From NCBI GenBank assembly GCA_025456225.1, contig JALOLB010000002.1:1-47336 (forward strand): a stretch of DNA of 47,336 nucleotides, given 5' to 3'. The stretch comes from Thermoanaerobaculaceae bacterium. Lineage in GTDB: Bacteria > Acidobacteriota > Thermoanaerobaculia > Thermoanaerobaculales > Thermoanaerobaculaceae. The notes beneath the pieces were generated by a model, which was not told where the DNA came from, did no database searches, and saw only the letters and a program-made list of their open reading frames with translations. Positions 1 through 47,336 of the stretch are shown here, one piece after another. Position 1 is the first letter of the stretch. Each line of letters starts with the position of its first letter. The translations under genes and the position numbers were made by a program.

Positions 1-461
1 CAGACCAGGAGCCGTACCAGGTCCTCCAGCTCAGGGACCTGTTCCTGCGGCACCCCAGGACGACGATCATCTGGGCGCACGTGGGTGTCGGGCGTGTCGT
101 GCATCCTCTCAAGGACCAGCTCGGCATCATCTCGAAGCTGCTCACACGGCCCGATCTCTCGCACGTCTACCTCGACATCTCGTGGGACGAGGCGGCCAAG
201 TACATCGTCGCCACCCCGGAGGGCATCAAGGCGGCGGCTGACCTGATCAATGCACACCCGGATCGCTTCCTCTTCGGCACCGACGAGGTCGCGCCGACCA
301 GCCAGGAGAAGTACCTGAAGGTCTACGACATGTACGCCCCGCTGTTCGCCGCGCTGACCCCGGAGGCGAGCCTGGCATTGCGCAAGGGCAACTACGAGCG
401 GCTCTTCGACAAGGCGAGGCTCGATGTGAGGGCCTGGGAAAGGGCGAACGTTCAGCACTGA
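1..461 (+). CDS. Amidohydrolase-2-like metal-dependent hydrolase, C-terminal fragment (5' truncated by window)
   Basis: Open frame from window start to TGA at 461; ...TTIIWAHVGVGR...HVYLDISWDE...HPDRFLFGTDEVAP...NYERLF resembles the amidohydrolase C-terminal barrel strands. Confidence 0.75.
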   Translation, partial: DQEPYQVLQLRDLFLRHPRTTIIWAHVGVGRVVHPLKDQLGIISKLLTRPDLSHVYLDISWDEAAKYIVATPEGIKAAADLINAHPDRFLFGTDEVAPTSQEKYLKVYDMYAPLFAALTPEASLALRKGNYERLFDKARLDVRAWERANVQH

Positions 462-490
462 GCCGTGGCGGTTGTTGTCGGAGAGCCCGA

Positions 491-2131
491 TTGACAGCGC
501 GTGGAAGCTCGACGAGGGGAGGTTCGTTGGTGGAAAGCTCTCGGCACCCGACCCAGACGAGCCCGTGCCCTCGCCTCGGTACCTCGCCGCGAGGCGGCCG
601 ACAGCCTCGCCTCACCTCGCCGCGCTGGCCGAGCGTGCTCCTGGGCCTGGTCGTCCTCTGGGCCGTGTCGCTTCAGGCGCAAACGTCACAGCCGGCGCCG
701 GCCGCCGCGTCGACTCCCAGGACCACGAGCAGGGCAACTCCGCGCCCGTCGGCCACCAAGGAGCTGGAGAAGCGCATCGACGAGCAGGCGGCGGCAATCG
801 AGGCGCAGCAGATGCTCATCGAGCAGCAGGCGTGCGACGTCGAGGATCTCAGCAAACAGCTCGCCGAGATGCAGCAGGCCCTCGCGGAGCTGGGTGCCCG
901 TCTCAAGGCAGCGGAGGCCGAGAAGTCCGCTGCCTTGACGGAGAGCGAGGCCCGGCTCAAGGAGATCGAGGTCTCGCTCCGGAAGAAGCCGGAGCTCCCC
1001 CCGGAGGCGGTCTCGGCGGGCGACTTTCCCGGGTCGTTCAAGGTCCCCGGCTCCCGTGCGGCCATCAAGATCGGCGGCATCGTCCGGGCAAGCGTGGTCC
1101 AGACGTTCGATGCGCTCGGTTCCGACGACCGCTTCCTCACCTACTCGATCCCCATCGAGGGCACCGCGGAGGCCGGCAAGGGGCCGCGGCTGTCCCTGGG
1201 GGCGGGTGGGTCGAAGCTCAGCTTCGACGTGCGCTCGCCCACCGAGCTGGGTCAGATGCGCGCGTTCATCGAGGGCGACTTTGCCGGGACGTCAAGTGGG
1301 TTTCGCCTGCGCCACGCCTACGGCCAGACCAGCTCCTTCCTCGTCGGGCAGACATGGTCGACCTTCTCGGACCCCGATGCTGACCACCTCGACATCGACT
1401 TCGAAGGCGTCAACGCCGAGAACGTGCAACGGCAGGCGCAGGTGCGCTACTTCAGGAAGCTGAAGGATGGCAGGCGCTTCGGAGTCGCCATCGAGTACCC
1501 CACGGCTTCGATTACCGGCGGCAAGGCTGTCAACCAGGTGCCGGACTTCGTGGGCAGGATGGTGTGGCCGCTTTCCATGGGCGGTCATCTCCAGGCCTCG
1601 GCGGTCATCCGCCAGATCCGGGGCGAGCTCGAGGTCCAGCCCAACGTGGTCAAGAGCGCCCTCGCCTGGGGCTTGTCGGCGAGCGGTGTGATCTCGGTGC
1701 CCGCGTGGAGCACGGGAGACCGGCTGATCTTCCAGGTCAACGCCGGGCGAGGCATCGCGCGATACATCAACGACCTCAATTCCGCCGGCGGCCAGGACGC
1801 GATCTTCACGGACGAAGGTGAGCTCCGCCCCCTTGGCGCGTACGCGTTCTACGTCGACTACGAGCACGTCTGGGGAACCAAGAGCTGGTTCGGGCTCACC
1901 ATGAACGACCTCCGTAGCTCGCTCATCTGGGGCCATGTCGACGAGCTCAACCTGAAGGAGCAGCCCGGCGACGCCTACCACCGGACGGATCGTGTGATTC
2001 TCAACTTCCTGTGGTCGCCGATTCCCAGCGTCGACCTCGGGACCGAGATCCTCTGGGGACGGCGAGAGAACAAGGACGGCTCCTCTGGCATGGCGCGGCA
2101 GCTCCAGCTCCGCATGCGATTCCTGTTCTAG
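491..2131 (+). CDS. DcaP-like outer membrane porin with N-terminal coiled coil (true start may be downstream of 491)
   Basis: Signal-like segment, coiled coil ELEKRIDEQAAAIEAQQ..., then IKIGGIVRASVVQTFDALGSDDRF...SFDVRSPTELGQMRAFIEGDF...FLVGQTWSTFSDPDADHLDIDFEG and terminal ...LQLRMRFLF. Confidence 0.85.
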   Translation: MTARGSSTRGGSLVESSRHPTQTSPCPRLGTSPRGGRQPRLTSPRWPSVLLGLVVLWAVSLQAQTSQPAPAAASTPRTTSRATPRPSATKELEKRIDEQAAAIEAQQMLIEQQACDVEDLSKQLAEMQQALAELGARLKAAEAEKSAALTESEARLKEIEVSLRKKPELPPEAVSAGDFPGSFKVPGSRAAIKIGGIVRASVVQTFDALGSDDRFLTYSIPIEGTAEAGKGPRLSLGAGGSKLSFDVRSPTELGQMRAFIEGDFAGTSSGFRLRHAYGQTSSFLVGQTWSTFSDPDADHLDIDFEGVNAENVQRQAQVRYFRKLKDGRRFGVAIEYPTASITGGKAVNQVPDFVGRMVWPLSMGGHLQASAVIRQIRGELEVQPNVVKSALAWGLSASGVISVPAWSTGDRLIFQVNAGRGIARYINDLNSAGGQDAIFTDEGELRPLGAYAFYVDYEHVWGTKSWFGLTMNDLRSSLIWGHVDELNLKEQPGDAYHRTDRVILNFLWSPIPSVDLGTEILWGRRENKDGSSGMARQLQLRMRFLF

Positions 2132-2481
2132 CCCGCATATCTCACCGGCTGTCTGCTGCGCGGCCGGATCCTGCCGCGCTGGCGGCCGCACTCTGGGATC
2201 GCCCCCTGCGGCGAGCTGCCAGGTCACCTCGGGGCCTCAGAGCGTGTGAAAACGTCGCGCGAGAGCGATTGGTCAAGCGGTGAAGGTCCTCACGGCGTCA
2301 ACCTGGACGTGGAGGTGGACGTGGTCGTGGACGTGGACCCGGTAGTGTGCCTCGGGACGTTGTGAGGCAATCACTCGCTGCATGAGGTGTCTTGGTGACG
2401 GCCTTGCGGTGAGCTTCAGGCTCGCAGCACGTCCGTCCACGTCCCCGTTGCCAGTGGTCCCAATCGGCGCCGCTGTCGCGC

Positions 2482-2961
2482 TCAGACTCTCGCCAGCACC
2501 TTCTCCCGCCTGACGAGCCGCACGGCCGAGATGCCGGCTGCAAGCCCCATTGCGATGGCCAGCGACGTGGTGAAGACCGTGGCCACGCTGGCGCTCAGGG
2601 CAATCGATGCGGCGACGAGCGGCTCACCCTCGAGGGATGTGACCCTCATGAGCTGCAGGATCGCGTTGAACATGGCCTTGGCGGCTCCCAGCGGGAGGAC
2701 GCCGCTGACAAGGACCACGGGGGGTACCCGTCGCTCGCGGATGATGGCCACCCCGACCAGGACAACCACGGTCGCGGCCACCGTGGTCGCCCAGTTCTGG
2801 CCCACCCCCCAACCCGTGAGCACATCACGGGCCAGACGACCGGCACACCCGCAGAGAAACGTGCGGACAGCGTATCGAGGCGGAGCGGTGAGAAGAGCTC
2901 CCAAGCCACTGGCGAAGAGGCCCGACCATAGGCTGTTGATGGCGATCGCCACAAGGTCCAT
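2482..2961 (-). CDS. ThrE-type threonine/serine exporter, small (ThrE_2-like) membrane subunit
   Basis: MDLVAIAINSLWSGLFASGLGALLTAPPRYAVRTFLCG... hydrophobic small-domain pattern; ATG at 2961. Confidence 0.75.
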   Translation of the reverse strand: MDLVAIAINSLWSGLFASGLGALLTAPPRYAVRTFLCGCAGRLARDVLTGWGVGQNWATTVAATVVVLVGVAIIRERRVPPVVLVSGVLPLGAAKAMFNAILQLMRVTSLEGEPLVAASIALSASVATVFTTSLAIAMGLAAGISAVRLVRREKVLARV

Positions 2962-2978
2962 GTCACACCTCCTGCCTC

Positions 2979-3722
2979 TCACATGACGACTGTCTGGGCG
3001 AACGCAATGGCGATCGTCAGGACGAGGAACAGGAACACGGCGTTCGCGATCCGTTCCAACCCCACCAGCAGACGGTGCTGGATCACGATGTCCATGAAGC
3101 CGTTGATCAACGGCATGCCCGGGACCATGTAGACGACCGACGCAATCAGCGCCGCGGAGGCCGTCTGGCTCAGGCCGAGCCGCAGCCCGGATGCGGCGAC
3201 ACATGCCGAAAGCAGGCCACAGACCAGCGTCACGGGAGCGACCGCGATCTTCATCGCCTGGAGCAGCGAGCGCACGAGCTGGCCAAGGCCCGCGGCCACA
3301 CAGGCAATGCCGAGTGCCCCCCAGTCGCCCCCGAGGATCCGGGAGAAGGCCGCAGCCGTGCACGCTGCGGCCGCCGTCATCACCCAGCGATTGTAGGGAG
3401 CGGCGAGCGCGTTGATGCGCTCGACCTCGCCGGCAAGTGCGGCGGTGTCGACCTCTCCTCGTGCCACGCGCTCGCCAAGGACGGCGGCTTCGGAGGCACG
3501 GACCAGGTTGACGCCGATGGGGCCGACCGGTCGGAGGACCGTGAAGGACTCACCCTCCGCCACCCCGGTGGCCGCCACGAAGTCCAGCCGCCAGACCACG
3601 GGAACCCGGTCCTCCCTGAATCCCCTGAGGACGTTCTCGAAGGTCCGGTCCGCCATCGCCGTCGAGCCGCCGTTCCTCATCACGATCAACGCCACATCCA
3701 ACGCCCACTCAAGTGGTTGCAT
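2979..3722 (-). CDS. ThrE-type threonine/serine exporter, large (DUF1212-like) subunit
   Basis: MQPLEWALDVALIVMRNGGSTAMADRTFENVLRGF...VYMVPGMPLINGFMDIV; ATG at 3722. Confidence 0.8.
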   Translation of the reverse strand: MQPLEWALDVALIVMRNGGSTAMADRTFENVLRGFREDRVPVVWRLDFVAATGVAEGESFTVLRPVGPIGVNLVRASEAAVLGERVARGEVDTAALAGEVERINALAAPYNRWVMTAAAACTAAAFSRILGGDWGALGIACVAAGLGQLVRSLLQAMKIAVAPVTLVCGLLSACVAASGLRLGLSQTASAALIASVVYMVPGMPLINGFMDIVIQHRLLVGLERIANAVFLFLVLTIAIAFAQTVVM

Positions 3723-4185
3723 GGTCTTGTCCTCTGTCGGCCCAGGCCGGCAGCACCGTGAGGCCCTCATGACTCGCAGCGGCGTGTTGGTTCATCGATG
3801 TCGTCCCGGGCTTCACCATCTCACGTCCGGCCACCTCGCCTCGGCGTCCAACCTGCTGGCGGGGCCGGGCCAGTCCCCGAGCGCGCCGGCGCCGGTGCGG
3901 CCAGGCGTCTCGTCGGTCATCGCGCAGGGCCTCGACATCGCCGATCCGCTGCACGAGCAGGGCCACCTTGAGGGGCCGCCCGGGCATTGCGGCGGTGAAG
4001 CTCAGGGCAGTGCTGAACCCGAGCTCGACCGACCTCTGCAGGCCATCCGTCCTGGGTCCATTCCGGCCCAACCTCCGGATCACGCCGAGTGATCGGGAGG
4101 CAACGACGGAGCGCTTCATGCTCGCTGCTCCTTCTCGAGCTCTCGTCCGCCTCCCGGGTGGTCCCGGGGCGTGAGCAGGGGACAC
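3709..4185 (-). CDS. Hypothetical protein (doubtful; possibly starts near 4119)
   Basis: Open frame filling the gap between the ThrE-like gene and the REC gene; no recognisable domain. Confidence 0.25.
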   Translation of the reverse strand: MSPAHAPGPPGRRTRAREGAASMKRSVVASRSLGVIRRLGRNGPRTDGLQRSVELGFSTALSFTAAMPGRPLKVALLVQRIGDVEALRDDRRDAWPHRRRRARGLARPRQQVGRRGEVAGREMVKPGTTSMNQHAAASHEGLTVLPAWADRGQDHATT

Positions 4186-4212
4186 AGCCTGGCACCCGCC
4201 ACCAGACGAGAG

Positions 4213-4605
4213 TCACGGGCGGGCCACCTCCTGGCCGGCCAACGCCGACTCGATGGCCGGCAGGAGGCCGGTGGCAATGTCGCGTTTCAGGACGAAGCCG
4301 TCAACGCCCGCTTCCATCACGGTCCGCCGCACACTGCGCTCGTCGTGGACGCTGACAACGATCACCCGCATGTGAGGGCATCGGGCGTGCAGCCTTGGAA
4401 CCCATCCAAGGCTCCAGCCGTGACACAGCGAGAGGTCCACCACTGCCACCTGAGGCTGGAGCCTGGCGGCGCCCTCAAGCAGCGATGCCTCGTCGGCGAC
4501 CATGACGACCGTGCTGAACACCGTTGCCAGGAGATCGCGCACACCTTCCGTCAGGCAGTGGTGGCGGTCCGCAAACAGCACGCAGCTCACGGCCTTCTCG
4601 CCCAT
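4213..4605 (-). CDS. Stand-alone response-regulator receiver (REC) domain protein
   Basis: VLFADRHHCLTEGVRDLL...VAVVDLSLCHGW...VIVVSVHDE...GVDGFVLKRD: phospho-Asp, Ser/Thr and Lys positions present; one acidic-pocket residue replaced (ADR instead of ADD). Confidence 0.8.
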   Translation of the reverse strand: MGEKAVSCVLFADRHHCLTEGVRDLLATVFSTVVMVADEASLLEGAARLQPQVAVVDLSLCHGWSLGWVPRLHARCPHMRVIVVSVHDERSVRRTVMEAGVDGFVLKRDIATGLLPAIESALAGQEVARP

Positions 4606-4758
4606 CGGTCCCTTCCCTTCGCCCCCCTCGGAACACTCCGAGGGTAGCCGGGCCCGGCACGACCGTGAACTCGAAATAGTACCGGGTCGCGCACCGAAGA
4701 AGTACCTGGTGAGGTCGCGTGAACCTCCCGGGACGGGAGGGGGCCTGACGGTGTCCGG

Positions 4759-5409
4759 TCAGATCGCCACAAGGCCGTGCTTGATGGCAAAGTGGATCAG
4801 CTCACCGTTGGTGCGCACACCCAACAGCTCCATCATCTGGTACTTGTGGAACTCCACCGTCCGGCTCGAGATCGCCAGCCTGGCAGCGACCTGCTTGGCC
4901 GAGCAGCCCTCCGCGAGCAGTTGCAGGACCTCCCGTTGGCGCGGGGTGATCATGGCCAGGGCGTCGCCGCCCGTGCCCCGCTCTCGGAACCGCTTCTGCA
5001 GCAGGTCGCCGGCCAGCGTCGGGGTCACGAAGATCCTGCCCTCGAGCGCCGCATGGATGGCGGCGCACAGCTCGGCCGGGGCCGAGTGCTTGAGGACGTA
5101 GCCTGCGGCGCCGGCGTCGAGCGCGCGGCGGGCGTAGGCGATGTCCTGGTGCATGGTGAGAAAGACGACCCGTACGCGCTTGTTGTCCCGTCTCAACTGC
5201 GTGAGCGCGTCGATGCCGTTGAGCCGTGGCATGGCGATGTCCGCCACGACGACGTCGGGCTGCAACGTTCTCGCCGCCTCGACCAGGGCGATCCCGTCCT
5301 CGACCACGCCCACCAGGTCGAACTCGGCAGCGAGAAGGACCCGCAGACCCTCCACCATCATGCGGTGGTCGTCGGCCAGCAACACCGTCGGGCGGCGTGT
5401 GGTACTCAT
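4759..5409 (-). CDS. NarL/LuxR-family response regulator
   Basis: VLLADDHRMMVEGLRVLL...VVVADIAMPRLNGID...ITPRQREVLQLLAEGCSAKQVAARLAISSRTVEFHKYQMMELLGV. Confidence 0.93.
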   Translation of the reverse strand: MSTTRRPTVLLADDHRMMVEGLRVLLAAEFDLVGVVEDGIALVEAARTLQPDVVVADIAMPRLNGIDALTQLRRDNKRVRVVFLTMHQDIAYARRALDAGAAGYVLKHSAPAELCAAIHAALEGRIFVTPTLAGDLLQKRFRERGTGGDALAMITPRQREVLQLLAEGCSAKQVAARLAISSRTVEFHKYQMMELLGVRTNGELIHFAIKHGLVAI

Positions 5410-7190
5410 GTGGACTCCACTCCGAGCGGCACCCATGCCACGATGGTCGTGCCGCGGCCGGGCGAGCTCTCGATGTCGAGCTCGCCTCCGAGCAGACCAA
5501 CCCGCTCCCGCATGCTGGTGATTCCGAGGCTCGTCTGACCATCCTCCACCCGGGAATCGAAACCCACGCCGTCGTCCTGTATCGCCAGATGCAGGCCGCC
5601 GTCCAGGCTCCGCATCGAGATCTCAACCGTACGGGCGCCGGCGTGGCGGCCGATGTTTCGCAACGCCTCCTGCGCGACCCGGAACAGGCACAGTGCCGTG
5701 TCGTTCGGAATGACGGCGGGAAGGTCGTGGAGCTTCACCTCGGCGACGACGGATTCCTGTTGCGAGAAACGCTCGGCCTCGGCCTTCAACGCCTCCGCCA
5801 ACCCCAGATCTTCGAGGATGGAAGGGTGCAAGCGGTACGACAGCGAGTGGACGTCCTCGCTCAGTCGCACCAGCTCCTCGCGCACCGGGCGCATCGCTCC
5901 TGGCGGCCGGTCCTGGCTCACGCCCAGCTCCACCAGGCCGACGTCAATGGCCAGCCGGGCCAGGCGCTGCGTCACGTCGTCGTGCAGCTCGCGCGCGAGG
6001 CGGCTGCGCTCGAGCTCCTGGGCGCCGATCAGGCGCCGACTGAAGTCCCGCACTGCAGCCTCGGCGGCGCGTCGCCTCGCGCTGGCCACGACCAGACCGA
6101 GGATCAGCCCCGCCTCCAGGAAGCAGACCGCGGCCGCGGCGACGATCCAGGGCCAGTAGCGTTGCCAGGCTGTCGGCTGTCGATAGCGAACGACGCTGCC
6201 TGCCGGCAGGCGCGACTCGCTGACGCCCCACCGTCGCAGCTCCCGCCAGTCGTAGGTCGGGACCGCCGTCCCCAGGATCTGGGACGGGATCTGCTCGGGG
6301 CGCTCGCCGCGCAGCAGCCGGATCGCAGCCCGGGCGCCCAGAACGCCGACCTCGGTGTCCTGGTAGAGTCGCCCCCCGATCGTTCCGTTCCCGAGATCGC
6401 TGGCGAAGTACCCGTACACGGGGGCGTTCGCGACCCGGCGCAGCCGGAGCAGCACCTCGTCGTTGTCGTACGGAACGCCCGTTGCGTCGACGAGGAACAT
6501 CCCGAGCATGATGAACGAGTGCGGTGGCAGCACGGCGCACCGTTCGAGCACCTGCTCCAGGGACATCTCGGTCAGCCAGGTGAACTCCACCCGGCCGGCG
6601 AATCCCGCGAACTCGCGCCGGAGCTCGCTCACCCAGTGCCGCTCGAGTGCCGAGGAACCGCACACCACCGCGATGTTGGTGGTGTCCGGTCTCATGCGGA
6701 GGACGTCCTCGACCATGCCGGGCAGGTTGACCCGCTGGGCGACGTAGACGGTGTCGTGCCGGAGGAACTCGCGAGGCACGAAGCGCGGGTCCGCGCCTGT
6801 GATCACGACCGGTGTCGCCGGGAAGAGCCGGTCCCGATTCGTCCCGACGAAGCTCACGGCTGGCGCCCCGACCGGCACGACCAGGTCGACCGGGCGGGCC
6901 CGCACGCGGCGCTCGAGAAACTCGAGGAAGGCCGCCCCGCTCTGCGCGTCGTCGAACCGCGAGAGCTCCAGGGACACCTCGTAGAGGTCCACCGGCGCCC
7001 CCAGCTCCCGCACCAGGGTGGTCCGGAACGACGAGGCGGCAACGCTGAACGGTGCGACGTCGCGCCCGAACGAGTCCACGATCAGCACCCGCTTGGGGGT
7101 TTCAGCCGACAGACCCAACGTCGACAGGCCCAGCAGGACCAGGCCGACGGCAGGGGAGAGCCTCGGGGCCGCGCAGCGCCGGGTCATCAT
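5406..7190 (-). CDS. Sensor histidine kinase: periplasmic ABC-substrate-binding-like domain, TM, HisKA_3 and HATPase_c
   Basis: N-terminal PKRVLIVDSFGRDVAPFSVAASSFR...VDLVVPVGAPAVSFV..., TM, SRLARELHDDVTQRLARLAIDVG, DDGVGFD...LGITSMRERVGLLGGELDIESSPGRGT; 4-nt overlap with the regulator. Confidence 0.9.
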   Translation of the reverse strand: MMTRRCAAPRLSPAVGLVLLGLSTLGLSAETPKRVLIVDSFGRDVAPFSVAASSFRTTLVRELGAPVDLYEVSLELSRFDDAQSGAAFLEFLERRVRARPVDLVVPVGAPAVSFVGTNRDRLFPATPVVITGADPRFVPREFLRHDTVYVAQRVNLPGMVEDVLRMRPDTTNIAVVCGSSALERHWVSELRREFAGFAGRVEFTWLTEMSLEQVLERCAVLPPHSFIMLGMFLVDATGVPYDNDEVLLRLRRVANAPVYGYFASDLGNGTIGGRLYQDTEVGVLGARAAIRLLRGERPEQIPSQILGTAVPTYDWRELRRWGVSESRLPAGSVVRYRQPTAWQRYWPWIVAAAAVCFLEAGLILGLVVASARRRAAEAAVRDFSRRLIGAQELERSRLARELHDDVTQRLARLAIDVGLVELGVSQDRPPGAMRPVREELVRLSEDVHSLSYRLHPSILEDLGLAEALKAEAERFSQQESVVAEVKLHDLPAVIPNDTALCLFRVAQEALRNIGRHAGARTVEISMRSLDGGLHLAIQDDGVGFDSRVEDGQTSLGITSMRERVGLLGGELDIESSPGRGTTIVAWVPLGVEST

Positions 7191-7912
7191 GGGTCCACCG
7201 CGCTCGGTCCACTCGGCACCGTGGTCCCGGGGGTGACGGCGAGAGGCCTGCTCCTCGTGTCGAGGTCGGGGATCTCCGGTCCCCGGTCAGGGCTGCCGAA
7301 GGATATCCGGGGCATCCCCTCCACGGGCTCCCGCCGGCCGGCGGCCTTCCGATGGGCGAGAGGACAGGCGTCCGGACACCAGGCGAAACGCACGCGAGAA
7401 CCGACCCGGTTCCCACGACTTTCTCCCCGCTCTGGCCGGGGGTGCTCCGACAAGGTGTCCGCTCTCATTTCCTCCCATTGTCGCAGAATACGTGCTGACG
7501 GGTCACCCATGCCGTCGCGGCGTGGTGGTGTGGCGATCCGACCGCCAACGCCAAGACCGGGCCCGTCCCGATCGCACAGGACGAGCTGCCCAGCGGCTCC
7601 TGGGTGGTGGAACCGGGGGTTGTTGGGGCCACGGCCGTGCCTGCCTCGGCTCTGGGGTGATCCGAGGAGAAGGTACGGTGAGCACCGGTCCCGATTTGTC
7701 AGCTTCACCGGTGACGACCTGCGCGTCCAGGTGTCGTCCAAGGCCGGCACCGGCGTGACGGCGCAGAAGGCGATCACCGACGTGTCCAACGCGCGCGGCG
7801 GCAAACCCTGCGCTCCGAAGCTGCGGTAGTCTACCGAGTGCCTCCCCCCCCACGCCGCGCATCCCGGACCAGATGCGGCCGGGGGTCCAAGGCGTGAAGC
7901 ACGGAGACGACC

Positions 7913-9433
7913 ATGACGACCGAGATGCACGACAAACATCCTCCTCTGGAGCCTGCGGGTGCGGGCGTGCCCCTGGGGAAACCGGCGCTGGTCACGGCCG
8001 CGTCGGGGGAACAGCACGCCCCGAGCGGGCTTTCCCCTGACCTGCATGTGGTGAGGAAGGCAGGGGGCCCGGTGATGACGACGCTGGAGGAGTTCTACAA
8101 GGTCGGACCCGGGCCCTCGAGCTCCCACACCATCGGGCCGATGCGCATCACCTTCGACTTCTACCAGCGCTGCACGAGGCTGCCGGAGGACCAGCTCGCG
8201 AGGGCGACCGGGATCAGGGTCCACCTGTTCGGCAGTCTGAGCGCGACCGGGAAGGGGCACGGCACCGAGCGGGCCGCCCTCGCCGGGGTGATCGGCAAGG
8301 AGCCGGCGAGCGTGGATCCGCTGTTCCTGGACAGCCTGGCCGCGGACCCGGACCAGCGCTTCCCCGTGAAGCTCGGCAGCGCGACGTTCACCGTCTCGCT
8401 CCGGGATGTCGTCTTCGACGCCACGAAGGGCGACTTCTCCCACGCCAACACGATGACCTGCAAGCTGCTGGCCGGTGACGCCGTGCTCTACGAGCTCGAG
8501 TACTACTCGGTCGGCGGCGGCTTCATCGAGTGGAAGGGGTATCAACCCCCGCAGAAGGGACAGCCGAGGTACCCGTACGCGACGATGAAGGAGCTGCAGG
8601 CGCACGTGGCGGCGAGCGGGCTCTCGTTCGCGGAGGTCCTGCTGGCGAACGAGGCGGCGATCACCGGCAGGAGCGAGGCCGAGGTCAACGCCTTCCTTGA
8701 CAGAATCGCCACCACGATGGTCAACATCGTCAAGTCCGGGCTCGGCGCGCCGACCTCCACGCTACCCGGGCCGATCGCGCTCAGGACCAAGGCCGGCGAG
8801 GTCTACACGCGCGCCATGGACGACGCCTTCGTCGGGCAGCGCGGCCTCGGCGTGGTGTCGGCGTATGCCCTGGCCGCGTCGGAGGAGAACGCTCGTGGCC
8901 ACCTCGTCGTCACCGCGCCCACGGGCGGCTCGGCAGGCGTGATCCCGGCGCTCGTCTACGTTCTCGGCGAGGGCGGCCGCATGCTGCCGCAGGAGAAGAT
9001 CCGCAGCGGCCTGATGGCCGCCGCCGGGATCGGCTACCTCTGCAAGCACAACGCCACCCTCTCCGGCGCCGAGGGCGGCTGCCAGGCAGAGATCGGCGTC
9101 GCCTCCGCCATGGGCGCGGCGCTCATCGCGCAGGCGCACGACTTCGACCATCAGGTCATCGCGAACGCTGCCGAGTCGTCGCTCGAGCACCACCTGGGCC
9201 TGACCTGCGACCCGGTTGCCGGGTTCGTGCAGGTGCCGTGCATCGAGCGGTGCGCCTTCGGCGCGGTCAAGGCCTGGACCGGCTTCATGATCGCCAGCAA
9301 CGAGACACCCACCTCGCACCGCCTCGACTTCGACACGACCGTCAGCGCGATGGCGCTCACCGCCAGGGAGATGAGCGCGAAGTACAAGGAGACCTCCGAA
9401 GGTGGTCTGGCGGCGGCGCTGGTGCTCTGCTAG
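7913..9433 (+). CDS. sdaA: L-serine ammonia-lyase (L-serine dehydratase, Fe-S type)
   Basis: FYKVGPGPSSSHTIGPMR, HGTERA, TAPTGGSAGVIPA, CKHNATLSGAEGGCQAEIG, CDPVAGFVQVPCIERC cluster cysteines. Confidence 0.93.
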   Translation: MTTEMHDKHPPLEPAGAGVPLGKPALVTAASGEQHAPSGLSPDLHVVRKAGGPVMTTLEEFYKVGPGPSSSHTIGPMRITFDFYQRCTRLPEDQLARATGIRVHLFGSLSATGKGHGTERAALAGVIGKEPASVDPLFLDSLAADPDQRFPVKLGSATFTVSLRDVVFDATKGDFSHANTMTCKLLAGDAVLYELEYYSVGGGFIEWKGYQPPQKGQPRYPYATMKELQAHVAASGLSFAEVLLANEAAITGRSEAEVNAFLDRIATTMVNIVKSGLGAPTSTLPGPIALRTKAGEVYTRAMDDAFVGQRGLGVVSAYALAASEENARGHLVVTAPTGGSAGVIPALVYVLGEGGRMLPQEKIRSGLMAAAGIGYLCKHNATLSGAEGGCQAEIGVASAMGAALIAQAHDFDHQVIANAAESSLEHHLGLTCDPVAGFVQVPCIERCAFGAVKAWTGFMIASNETPTSHRLDFDTTVSAMALTAREMSAKYKETSEGGLAAALVLC

Positions 9434-9434
9434 C

Positions 9435-9450
9435 CCGAAGGGGCCTTCGG
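9435..9450. terminator. Hairpin between convergent genes (bidirectional terminator-like)
   Basis: CCGAAG-GGGC-CTTCGG immediately after the sdaA stop; no clear U-tract. Confidence 0.5.
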
Positions 9451-9488
9451 CGTTGGAAGTGCTGGTCCTGACGTCGCGGCGGGCGTGC

Positions 9489-10109
9489 CTACAGAGACCA
9501 GGTCAGGCCGGTGAGGAGCTCGAGCTGGACGATGCCGGAGCCCGAGAAGCTGAGCACGCAGCGCCCGCCGCCACACACCCCGGAGGTGCTGCTGGTCGCC
9601 AGCATGAAGACCCCCCGACCCTCGAAGCGAAGGCCGAGCTTCGGGGAGATGGGGACCTTGGCCCCTCCGCCCAGGGTCATGGTGAAGAGCACCGCGGTGT
9701 CGAAGCCGGGCTGTTCCGGGGACAGGATCGTGACCCCGGCGGTTCCCGAGAGGAACGGTCGCCACCTGCCACGCCTCCAGTCCGCGGTCCCGCCGATGCC
9801 GACGGTGTCCAGGTCGAAGCAGACGCGACCGCCATCGGCGGAGGCGCCGTCGACCTGGCCCTCCTGGTGGGTCCACACCACCTCGAGGATGCGTTCGGGC
9901 TCGAGCGGGAACCCGATGGCGAGGCCGAACGAGGGGCTTGCCTCGACCGGATGGTACTCGCCCGTCGAGGCGTCCTCGAGCTCGCCGCCCATCCGGAGCC
10001 CCCCGAGGAGCGAGAGCTCGAACGATCCCGCCACCGCCGGCGCGGCGGAGGAGACGACGAGAGCTGTGATGAGGAGCAGCTTCTGCCACAGACCGCTGGC
10101 TACCCGCAT
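9489..10109 (-). CDS. Secreted/outer-membrane beta-barrel-like hypothetical protein
   Basis: Signal peptide MRVASGLWQKLLLITALVVSSAAPAVAG then beta-rich sequence. Confidence 0.7.
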   Translation of the reverse strand: MRVASGLWQKLLLITALVVSSAAPAVAGSFELSLLGGLRMGGELEDASTGEYHPVEASPSFGLAIGFPLEPERILEVVWTHQEGQVDGASADGGRVCFDLDTVGIGGTADWRRGRWRPFLSGTAGVTILSPEQPGFDTAVLFTMTLGGGAKVPISPKLGLRFEGRGVFMLATSSTSGVCGGGRCVLSFSGSGIVQLELLTGLTWSL

Positions 10110-10287
10110 GGATCCCTCTCCGGCGGAGAGCAGAGGACCTCGCCTCAACCGCCCTGACTCACGGCTTCCTGGTGCTGGCGATCCCCGGCACCCTCCGCTG
10201 AGCCGCCGCCGGTGTGCGACGGCAGGGGTCTCACCCCGTGACGACCTGCACCAGGCCGGCCGCGGGTCGCTTGAGACCGCCACCAGC

Positions 10288-10635
10288 TCAACGCACCCCG
10301 ACTCGGTTCACGGGTCCGCCGAGGTTTCCGGGTGCCACCCCGACGCCCGGCGCCCCGACGCCGACTCCGGGCGCGACGCCCGGGCCCGGCGCCCCGACGC
10401 CGGGCGCGACGCCGGGGCCCGGCGCCCCGACGCCGACGCCGGGTGCGACGCCGACGCCCGGCGCCCCCACGCCCGGGGTCACCGCGCGCACGGTGGTACG
10501 TCGAGCCACGCCGGCGTAGCTGACCGGTGTCGCCGGCGCGCCGACAACCGCCTCTGCGGTGCCGCCACCGGCACAGACCCATCCGGCAGCAACCAGGCCG
10601 AGCACGCGCAAGTACCTGCATGCGTTGTGTGTCAT
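10288..10635 (-). CDS. Secreted low-complexity protein with elastin-like [12 protein letters not shown] repeats
   Basis: Signal-like [33 protein letters not shown] overlap with the upstream DUF2092 gene; repeats [26 protein letters not shown]. Confidence 0.6.
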
Positions 10636-11444
10636 CGGGTTCCTCCTGTCGGTGCCTCCTGCGGCAGCTCGTCGAGATCGATGAGTGCCTCGGGCTTGAT
10701 CTTCTGCGCTCCTGCCGGCGGGACGAACGCGAAGGCATCCGCCGCCGGCTCGACGCCGGTCTTCCAGCTCGTGACGCGAAGCGTGTACTGGGGGGCGCTG
10801 TTCACGGTCTTGCTGGTGATCACCAGCTTGCGTGGGACGGGCTTCGCGCCCACCTCCACCCAGAGCTGCCAGTCGGTGTCGAAGTTGCGGAAGGCGACGT
10901 GCTCGCACTCGACGCCATCGATGACGCCACGGCCGATGTGCTTGGCTTCCTGCACCCCGGCAACGAGGACGTCATAGGCATTCGACACGAGAAGATCCGC
11001 ACCCGGCAAGGCGACGCCGTGACCCGCCCTCAGGGCTTCGATCAACTGGTCCACGGTGCCCGGAGCGTCGAACTGTACATAGCCGTTGAGGCTCTTGCCG
11101 AGGATGCTGGCGGTCTTGCCGTCGAAGACCAGCAGCACGTCCGCATAGCCGCCCACCCGGTGCGCGCGCAGCTTGTCCGGGCGGCGCAGCAGCAGCTCGC
11201 CGGAGCTGGCGAACTGGATCTTCTCGACCTGCGGCGTGATGATCTCGATGTCGCTGTCGAATGTGAGCTCGATCGTCTTCTGACTGCTCACGTAGTCCGA
11301 CATGGCCTTGAGGATGGTCTTCGCGTCGCTTCCCTGCGCCTGGGCGCACAGCCCCGCCGGGACCAGCGCCGCGGTCAGGAGAAGCATGACGATGAGCAGT
11401 GGGTGACCCCGATGGCCGATGTGTCGTGCGGTACGAGTGTTCAT
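10632..11444 (-). CDS. DUF2092 family periplasmic protein
   Basis: [64 protein letters not shown]... typical DUF2092 pattern. Confidence 0.85.
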
Positions 11445-11615
11445 CTTGACGATCCCTCCTTTTCGCAAGTGTGAAACGGCGGTCCGGCACCGGGTGACGG
11501 AGCCGGCAGCCTGGGAAGCTCGGCAGCCACGTTGCTGGGGAACCTCGTTGTCGCGTGGTTACGGGTTTTCTCGGCCATGACCCTCCCCCGGCGGCGCACC
11601 GTCGGACCTTTCCCC

Positions 11616-12065
11616 TTACAGATGCAGCACCAGCGCGGTGAACACGAGGCCGCCGACCAGGCTCAGCACCACGGAGACCACGAATGCAATGCTCACCTGT
11701 CGGGGCAGCCCCTGCTTGCGGAGCTCGTGCACCCGGGCCGCGTACTGCACGGCCGCCGCCACCAGCGCCGCCGTGCCGAGGACCACGAGGAAGTACGCGA
11801 CAGTCTCGACGCTCAGCGTGTGCTCGCGCAGCAGCCCCTTTACCGTGACGTCCTGCAGGGCCTGGCTGATCTTGCCGAGCGTGAACCCGAAGCTGATCAT
11901 GGCGAGCGCGGTCCGGATCCAGCCCATCAGGGTGCGCTCCGCGGCCCAGTAGGTCCGCTCGATCGCCAGGTCCGTGCGCTGGAGCGCGAGGCGGGTGGCC
12001 GTGTCGGGCGGGGGTGCGGGAGTCGGCTCCCCCGTGGGCGGGCTCTGAGCCGTCTCGTCGCTCAC
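11616..12065 (-). CDS. DUF202 family membrane protein
   Basis: LALQRTDLAIERTYWAAERTLMGWIRTALAMISFGFTLGK and two further TM segments. Confidence 0.88.
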   Translation of the reverse strand: MSDETAQSPPTGEPTPAPPPDTATRLALQRTDLAIERTYWAAERTLMGWIRTALAMISFGFTLGKISQALQDVTVKGLLREHTLSVETVAYFLVVLGTAALVAAAVQYAARVHELRKQGLPRQVSIAFVVSVVLSLVGGLVFTALVLHL

Positions 12066-12454
12066 TGGGTTGCCTTCTTCTCTCTGGGTCGCGTCAGGCG
12101 GTTGATGGGGCCTCGGAGCAGCAGGTAGGGGATGATCGCCAGGATCACCCCCGCGACCAGCGCCCCGAGCGGGTGAATGGCGTGGAGCGCGATGACCTGG
12201 AAGACGAGGTCGAGGACGATCGCGATGAGGAACACCTTGCTGACCGACTTCCAGCCGCTGTGCAGCATGTCCTGCCGGTTCGCCTTGTCGCTGAACAGGC
12301 CCCAGAAGTAGGGCGGTTGCCCCTCCCTCGCGTCCCTCCTGCCGTCCCGGATGGCGAAGAAGACTGCCACCGCCGGTTGCAGGAGGAAGCGGAGGCTCAT
12401 CGGCCCGTGCAGCCGGGCCAGCAGGCCGTCGAAGAAGCTCAGGGGCTCTACCAT
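12062..12454 (-). CDS. Hypothetical membrane protein
   Basis: Two hydrophobic segments; ATGA overlap with the DUF202 gene. Confidence 0.75.
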   Translation of the reverse strand: MVEPLSFFDGLLARLHGPMSLRFLLQPAVAVFFAIRDGRRDAREGQPPYFWGLFSDKANRQDMLHSGWKSVSKVFLIAIVLDLVFQVIALHAIHPLGALVAGVILAIIPYLLLRGPINRLTRPREKKATQ

Positions 12455-12473
12455 GGTCGGTCTCCTTGTCCCT

Positions 12474-12563
12474 CTAGCCGAGGATGTTGATGGCGCGCGA
12501 CGCGACGACGACGAGCGTCATGAGCGAGACAGCGCTCTCGGCCATCATCAGCAGGCCCTCCAC
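12474..12563 (-). CDS. Candidate small membrane protein (29 aa from GTG, 24 aa from ATG at 12548)
   Basis: MEGLLMMAESAVSLMTLVVVASRAINILG; GTG begins 1 nt after the TGA of the upstream oxidoreductase gene. Confidence 0.4.
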   Translation of the reverse strand: MEGLLMMAESAVSLMTLVVVASRAINILG

Positions 12564-12564
12564 C

Positions 12565-14271
12565 TCAGCGCTCCGCGCTGGAGTCGAGCAGGTGGTTGTG
12601 TGCCAGCGAGAGCATCCCTCCCGACACGTTCCTGGCGGTGAAGCCATTCTGCAGGAGGATACGCGTCGCATAGTAGGCGCGCCCTCCGGAGCGGCAGACG
12701 ACGTGGATCTCGCGGTTGAGGGGGAGCTCGCCGAGGCGCGTGCGGAGCTGGCCCAGCGGGATGTTGACCGCTCCCGGCACGCTCTCCACGGCGAGCTCGA
12801 ACGGCTCGCGCACGTCCAGGATGAAGGCGGTCCTGGCGGCGTCCCAGTGGCTGATCGGCATGTCGCCCCGGAGCACGTCGGCCGCAACCATCCCGGCGAT
12901 GTTCAACGGGTCCTTGGCACTTCCGAACGGGGGTGCGTAACAGAGCTCGGCCTGCTCGAGATCGTAGATCGTGCCGCCCATCTGGATCATCGCGGCAAGC
13001 ACGTCGATGCGCTTGTCCACGCCGTCCTCGCCGAGCGCCTGCGCTCCCAGGAGGCGCCCGTCGGACTTCCGGAAGATGACCTTCATCGCGATCGGCCTGG
13101 CTCCCGGGTAGTACGCCGCGTGGGAGTACGGGTAGAGATAGACCTTCTCGTGGTCGGTGTCGCCGATCCGGTCGAGAGTCTTCTCGCTGACGCCCGTCCA
13201 CGCGATGACCGCGCCGAGCAGCCCGAGGACGGACGTGCCCTGGGTGCCGCGGAAGCGGGAGTCGCGCCCTGCGATGACGTCGGCTGCGATCCTCCCCTGC
13301 CGGTTGGCCGGACCGACGAGCGGGATCAGGCTCCACGCGCCGGTCACGAAGTCCCTGACCTCGACAGCATCACCGACCGCAAAGATGTCCGGGTCGCTCG
13401 TGCGCATGTGCTCGTCGACGCGGATCCCTCCAAGCTCACCGATCTCCAGCCCGGCTGCCCTGGCGAGCGCGGTGTCGGGGCGCACGCCGAGGGCGAGGAT
13501 CACGAGGTCGGCCGGGTAGCTCGTTCCGGACCTGGTCTGCACCTCGAGGGCACCGTCATCGGCCTTCCTGAACCCGGTCACCACGTCGCCCAGTGCCAGG
13601 CGGACGCCGTGCCTCTGGAGAAGGGCCTCGACGACGCCGGCATGCTCCCGGTCGAGGGGAGGCAGAACCTGGTCGAGCATCTCGACGAGGGTCACGTCAA
13701 GACCGCGGTGGACGAGGTTCTCCACCATCTCCAGGCCGGTGAACCCTCCACCGACCACCACGGCCCTGGTCCTGGGCCTCGGGGTCTGGAACCCCGAGTT
13801 GCGATACATGCCGTCGAGGCACGTGCCACGACGTTCGATCCACTCGCAGATGCTCACGGCGTCCGGGACCGTCCTGAGGTGGAAGATGCCGGGGAGGTCG
13901 ATGCCGGGCAGAGGCGGGCGGACCGGGGTCGCCCCGGGCGAGAGCACCAGCTTGTCGTAGGAATGGGTGGCCACCTCGTTGGTCGTGAGATCCCGCAGCT
14001 TCAACGTCTTCTCGGTCGGCGCGACCTCGGTGGCCTCGCAGTGGGTGCGAACGTCGATGGCGAACACCGAGCGGAACGTCTGCTCGTTGGCCAGCAAGAG
14101 GCTTGTGTCCTTCTCGATCACGCCCCCGACGTGGTAGGGCAGCCCGCAGCTCGCGTACGACACGTACGGCCCGCGCTCGACGATGAGGATCTCGGCCCTG
14201 TCGTCGAGTCTGCGCAGGCGCGCGGCACACGACGCCCCGCCGGCCACTCCCCCGATGATGATGACCTTCAT
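12565..14271 (-). CDS. CoA-disulfide-reductase-like FAD-dependent oxidoreductase fused to C-terminal rhodanese
   Basis: MKVIIIGGVAGGASCAARLRRL, SYASCGLPYHVGG, VVVGGGFTGLEMVENL, IFAVGDAVEV, C-terminal rhodanese ILDVREPFE...VVCRSGGRAYYATRIL. Confidence 0.92.
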   Translation of the reverse strand: MKVIIIGGVAGGASCAARLRRLDDRAEILIVERGPYVSYASCGLPYHVGGVIEKDTSLLLANEQTFRSVFAIDVRTHCEATEVAPTEKTLKLRDLTTNEVATHSYDKLVLSPGATPVRPPLPGIDLPGIFHLRTVPDAVSICEWIERRGTCLDGMYRNSGFQTPRPRTRAVVVGGGFTGLEMVENLVHRGLDVTLVEMLDQVLPPLDREHAGVVEALLQRHGVRLALGDVVTGFRKADDGALEVQTRSGTSYPADLVILALGVRPDTALARAAGLEIGELGGIRVDEHMRTSDPDIFAVGDAVEVRDFVTGAWSLIPLVGPANRQGRIAADVIAGRDSRFRGTQGTSVLGLLGAVIAWTGVSEKTLDRIGDTDHEKVYLYPYSHAAYYPGARPIAMKVIFRKSDGRLLGAQALGEDGVDKRIDVLAAMIQMGGTIYDLEQAELCYAPPFGSAKDPLNIAGMVAADVLRGDMPISHWDAARTAFILDVREPFELAVESVPGAVNIPLGQLRTRLGELPLNREIHVVCRSGGRAYYATRILLQNGFTARNVSGGMLSLAHNHLLDSSAER

Positions 14272-14386
14272 CGTGTCGTCCCCCATTCCTGCTGCGTGGT
14301 GCAGGCGACCGCGAGTCGTGACTGCAGGACACCAGCCACGACCCGCAGTCCCGACCGCTGCGCGTGTCGTGCTCTCGCGTCCGCCG

Positions 14387-16756
14387 CTACTGCCGCGCCA
14401 TCGCCATGCGGATGGCGTCCTCAGCCTTGACCAGGTGGCCCGCGTTCTCGGCCGCGTCGGCGATGGCGAGCTGGATGCCCCTGACCTCGCCGTTGAATCG
14501 GTTGTCGCCCGCCGTGTACTCCGGCGACACCGGCGCTCCGCTGTCTTCGCCCACGTCGCAGCCATCGTCGGCGGAGAAAATCATCGCCAGCGTGGCACCG
14601 ACCACTCCCTCGCCGGCCTTCTTGCCGTCGATGAAGAGCGTCACCTTGCCGCCCTTGCCCAGGCCGCCGCCTTCATAGGCGAACTCCATGCGCACCTGGT
14701 GCTCGCCGACCGGAATAGCCTCCTCGGAGCCCACGATGAAGTGCTTCATTCCACTCCAGTTGTAGCAGTATCTGAGCTTGCCGTCCTTGCAGTACAGGCT
14801 CCAGCCGCCGATGTTCGCACCCTGAGAGATGATCACGCCTTCGGCGCCCTGCTCTGGCACGATGATCTTGGCGGTGACCGAGTGCGACTTGTTCTTGATG
14901 TTGAGCACGCAGTTCTCGGAAAGGCGTCCCATGCCGCCGAAGAGGAGCTGGGTGTTGCCCTTGATCAGCACCGGTCGGCCGGCGGTGTCCGGGTTGATCT
15001 TCTCCATCATCCGGTCGTCGACCGGCAGCACCTTGTAGCGTGTCGCCTCGATGAGCCAGAGGCGCTGGAGCTCGAAGAGCTTCCTCGGGTTCTCCTTCGA
15101 CAGATCCCTCGACTGGCTCCAGTCCTTGGTGGTGTCATACAGCTCCCAGACGTCGTCGTCGAGCGCGGGCCTCGGCGCCATGATCCAGGGTGTGTAGTGC
15201 TTGGTCACGGCCGTCCAGCCCTTGTGGTAGATGGCGCGGTTTCCCATGACCTCGAAGTACTGCGTCTCGTGTCGTTCCGCCGCCCTGGCGTCGCCAAACG
15301 AGTAGAGCATGCTCGTGCCTTCGATCGGATCCTGCTGGATGCCGTCGACCGAGACGGGCTCGGGAAGGCCCGCCGCCTCGAGGATCGTCGGCGCCACGTC
15401 GATGACGTGGCAGAACTGCGAGCGGATCTCGCCCCTGGCCTGGATCCCCTTCGGCCAGTGGACCACGGTGCCGTTGCGGGTGCCGCCGAAGTGGGAGGCC
15501 ACCTGCTTCGTCCACTGGTAGGGGGTGTTCATGGCGTGGGCCCAGCCCACGGCGTAGTGGTTGTAGGACTCGGGCCCGCCCAGCCCGTTGATCCGCTCCA
15601 GCAGGTACTCGGATGTCTCGAAGGCCTGCAGGCCGTTGAAGTAGCTCATCTCGTTGAAGCAGCCGTTGATGTTGCCCTCGGCCGACGCGCCGTTGTCGCC
15701 GATGATGTAGTAGACGAGGGTGTCCTCGAGGACGTTGAGCTTCTCCAGCATCTCGATGAGCCGGCCCACGTGGTGGTCGGTGAACTCCATGAAGCCGGCG
15801 TAGACCTCCATCTCCCGGCGCAGCACCGGCTTGAACGCCTCCGGCATGTCGTCCCAGGCGGGGATGTCTGCGGGGCGCGCCGAGAGCTGGCAGTCCTGCG
15901 GAACCACGCCCAGCTTCTTCTGTCGGGCGAGGGTCTCCTCGCGCAGCCTGTCCCAGCCCTGGTCGAACTGCCCCTTGTACTTGTCGGCCCATTCGCTGGG
16001 GACGTGGTGCGGTGCGTGCGTGGCGCCCGGGGCGAAGTACATGAAGAACGGCTTGTCCGGCGCCAGCGCCTTCTGCTGCGCGACCCAGGCCATGGCCTTG
16101 TTGGTCATGTCCTCCATGAGGTGGTACCCCTCCTCAGGAGTCTTCCCGGGCTCGACCGGCGTGGTCCCCTCGTAGAGCGTCGGGTACCACTGGTTGGCCT
16201 CGCCGCCGAGGAAGCCGTAGAAGTACTCGAAGCCGCCGCCGCCCGTGGGCCAGGCGTCGAAGGGGCCGACCGGGCTCGTCTGCCACACCGGCACCTCGTG
16301 ACACTTGCCGAACTGGGCCGTGTTGTAGCCGTTGAGCTTGAGCGTCTTGGCGAGCGGCGCCATGGAGTTGGGCAGGACCGAGGAGTAGCCCGGCGCACCG
16401 GTGGCGATCTCGGTGATGCCCGCCATGCCGGCGGAGTGGTGGTTGCGGCCGGTCAGCAGCGCCTGCCGCGTCGCCGAGCAGATCGCCGTCGTGTGGAAGC
16501 GGTTGTACTTCAGGCCGCCTGCCGCCAGTCGCTCGGCGTTGGGCGTGTGACACGGGCCGCCGAAGGCGCTGGAGGAGCCGAAGCCAGCGTCGTCGATCAG
16601 GACAATCAGGACGTTCGGTGCGCCCTTGGGCGGGCGAAGCTGCGGGATCGGGACTGTCCTGTAGTCCGGGTCCTTCGCATCGTAGGGGATGAAGCGCGCC
16701 GGCTCGGTATTCCGCATCGGAAGGTGGGAACGGTGCTTCCTGGTTTCTTCCGTCAT
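14387..16756 (-). CDS. Arylsulfatase (large sulfatase family)
   Basis: PNVLIVLIDDAGFGSSSAFGG, ICSATRQALLTGRNHHSAG, GKCHEVP, YFAPGATHAPHHVPSEW, YIIGDNGASAEG. Confidence 0.93.
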   Translation of the reverse strand: MTEETRKHRSHLPMRNTEPARFIPYDAKDPDYRTVPIPQLRPPKGAPNVLIVLIDDAGFGSSSAFGGPCHTPNAERLAAGGLKYNRFHTTAICSATRQALLTGRNHHSAGMAGITEIATGAPGYSSVLPNSMAPLAKTLKLNGYNTAQFGKCHEVPVWQTSPVGPFDAWPTGGGGFEYFYGFLGGEANQWYPTLYEGTTPVEPGKTPEEGYHLMEDMTNKAMAWVAQQKALAPDKPFFMYFAPGATHAPHHVPSEWADKYKGQFDQGWDRLREETLARQKKLGVVPQDCQLSARPADIPAWDDMPEAFKPVLRREMEVYAGFMEFTDHHVGRLIEMLEKLNVLEDTLVYYIIGDNGASAEGNINGCFNEMSYFNGLQAFETSEYLLERINGLGGPESYNHYAVGWAHAMNTPYQWTKQVASHFGGTRNGTVVHWPKGIQARGEIRSQFCHVIDVAPTILEAAGLPEPVSVDGIQQDPIEGTSMLYSFGDARAAERHETQYFEVMGNRAIYHKGWTAVTKHYTPWIMAPRPALDDDVWELYDTTKDWSQSRDLSKENPRKLFELQRLWLIEATRYKVLPVDDRMMEKINPDTAGRPVLIKGNTQLLFGGMGRLSENCVLNIKNKSHSVTAKIIVPEQGAEGVIISQGANIGGWSLYCKDGKLRYCYNWSGMKHFIVGSEEAIPVGEHQVRMEFAYEGGGLGKGGKVTLFIDGKKAGEGVVGATLAMIFSADDGCDVGEDSGAPVSPEYTAGDNRFNGEVRGIQLAIADAAENAGHLVKAEDAIRMAMARQ

Positions 16757-16802
16757 CAAGTCTGCTCCTCTCCTGTGCCCTCGACCGCGCTCGGAGGCCT
16801 GC

Positions 16803-17396
16803 TCAGTACTTGACCATGTACTTGCTGGCCTCGAGGCAGACGCTGAACGCCTTCTTGAAGTTGTCGACCTGCTGGGCGGTGGCCTGCTGCGCCTGCTGGC
16901 CCTGCTGGGTGGCCTGCTGGGTGGCCTGCTCCTTCGCCTGCCTGCCCCTGACGCGGCCGGCGACGAACCCGGCGGCTGCGCCGTAGGCGGCTCCCTTGCC
17001 GGCGTCGTCGTTGGCGATCTCGCCGATGAGGGCGCCGGCGGCGGCCCCGGCCACCGCACCCTTCGCGCCGGCGCCCGTGCCGGCCTTCTGCGCCTGCTGT
17101 TGCGCCTGCTGGGTCTGCTGCGCCTGCTGCTGCGCCTGCTTCTGCAGGTTGAACGGGTCGGTGCCGGTGTTCTGGACCGCCCAGTTGTAGCAGGTGGCCT
17201 CGTCGGTGGACTGCTGCGCCGGGGTCTGCCCGGTGGTCGGGAACACGTACACGTTGAGGGTGGCGGCGAGAGTCTTCTGACTGCTCGGCGCTGCCGGCTG
17301 CGCGGCCGGCGCCGGCGCTGGCGCCGGTGCCTGGGCGAGGGCGGCCCCGGCGAAGACGACGGCGAGTGCGAACGCGATGGCGAGCCTGGCTGTCAT
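16803..17396 (-). CDS. Secreted glycine-zipper protein with Gln/Ala-rich tracts
   Basis: Signal peptide, QQQAQQTQQAQQQAQ tract, GAVAGAAAGALIGEIANDDAGKGAAYGAAAGFVAG zipper. Confidence 0.75.
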   Translation of the reverse strand: MTARLAIAFALAVVFAGAALAQAPAPAPAPAAQPAAPSSQKTLAATLNVYVFPTTGQTPAQQSTDEATCYNWAVQNTGTDPFNLQKQAQQQAQQTQQAQQQAQKAGTGAGAKGAVAGAAAGALIGEIANDDAGKGAAYGAAAGFVAGRVRGRQAKEQATQQATQQGQQAQQATAQQVDNFKKAFSVCLEASKYMVKY

Positions 17397-17410
17397 GGTT
17401 GTCGCTCCCT

Positions 17411-17848
17411 TCACTTGCCGCCGGCCTTGGGGGTCGCGGGCTGCGGCGTGCAGGCGCCGAAGACCGCCACGGCGCGCCCCTCGGTCGCGACCGCAACCGC
17501 GACCCGTCCGGTCTCCTCCGTGATCACGAAGCTGAACGCCCGCCCCATCTCGAAGCCCTGCAGGACGATGAGCCCGTTCTCGCGGGTCAGGTGGGTGATC
17601 GGCGTGGAGCGGTTCACGCCGCTGGCCGCGGTCGTGCCCAGCGTCCTGGCATCGAGGTCGATCTCGATGAACTCCGGGATGTTGAGGTTCCACGGCAGGT
17701 CGATGCCGCAGTCGCCGCCCTCCACGCACGCGGTGGCCTGGATGGAGGCGCACAGGAACCGGGTGGCCCCGGCGAGGTCGTCGGCCCACACCGCTGGCGC
17801 GGCGAGGGACACGGTCAACAGGACAATTGCAGTCCGAAGAGCTCTCAT
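17411..17848 (-). CDS. Hypothetical secreted protein
   Basis: Signal peptide MRALRTAIVLLTVSLAAPAVWAD; four Cys; within the same-strand block. Confidence 0.7.
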   Translation of the reverse strand: MRALRTAIVLLTVSLAAPAVWADDLAGATRFLCASIQATACVEGGDCGIDLPWNLNIPEFIEIDLDARTLGTTAASGVNRSTPITHLTRENGLIVLQGFEMGRAFSFVITEETGRVAVAVATEGRAVAVFGACTPQPATPKAGGK

Positions 17849-17869
17849 CCTCGCACTCCTTTCCGTTCC

Positions 17870-18685
17870 CTACCGCGTCGGGAACATGAGCTGAACCTGC
17901 AGCCGCAGCGTCCAGTCCGCGGCCGGCGCGTGGTCCGGCTTGACGACGTTGTAGTAGGCCGACACCTGGACGTTGACAGGCGGCTTGCCGGGGAAGATCT
18001 GGCCGAAGCCGCCACCGACGGGAACTGTCCAGCAGTCTTCACTCGACGCTTCCCAGTTGGCGGTATTGATCGGTGCCGAGGTGAAGTAGAAGCCTCGGCT
18101 GAAGTTGTAGTTCACAAAGTACTGCAGCGTCATGGAGTTGACGTCGGCCCGTTGGTCGTCGCCGGCAAACGACCACTGGTTGCTGACGAGCATGCCGAAG
18201 ACCCACTTCCCCGGCATGGTCAGCGCCACGAGACCGAGCCCGCCACTCCACTTTTCAGTACCCAGCGCCTCGCTCGTCGCCGTCGGCAGGGTGAAGGTCG
18301 GCCCCACACCCCAGATGACCTTGCCGGGCTGAGCGGGAGAGAAGTACAGGCTCTCGTTGATGTCGCCGAGGCCGAAGGCGCCGTCGAGCCCGGGCAGGTC
18401 CGGTTGGTACACCACCGGCACGATGGTGCGGCTGATCAGATTCCACGTTCCCAACGAGAACGGCCACACCGGCTGGATGTTGAGGACGTTCTGGACGTCG
18501 TTGTCGGGGCCGTAGCCGAAGCCGGTGTTGTTCTGGAACGGCAGGCTGATCATGCTCGCGACCGGGTTCTGCGCGGCCTTTGCGAGCTCCTCCTGTGACT
18601 GTGCTAGGACCTCACCTGCCGGCACGATGAGCACGATCGCCAGGACCGCTGCACCCAAGTTCATCTCCAACCAGTTCCTGCTCAC
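17870..18685 (-). CDS. Outer-membrane transporter-like (beta-barrel) protein
   Basis: Signal peptide, LAKAAQNPVASMISLPFQNNTGFGYGPDNDVQNVLNIQPVWPFSLG...; C-terminal LQVQLMFPTR. Confidence 0.8.
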   Translation of the reverse strand: MSRNWLEMNLGAAVLAIVLIVPAGEVLAQSQEELAKAAQNPVASMISLPFQNNTGFGYGPDNDVQNVLNIQPVWPFSLGTWNLISRTIVPVVYQPDLPGLDGAFGLGDINESLYFSPAQPGKVIWGVGPTFTLPTATSEALGTEKWSGGLGLVALTMPGKWVFGMLVSNQWSFAGDDQRADVNSMTLQYFVNYNFSRGFYFTSAPINTANWEASSEDCWTVPVGGGFGQIFPGKPPVNVQVSAYYNVVKPDHAPAADWTLRLQVQLMFPTR

Positions 18686-19038
18686 CTTGCACCTCCATCT
18701 CTCTGTTCATTCGCGTTGTGGGCGAGGATGCTCTCCATGAGCTCGACGCCGGAGCGGATGCGGACATCGTCGATCTCCACCTCGGGCGCCTCGCTGGCCT
18801 GCTCCAGCACGGCGACCAGCTTGCGGAACGCCTCCGAGTGCAGGTGCTCCTCGAGGGCGCCGCGATCGCGCCACTCTTCGATGAACGTCAGGGAGCTGTC
18901 GTCCTCGACCTCGCGCAGCAGGCGGGTCGTGCGACAGCCGGGCTGGGCGCGGATCGGCCCGAGCAGCGACCTCAGCGTCCGGAAGGCCTCGGCGTAGGCC
19001 GGCGGTGCGAAGGTCACGCGAAAGCGGAGAGTGAACAC
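18682..19038 (-). CDS. Antibiotic biosynthesis monooxygenase (ABM)-domain protein
   Basis: VFTLRFRVTFAPPAYAEAFRTLRSLLGPIRAQPGCRTTRLLREVEDDSSLTFIEEWRDRGALEEHLHSEAFR; GTG start inferred at 19038; 4-nt overlap with the following gene. Confidence 0.75.
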   Translation of the reverse strand: MFTLRFRVTFAPPAYAEAFRTLRSLLGPIRAQPGCRTTRLLREVEDDSSLTFIEEWRDRGALEEHLHSEAFRKLVAVLEQASEAPEVEIDDVRIRSGVELMESILAHNANEQRDGGAR

Positions 19039-19052
19039 GATGCGGCCTCCTT

Positions 19053-19796
19053 CTAGAAGCGGAAGGCGACTCCGAATTGGGGTCCGCTGGTCAGCACGTC
19101 GTACCGGAAGAGGCTGGTCCCGCTGCCGTCCTCGTAGTCGACGTCGAAGGCGCGGAAGCCGAGGAACACGGTCACCAGGTCGGACGCGCGGTAGCCGACG
19201 TCGGCCCATGCCTGCCACGTCAGGTCCGAGCCGACGCCGAAGCCGCCGATGTCGCCGTGCAGGTCGAGCCACCAGCGCTCGGACAGCGGCGCGAGGAAGG
19301 CGACGCCGACGAACGGGTCGACCCAGGTCTTGCTGGCCTTGCCGTTCCGGCCGGCCTGCGGCCCGTCGAAGCCGAGATCGGCCCGGAGGTCGACCAGGCG
19401 GGCGCCGACCAGGAGCGTCGCCTGCTCGGAGACCCGATAGCCTCCGGCGACGTCGGCGATGGTCTCCTCGACCGTGACCTCGGCGGTCCCGTTCGCGACG
19501 TCCTGACTCTGCTTGAGGTTCATGTAGACCAGTTGGCCCGAGAGGTACCACTGGTCGTTCTTCATCGCGAAGTAGCCCATGCCCGCGAAGTGCAGGTTGG
19601 CCATGATGTCGCTGAACGGCACGTCGAGATCGACGTCCTGTCCCTTGACCGCGACCGTGCCGTCCATGGCCGCCCCGATCAGGAAGGGGGCAACGGTGTA
19701 CTCCCACCCGCCCTGGCTCGACTGGGCGACCGCCTGCTGGCCGGCGAGGGCCACGATCGCCGCGACGAGGCACATGAGCGTTGCTCGCTTTGCCAT
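19053..19796 (-). CDS. Outer membrane protein (beta-barrel), hypothetical
   Basis: Signal peptide MAKRATLMCLVAAIVALAGQQAVAQ; alternating strands ending ...TSGPQFGVAFRF. Confidence 0.8.
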   Translation of the reverse strand: MAKRATLMCLVAAIVALAGQQAVAQSSQGGWEYTVAPFLIGAAMDGTVAVKGQDVDLDVPFSDIMANLHFAGMGYFAMKNDQWYLSGQLVYMNLKQSQDVANGTAEVTVEETIADVAGGYRVSEQATLLVGARLVDLRADLGFDGPQAGRNGKASKTWVDPFVGVAFLAPLSERWWLDLHGDIGGFGVGSDLTWQAWADVGYRASDLVTVFLGFRAFDVDYEDGSGTSLFRYDVLTSGPQFGVAFRF

Positions 19797-19902
19797 TGCT
19801 CTCCTTCCCGGTGCGGCGGACGCTCCGATGACGCTCCCGCCCGGTGACGCTGGCCGGTCCATCGCACAACCCGTGCCAGCCGCTCGCTCGTTCGGGAGGC
19901 CG

Positions 19903-20012
19903 TCGTATCTGTTGACCGGTCGAGAGATGAGAGACGATCGTGGGAGAGGCTGAGTGGATCGCGGCGACTGGCCGTGACGAGATGTCGTCAGGGTGACGGT
20001 TGGTCGTCTCGG
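19903..20012. repeat. Copy A of a duplicated promoter-like module (core plus TGACGA-GATG-TCGTCA palindrome at 19975-19990)
   Basis: Gapless alignment by eye with 20859-20968; core and palindrome 72 bp apart (start to start) in both copies. Confidence 0.75.
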
Positions 20013-20055
20013 AGGGGTGTCGCCGCCGTCCCCACCGACCCCGGCCCCAAACACC

Positions 20056-20081
20056 GAGGGCCGCCGGAGACGGCGGCCCTC
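20056..20081 (-). terminator. Strong stem-loop downstream of the DUF4136 gene
   Basis: GAGGGCCGCCG-GAGA-CGGCGGCCCTC, perfect 11-bp stem. Confidence 0.6.
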
Positions 20082-20197
20082 TGCGATGGATCTCCCCTTT
20101 CCATGATGCCCTGCTTCGACTGGCAGCACCGCCACCAGGAGGGCCGACACTCAGCCAGCGCGGCGACTCGGGACACTCCCGGGAGACTGACTCGAGT

Positions 20198-20752
20198 TTA
20201 CTTCGAGGGCGGCGGGAAGCTGGCGAGCATCTCCTTGATGGCTTCCTTGACGCGCTGGTCCTTCTGCTCGGGCGAGGACTGGGGATCCAGGGTGTCGCTC
20301 GCGGTCCCCTGCCAGACCAGCTTCTTCTCCCTGGCGTCCACGAGGTCGATGATGAGCATGCCGACCGGCACCTCGCGGACGGTGGTCGTGCTCGACCCGG
20401 CCCCGCCGTAGCCCCAGCGGCCGTAGTACCCCCACCCTCTGCCCCAACCGTAGCCGTAGGACGTCGTGTCCAGTTGGGTCTGCTTGCTCAGGCGGCCGTG
20501 CAGCGCCACCAGCAGGGCCGGCGATCCCGTCTCACGCCGCAGCCCCTTGCCGATCAGCTCGGCCTCCACGGCGGTGACGATCCGCTCGTAGACCAGCGGG
20601 CTCTTGATCTCGGGCGCGGGCAGGAAGTCGAACGTCTTGTAGCCGGAGAAGTCGACGGCCCGGTCGTAGTCCGAGTTGACCTGCAACGTGGAGCACGCGA
20701 CGAGCGCGCCCAGCACCAGCAGGCATGGGGTTGCGAGCAACATCCTCCTCAT
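20198..20752 (-). CDS. DUF4136 family lipoprotein
   Basis: Lipobox-like LVLGALVACSTLQVNSDYDRAVDFSGYKTFDFLP...LIGKGLRRE...SDTLDPQSSPEQKDQRVKEAIKEMLASFPP. Confidence 0.88.
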   Translation of the reverse strand: MRRMLLATPCLLVLGALVACSTLQVNSDYDRAVDFSGYKTFDFLPAPEIKSPLVYERIVTAVEAELIGKGLRRETGSPALLVALHGRLSKQTQLDTTSYGYGWGRGWGYYGRWGYGGAGSSTTTVREVPVGMLIIDLVDAREKKLVWQGTASDTLDPQSSPEQKDQRVKEAIKEMLASFPPPSK

Positions 20753-20858
20753 CTGACCCTCCCGGGATCGGCAGGTCTCGAGCTCTCCGCCGATCCAAGC
20801 CTTGTTCACGGCCTGAACGCACGAATTGTGCCACTCCGTCGCACACGCGGGTGCCCGG

Positions 20859-20968
20859 TCGTATGTGTTGGCCAGGCGAGGGATGGGGAACGCCACCTGA
20901 AGACGCCGGGCGGGCCGGGACGACGAGCGGTGACGAGATGTCGTCAGGATGAAGCGTCGTCGTCTCGC
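20859..20968. repeat. Copy B of the duplicated promoter-like module (palindrome 20931-20946 overlaps the activator stop codon)
   Basis: See copy A; constant offset of 956 bp. Confidence 0.75.
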
Positions 20969-23900
20969 GACCGCCGGGGGTCGATGCGCAGCCGCTCCAT
21001 CCTCGAGCGCAGGGTGGTCGGCTTGAGGCCGAGCCGCTCCGCCGCCCCTCCGGGGCCACTGATCCGGCCGTTGCAGGCATCGAGCGCCCTCGCGATCTGC
21101 CGTCGCTGCGCCTCGTCGAGGGACAGGTCGGCCTCGTCCTCCATCGTGGCCGAGCTCGGCGGAGCGATCCGCAGCACCGGCTCGGAGCACAGGATCAGTG
21201 CGCGCTCGACCACGTTGCGCAGCTCGCGGACGTTGCCGGGCCAGTCGTACCGCTGCAGCCGCTCCATGTCCTGGGTGGGGATGCTCTCGACCGTCCTGTG
21301 CATGGTGGCGCAGAACCCCTCCACCGCCGACCAGACGAGCAGCGGGATGTCCTGGCGGCGCTCGCGCAGCGGCGGCACGCGGATCGGGAAGACGGCGAGG
21401 CGGTAGTAGAGGTCCCGGCGGAACCGCCCCTGCTCGACCTCGGCCCGGAGGTCGCGGTTGGTGGCGGCAATGATCCTGACGTCGGTGGACAGCGTCCGCG
21501 AGCTGCCGACCCGCTCGAACTGACCCTCCTCGAGGACGCGCAGGAGCTTCGCCTGGAGCTCCACCGGCAGCTCGCCGACCTCGTCGAGGAAGATCGTCGA
21601 GCCGCTCGCCACCTCGAAGCGGCCCGCCTCGCGAGACACCGCCCCGGTGTACGCCCCCTTCTCTCGCCCGAACAGCTCGCTCTCGACCAGGTTCGAGGGC
21701 AGCGCGGCGCAGTTGACCTTGACGATCGGCCGGGAGCGGCGCGGGCTGAGCTCGTGGATCCGCTGCGCGACCAGCTCCTTGCCGACCCCGGTCTCCCCTT
21801 CGACAAGGACCGTGGACGTGGTGGGCGCGACCTGCTCGACCTGGCTCAGCACCCGCAGGATGGCCGGGCTCTCGCCGACCATGCGCCCGCGCCCGTGGAG
21901 GAGGCTGTGCTCCTTCTGGAGGTACCGGTTCTCCATCTCGAGCTTGTTCTTCAGCCGGCGGACCTCGTCGAGCGACTGCCTGAGCGCCTCCTCGGAGCGC
22001 TTGAGCTCGGTGATGTCCTTGCCGAACACCGAGATGGCGAAGACCTCGCCTTCCCGCTGCATCGGCTGGATCGAGAGCAGCAGGGTGGTCTCTCCGGCGG
22101 ACACGGGGTACTCCGTGGTGAAGCTGCCCTCCTGCACCGCGCGGGCGTACATCTCGTGCCACCGGGCAGCGTAGTCCGGCGGCAGCAGCTCCTCCGGTGT
22201 CTTGCCCACGGCGAGCTCGATGTGCAGTTGCGTGAAGAAGTAGTCCTTGAGCGCCCGGTTCCATGTGAGCAGCCCGTGTCGCTCGGGGTCCACGGACCAG
22301 ACCATGTCGCTCGTGCTGTTGATGACCGCCAGCGTGTGCGCCTGCGCCCTCTCCAGAGCTTCCCGCGCCTGGAGGCGCTCGGTGATGTCCTGCATGACGG
22401 AGACCAGGTGCGACACCCTCCCCTGGGCGTCGCGATCGAGGACCCGGGAAACCTGGCTGATCCACACGGTGCCCTTGCTCGGGTGCAGGTAGCGGTAGGT
22501 CGCCGAGGCTCTGTCCAGCGTGCCGTCATGTACCTGGCGGCTCAGGGCGAGGATGCGCTCGTGGTCGTCGGGGTGCAGGTGCGCGAGCCAGAACTCGCGT
22601 CCGCCCTCCCTCTCGTCCGAGGGAACGCCCAGGAGCTCGGCCAGCCGATCGTCGCAGTACGTGAGGTGCGTACCGCTTCGCAGCTCGGAGAATCCCAGAC
22701 CGGCCACGTCGGCCGCGGCCGCCAGACGCGCCTCTCGCTCCCTCAGGTCCCGCTCGGCTCGCGCCCGTGCCAGGGCATTGGCAAGGACCTCCGCGACGAG
22801 ACGAAGCCGCTGCACCATGGGTTCCGGCAAGGAGCGCTCCGCCACCGTGGTGTCGAAGGCCAGGAACCCGATGGCCGGTCCATCCCCGGCCGCAAGCGGG
22901 AACGACAGGCTTGTCTTGACGCCATAGTGCCGCCAGACCTCCTGGTCGCGAGCCGCCTCCGGAGGCGCCTCGTCGATGGACGGGAGCGCGACGACCTTTC
23001 CGGCTGTGAGCTGTGCGAGGCACCAGGGGAAGTACTCGCGAGCCTTCACCCTGTCTGGGGCCGGCGGCCCCTCATGCCGTCGGTACAGGTGGGTGAGGGT
23101 GTACGAGCCGGAGCTGTCCGGCTGCCCCTGCCACAGCCCGGACATGTCGAAGCCGAGGCACTCGCACACCTGTCGCTGGGCGTCGACGATCGCGCCGTCG
23201 AGCCGGTCGGCGGGGAGGTTGACGAGCTGGGAGGAGAGGTCGCTGAGGAGCGTCTCGAACCGCAGTTGCTCGGCCTGGGCCTCTTCGCTCTCCTTGCGCT
23301 CGGTGACGTCCGTGGAAACGCCCAGAAGGTGAGGCGACTCCCCGGACGAGGAGGCCCACGCCCGGCCGCGGGAGCGGATCCAGCGCACGCTTCGGTCGGG
23401 GCGGACGATCCGGTACTCGACATCGACCTCCTGGCCCGCATCGAGGGCACGGCGCACCGCCTCGTGGGTCCGCTCGCGGTCCTCGGGTTGGACCGTCTCG
23501 AGGAAGCTCGCCATGGTGATCTGGGTGTCCGCTCCGTAGCCGAACAGGTGTCGTGCTCTGTCACTGGCCCAGAACTGGCCGCTCGTGGGCTCCAGCATCC
23601 ACAAGCCGATCTCGGCGGAGTCCGCGGCCAACGCCAGGCGCGCCTCGGTCCGGTCCAGCGCCATGGCGGGGCGCCGGTTGGCGAGCGTCAGGCCAAGGAC
23701 ATGGGCAATCAGCCGGAACCGCCTCACCTCCAGCTCGGACCAGTCCCGGTGTGCCCGGACGGTTGCGAACGACAAGGCCCCGAGCGCGGTCCTTCCCGAC
23801 ATCAGGGGGACAGCGACGAGCGACCTGGTGTGGTAGGCGGCAAAGGTCTCTCTGTCGTGGGCTGCATCGGCCGGGACGTCCTCGACCCGTGGCAGGACAA

Positions 23901-24456
23901 CCGACGTGCCGTCCTTCAGTTGCTGGGTCAGCCAGGGGAAGAAGACCTTGGCGTCGGTACGCAGGAGCATCGGCGGTGTTTCGGTGGACTCGGAGAGCCG
24001 ACTGGTGTCGGAGGGGCGGCCCGGATCCGCGTCGCGCTGAGCCGGGGGGTCGCCCGGGCCCTGAGGGACATGCGTCAGCCGCAGCGCGCCTGGCTCCCAC
24101 TCCAGAAACTGCCACACCAGGCAGCGGTCGAGGTCGAAGAACTCGCAGATGCGTCGGAGGCACCGCTCGATCTCGCGGTCAAGCTGGTCGGAGGGGAGGC
24201 TGAGGGAGGCGTCGAGCAGCTCGACGAGGAGGCGTTCGGAGAAGGCACGATCCGCGGCCTCGACCACCACGCCGGCGTCGGAAGGCGAGGGTCCTTCCGC
24301 AGGTCGCATCACCTTCTCGGTCTTCGATGTGGCACGCTTGCGACCGGGCGCGGCGGGATGGTTCTGTGGTTTCACGGTCTTCACGATCCCAGATCCATGC
24401 CGGCCGCGCCACATCGAGCACGACCAGCTCGACAGCCCCCGCGATTCCGACACCAC
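20944..24456 (-). CDS. Sigma54-type transcriptional activator with multiple GAF/PAS sensor domains (start may be 24309)
   Basis: AAA+ GETGVGKELVAQRIHELS, GAYTGA (GAFTGA-like), IFLDEVGELP, RRDLYYRLAVFPI, WPGNVRELRNVVERA, C-terminal HTH RQIARALDACNGRISGPGGAAERLGLKPTTLRSRMERL; several GAF/PAS repeats upstream. Confidence 0.92.
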   Translation of the reverse strand: MVSESRGLSSWSCSMWRGRHGSGIVKTVKPQNHPAAPGRKRATSKTEKVMRPAEGPSPSDAGVVVEAADRAFSERLLVELLDASLSLPSDQLDREIERCLRRICEFFDLDRCLVWQFLEWEPGALRLTHVPQGPGDPPAQRDADPGRPSDTSRLSESTETPPMLLRTDAKVFFPWLTQQLKDGTSVVLPRVEDVPADAAHDRETFAAYHTRSLVAVPLMSGRTALGALSFATVRAHRDWSELEVRRFRLIAHVLGLTLANRRPAMALDRTEARLALAADSAEIGLWMLEPTSGQFWASDRARHLFGYGADTQITMASFLETVQPEDRERTHEAVRRALDAGQEVDVEYRIVRPDRSVRWIRSRGRAWASSSGESPHLLGVSTDVTERKESEEAQAEQLRFETLLSDLSSQLVNLPADRLDGAIVDAQRQVCECLGFDMSGLWQGQPDSSGSYTLTHLYRRHEGPPAPDRVKAREYFPWCLAQLTAGKVVALPSIDEAPPEAARDQEVWRHYGVKTSLSFPLAAGDGPAIGFLAFDTTVAERSLPEPMVQRLRLVAEVLANALARARAERDLREREARLAAAADVAGLGFSELRSGTHLTYCDDRLAELLGVPSDEREGGREFWLAHLHPDDHERILALSRQVHDGTLDRASATYRYLHPSKGTVWISQVSRVLDRDAQGRVSHLVSVMQDITERLQAREALERAQAHTLAVINSTSDMVWSVDPERHGLLTWNRALKDYFFTQLHIELAVGKTPEELLPPDYAARWHEMYARAVQEGSFTTEYPVSAGETTLLLSIQPMQREGEVFAISVFGKDITELKRSEEALRQSLDEVRRLKNKLEMENRYLQKEHSLLHGRGRMVGESPAILRVLSQVEQVAPTTSTVLVEGETGVGKELVAQRIHELSPRRSRPIVKVNCAALPSNLVESELFGREKGAYTGAVSREAGRFEVASGSTIFLDEVGELPVELQAKLLRVLEEGQFERVGSSRTLSTDVRIIAATNRDLRAEVEQGRFRRDLYYRLAVFPIRVPPLRERRQDIPLLVWSAVEGFCATMHRTVESIPTQDMERLQRYDWPGNVRELRNVVERALILCSEPVLRIAPPSSATMEDEADLSLDEAQRRQIARALDACNGRISGPGGAAERLGLKPTTLRSRMERLRIDPRRSRDDDASS

Positions 24457-24524
24457 CTGACCCGGGAATGATAGCAGGAACCTGCTTGAGCGGGGGTCGC
24501 CAGGTCGTGTCGCGAAGCCGTCCT

Positions 24525-24563
24525 GGGCAGTGCTGGTCTCTCCCCTGTGGGCGCAGCACTGCC
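24525..24563. promoter_or_regulatory. Inverted repeat in the divergent intergenic region (operator or 5'UTR hairpin)
   Basis: GGCAGTGCTG-N18-CAGCACTGCC, perfect 10-bp arms, 25 nt upstream of ATG 24589. Confidence 0.5.
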
Positions 24564-24588
24564 GTCAATCGAAGGAGAGGGGTGCGAG

Positions 24589-24761
24589 ATGCGGAGATCT
24601 CTTCTGGTGCTGCTCATCTTCCTGGTCGCGGCGATCGCGGCACCGGCGTCGGCTTCTCCACCATGACCTACCGTGCCAACACGGGCGGGTCGGGTGGTGG
24701 GGAGCTCGATGCCAGGTTCAACTTCACCTGTGCGACCGCGTACATGACGTTCGCGTTCTGA
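24589..24761 (+). other. Overlapping small ORF pair: 25-aa signal-peptide-like ORF (24589-24666) and 32-aa ORF (24663-24761), possibly one frameshifted small secreted protein
   Basis: RBS-like GGAGAGG, MRRSLLVLLIFLVAAIAAPASASPP*, ATGA overlap, then MTYRANTGGSGGGELDARFNFTCATAYMTFAF*. Confidence 0.4.
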
Positions 24762-24789
24762 AGCCGCCCCGGGCGCCGCGCGGTGGGAC

Positions 24790-26589
24790 CTACGGGAGCG
24801 TGATCGTCTTCGAGACGGCGCCCGCCTTGAGCGAGGTGAACGCAAAGGTGACGTCGCCCGTGCCCGAGAGCAGGAACTGGTACTCGACCTTGCCGTAGCC
24901 GGGCACGTGCACCATCTGGACCTCGGGCTTGTGGTCCTTGTACTCGACCTGCTCGAGGTAGGGGTCGGTCAGCTTGCCGCCGGCCACGACCTTCACCGAG
25001 GCGCCCCGCACCGTGAGCGTGTCGAGGGCCGCGGTGCGCTTCCCGACGGTCTGGAAGGTGCGCGTCGGCAGGCCACCGCTGTTGCCGAGCCGGACGCGGA
25101 CCTTGTGGAGGCCGGCGCCCAGCTTCTCGGTGCTCAGGACCTCCATGGCGATCCGGGGCGTCTCGGCGGCCGCGAAGAGCACCGCGGCGGCGTTGCGGTG
25201 CACGAGGTCGGCGAGCATGAAGGGGTGGGGGAGCCGCGAGCTCATCTTGACCCACCCGCCGATCTCGATGTCGCCGTACTGCGGGTGCTTGAAGGGGGCC
25301 CAGGGCTTGAAGAGATCCCCCTGCGCGACGTGGTCGCTGAACTTCAGGCGCTCGCGCTCCCGCTCGGGGTTGGGGCGGAAGTCCGAGTCATCGTCCTCGG
25401 CGGGCGCGGGCGTGGCGGGATCGGGCGGGCGATAGGTCTCGGCGGTGGTCTGGAACAGCTCCGTCACGAAGCTGAAGGCGCCGGCGTGGGCGTAGGTGAA
25501 GCTGTCGAAGTCGCCGTAGGTGGGGTAGAGGTCCTTCCAGGAGACCATGTAGCGGTATCCGGGGACGATCTTCTCGGCGTTCTTGCCGAGGAGGTCGTAG
25601 GCCGCGACGTCCTGCGGGTCCATCGGCTCGTCGGCCTTGGTGCCGGGGCCGCGCAGGAACATGCCGCCGTTGTTGTGCAGCGCGTAGGTCGCGATGATGT
25701 TGGGGCGGGCCATGATGTAGGCGGCGACCGCGCGCGGTCCCGCCGCCGAGAACGGGAAGTCGCCGGAGCCCTCCTGGACGTAGGGCGGCGCCCAGGCCCA
25801 GCCCCAGTTGCGGTTCCCGTCGAGGTAGCCCTCGGCATCCTCGTTGACCTTGCCGTCGCCGTCGTTATCGAGCCCTTCCTCGCCCAGGATCGTCCACTCG
25901 CCCTTCTCGCCGGGCTTGATGCGCAGGAGCAGGCGCGGGTCCTCGGGATCGGCCTTCCACTGGCCGAAGGGGTCCTTCTTCCGCATCCGGCAGATGCTGC
26001 CGTCGCCGTCGAGGTCGTCGGGGAAGTCCTCGTCGACCAGGCCGTCGCGGTCGTCGTCGCGCGGCACGCGCATGCTCCGGCCCGAGCTCGGGGTGTTGGG
26101 GTCGTGGAAGAAGTGCCAGCGGCCGTCCGCGTTGACCACCGGGATCACGTAGAAGGCATTGCGGTCGACGACCTTGCTGATCTGCTCGTTCGTGCCGTAC
26201 CCGGTGAGCAGCCAGTTGAGGAGGTACAGGCAGACCTCGCCGCCCTGGACCTCGTTGCCGTGGATGTTGGCGTCCACGTAGACGCCGGGCTTCGTGAGCG
26301 GCGCCCCCGTCTTCGGGTTGTTGACGGTCATGGCCCAGATCTCGCGACCCTCCTCGGTCGTGCCGACCACCTCGAGCTGCGCGAGCTCCGGGAACGCGGC
26401 CGCCAGGGCCCGCAACGCCTCGCCGACCTGCTCGTAGGTGTAGTAGGCGTCGAAGCGCAGCGGCACGACGATCCTGGACGTCTGCGTGAACTGCTGCGGC
26501 CGGCTCCCCACCGGCTCGGGGGCCTGAGCTTGCCCGGGTTGGGCCAGGGCGAGGCCGAGCAGCGCGAGCAGCGTGATCGGCGTTCTCAT
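24790..26589 (-). CDS. M14 family zinc carboxypeptidase with internal Asp-rich (EF-hand/calcium-loop-like) insertion
   Basis: Signal peptide; YTYEQVGEALRAL, DANIHGNEVQGGE zinc ligands, YALHNNGG, FSFVTELF; DRDGLVDEDFPDDLDGDG and LDNDGDGKVNED. Confidence 0.92.
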   Translation of the reverse strand: MRTPITLLALLGLALAQPGQAQAPEPVGSRPQQFTQTSRIVVPLRFDAYYTYEQVGEALRALAAAFPELAQLEVVGTTEEGREIWAMTVNNPKTGAPLTKPGVYVDANIHGNEVQGGEVCLYLLNWLLTGYGTNEQISKVVDRNAFYVIPVVNADGRWHFFHDPNTPSSGRSMRVPRDDDRDGLVDEDFPDDLDGDGSICRMRKKDPFGQWKADPEDPRLLLRIKPGEKGEWTILGEEGLDNDGDGKVNEDAEGYLDGNRNWGWAWAPPYVQEGSGDFPFSAAGPRAVAAYIMARPNIIATYALHNNGGMFLRGPGTKADEPMDPQDVAAYDLLGKNAEKIVPGYRYMVSWKDLYPTYGDFDSFTYAHAGAFSFVTELFQTTAETYRPPDPATPAPAEDDDSDFRPNPERERERLKFSDHVAQGDLFKPWAPFKHPQYGDIEIGGWVKMSSRLPHPFMLADLVHRNAAAVLFAAAETPRIAMEVLSTEKLGAGLHKVRVRLGNSGGLPTRTFQTVGKRTAALDTLTVRGASVKVVAGGKLTDPYLEQVEYKDHKPEVQMVHVPGYGKVEYQFLLSGTGDVTFAFTSLKAGAVSKTITLP

Positions 26590-28628
26590 CGCGCACCTCC
26601 CACCTTGACCTCGGCCGCATCGCCCCAGGCGTTGGCCGACTCCAGGCGCACCGTGACGGTCCCGGGCCGGTCGGCCCGTACGAGCCAGGTCAGCTTGGTC
26701 GCCTTGCGGCCTTCCAGCTCCTTGATCGGGGTCCGGGCCTTGCCCGAGAGCAGCGCGGCGCCCGCGGTCTCGAGGATGACGACGGCGGGTGCAGGCTGCT
26801 GGTTCCGCTTCCCCATGGCAGTCGGGAACGGGAGCGAGCCCGTGTTCTCGACCCACACCGCCAGCTCGTGCACGCCGCCGCCCTTTGCCGCCACCTCGGT
26901 CCTGGCGATCTTCAGGCGGGCCAGCTTCTCGGCCAGCGTCAGGACCCACGGCACCTGGCCGTCGAGCAGGGTTGCGAGCATGGCGGCAGGGGGTGTGGTG
27001 TCAGCGTACGGCACTGCGCCGCCGATCTCCACCTCGCCGAGGGTCGGGTGCTTGAAGGGGGTCCACGGGACGAAGCCCTTGCCCCCCAGCTCCTTGTCGC
27101 TCCAGGCTAGCAGCGCCTTCTGCCTGGGATCGCCGCCCTCGCCGCCCTTGGGTTTGGGCATCGCCCGGAGCATGCCCGCCATCTGCTTCGGTGTCATCTG
27201 GCCGCCCTTGACGCCCGCGATGAGGTCCGCCGCCTTGATCTCGGGCGGCGCGCCGACCTCCTTCAGGAACGCCGCGACCTTGGCCTCCCCGAGCGCCACG
27301 AACGTTTCGCTGCTCATGGCCTCCAGGGTGTCGGCCGTGATCCCGGTCTTCTCCTTCGACTCGTCCGCGCTCTCGGGCGGCGTCCACAGGTCCATGCTGA
27401 ACGTCGGGACGCCCATGTGGTAGTAGGACCACAGCTCGGGTGAGCCGTCCCGGGCCTGAGCCGGGTCGAGCCGCTTGCCGTCGAGCTTGACGGCCTTGAG
27501 GAGCTCCTTGTAACGCTCGGAGAGCTCCTTGTAGAGCTTGACGTCGTCCTCGAGAGGGTTGACGACGGCGCCCAGGCCGAGGAAGGAGGCCACCACCGAC
27601 TCGGTGATCTCGAACCCCGGCGGCGCGATCGGCCGCACGAAGTCGAGGATCTCCTGCATGGTGTACGTCCTCGCCGGGTCGAGCCCGACGCGCTTGGCCA
27701 TGTCCTCGGGGACCTTGATCTCGGTGAAGTCCACGGACCCCTTGCGGCCCCCCTCGGGCGGGGCGATGCAGGTGTTGGTCGCACCGAAGAGGAACGTCAT
27801 CGCGATCTCAGGGTGGGCGAAGGCGAACCGCAGCAGGCCGTAGGTCTCGGCCTCGCTGCCCGGCCACCGGCCGCCGGTCGCGGTGAAGGGCCTGAACAGG
27901 TGGGGGAAGGTCACGCCGATGTCGACGCCACCGGGGCCGTCCTCGTTGGTCGCACCGTCGCCGTCGTTGTCGACACCCTCGGTGTGGAGGAAGAAGAGCC
28001 CCTTCTCCCCCTTGGCCGGGTCCGCCTTCCGCATGAGCCGGGGGTCGGCCTCGACCGGGAGCCACTCGCCGGAGGGGTCCTTGACCCGCATCGCGGTGAT
28101 CACGCCGTCGCCGTTGAGGTCCTCGGGGCCGTCCTCGTCGGTCTGGTCGTCGAGGTCGTCGTTGACCCTGGTGCCGTTGCGCGGGTCGGCCACCAGCGGC
28201 CGGGCGAAGTAGCGCGCCGCGGCGTCCGGGTTGCCGTTCGGCACGATGAAGTACGTCATCTCCCTGGTGGCTTCCGGCTTGGAAGCGAGCAGCGTGGCGA
28301 GGCGGAGCGCCGCCTCGGTCGCGACGGGGAGCGTGCCCTCCATGTTCGCCAGCACCAGCACGGCCGGGAGCCGCCGCGCCGGGCGGCCGACCTCGGGCCC
28401 GATCTCGAGCACGAGGACCTCGTGGCCGCCGGGACTGGTCGCGATCGTGTGGCGCGCCGTGGTCGCCGGGCTCGCCTTGACGAGGGCGTCGAGCGCGGCG
28501 ACCACCTCCCGGGGTGCGTGGTAGCGGTCGAAGCTGACCGTGGCCGGCTGGGCGGCCGCCGTCGTCGAGGTGAGGAGGGCGAGGAGGAAACCTCCCGTCC
28601 ATGCTGCGCGTCGGGCAAGCTGGGTCAT
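26586..28628 (-). CDS. M14-like paralog, predicted catalytically inactive
   Basis: Shares SFDRYHAPREVVAALDAL, NGDGVITAMRVKDPSGEW, VDNDGDGATNEDGPGG, PFKHPTLGEVEIGG with the neighbour, but HxxE replaced (NMEGTLP) and ALH replaced (FLFGATN); ATGA overlap. Confidence 0.85.
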   Translation of the reverse strand: MTQLARRAAWTGGFLLALLTSTTAAAQPATVSFDRYHAPREVVAALDALVKASPATTARHTIATSPGGHEVLVLEIGPEVGRPARRLPAVLVLANMEGTLPVATEAALRLATLLASKPEATREMTYFIVPNGNPDAAARYFARPLVADPRNGTRVNDDLDDQTDEDGPEDLNGDGVITAMRVKDPSGEWLPVEADPRLMRKADPAKGEKGLFFLHTEGVDNDGDGATNEDGPGGVDIGVTFPHLFRPFTATGGRWPGSEAETYGLLRFAFAHPEIAMTFLFGATNTCIAPPEGGRKGSVDFTEIKVPEDMAKRVGLDPARTYTMQEILDFVRPIAPPGFEITESVVASFLGLGAVVNPLEDDVKLYKELSERYKELLKAVKLDGKRLDPAQARDGSPELWSYYHMGVPTFSMDLWTPPESADESKEKTGITADTLEAMSSETFVALGEAKVAAFLKEVGAPPEIKAADLIAGVKGGQMTPKQMAGMLRAMPKPKGGEGGDPRQKALLAWSDKELGGKGFVPWTPFKHPTLGEVEIGGAVPYADTTPPAAMLATLLDGQVPWVLTLAEKLARLKIARTEVAAKGGGVHELAVWVENTGSLPFPTAMGKRNQQPAPAVVILETAGAALLSGKARTPIKELEGRKATKLTWLVRADRPGTVTVRLESANAWGDAAEVKVGGAR

Positions 28629-28954
28629 GCGTACCTCATCTGGCGGATGGGTGCAAGGCGCTGTGCCGCGAGGTCGAAGGCCGTGCCGCCCACGATGCTG
28701 GGGTGGCACCGCCTCCCGGCCCGGCCGAAGCAGGGCCTCGAGCTCAGACCGCGCGCACAGGATGAGAACGTCCATTCCACGCCACGGAGGGTAGCAGCAG
28801 CCGCGGGTGCGTCAACTCCCTCGGAGCGACTCCCTCGGAACGTCGCCGCCGTCCCACCTGTCGCATCTGGCCCAGCGTGGGACCGCAGGAGTACCGGCAG
28901 ATCCCTGAGAGCCGCCGTGGCGTACTGCTGCGTGCGCCTTCTGTCGCCCGGTTG

Positions 28955-31300
28955 CTACGTGCTGCCGGCGGCGGTCGGGCGGCGGTAGCGGGATGGGAGG
29001 TCGGCATACAGCACCGACTGGTTCCGCCCGTGACCCTTGGCGTAGTAGAGCGCCCGGTCGGCCTCCTCGAGCACCTCGTCGGCGGCGTCGCCGCTCCGGC
29101 CCGCGAACGAGGCCACGCCGATGCTCACCGTGAGGCCGACCCGGTTGTCGTCGAGGACGGCGCCGTCCTGCTGCACGGCACGCCGGATCTTCTCGGCCAC
29201 CTGATGGGCGCCGTCCCAGTCGGCCCGGGGCAGGAGAATCGCGAACTCCTCGCCGCCGAATCGTGCCGCCGTGTCACCTGCGCGCGTGTGCCGGCGGATC
29301 GTGTCGGCGAGGAGGCGCAGCGCGCGGTCGCCGAAGGCGTGGCCGAAGGTGTCGTTGACGCGCTTGAAGTGGTCGAGGTCGAGCATGAGCACGGTCAGCG
29401 GCTCGCCGGTCCGCGACGCGCGAGCTGCTTCCGACTCGAACGCCGATCCGAGCTGCCGGCGGTTGCACAGCCCGGTGAGGGGATCGGTGAAGGCCAGCGT
29501 CTGCAGGGCCTCCTTCTCGCGCTCGAGGTCGAGCAGGCGGCTGGCGTGGTGCGCGGACGCCTCATCTCCCCCGCGGGTCGCCGTCAGCCCGGGCGCCTCG
29601 ACCGCAGGGAAGGCGCGCAGCGCCAGGCTCAACTGGTCCGCAACGATGCCCGCGAGCTGGAGCTCCCGCGGCGAGTAGTCCTCCTCGCCCACCTTGTCGC
29701 CGAGCGCCAGCACGCCGATGGCCTCGGTCGGCCCTCGCAGTGGCAGCACGTGGAGGAAGCGGGCGGCCCCACCCGGTTCGGTGGCCGGTGTCGCCTGCCC
29801 GGAGGACAGCGTGGCCGCGACCTCCGCGAGGGGAGACCCTTCGATCCGGCGGACGAGGTCGGCCGAAACGTTGGTCGAGTGCTCGTGTCGCGCGTTGCCG
29901 CCGGTGTCCGCGGTGACGAGCAGGAGGGATTCGGGGGTCGCGAGCCGGCGGAGCAGGAGGCTCGCCTTCTCGATCGCCTCGTCCCGCGTCGCCGCATCCC
30001 GCAGCGCGGCGAGGAGCTCCTCGACGGCCCCGCCGAAGTCGAGCTCGAATCGCCGGCGCCACGAGGCGATGGTCCGCTTCACCCACCCTTCCACGGGGAG
30101 GTACGCGAACGCGGCGGCAACCGGGATCGTGAGGTAGAACAGGCCCGGGATCCGTCCCCCGGCAAACAGCCAGCGCCCCAGGCGGACCACCAGCAGCGTG
30201 AGCCCGGGCACGAGCAGGAGGAGCGTCACCACGCCGGTGATGCTGCGGTCGATCACCACCTCGACGTCGAGCAGCCGGTACCGGACGATGGCCACCGCCG
30301 TGGCCAGCGGCATCAGCACGAGGAACGGCACCGTAACGGAGACCATCAGGGCGTGGGCGCTGTCCCCCTTGATGAGGCCGAGCAGATAGGGGAGGTAGTA
30401 CCCCAACGCGTACGGGCAGGCGCCGGCGGCCATCCCCCAGAGCAGCCACTGGAGCTTGCGCCGTGCCCGCAGGGTCCGCACCCAGCGCAGGGGGAGCACG
30501 AAGAAGGCGACGAGGGTGCCGATGACGATCCACCCGTTGAGGGACCTGATCGCCATGTCGACCGCGTCGAAAACGTGGGCAATCCTCGCATAGGCCGGGA
30601 GCTGCACCTCGATGGCGAGCCGTTCGACGATCAGGTACAGGCTGACGACCACACCCCATCCCAGGAGCGCCCAGCGGGGGAGGCGCAGCCTGTGCCTGAG
30701 GGTCTCGTCGTCGGCGACCACCACCATGAGGTTGAAGCAGAGCGGTGCCACCAGGCAGAAGATCGGCGCGAAGAAGAGGTTCGTGCTCACGGTGCACGTC
30801 AGCGGGGTGGCGACGAGGACCGCGATCGCCCCCTGGGACGCGACGAATGGAAGGACCGCGGGCTCGAACGGTCGGTGCACGAGGGTGAGCGCCAGCACCG
30901 CCAGGATGAACAGGGCAATGCCCAGGTAGATGCGGGCGAGAACCGGGGTGTGGGTGTGGGGAAGCGTGACCTGGAGGTGCACGGTCTGGCCGGCTCGGTC
31001 GACGGCGACGTCGCGAGGGTCGCCCGGCGGGAACAGGGCGTTGAGCTGGTAGAAGGTGAGCGGGCCCACCACCGGCTGGCCGTTCACGGAGAGGATGCGG
31101 TCCCCCACCTGCAGGGGCGACTGGCGTCCGGCGTGCTGGACGGTCAGCGTCTGACAGTCGAGGCAGGGCCAGAAGCTGAAGCGCGCGCACCGGTCCAGGC
31201 TCGAGTTGCCGTGCCAGACCATGGCCGCTGCCGCAACCAGCAGAGCAAGGGACAGGAAGGCCGCACTGCGAGGCCGAGTCGTTCGTCGCCGCCCGGACAT
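28955..31300 (-). CDS. Membrane diguanylate cyclase: PDZ-like domain, multi-TM, GAF-like and GGDEF
   Basis: PLQVGDRILSVNGQPVVGPLTF; multiple TM; FTDPLTGLCNRRQL...LDLDHFKRVNDTFGHAFGDRAL...RAGDTAARFGGEEFAILLP (GGEEF with RxxD I-site). Confidence 0.92.
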   Translation of the reverse strand: MSGRRRTTRPRSAAFLSLALLVAAAAMVWHGNSSLDRCARFSFWPCLDCQTLTVQHAGRQSPLQVGDRILSVNGQPVVGPLTFYQLNALFPPGDPRDVAVDRAGQTVHLQVTLPHTHTPVLARIYLGIALFILAVLALTLVHRPFEPAVLPFVASQGAIAVLVATPLTCTVSTNLFFAPIFCLVAPLCFNLMVVVADDETLRHRLRLPRWALLGWGVVVSLYLIVERLAIEVQLPAYARIAHVFDAVDMAIRSLNGWIVIGTLVAFFVLPLRWVRTLRARRKLQWLLWGMAAGACPYALGYYLPYLLGLIKGDSAHALMVSVTVPFLVLMPLATAVAIVRYRLLDVEVVIDRSITGVVTLLLLVPGLTLLVVRLGRWLFAGGRIPGLFYLTIPVAAAFAYLPVEGWVKRTIASWRRRFELDFGGAVEELLAALRDAATRDEAIEKASLLLRRLATPESLLLVTADTGGNARHEHSTNVSADLVRRIEGSPLAEVAATLSSGQATPATEPGGAARFLHVLPLRGPTEAIGVLALGDKVGEEDYSPRELQLAGIVADQLSLALRAFPAVEAPGLTATRGGDEASAHHASRLLDLEREKEALQTLAFTDPLTGLCNRRQLGSAFESEAARASRTGEPLTVLMLDLDHFKRVNDTFGHAFGDRALRLLADTIRRHTRAGDTAARFGGEEFAILLPRADWDGAHQVAEKIRRAVQQDGAVLDDNRVGLTVSIGVASFAGRSGDAADEVLEEADRALYYAKGHGRNQSVLYADLPSRYRRPTAAGST

Positions 31301-31393
31301 TGCGGGCATTGTACAGGGGTGAGACTCGGCCTGTCCGCTGCGATGGGAGGCCCCCCGGCGCCAGCGACCCCGGGCGACTCGCGCCCGGGCGGG

Positions 31394-31409
31394 CGTCCGG
31401 ATCCGGACG
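31394..31409. promoter_or_regulatory. Perfect 16-bp palindrome, candidate operator
   Basis: CGTCCGGATCCGGACG between divergent genes. Confidence 0.4.
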
Positions 31410-31568
31410 ATCGCGTCTCGCTCCCGGACACCCGGACCATGCCACCGAGAGCGCGTCGTGCGCTGGGTGCTGCCCGGGTGGCATCCGGAGGGACGAGCGG
31501 CCCGTGGCACACGAGTTGCTTTGGCGTTCGCCAGGGGCTCGCTGCCACCCCGACCAGGAGCGGAGAGG

Positions 31569-34013
31569 ATGCACATGGGCACGACGCACAACGACCTCAG
31601 ACTGGCGGTTCGCTCCCTGCTGCGGCGCCCCGTCTTCACGGTGGTCGCCGCCATGACCCTCGCCCTCGGCGTCGGCGCCAGCACGGCGATGTTCAGCGTG
31701 TTTCACGGCATCGTCCTGCAGCCGCTGCGCTACCCGGCACCGGAACGGGTGGTGCGCCTGTTCCCGACCGTGCGCGAGGGGATCCCGGCACCCTGGACCG
31801 GCGCCGACTTCGTCGACTTCGCCCGGCAGGCGTCGTCCTACGAGGCCGTCGCGGGCTTCCAGTACGTCGACTACTCGGTGGCGGCCGGGGGGGCGCCCCG
31901 ACTGGTCGTGGGCGCCTCGGTGACGTCTGCGTTCTTCCAGGTTCTCGCGGTGGCGCCGCTGCACGGCCGGGTCCTCGGCCCCGCGAGCGATCCGCCGGGC
32001 GGTGCCCGGGTGGTGGTCCTGGGGTATGACGAGTGGCAGTCGCAGCTCGGCGCCGATCCGTCCGTCGTCGGCCGCACGATCGAGCTTGCCGGCGAGGGGT
32101 TCACGGTCGTGGGCGTGATGCCCCCCGGGTTCTCCTGCCCCTCCGGCGCCCGGCTGTGGACCGCCTCCCGCTTCCGCGCGCCGGAGCGTGCGGACGCCGG
32201 GCTCGACCCGGGCGAGGATCGCGGCGACAGGTACTTCAATGTCGTCGGCCGGCTCAGGGCGGGCGTCACCCTGGATCAGGCGCGGGAGGAGGGCAAGGCC
32301 ATCAACGCGCGCCTCGCCGGCGCCTTCCCGGAGACCAACCGGGGTCAGGGGTTTGGCCTTCACCCCCTGCACGAGGACGTGGTCTCGTCGGTGCGGCCGA
32401 TGCTCGCCGCCCTCCTCGCCGCCGCCGGGCTCGTCCTGCTCGTCGCCTGCGCCAACGTCGCCAACGTGCTGCTGGCCAGCGCAGCGGGGCGCACCCGCGA
32501 GGTCGCCGTGCGCACCGCCCTGGGCGCCGGCAGGCTCCGCATCGCCCGCCAGCTCCTGTGCGAGAGCGTGGTGCTCGGGCTCGTGGGCGGCACGCTCGGG
32601 ATCGGCCTCGCGGCCGCCGGCACCAGGGGTCTGCTGGCGTCGATCGCCAGCGACCTCCCCCGCGCCGCAGAGGTCTCGCTGAGCCTTCCGGTGCTCGGCT
32701 TCGCGCTCGCCGCATCCCTGCTCTCGGGGATCGCGTTCGGTGTGGTACCGGTGCTGTGGCTCACCAGGGGCGACCCGGCCGGGGCGCTGCGGGAGGCGGG
32801 CGGGCGGACGATCCTCGGGCGGGCGCACGGGCGTGCCCGCGCCGCCCTGGTCGCGGCCGAGATGGCGATCTCGCTGGCGCTCCTGGTGGGTGCCGGCCTG
32901 CTCGTCCGCACGCTCGGCGAGCTCGGTTCGGTGGATCCCGGCTTCTCGGAGCGCAACGCCCTCACCGCCCAGGTCTGGCTTCCGGGGACGCGCGCCATCG
33001 GGGACGACGAGCTGCGCGTCTTTCACACCTCGCTGCTGGAGAAGATCCGCACGCTGCCGGGCGTGACCTCGGCCGGGGCCGTGCTCAGCCTCCCGGTCGA
33101 CGACGCCATCAGCGCCAGGGAGGGCTACTCGATCGAGGGGCGGGTCGGCGAGCGCGGCAGCGAGCCGGTCGCGGGCCTGCAGATCGCCAGCCCGGGCTAC
33201 TTCGAGAGCCTCGGCATCCCCGTGCTGCGGGGCCGGCCCTTCACCGACGCGGACGGTCCCCAGGCTCCGCCGGTGATGATCGTGAGCCAGGCGTTCGCCG
33301 ACCGCTTCTTCCCGGGCGAGGACCCGGTCGGCAGGCGCATGGGCGCCGGGCATCCCGAGGACCCGGGATTCCGGTGGGCCACCATCGTCGGCGTGGTGGG
33401 CAGCACGCGCCACGGTGGGCTGGACTCGGGGCCCAAGGCGGAGGCCTACACGCCCCTCGCGCAGGCACCGACCCCGTGGATCTCCCTGGTGCTCCGCGCA
33501 TCGGTCCCCGCGGGCTCGCTCGCCGAGCCCCTCCGCCAGGCCGTCATGGAGATGGACCCGCATCAGCCGGTGGCGCGCATCCAGACGGTCGCGGAGATCC
33601 TCCACGACTCCCTGGCCCGCCGCAGGCTGCACCTCTGGCTGCTCGGCCTGTTCGCGCTCATGACACTCGGGCTCGCCGCGGTCGGCCAGTTCGGGGTCAT
33701 GAGCTTCGCCGTCGCGCAGCGGACCCCCGAGATCGGCCTCCGGGTCGCGCTGGGTGCCGGGTCTCGGGACGTGATCCGTCTCGTCGCGCTGCAGGCCGCC
33801 GGCCCGCTCCTCGCCGGGCTCCTGCTGGGCACCTGCGGGGCCTTCCTGGTCGGGCGCCTGATGCGGAGCTTCCTCTTTGGCGTGGGGGCTGCGGACCCGC
33901 TCTCGCTCGTTGCCGGCGCCGTCGTCCTGACCGCAGCGGCAGCCGTGGCCTCGCTCCTTCCCACCCTCCGCGCCCTGCGCACCGACCCGATCGCCTCGCT
34001 CCGCAGCGAGTAG
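31569..34013 (+). CDS. ADOP/MacB-FtsX-type ABC transporter permease
   Basis: DLRLAVRSLLRRPVFTVVAAMTLALGVGASTAMFSVFHGIVLQPLRYPAPERVVRL...; duplicated FtsX permease domains; ...ALRTDPIASLRSE. Confidence 0.92.
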   Translation: MHMGTTHNDLRLAVRSLLRRPVFTVVAAMTLALGVGASTAMFSVFHGIVLQPLRYPAPERVVRLFPTVREGIPAPWTGADFVDFARQASSYEAVAGFQYVDYSVAAGGAPRLVVGASVTSAFFQVLAVAPLHGRVLGPASDPPGGARVVVLGYDEWQSQLGADPSVVGRTIELAGEGFTVVGVMPPGFSCPSGARLWTASRFRAPERADAGLDPGEDRGDRYFNVVGRLRAGVTLDQAREEGKAINARLAGAFPETNRGQGFGLHPLHEDVVSSVRPMLAALLAAAGLVLLVACANVANVLLASAAGRTREVAVRTALGAGRLRIARQLLCESVVLGLVGGTLGIGLAAAGTRGLLASIASDLPRAAEVSLSLPVLGFALAASLLSGIAFGVVPVLWLTRGDPAGALREAGGRTILGRAHGRARAALVAAEMAISLALLVGAGLLVRTLGELGSVDPGFSERNALTAQVWLPGTRAIGDDELRVFHTSLLEKIRTLPGVTSAGAVLSLPVDDAISAREGYSIEGRVGERGSEPVAGLQIASPGYFESLGIPVLRGRPFTDADGPQAPPVMIVSQAFADRFFPGEDPVGRRMGAGHPEDPGFRWATIVGVVGSTRHGGLDSGPKAEAYTPLAQAPTPWISLVLRASVPAGSLAEPLRQAVMEMDPHQPVARIQTVAEILHDSLARRRLHLWLLGLFALMTLGLAAVGQFGVMSFAVAQRTPEIGLRVALGAGSRDVIRLVALQAAGPLLAGLLLGTCGAFLVGRLMRSFLFGVGAADPLSLVAGAVVLTAAAAVASLLPTLRALRTDPIASLRSE

Positions 34014-34024
34014 CCCCCGGCGCG

Positions 34025-34393
34025 TCAGTGGGTCGGGGAGCCAGGCGCCTGCAGGTCGAGCAGCTCGACGTTGACCCAGGTGATCTCGGTGTCGGCCGTT
34101 CCGCCTGCCCGGCATGGGGGCCAGTCGCCCCCTGGGGGACCACCGCCCTCTGGTCCGCCGCCGAACCCTCCGGACGAGCCTCCGCCGGGCGCTCCCCCGG
34201 GACCCCCGCCGAACCCTCCTCCCGGACCGCCCTGCTGGTGTCCGCCCTCGGCGCCCAGGTGCTCGCGCGTCCCCTTCAGCTCGGCAGGCGTCACGCCGCC
34301 CATCTGGAAGCCAACGGCGATCCTCGCCGGCGGGCTCACACCGCCGAGCTGGGCGGCCGGGCTGCCGGCCGCCGGCGCCAGGTAGTCCGTCAC
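34025..34393 (-). CDS. Hypothetical Gly-rich protein (GTG start)
   Basis: Open frame convergent to the permease and divergent from nikR; GGFGGGPGGAPGGGSSGGFGGG. Confidence 0.4.
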   Translation of the reverse strand: MTDYLAPAAGSPAAQLGGVSPPARIAVGFQMGGVTPAELKGTREHLGAEGGHQQGGPGGGFGGGPGGAPGGGSSGGFGGGPEGGGPPGGDWPPCRAGGTADTEITWVNVELLDLQAPGSPTH

Positions 34394-34455
34394 GCTCCAC
34401 GCCGTGGCGCACGGCTGCCGGTGCCCTCCGCAGGGATGGACATGGGACAGCCCGA

Positions 34456-34482
34456 GTATTACGATCGGACCGGTCGTAATAC
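34456..34482. promoter_or_regulatory. Candidate NikR operator
   Basis: GTATTACGA-TCGGACCGG-TCGTAATAC, 9-bp perfect arms, 11 nt before the nikR GTG. Confidence 0.75.
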
Positions 34483-34493
34483 GGAGGTGCGCC

Positions 34494-34910
34494 GTGCCGG
34501 ATCTCGAACGCCTCAGCTTCTCGCTCGAGCGGCCGCTGCTGGAGCGGCTGGAGAGGCTCCGGGAGGAGGCCGGCTACGGCAACCGCTCCGAGCTGCTGCG
34601 GGACATGATCCGCGGGCGGCTGGTGGACCGGGCGTGGGAGCTGGACGGGGAGGCGGTGGGGACCATCACCCTCGTCTACGACCACCACGCGCGGCGCCTC
34701 AACGAGCGGCTCACCGAGCTGCAGCACGACCACCACGAGGTGATCCTCGCCACCACCCACGTGCACCTGGACCACCACCACTGCGTCGAGGTCATCCTGG
34801 TGCGGGGCCGCGCTGGACGGATCCGCGCCATCGCCGACGCGCTGGGCAAGCAGAAGGGCGTGCTGCACGCCGGCCTGTCGATGAGCTCCACGGGGCAGGA
34901 GCTGGCCTGA
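34494..34910 (+). CDS. nikR: Nickel-responsive regulator NikR
   Basis: LERLSFSLERPLLERLERLREEAGYGNRSELLRDMIRGRL; THVHLDHHHCVEVILVRG nickel-ligand pattern. Confidence 0.95.
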   Translation: MPDLERLSFSLERPLLERLERLREEAGYGNRSELLRDMIRGRLVDRAWELDGEAVGTITLVYDHHARRLNERLTELQHDHHEVILATTHVHLDHHHCVEVILVRGRAGRIRAIADALGKQKGVLHAGLSMSSTGQELA

Positions 34911-35005
34911 TGGCAGGTCCCCCGTCGCGTGCGGCGGCAAGCCTGATGGTCGGGGGTCGGTGGCCACGACAGCTCGACCTCGGCGCTCGGAAGACGTGAC
35001 GGCGC

Positions 35006-35974
35006 ATGCACATCCCTGACGGGTTCCTGGACGCGAGGACGGCGGTGGCCACGGGAGCGCTGGCGGCGGCGGGGCTCGGCATCGCCCTGCGGCAGGCGCG
35101 GGTGCACCTGCCGCCGCGCCGCGTGCCGCTGCTGGGTGTCACGGCGGCGTTCGTGTTCGCGGCCCAGATGGTCAACTTCCCGGTGGCGGGCGGCACCTCC
35201 GGCCACCTGATCGGCGCCGTCCTCGCGGCGGCGCTGCTGGGCCCGAGCGCCGCGGTGGTCGTGGTCTCCTCCGTGCTGATCGTGCAGTGCCTGATGTTCG
35301 CGGATGGCGGCCTCTCGGCGCTGGGGGCGAACATCCTCAACATGGGGGTGCTGGGCACGGTCGGCGGCTGGGCGATCTACCACGGGGTCAGCCGCGTCGT
35401 GAGGGGCCTGTTCGGCCGCGTGCTGGCGGCCACCTTCGCGGCCTGGTGCAGCACGGTGCTCGCCTCGATTGCCTGCGCCGGGGAGCTGGCGGTGTCCGGG
35501 ACCGTGGCCTGGCGGCTGGTCCTCCCCGCCATGGCGGGCGTGCACGCGCTCATCGGCCTCGGCGAAGGGGTGATCACGGCCCTCGTCCTGGCAGGGATCG
35601 CCCGCACCCGGCCCGAGCTGCTCGAGCCGGATGCCGCGATCGAGCCTCGCACCTCGGTGGCTGCGGTGGCGGCGTACGGGGCGGTGATCGCCATGACGCT
35701 GGCGCTCTTCGCCTCGCCGCTGGCCTCGCGCTGGCCGGACGGGCTCGACCGGACCGCCGAGGCGCTGGGCTTCGGGGAGAAGGCGGCGCCCCCTGTCCTG
35801 AACGCGCCCATCCCCGGGTACGAGATGCCCGGGATCGGCGGGGATGCCCTCGCCACCGCCCTCGCTGGCGGGACGGGCACCCTCGTCGTGCTCGCACTGT
35901 CCTGGCTGGTCGCGCGGGTCCTGGTGCCCCGGGCGCGCGTCGACGACCCACCGGGCGCGGTCGGGGAGCCGTAG
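35006..35974 (+). CDS. ECF nickel/cobalt transporter substrate-binding fusion NikMN (CbiM plus PDGLE-like domain)
   Basis: MHIPDGFLD N-terminus; AAQMVNFPVAGGTSGHLIGAVLAAALLGP; C-terminal PDGLDRTAEALGF. Confidence 0.93.
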   Translation: MHIPDGFLDARTAVATGALAAAGLGIALRQARVHLPPRRVPLLGVTAAFVFAAQMVNFPVAGGTSGHLIGAVLAAALLGPSAAVVVVSSVLIVQCLMFADGGLSALGANILNMGVLGTVGGWAIYHGVSRVVRGLFGRVLAATFAAWCSTVLASIACAGELAVSGTVAWRLVLPAMAGVHALIGLGEGVITALVLAGIARTRPELLEPDAAIEPRTSVAAVAAYGAVIAMTLALFASPLASRWPDGLDRTAEALGFGEKAAPPVLNAPIPGYEMPGIGGDALATALAGGTGTLVVLALSWLVARVLVPRARVDDPPGAVGEP

Positions 35975-35979
35975 TCACC

Positions 35980-36591
35980 ATGCGGCGCGACTTCCTCGAC
36001 CCGTACAGCCGACTCGACTCGCCGATCCACCGCCTGGGGGCCGGCACCAAGCTCGGGACGGCGCTCGGCCTCGTGGTGCTGGTGCTGGTCGTGCCGACGT
36101 CCCGCCCGGTCGCCCTGGCCGCCGTCGCGGCTGCCCTGGTCGCCATCGCGGTGTGCAGCCGGGTCCCGTGGCGGTTCCTCGCGGGCCGGGTGCTCATGCT
36201 GGAGCCGCTCGTGCTGGGCGTGGCCGGTCTGGCGCTGCTCCAGCCGGGGGGTTGGCGGCTCTTTCTGTTCCTCCTTGCCAGGAGCACCCTCTGCCTGGGG
36301 ACCATGGTGTTGCTGTCCAACACCACGCCGTTCGAGGATCTCCTCCGGGTCATGAAGGCCGCGCACATGCCGGCACTGCTGGTGACAACCCTGTCACTCC
36401 TGTACCGGTACCTGTTCGTGCTGGTGGACGAGGCGGGGCGCATGAAGCGGGCGAGGGCGAGCCGGACGTTCACCCGGCGACGGGCGTGGGCGTGGCACAC
36501 CGGGGCCTCGGTGGTGAGCCAGCTCTTCATCCGCTCGAGCGAGCGGGCCGAGCGGATCCACGCGGCGATGTGCGCCAGGGGGTGGCGATGA
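35980..36591 (+). CDS. cbiQ: ECF transporter transmembrane T component
   Basis: LDSPIHRLGAGTKLGTAL...NTTPFEDLLRVMKAAHMPALLVTTLSLLYRYLFVLVDEAGRMKRARASR. Confidence 0.92.
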   Translation: MRRDFLDPYSRLDSPIHRLGAGTKLGTALGLVVLVLVVPTSRPVALAAVAAALVAIAVCSRVPWRFLAGRVLMLEPLVLGVAGLALLQPGGWRLFLFLLARSTLCLGTMVLLSNTTPFEDLLRVMKAAHMPALLVTTLSLLYRYLFVLVDEAGRMKRARASRTFTRRRAWAWHTGASVVSQLFIRSSERAERIHAAMCARGWR

Positions 36592-37337
36592 CGGCCGCCA
36601 TCGAGGTCCGCGACCTGCACTTCCGCTACGCCGAGGGCACCCGGGCACTGGGCGGGGTCAGCTTTGCGATCGCAGAGGGCGAGTGCGTCGGCCTCATCGG
36701 TCCCAACGGGGCGGGCAAGAGCACCCTGCTGCTCCATCTCAACGGCCTGCTGCCGGAGTCGTGGGACGGTCCCGGCGCCGTCCTCGTCGGCGGTGAGCCG
36801 GTCGATGCCAGAAGCCTCTTCGAGGTGCGTCGCAGGGTGGGGCTGCTCTTCCAGGACGCGAACGACCAGCTCTTCTGCCCGACCGTGCTGGAGGACGTGG
36901 CGTTCGGTCCCCGTCAGCTCGGCCTGAGCGAGCCGGAGGTCCGGGAACGGGTCACCGCGGCGCTGGCGCAGGCCGGGATCAGCGGCTTCGAGGGCCGTGC
37001 CCCGCATCACCTCAGTGCGGGAGAGAAGCGCCGGGTGTGCCTGGCCGGCGTGCTGGCCTGCGGCCCCTCGATCCTGGTGCTGGACGAGCCGACCAGCAGC
37101 CTCGACCCCAGGGGCCGCCGGGAGCTCAAGGAGCTGCTGCGGCGGATCCCGATCACCAAGCTGATCGCCACGCACGACCTCGACCTCGTGGTGGAGCTGT
37201 GCTCCCGCGTCGTCGTCCTGGACGGTGGCGTCGTGGTGGCGGAAGGCCCCACCGTCGAGGTGCTCTCGGACGAGGCGCTCATGCTCCGCCACAGCCTCGA
37301 GCGGCCCCACGCCCTCCGGCACCTGCATCCGCACTGA
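36588..37337 (+). CDS. cbiO: ECF transporter ATPase A component
   Basis: GLIGPNGAGKST, LLFQDANDQLFCPTV, LSAGEKRRVCLAGVL, ILVLDEPTSSLDP; ATGA overlap with cbiQ. Confidence 0.95.
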   Translation: MTAAIEVRDLHFRYAEGTRALGGVSFAIAEGECVGLIGPNGAGKSTLLLHLNGLLPESWDGPGAVLVGGEPVDARSLFEVRRRVGLLFQDANDQLFCPTVLEDVAFGPRQLGLSEPEVRERVTAALAQAGISGFEGRAPHHLSAGEKRRVCLAGVLACGPSILVLDEPTSSLDPRGRRELKELLRRIPITKLIATHDLDLVVELCSRVVVLDGGVVVAEGPTVEVLSDEALMLRHSLERPHALRHLHPH

Positions 37338-37389
37338 CCGCGAACCGGCCTGGAACCAGGGCGCCCAGCACCTTTCCCGCGTCTCTCGA

Positions 37390-37423
37390 CTCGCCCGCCA
37401 CGAGCGGGAGAGGGTTGCGGGGC
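37390..37423. repeat. Single REP-like hairpin between convergent genes
   Basis: CTCGCCCGC-CACGA-GCGGGAGAG followed by GGTTGCGGGG, same pattern as the pair at 45347-45461. Confidence 0.5.
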
Positions 37424-37426
37424 GGC

Positions 37427-38512
37427 TCAGGTGGCCGAGGGGTAGTCCGTGTAACCCTTCGGGCCTGGCGTGTAGAAGGTCCCGAAGTCGGGCGCGTTGA
37501 GGGGGAGATCCCGCTGGAGCCGCGCCACGAGGTCGGGGTTGGCGAGGAACGGCCGCCCGAACGCGATGAGGTTCGCGCGACCCTCGTCCAGCGCCGCCTC
37601 GGCCGTCGCCCGGTCGAAGCCGCCGGCCAGAATGAAGGTGCGCGGCCATGCCCGGCGCAGGGCGCGCTTGAGCGTCTCGGGGACCTCGGGAGCCCCCATC
37701 GCCGAGTGGTCGACGAGGTGGACGTACTGGATGCCGGTGGCGACCAGCCGCGGCACGAGGGTGGTGTAGGTCTCCTCGATCTCGGGATAGGGCTTCATGC
37801 CGGCGTTGACCCCGTAGGGCGAGAGACGGATGCCGACATGCTCGCCGCCGATGGCCGCAGCCACGGCGTGCGTCACCTCGAGGACAAAGGTGAGGCGCTT
37901 CTCGATCGAACCGCCCCACGCGTCGGTGCGCTGGTTGGTCTGGGGGCTGAGGAACTGCTCCAGCAGGTAGCCGTTGGCACCGTGCAGCTCGACGCCGTCG
38001 AACCCGGCAGCCACTGCCTTGCAAGCAGCCTGGACGTGCTCCTCGATCGCCGTGCGCACCTCGTCGGCGGTCATCGGCCTCGGCACGGGATGAGGCTGCA
38101 TGCCCTTCGCATCGGTGTACATCTCGCCGTCGGCGGCCACGGCGCTGGGCGCCAGGACCTCGCCTCCCGCCGGCAGGTTGAGGGGATGGCCGACCCGTCC
38201 GGTGTGCATGAGCTGGACGAAGATGCGGCCTCCCGCGGCGTGGACGGCGCCGGTGACCTTCCGCCAGGCCTCGACCTGCTCTGGTGACCAGATCCCCGGG
38301 ATGCGAGGGTAGCCTGTGCCGTTGGGCGAGGGCGAGGTGCCCTCGGTGACGATGAGCCCGGCACCAGCTCGCTGGGCGTAGTACTCGGCCATGATGTCGT
38401 TGGGAGTGTTCGCGTCGACCGCGCGGCTGCGCGTCATGGGTGCCATGACCAGGTGGTTGCGGAGGGACAGGGGTCCCAGGGTGGTTGGGGCGAATAGCTG
38501 TGTGTCTGACAT
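37427..38512 (-). CDS. NADH:flavin oxidoreductase, Old Yellow Enzyme family (alkene reductase)
   Basis: LFAPTTLGPLSLRNHLVMAPMTRSRA, GFDGVELHGANGYLLEQFLSPQTNQRTDAWGGSIEKR, IAFGRPFLANPDLVARL. Confidence 0.94.
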   Translation of the reverse strand: MSDTQLFAPTTLGPLSLRNHLVMAPMTRSRAVDANTPNDIMAEYYAQRAGAGLIVTEGTSPSPNGTGYPRIPGIWSPEQVEAWRKVTGAVHAAGGRIFVQLMHTGRVGHPLNLPAGGEVLAPSAVAADGEMYTDAKGMQPHPVPRPMTADEVRTAIEEHVQAACKAVAAGFDGVELHGANGYLLEQFLSPQTNQRTDAWGGSIEKRLTFVLEVTHAVAAAIGGEHVGIRLSPYGVNAGMKPYPEIEETYTTLVPRLVATGIQYVHLVDHSAMGAPEVPETLKRALRRAWPRTFILAGGFDRATAEAALDEGRANLIAFGRPFLANPDLVARLQRDLPLNAPDFGTFYTPGPKGYTDYPSAT

Positions 38513-38650
38513 GCTCGACTCCCTATGCTGGCGTTGGTCTGTCGCCGCCGGCACACCGGCCGAATTGCATTCGGTGGCGCGGTGACGACCCCATCCGTTC
38601 CATTTCAAACGAATGGCGAAACCCCTGCCCACTATTCCCGTGGGTGCCCG

Positions 38651-41600
38651 TCAGCGACCAGGCGGATGCAGAACGCGTTGCAGCATCAAGGCAAGGTGCT
38701 CGATGTCGGTCGGTTTCTGCATGATCTCGACGACGCCTGCCGTTTCGAGCTGCCCGCGCAGGCTCTCGGCCAGGTGTCCCGTCAGCGCCACGGCGCGCAG
38801 CCCGGGGACGATCTGGCGTGCCGCGCACACGAGCTCGACACCGGACATCTCGGGCATCGTGACGTCGGTCAGCAGCAGGTCGAACAGCCTCCCTGACCGG
38901 ATGATGGCCAGCGCCTCGCGCCCGTTCCCCGCATCGAGCACCCGGTAGCCGAGGAACACCAGGGTCTCGCGCAACGTCTCCCGGACCTGGGGCTCGTCCT
39001 CGGTGAGCAGGATGGTCTCCCCGGACCCGAGTGGCAGGGTCCGGTCGATCTCGATCGGAGTCTGGGGGACCCCGGTGAACGCCGGCAGGTAGAGCTGCAC
39101 CGAGGTTCCGATGCCGGGCGTGCTGTCGATTGCCGTGAAGCCGCCGTGCTGCTGCATCAGGCCATACACCTGGGAGAGCCCGAGGCCGGTCCCCTGGCCA
39201 TGGGGCTTGGTCGTGAAGAACGGCTCGAACACGTGTGGCAGGTCGGCCGGGGCGATGCCACACCCCGTGTCGGTGACGGCGATGCGGAACCACTCACCCT
39301 CGGTCATGCCGGCCAGGGGCAGCGCTGCCTGGGGGTGCACGACGACGCGGTCGATCGCGAGCGTCAGGGTGCCACCCCCGGGCATGGCGTCGCGGGCGTT
39401 GACCGCCAGGTTCATGAGGATCTGCTGCAACTGGATGGGATCGGCGTTGACGGCGGCATCCTCGGCGATGCTCACCTGCGTCCGCACCGCGATGCTCTCG
39501 GGCAGGGTCTGGTCGAGGATTCTGGCGGTGTCGTGGACGAACTGCAGGAGCGAGACGGGGCGGCGTTCGACCGAGGACTGGCGGCAGAAGTCGAGCATCT
39601 GGCGAACCAGGCTGGCGCCGCGCTGCCCCTGGTCGAGGATGACCCCGAGCGCCCTGGCGATCCGTGCATCGAGCTGGGGCTGTCGCAGCAGCATCTCGGG
39701 GTACGTGACGATGGTGGTGAGGATATTGTTGAGGTCGTGGGCCAGCCCTCCGGCGAGCTGGCCGAAGACCGCCAGGCGGTTCTCCTGCTCGAGCCGGCTG
39801 GCGACCCGCTTCTCCGCGGTGACGTCGCGGATGATGAGGACCCAGCCGCTCGACGATCCGACCCCCACGACCGACCGGGCGCGCGCCTCGAAGACCCGCA
39901 GCTCCCCGTTCGTCAGGACGATCTCGCGCGGTGCACCGCCGGTCTCGGCGTCGAGGAGGCCACGAAGCTCGGGGCGGGTCATCTCCACCCTGGTCTCGAG
40001 CAGACCGGGGTCCAGCAGCGCGAGGTACTGCCGTCCGAGCGAGTTGGCGAGGACGACCCGGCTCTCGCCGTCGAGGAGCACGACGCCGTCCGGCAACTGC
40101 TCGACGAGGGCGGCCAGGCGCCGCTGCTCGGCCTCGAGACGAAGCTGGAGCTGGCCGTCATGGAGCGCCACGGCCAACTGGTCGCCGACCTCCCGGGCGA
40201 TCTCCCGGTGCTCGGACGTGAATGCCGCAGGATGTGTGCTCGCGAGGCTGAAGACGCCGATCAGCCGACCGTCGGCGAACAGCGGTGCCGTGACCGCGGA
40301 TCGCAGGACGAGGCTGGGCTGCCCATCCGAAGGGGGAGTGCCCTCATGCAGATCTGGAAGGTCCGAGTTGTAGTACACCCCGCCTGGAGGGTAGCTCTCC
40401 TCTGTGGCATGTCGGCGTAGGGGCGCCCGCGTGCCCGTTGGCAGACCGACGCCCTCGGCGGCATCCACCGCCAGGTGCTCGGCCTCCCCGGCCACCTCGT
40501 CGAAGACCACCACACTGGCCCGCTCACACCCGACCAGCCTGCGCACGGGTGGCAAGGCGACGGCAGCGATCTCACGGGGGGAGCGGGCGGCCAGGACCGC
40601 CACGTCCATGGCGTGGAGTGCCTCGAGCCTCGCCATGGAGTGCGCCAGGGCCTCCTCGGCCACCTTCCGCTCGGTGACGTCCCGTACCGTCGTCACGACC
40701 CTGATCACCTGCCTGCCCTCGAACACCGGGATCTTGCGGGTGTCGGTGTAGAGGCGGCGCTCCCCGACGTGGACGACGTCGTCGGTCGTGAGCGTCCTGC
40801 CGGTGGCGAAGACCTCCGCGTACTCGTCCCGAACCTTCGGGGAAAGGAACGGGTAGACCTCGAAGATGGTCTTCCCGATCGTGTCCTCGGTGATCCCAAG
40901 CTCCCGACCCCAGGAACGGAAGGCCGCATTCATGAGGACGATCCGGAGGTCGGGATCGACCACGTGGAGCGGGTCGGCCATCGACTCGAGGGTGGTGCGG
41001 TACTGCTCCTCCGACTCCCGCAGCATCTCGAGCGAGCGGATCTGCGGCGTGATGTCCCGGATGATCGCCAGGAGCTGGCTGTCGCCGACCGGCACGATCC
41101 GGGCCTCGAAGTTGAGTGGGACGCCGCCGATCTCCAGGGTGTACTCGATGGTCTGGGCTTCCCCGCTGCGCAGGGCGGTCGCGAGCTTCTCGAGGATCGG
41201 GCCGGCAGCGTGGGGGGGGAGGACCTCGTCGATCCGCCGGTTGAGGAAGACCTCGGGCGGAGCGTAGAGGTCGTCGTCCCGGGCCGCCTTGTAATCGATG
41301 ATCACGCCCTCGGCCGTGGTGCGGAACATCATGTCGGGGATTGCATTGAGCAGGGCGCGCTGCTCCGTCTCGCTGCGGTGCCGGGCCTCCTCCGCGAGCT
41401 TGCGCTGGGAGATGTCCTGGATGCTGCCCTCGTAGTGGCGGATCGAGCCGCTGGAGTCACGCACCGCCCGCGCGTTGTCCTCGACCCAGATCACGTGGCC
41501 GTCCGGGCGCCGCAGGCGCAGCTCGACGCCTCGCGCCACGCCGGTCTGCTCCATCCGCTCGAGCCACTCCCGCCTCTGCTCCGGGTCGGCGTACAGGTCC

Positions 41601-41800
41601 GCGACATTGACTGCCAGCAGCGAGGCCGGGTCCGGGTAGCCGACGAGCGAGGCCATGGCGGGGTTGGCGGCGAGGAAGGCGCCACCCGGTGTGGTCCGGT
41701 AGACGCCGATGGGCAGACCCTCGACCAGGCTCGCCAGGCTCTCCTCGACGTCGGGCATGGTCACGAGATGGGGGCTCTCCTCGGGTGGCATTATCTCCAC
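38651..41800 (-). CDS. Hybrid sensor histidine kinase: multiple PAS, GAF, HisKA, HATPase and C-terminal REC
   Basis: AVFGQLAGGLAHDLNNILTTIVTYPEMLL, VTDTGCGIAPADLPHVFEPFFTTKPHGQGTGLGLSQVYGLMQQHGG, LLLTDVTMPEMSGVELV. Confidence 0.94.
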   Translation of the reverse strand: MEIMPPEESPHLVTMPDVEESLASLVEGLPIGVYRTTPGGAFLAANPAMASLVGYPDPASLLAVNVADLYADPEQRREWLERMEQTGVARGVELRLRRPDGHVIWVEDNARAVRDSSGSIRHYEGSIQDISQRKLAEEARHRSETEQRALLNAIPDMMFRTTAEGVIIDYKAARDDDLYAPPEVFLNRRIDEVLPPHAAGPILEKLATALRSGEAQTIEYTLEIGGVPLNFEARIVPVGDSQLLAIIRDITPQIRSLEMLRESEEQYRTTLESMADPLHVVDPDLRIVLMNAAFRSWGRELGITEDTIGKTIFEVYPFLSPKVRDEYAEVFATGRTLTTDDVVHVGERRLYTDTRKIPVFEGRQVIRVVTTVRDVTERKVAEEALAHSMARLEALHAMDVAVLAARSPREIAAVALPPVRRLVGCERASVVVFDEVAGEAEHLAVDAAEGVGLPTGTRAPLRRHATEESYPPGGVYYNSDLPDLHEGTPPSDGQPSLVLRSAVTAPLFADGRLIGVFSLASTHPAAFTSEHREIAREVGDQLAVALHDGQLQLRLEAEQRRLAALVEQLPDGVVLLDGESRVVLANSLGRQYLALLDPGLLETRVEMTRPELRGLLDAETGGAPREIVLTNGELRVFEARARSVVGVGSSSGWVLIIRDVTAEKRVASRLEQENRLAVFGQLAGGLAHDLNNILTTIVTYPEMLLRQPQLDARIARALGVILDQGQRGASLVRQMLDFCRQSSVERRPVSLLQFVHDTARILDQTLPESIAVRTQVSIAEDAAVNADPIQLQQILMNLAVNARDAMPGGGTLTLAIDRVVVHPQAALPLAGMTEGEWFRIAVTDTGCGIAPADLPHVFEPFFTTKPHGQGTGLGLSQVYGLMQQHGGFTAIDSTPGIGTSVQLYLPAFTGVPQTPIEIDRTLPLGSGETILLTEDEPQVRETLRETLVFLGYRVLDAGNGREALAIIRSGRLFDLLLTDVTMPEMSGVELVCAARQIVPGLRAVALTGHLAESLRGQLETAGVVEIMQKPTDIEHLALMLQRVLHPPGR

Positions 41801-41836
41801 GAGGTGACGGCCTGTCGACCGGGGCCGCCTCCAGGG

Positions 41837-42628
41837 CTATCGCAGGATGAACTCGGCGAACTCGGGGACCGTGGCGAAGTAGGCGACGCAGGCCTGCTGC
41901 ATGAACTCGCGGATGGACGGGATGTCGTGCCCCCAGCCCACCGCCGCGGCGTCTACACCCGCCGCCCGGGCCATCAGCACGCCGGGCTTGAGGTCGTCGA
42001 CGACCAGCACGTCCCTGGGGTCCAGGTGGAGCTGCGTGAGGATCTGGAGGACGGGATAGGGGCTGGGCTTGCGCTTGTGGGCCTCGAAGTCCCACCCGAA
42101 GACGAGGTCGGGCACCACGCCGTGGCCGTTGCCGGCGCCGCGGTAGTGTCCGAGGATGACGTCCTTCTCCGAGTGGGACACCACGGCGATCTGCCCGCCG
42201 GCCGCCTTGTAGGCCGCGAGGGCTTCGAGAAAGCCGGGGTAGAACTGCGGGATCTCCCGCGAGGTGTACTCCTGCCAGATCCGGTGCTCGACGGCCATCT
42301 CCTCGGGCGTCAGCCCCACCTCGTCGAGCAGGAAGTGCATGATGCCCGGCTCGAAGTTGCGGCGGAACCAGGTGTCGAGATCGACCGGCGTCTGCCCGGG
42401 GCGCAGCACCTCCATGGTCCTGACGTGGGCCGGGTAGTGCACCCGGCGGGTGCCGTCCACGGCGGTGTCGTCGTGGTCGAGGATGAGGCATCGGTAGCGC
42501 GTGGCCCTGGTCCCCCTTTCCGGCGGGGCATCATACCCCGTGCCCGGGGAGGGCTCTTGCTGCGGCGGTCGCGTATCTGTCCGGCTTCCGGGATGAACCC
42601 GCATCGCCTTCGGCGCGACGCCTTGCAT
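41837..42628 (-). CDS. HAD family hydrolase (start uncertain; conserved part begins about 42510)
   Basis: YRCLILDHDDTAVDGT, VVSHSEKD, KPSPYPVLQIL, VLVVDDLKPGVLMARAAGVD. Confidence 0.88.
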   Translation of the reverse strand: MQGVAPKAMRVHPGSRTDTRPPQQEPSPGTGYDAPPERGTRATRYRCLILDHDDTAVDGTRRVHYPAHVRTMEVLRPGQTPVDLDTWFRRNFEPGIMHFLLDEVGLTPEEMAVEHRIWQEYTSREIPQFYPGFLEALAAYKAAGGQIAVVSHSEKDVILGHYRGAGNGHGVVPDLVFGWDFEAHKRKPSPYPVLQILTQLHLDPRDVLVVDDLKPGVLMARAAGVDAAAVGWGHDIPSIREFMQQACVAYFATVPEFAEFILR

Positions 42629-42679
42629 CTGGCCCCACGGCGCCCGTAACGCGGGCCTTCCGCTTTCTCGGACTGGCTC

Positions 42680-43495
42680 CTAGCGCGCGAGGTGGTGGAG
42701 CTTCCGGACGAGCTCGATGGCCCGCACGGGCTCCTGCCGGTCCGGGGGCGCCACCAGCCGGCCCTCGCGCCGCAGCTCGCCGTCGAGCGTCGAGATCGGC
42801 TCGCACCAGACCCACGCGCCGCGCACCGTCGCGTGGAAGGCGGTCCGCGGGCCGAGCCGGCGCCAGCCCGCGGCGGCCATCTCGACGACCCCGAGCCCGA
42901 ACAGGATGCGGAACCCCAGGGCGGCTGCCACGGCTCCGGGCGTGACCGGGCTGACGGAGGTGAGCCGCCCGCCGAGCAGGCGCGGCAGGTCGAGGAAGAG
43001 GGTGGCCCGGGCGTGCTCCCAGAAGTAGAGCGCCCACTGCCCGGCCGGGATGTCGGGCTTCCCGCCCGCGAAGCCGGCGCCGATCGGCGAGCCGGGGACG
43101 GCGATCGCCCAGGCGAGGCAGGCGAGGGCCATGCTGGCGAGCACCGGTCGGTTGATCGCCCTGGCACGCCAGGTCGAGCTGGCGCGACCGCGGAGCAGGA
43201 CGACCAGCGACCCGAGGTAGTCCCCCAGGGCCAGCACCCCCAGGACCACCGCGACCCAGAACGACCCGGCCGTCCACACCAGCTTGACGAGCCAGAGCAG
43301 GAGCAGCATCGCTGCCCCGGGGGCGATCGCCAGGGCCAGCGTCTCGGTGACCATCTGCAGCCACGCGGCACTCCGGGAGGCGTCACGCTCCCAGTGGACT
43401 GCCCACCGGTAGATTGTCGGGTCGTCCCAGTCGAACGCCTCGCGGACTCGCGGCCTCGGGACCAGGATGAGCTCGGGAGTGCCGTGCCCGCTCAT
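42680..43495 (-). CDS. Multi-TM membrane protein, paralog 2 of a tandem pair
   Basis: Several TM segments; motif GFRILFGLGVVEMAAAGWRRLGPRTAFHATVRGAWVWC. Confidence 0.8.
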   Translation of the reverse strand: MSGHGTPELILVPRPRVREAFDWDDPTIYRWAVHWERDASRSAAWLQMVTETLALAIAPGAAMLLLLWLVKLVWTAGSFWVAVVLGVLALGDYLGSLVVLLRGRASSTWRARAINRPVLASMALACLAWAIAVPGSPIGAGFAGGKPDIPAGQWALYFWEHARATLFLDLPRLLGGRLTSVSPVTPGAVAAALGFRILFGLGVVEMAAAGWRRLGPRTAFHATVRGAWVWCEPISTLDGELRREGRLVAPPDRQEPVRAIELVRKLHHLAR

Positions 43496-44403
43496 GCCTC
43501 CTCCCGCTCGTCGAGTGCCAGCGGGGCGCCGCCTCCGCCCTCCGCCTGCTTGCGGAAGGTGGCGACGAAGTCCCCGACCTCGCAGGCGAGGACCGCGGGC
43601 TCCGGGGCCACGCGACCCAGCCACGTGATCTCCGCCTGCGGGTCGAGGTCGGCGGCGCAGCGCCCCCAGGCGTCCGGCATCGTGGCGTAGAACGTCGCGC
43701 CGGTCACGAAGCGCTGCCAGACCCGGGCGGCCAGCTCCACGACCCCGAGCCCGAAGAGCAGGCGGAAGCCGCCGAGCGCGGCGATTGCCAGGCGGGAGCG
43801 GGGTGCGAGAGGCGACCCGCTCCAGCCGAGCGCCTCGGGGATGTCGAAGAGCGCCATGTCGGCGATCTCGCCAGCCCAGAAGCGCGACCAGTCGAGGATC
43901 GGCGGCAGGGCGGCGCCGGAGGTGAAGGCGCGGCCCAGGCCCGGCGCGTCGGCGGCCATCAGGAAGGCCCAGCCGCCGAGGGCGCAGGTGGCGAGCAGGA
44001 AGCGGTTGGAGGCCATCGCCCGGGCCACGACGCTGACCCTGTGGCCCCGCAAGGCGCGCACGACCTCGGCCAGGTAGCGCAGCAGGAAGAAGGCGGTCAG
44101 CACCGCGCCCAGGATCACGGCGACCAGGTTGGAGGCGAGGGACAGCAGCCAGAGCGCGGCGAGCACGAGCACCGGGATTGCCGCGAACGTGATGAGCATC
44201 ACGAGCGCCCAGCCGACCGAGCGGTGGGGCTGGGAGAGCGACCAGCAGTGCTCGAGGCCGTCATCCCAGCGCGGGCCGACCGGATACCCGGTCGACGGGT
44301 CAGCACGGCGGGAAGCGGCCGGGGGAGGCGCGGGAGCGGGGCGCGGCTGATCCGGGCCCAGGCCCGGTGTCGGGGGCTTCAGGTTCGCGTCGTTCCAGCT
44401 CAT
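43492..44403 (-). CDS. Multi-TM membrane protein, paralog 1 of a tandem pair
   Basis: Several TM segments; motif GFRLLFGLGVVELAARVWQRFVTGATFYATMPDAWGRC; ATGA overlap with the next gene. Confidence 0.82.
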   Translation of the reverse strand: MSWNDANLKPPTPGLGPDQPRPAPAPPPAASRRADPSTGYPVGPRWDDGLEHCWSLSQPHRSVGWALVMLITFAAIPVLVLAALWLLSLASNLVAVILGAVLTAFFLLRYLAEVVRALRGHRVSVVARAMASNRFLLATCALGGWAFLMAADAPGLGRAFTSGAALPPILDWSRFWAGEIADMALFDIPEALGWSGSPLAPRSRLAIAALGGFRLLFGLGVVELAARVWQRFVTGATFYATMPDAWGRCAADLDPQAEITWLGRVAPEPAVLACEVGDFVATFRKQAEGGGGAPLALDEREEA

Positions 44404-44495
44404 GCAGGCCTCGCACGGGAAGCGTACCGTGACGCCGACGCCTTTGCCATGGGTCCTGAACGACCGCCGCTCGGGGGCGTGTACCATGACGGCCC

Positions 44496-45224
44496 ATGAG
44501 CCCAGACATCCGCGCAGGCGGCCTCCTCATCCTGTCGATCATCACCGTCTCCACGGTGTGTGCCATCGCCGCACGGGCCGCGGATGGCCCCACCGTGCGC
44601 GAGGAGGTGCTGGCGCCGGGAGGGCAGCGGTACACCATCTCGATCCCGGACGGGTACACGCCGGGAAAGCCCGTGCCCCTCGTGCTGGCGCTGCACTATG
44701 GCGGCACGGTCACGCCGTACTACGGGAAGCCGTTCCTGGTGAACCTGGTGGAGCCGGCGCTCCGGAAGCTCGGGGCGATCATCGTGGCTCCGGACTGCAC
44801 GGCGGGACGCTGGACGGACCCCCAGGCCGAGGCCGACGTGCTGACGCTGCTCGACCACGTCGGGAAGACCTGGGAGGTCGACCCCGCGAGGACGCTCATC
44901 ACCGGCTACAGCATGGGCGGCATGGGAACGTGGGCGCTCGCCGCAAAGCACCAGGACCTCTTCGCCGCCGCCCTCATTGTCGCGGGCCGGCCCCAGGAGG
45001 ACTCCGCCGAGGTGGCCTGGCGCATCCCGCTCTACGTCATCCACAGCCGGGCCGACGAGGTGGTGCCGCTTGAGCCCACCGCCGACATCGCGAAGGTGCT
45101 CGAGGAGAAGGGCGTCAAGATCAAGCTGGTGGTGGTCGATGGTCTGACCCACTACCAGGTCCCGGCGTTCGCACCCTTCATGCGCGAGGCGATCCCCTGG
45201 ATCAAGCGCACGTGGAAGAAGTGA
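44496..45224 (+). CDS. Secreted alpha/beta hydrolase (dienelactone hydrolase / esterase-like)
   Basis: Signal peptide; YTISIPDGYTPGKPVPLVLALHYGG; ITGYSMGGMGTWALAAKH; YVIHSRADEVVP; DGLTHYQ. Confidence 0.88.
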   Translation: MSPDIRAGGLLILSIITVSTVCAIAARAADGPTVREEVLAPGGQRYTISIPDGYTPGKPVPLVLALHYGGTVTPYYGKPFLVNLVEPALRKLGAIIVAPDCTAGRWTDPQAEADVLTLLDHVGKTWEVDPARTLITGYSMGGMGTWALAAKHQDLFAAALIVAGRPQEDSAEVAWRIPLYVIHSRADEVVPLEPTADIAKVLEEKGVKIKLVVVDGLTHYQVPAFAPFMREAIPWIKRTWKK

Positions 45225-45346
45225 CCTCGGCCTCGTCGTAGGCCTCGGGGCGGACGCGCGGCGTGGACACGGCGACACGAGCGGGCTGGTCGCCGGCGCC
45301 GAGGTGGGACGGCTGAGCCGCTTGTGAAACTCTCGACGCTCTGTTC

Positions 45347-45461
45347 CTCCCCCTCGCCCCCGCAGGGGGAGAGGGCCGGGGTAAGGGGGTACAACTCATT
45401 TCGTTTCAAAAACAAAGCGCCCCTCACCCTATCCCTCTCCCCGCTTCGCGGGGCGAGGGGA
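45347..45461. repeat. REPIN-like pair of inverted REP hairpins
   Basis: CCCTCGCCCCCGCAGGGGGAGAGGGCCGGGGTAAGGGGG ... CCCCTCACCCTATCCCTCTCCCCGCTTCGCGGGGCGAGGG, inverted, AT-richer core between. Confidence 0.7.
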
Positions 45462-45543
45462 CCGGAGCGGCAACCCTTGAGAAGTCGGATTCTGTAAGAA
45501 GCTCGGCTGTCAACCGGACGGTGGCTGGCTCGTCAAGTGGGAG

Positions 45544-47235
45544 ATGGAGGCGCACCTGAAGGACTGCTTCGCCACCCGACTCGGGTCCCAGGCGGCCCGA
45601 GTTCGTCTTCTCGTGCTGACGGTCGTGCTGCTCGCCGCCGCGCGAGGGGCCTCGGCCCATGCCCGCTCCGAGGTCGCGGTGCCAGTGCGGGACGGCCGGG
45701 CCCTGGCGGTCGACGTCTACCTGCCGGCGACGACCGGCCGGTGGCCCGCGGTCCTCATCCAGACGCCGTACGACAGGCGGCGGTTCGTCCCGATCCTGAT
45801 CGCAGCGCCGACGGACGCGTTGCTCGGCAACCCCGACTACGCCTTCGTGGTCGCCGACTGGCGCGGGTTCTATGGCTCGGCCGGGGCGTCGGCGCCGGGC
45901 TACGACCGCGGTCTCGACGGCTACGACCTCGTGGAGTGGGCGGCAGCGCAGCCGTGGTGCACCAGCGATGTGGGCACGTGGGGCGGGTCCGCCCTGGCGG
46001 TGATCCAGTTCCGGACCGCCTCCAAGCGCCCGCCGCACCTGCGGGCCGCAGTCCCGCAGGTCGGGCACATGGCGGAGAGCTACGGGGGCTACTACCCGGG
46101 CGGGGTCTGGCAGCGCAACAAGAACACCTTCGTCTCGGGGCACTTCGGGCTCGTGGGCGTCGAGGACCACCCGCTGGAGGACGGCTTCTGGGCGCTCGTC
46201 GACGCCGCGGCGATCCAGCCGGAGAGCATCGACGTGCCGATGCTCCACATCTCGGGGTGGTACGACCACGAGACCGCGATCTCCCTGGCGGGGGCGGAGG
46301 CGATCCGCGCCGGCGGGGGACCGAATGCCCGCGATCGGCAGTGGGTGCTGGTCGGGCCGTGGACGCACGGCGGGATCGGGGAGCTGCAGCAGGGCCAGGT
46401 CACCTATCCCGCGGCGGCGGGCGAGGCGGCGCGCCAGGCCGCGGCGTTCTTCGACCACTACCTGCGGGGGATCGCCATCGGCTGGGTGGAACGGCCGCCG
46501 TTCCGCACCGTCTCCATCAACGACGACGCCTGGCGGGACGCCGAAACGTGGCCACCGCCGGCTGCCCGGACGCGGCGGCTGTACCTCGCGCCGAACGCGG
46601 CACTGGCCGACGCGCCGGCTCCAGGTGCGACTCCGCTGGCCTATCTCTCCGACCCGACCAACCCCGTGCCGACGCTGTTCGGTGCCATCCTCACCGAAGG
46701 CTGGGGAACCAAGGGGCCGGGCGACCTGCGCTCCGTGGAGGCGCGGTCCGACGTGCTGACGTTCACCACGCCGCCGCTGGCGCGCCCGCTGCACCTCGAG
46801 GGGACGCCGGTGGCAGGGATCCACATCGAGTGCAGCGCCGTGGACACCGATGTCGCGGTGCGACTCACCCAGGTCTACCCGGACGGCCGCTCGCTGCTGC
46901 TCGTGGACGGCATCCGGCGCGCATCCCTGAGGGTGTCCTTCTCGACCCGTCAGCTCCTGGCACCCGCGACGGCGGTGCTGGTGCCCGTGGAGCTGCCGCC
47001 CGTGGCGGTCACGATCCCCGCCGGTCACCGCCTCCGCGTGCTCGTGGCGTCCTCGAACTACGACCGCTTCGACGTCAACATGCAGGACGGCTCGTCGCTG
47101 TCCGACGCGCCCGGCGCCCACCCGGTGACCGCCGAGATCCGCGTCCTCCTCGACCCGGCCAGCCCGTCCTGGATCGACATCCCCGTGGTCAACGGAAGCC
47201 AGCCGAGGCGGCACCTCCAGCGCTCCGACCGTTGA
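45544..47235 (+). CDS. CocE/NonD-type hydrolase (X-Pro dipeptidyl-peptidase S15 family)
   Basis: VAVPVRDGRALAVDVYLPATTGRWPAVLIQTPYDR, VVADWRGFYGSAG, GYDLVEWAAAQPWCTSDVGTWGGSALAVIQF, ISGWYDHE, GPWTHGG. Confidence 0.93.
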   Translation: MEAHLKDCFATRLGSQAARVRLLVLTVVLLAAARGASAHARSEVAVPVRDGRALAVDVYLPATTGRWPAVLIQTPYDRRRFVPILIAAPTDALLGNPDYAFVVADWRGFYGSAGASAPGYDRGLDGYDLVEWAAAQPWCTSDVGTWGGSALAVIQFRTASKRPPHLRAAVPQVGHMAESYGGYYPGGVWQRNKNTFVSGHFGLVGVEDHPLEDGFWALVDAAAIQPESIDVPMLHISGWYDHETAISLAGAEAIRAGGGPNARDRQWVLVGPWTHGGIGELQQGQVTYPAAAGEAARQAAAFFDHYLRGIAIGWVERPPFRTVSINDDAWRDAETWPPPAARTRRLYLAPNAALADAPAPGATPLAYLSDPTNPVPTLFGAILTEGWGTKGPGDLRSVEARSDVLTFTTPPLARPLHLEGTPVAGIHIECSAVDTDVAVRLTQVYPDGRSLLLVDGIRRASLRVSFSTRQLLAPATAVLVPVELPPVAVTIPAGHRLRVLVASSNYDRFDVNMQDGSSLSDAPGAHPVTAEIRVLLDPASPSWIDIPVVNGSQPRRHLQRSDR

Positions 47236-47336
47236 TTCCGAGTGGCGCCACCGGCGGGAGCCCATGAGGGCGACGAGGACGGGGTCGAGGAGAAGCCGTC
47301 CACGACCACGACCACGTCCACGACGACGTCCACGTC

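Follow-up and report, generated by a model that had tools for sequence, protein, structure and literature searches.

The question raised by this locus is why the gene of an apparently intact zinc carboxypeptidase should be preceded, directly and on the same strand, by the gene of a homologue that has lost its zinc site, and whether that homologue is a decaying duplicate, an enzyme of another kind, a protein with a job of its own or a partner of the live enzyme. The two genes lie on a contig of a Thermoanaerobaculaceae bacterium (GCA_025456225.1, JALOLB010000002.1), the window, i.e. the whole stretch of DNA analysed, being 47,336 nucleotides long.

An active-type carboxypeptidase and its degenerate paralogue

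The downstream gene encodes a protein of 599 amino acids (P0001) which scores 130.6 bits against the Pfam Peptidase_M14 model (PF00246; cut-off 21.6 bits) and has the following features:

24790..26589, minus strand: downstream gene, active-type M14 zinc carboxypeptidase P0001, 599 aa (Pfam, catalytic set, Foldseek)
26251..26262, minus strand: HGNE zinc-binding motif, H110 and E113 (sequence and clade alignment)
25828..26058, minus strand: Asp-rich insertion, residues 178-254 (alignment)
25810..25815, minus strand: N259-R260, equivalent to N144/R145, substrate carboxylate binding (sequence and clade alignment)
25675..25677, minus strand: H305, third zinc ligand (sequence and clade alignment)
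25459..25461, minus strand: E377, catalytic Glu, equivalent to E270 (sequence and clade alignment)
25252..25296, minus strand: PFKHPxxGxxEIGG block, residues 432-446 (alignment and hhalign)

With ligand and catalytic residues numbered as in bovine carboxypeptidase (H69, E72, N144, R145, H196, E270), the motifs HGNE (H110/E113), GNRNW (N259/R260), ALHNN (H305) and VTELF (E377) supply everything that an active M14 enzyme has, namely the HxxE and third-His zinc ligands, the catalytic Glu and the Asn-Arg pair, and from this complete set carboxypeptidase activity of P0001 is predicted. The AlphaFold2 model, with a pLDDT of 64 weaker than that of the upstream protein, matches carboxypeptidase T (Foldseek, E 2.7e-14), and all matches listed are M14 proteins. 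In an alignment of 145 proteins, H196, E270, N144 and R145 are present in 67/67 downstream proteins and H69/E72 in all 66 that cover the HxxE region; the 67th (L140) stems from a gene split by a frameshift, the 5' fragment of which, with the HxxE region, was left out.

The upstream gene encodes a longer protein, P0002, with these features:

26586..28628, minus strand: upstream gene, M14-fold pseudopeptidase P0002, 680 aa (Pfam, Foldseek, residue loss)
28329..28340, minus strand: EGTL (E97, L100) replacing HxxE (sequence, alignment, hhalign)
27927..28163, minus strand: Asp-rich insertion, residues 156-234, common to the enzyme (near-invariant Asp/Gly/Glu in both clades)
27783..27785, minus strand: G282 replacing the third His ligand (sequence, alignment, hhalign)
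27390..27392, minus strand: D413 replacing the catalytic Glu (sequence, alignment, hhalign)
27018..27059, minus strand: PFKHPxxGxxEIGG block, residues 524-537 (sequence, alignment, hhalign)

Its membership in the M14 family is supported by Pfam (27.5 bits against PF00246, above the 21.6 cut-off), by a match of its profile to solved M14 chains (E 3.9e-9) and by its AlphaFold2 model (pLDDT 75, pTM 0.69), the best structural matches of which are M14 carboxypeptidases (Foldseek, E 3.6e-10; again, all listed matches are M14). In both models confidence is low in the Asp-rich insertions and in several active-site loops. In P0002 Pfam finds, at E values up to 1, the M14 domain only and thus no discoidin domain, and no NCBIfam model matches either protein.

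At the ligand and catalytic sites P0002 reads NMEGTLP, GVTFPH, FLFGATN and FSMDLW, corresponding to H69>E (E97), E72>L (L100), H196>G (G282) and E270>D (D413), with N144/R145 also gone, so that neither a zinc ligand nor the catalytic Glu of an active M14 enzyme is left. Judged from these residues P0002 is presumably catalytically inactive. The two proteins can be aligned over about 600 residues with 26% identity (BLASTP, E 3e-29), and the profiles of P0001 and P0002, each with its orthologues, match with a probability of 100% (hhalign, E 3.5e-60), the pairs being E97/H110, L100/E113, G282/H305 and D413/E377. Both proteins have an Asp-rich insertion of about 75 residues between the HxxE and Asn-Arg positions, which may bind calcium, and an EIGG block adjoining the C-terminal beta-rich part; insertion and block are near-invariant and common to both clades.

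The original prediction, made on the DNA alone, had described a downstream gene retaining HGNE, LHNN and VTELF and an upstream degenerate paralogue with NMEGTLP and FLFGATN which shares the Asp-rich insertion and the C-terminal PFKHPxxGxxEIGG block. For both genes coordinates, reading frames and motifs are exact in the sequence, the shared regions are seen in the alignments, and all three zinc ligands of the upstream protein are indeed missing. A misalignment hiding zinc ligands in 26586-28628 is ruled out, as BLASTP, MAFFT and hhalign are concordant and none of them recovers any.

The loss extends to the whole upstream clade, where H69, E72, H196 and E270 are present in 0/65 proteins. The H69 position is occupied by Glu/Asp in 52/65 and by Ser/Thr in 12/65, the H196 position by Gly in 52/65 and the E270 position by Asp in 51/65 and Pro in 12/65, while the E72 and R145 positions are the most variable of the former catalytic sites. 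The replacements at most former catalytic positions are thus themselves conserved and non-random, and further conserved residues are particular to this clade (P134, N151, H243, E261, H272, Y402 and W415), of which H243 (89%), H272 (91%) and E261 (97%) are not conserved in the enzyme. This re-conservation would fit an upstream protein that is still an enzyme, with another metal site or reaction via E97, H243, H272, E261 or D413. Such an activity is nevertheless very unlikely, as Ser/Thr at H69 and Pro at E270 in 12/65 proteins each leave no single three-ligand set throughout the clade, and the low-confidence loops of the model do not allow a site to be built.

Recurrence and order of the two genes

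About 65 homologous loci were collected via 297 Acidobacteriota genomes and GTDB contigs, after which their wider surroundings were fetched. The pair is hosted by Acidobacteriota (including Aminicenantes), Bacteroidota, a Chlorobiota metagenome-assembled genome and an unassigned bacterium. In 60 of 64 loci (a few of them being one genome, or close copies, present in two collections) both genes are found on the same strand and in the same order, with the dead gene directly upstream; the other four end at a contig edge, at or just past the upstream gene. Likewise, wherever a downstream-clade gene was found in the 297 Acidobacteriota genomes, either the upstream type or the end of the contig comes before it. 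In one genome (G017) the 345 bases that remain up to the contig end code for the C-terminal part of an upstream protein, and in another (G242) the pair is split between two contigs, with one gene at the edge of each. Among the loci examined, no intact context contained one clade without its counterpart, and the contingency noted with the original prediction, that the pair might never co-occur elsewhere, is dispelled by its presence in every intact-context locus. Obligate pairing of the dead and the live gene is therefore strongly supported, and with a recurrence in about 65 loci the pattern is not due to chance. No third gene is conserved across lineages, neighbours being limited to one group, and the unit is therefore the pair.

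This strict pairing bears on the possibility that the upstream protein has a separate job, for example to bind peptides or cell-surface material via a rebuilt pocket, with the operon reflecting a common need for two proteins that make no contact. The dead clade's own conserved residues N151, E261, H243, H272, Y402 and W415 would accord with such a role, as would the greater length of the dead protein and the binding of other proteins, e.g. collagens, by animal M14 pseudopeptidases (PMC11266112). However, co-regulation alone rarely preserves strict order and adjacency in all intact loci across several phyla, and neither clade is found without its counterpart, so that a separate job appears rather unlikely.

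Several variants surround the common arrangement. In 10 Bacteroidota loci (L040-L045, L048-L050, L056) the gene immediately before the pair, on the same strand, encodes a member of one protein family of about 410 amino acids, the tested copy being without a Pfam match. An Aminicenantes locus (L039:3594-9324) has a single upstream pseudoenzyme gene and, behind it, the genes of two active downstream enzymes in tandem. A second, deeper pair type (L092-L096, L140-L146), with EGDH-like and STPGW motifs in its upstream proteins, coexists with the first in some genomes, e.g. G264, G170, G072 and G216. The more distant relatives within the Asp-insert family (L128-L138) occur as single genes; among them, the M14 proteins at L133:2914-5031, L134:2869-4854, L135:1625-3577 and L138:4666-6780 have kept HxxE and the catalytic Glu, with the third zinc ligand changed to Asp and N144 to His, perhaps an altered zinc site.

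The junction of the two genes is equally compact. In the window the two genes overlap by four bases, which contain both the upstream stop and the downstream start:

26586..26589, minus strand: ATGA start/stop overlap, 4 bases (sequence)

A 4-base overlap is found at 31/70 junctions, that of the window included, and at most of the other 39/70, which lack it, a short gap of no more than 36 bases separates the genes. The overlap thus fits translational coupling, which would be common, not universal. On this point the original prediction went too far in part: the ATGA overlap is present and coupling fits, but the 'stoichiometric synthesis' which it read from the overlap is more than an overlap shows.

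Gene order also invites the suggestion that the upstream protein is a folding helper or inhibitor which is made first, keeps the enzyme inactive until export and then departs, in replacement of a pro-domain in cis as found in some M14 enzymes, digestive ones among them. The dead gene is always first, overlapping or nearly touching the enzyme gene, and the approximately 40 residues that precede the catalytic domain of the enzyme are too few for a large pro-domain. Nevertheless, the upstream protein retains a full-length M14-like fold and every shared domain, more than a pro-domain-like function calls for, and the single-gene relatives do without an upstream protein; a helper that departs accordingly has only a small chance of being the answer.

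Selection and origin of the pair

Thirteen close locus pairs had a usable dS; in these, the dN/dS of the upstream gene is 0.07-0.21 and that of the downstream gene 0.04-0.15. In most of them the dead copy evolves somewhat faster than its live counterpart. Because of these low ratios neither gene is decaying and the dead copy is under purifying selection; P0002 is consequently a pseudopeptidase in the sense of an M14 homologue under selection which has lost its active site. The view of the upstream gene as a functionless, decaying duplicate, to which the lost catalytic residues and a copy with an in-frame stop (L072) might be taken to point, is extremely unlikely, the loss being old, the gene present in every intact pair and its Asp-rich and EIGG blocks near-invariant; as a pseudogene reading it is refuted by the selection data and the conservation.

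In an IQ-TREE phylogeny of 59 rows the upstream proteins form one clade and the downstream proteins another, with support of 100/99 each, and a larger quick tree gives the same split. The zinc site was therefore probably lost a single time, in the distant past. The order of events is addressed by L139:2857-6905 (genome G194), where two M14 genes stand in tandem, each with an intact zinc site. The first gene branches beside the upstream clade, while the second falls at the base of the downstream clade (99/89); a tree joining the two is rejected (p-AU 0.023). This would fit a tandem duplication that came first and a loss of the site that came later, a provisional reading as both rows are long branches, and this tandem possibly resembles the pair as it was before the loss. 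Protein distances among upstream and among downstream proteins are correlated (0.95 over 65 loci), which is expected from the shared descent of linked genes and is no proof of contact.

The pair of the window is flanked by a GGDEF protein gene and a sigma-54 regulator gene, each about 330 bases off. It is absent from 39 near relatives of the window's genome, and its nearest kin in the tree are from Chlorobiota, Bacteroidales and other Acidobacteriota. Another gene of the window, Oxidored_FMN, is also patchy across the phylum. Over its right-hand 18 kb the contig resembles DNA of the same genus and family (about 69-84% over stretches of 0.4-2.3 kb), which makes a mis-binned contig less likely than transfer (or loss in relatives). 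The simplest reading is that the window's pair was gained horizontally as a unit, and as a unit the pair appears to have moved between lineages. A search for plasmid carriage of the pair gave one weak archaeal M14 match with no second M14 gene adjoining. Elsewhere in the window, at 45313-45504, a roughly 190-base element with internal inverted repeats adjoins an S15/PepX peptidase gene; at least 13 further copies, 80-93% identical and on both strands, are found on the genome's other contigs, and together they resemble a dispersed family of the MITE/REP type.

A proposed secreted enzyme/pseudoenzyme pair

The conservation of the dead copy suggests that it is a required partner of the live enzyme, and the reading that is favoured, with moderate confidence, is that of a secreted heterodimer whose dead subunit shapes the live one, activates it or holds it in check. 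The original prediction, too, had suggested a regulatory or heterodimeric pair as a possibility, and this is the best inference; no experiment on such a complex was found in the literature searched. The two-gene operon would then encode a secreted enzyme/pseudoenzyme pair, in which the downstream zinc carboxypeptidase would trim C-terminal residues off peptides. The upstream M14-fold paralogue, with metal and catalysis lost, would fold and act with the live enzyme outside the cytoplasm, where it may form part of the substrate cleft, stabilise the live subunit or switch its activity. Secretion of both proteins is likely from their N-termini as judged by eye; the physical complex is putative, as is the direction of regulation. 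Counting against a heterodimer are the single-gene Asp-insert relatives, which indicate that the fold needs no partner, the absence of the 4-base overlap from 39/70 junctions and the faster evolution of the dead copy. A more specific version, in which the dead pocket (around E/D97, H243, G282 and D413) has been turned into a ligand site which would recognise peptide C-termini or peptides of the cell surface and switch the live subunit allosterically, is quite improbable; if true, it would constitute a bacterial M14 sensor-peptidase heterodimer common to several phyla.

By analogy, a heterodimer of this design would have precedents. Prokaryotic M16B proteases include two-gene heterodimers (PMC12731061, PMC11266112) with the zinc motif in one chain (PMC12731061), such as SPH2681/SPH2682, TTHA1264/TTHA1265 and AlbE/AlbF. 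As in the window, neighbouring homologous genes encode two homologous subunits of which one is without the metal motif. However, fold and family are unrelated, as the window pair lacks the HxxEH motif and the M16 fold (its Pfam and listed Foldseek matches are M14), and the complex is established for M16B and putative for the window pair. In Trypanosoma an active AdoMetDC is switched on by a dead paralogue, prozyme, as described for T. brucei (PMC5201418); this is another enzyme, of a eukaryote, and no operon is involved.

Within the family, both window proteins have the fold of M14 metallocarboxypeptidases (PF00246; carboxypeptidases T, A, B, D, M and N), to which they add the Asp-rich insertion and the EIGG block, while the zinc and catalytic set is shared by the downstream protein only. 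P0002 resembles AEBP1/ACLP, CPXM1, CPXM2, CPD domain III and Ecm14 of animals and yeast, in which active-site residues are likewise replaced on an M14 fold. These pseudopeptidases all keep H69, and all except CPD domain III keep E72 (PMC11266112), whereas the bacterial clade has none of the three ligands and is genetically linked to its active sister gene; in contrast to the AEBP1/CPX type, P0002 has no N-terminal discoidin domain. A 2024 review of pseudopeptidases lists four vertebrate M14 members and one characterised yeast member, and prokaryotic two-gene operons for M16 only (PMC11266112). No description of a bacterial M14 pseudopeptidase was found in the open-access literature searched, where the M14 pseudopeptidases described are animal and fungal.

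With respect to this literature, the upstream clade would be the first bacterial M14 pseudopeptidase family found described, and what is new here is a pseudopeptidase lineage genetically bound to its enzyme. The pair offers a compact bacterial system in which dead/live pairing is fixed in the gene order, and it makes testable why an enzyme comes to depend on its dead twin.
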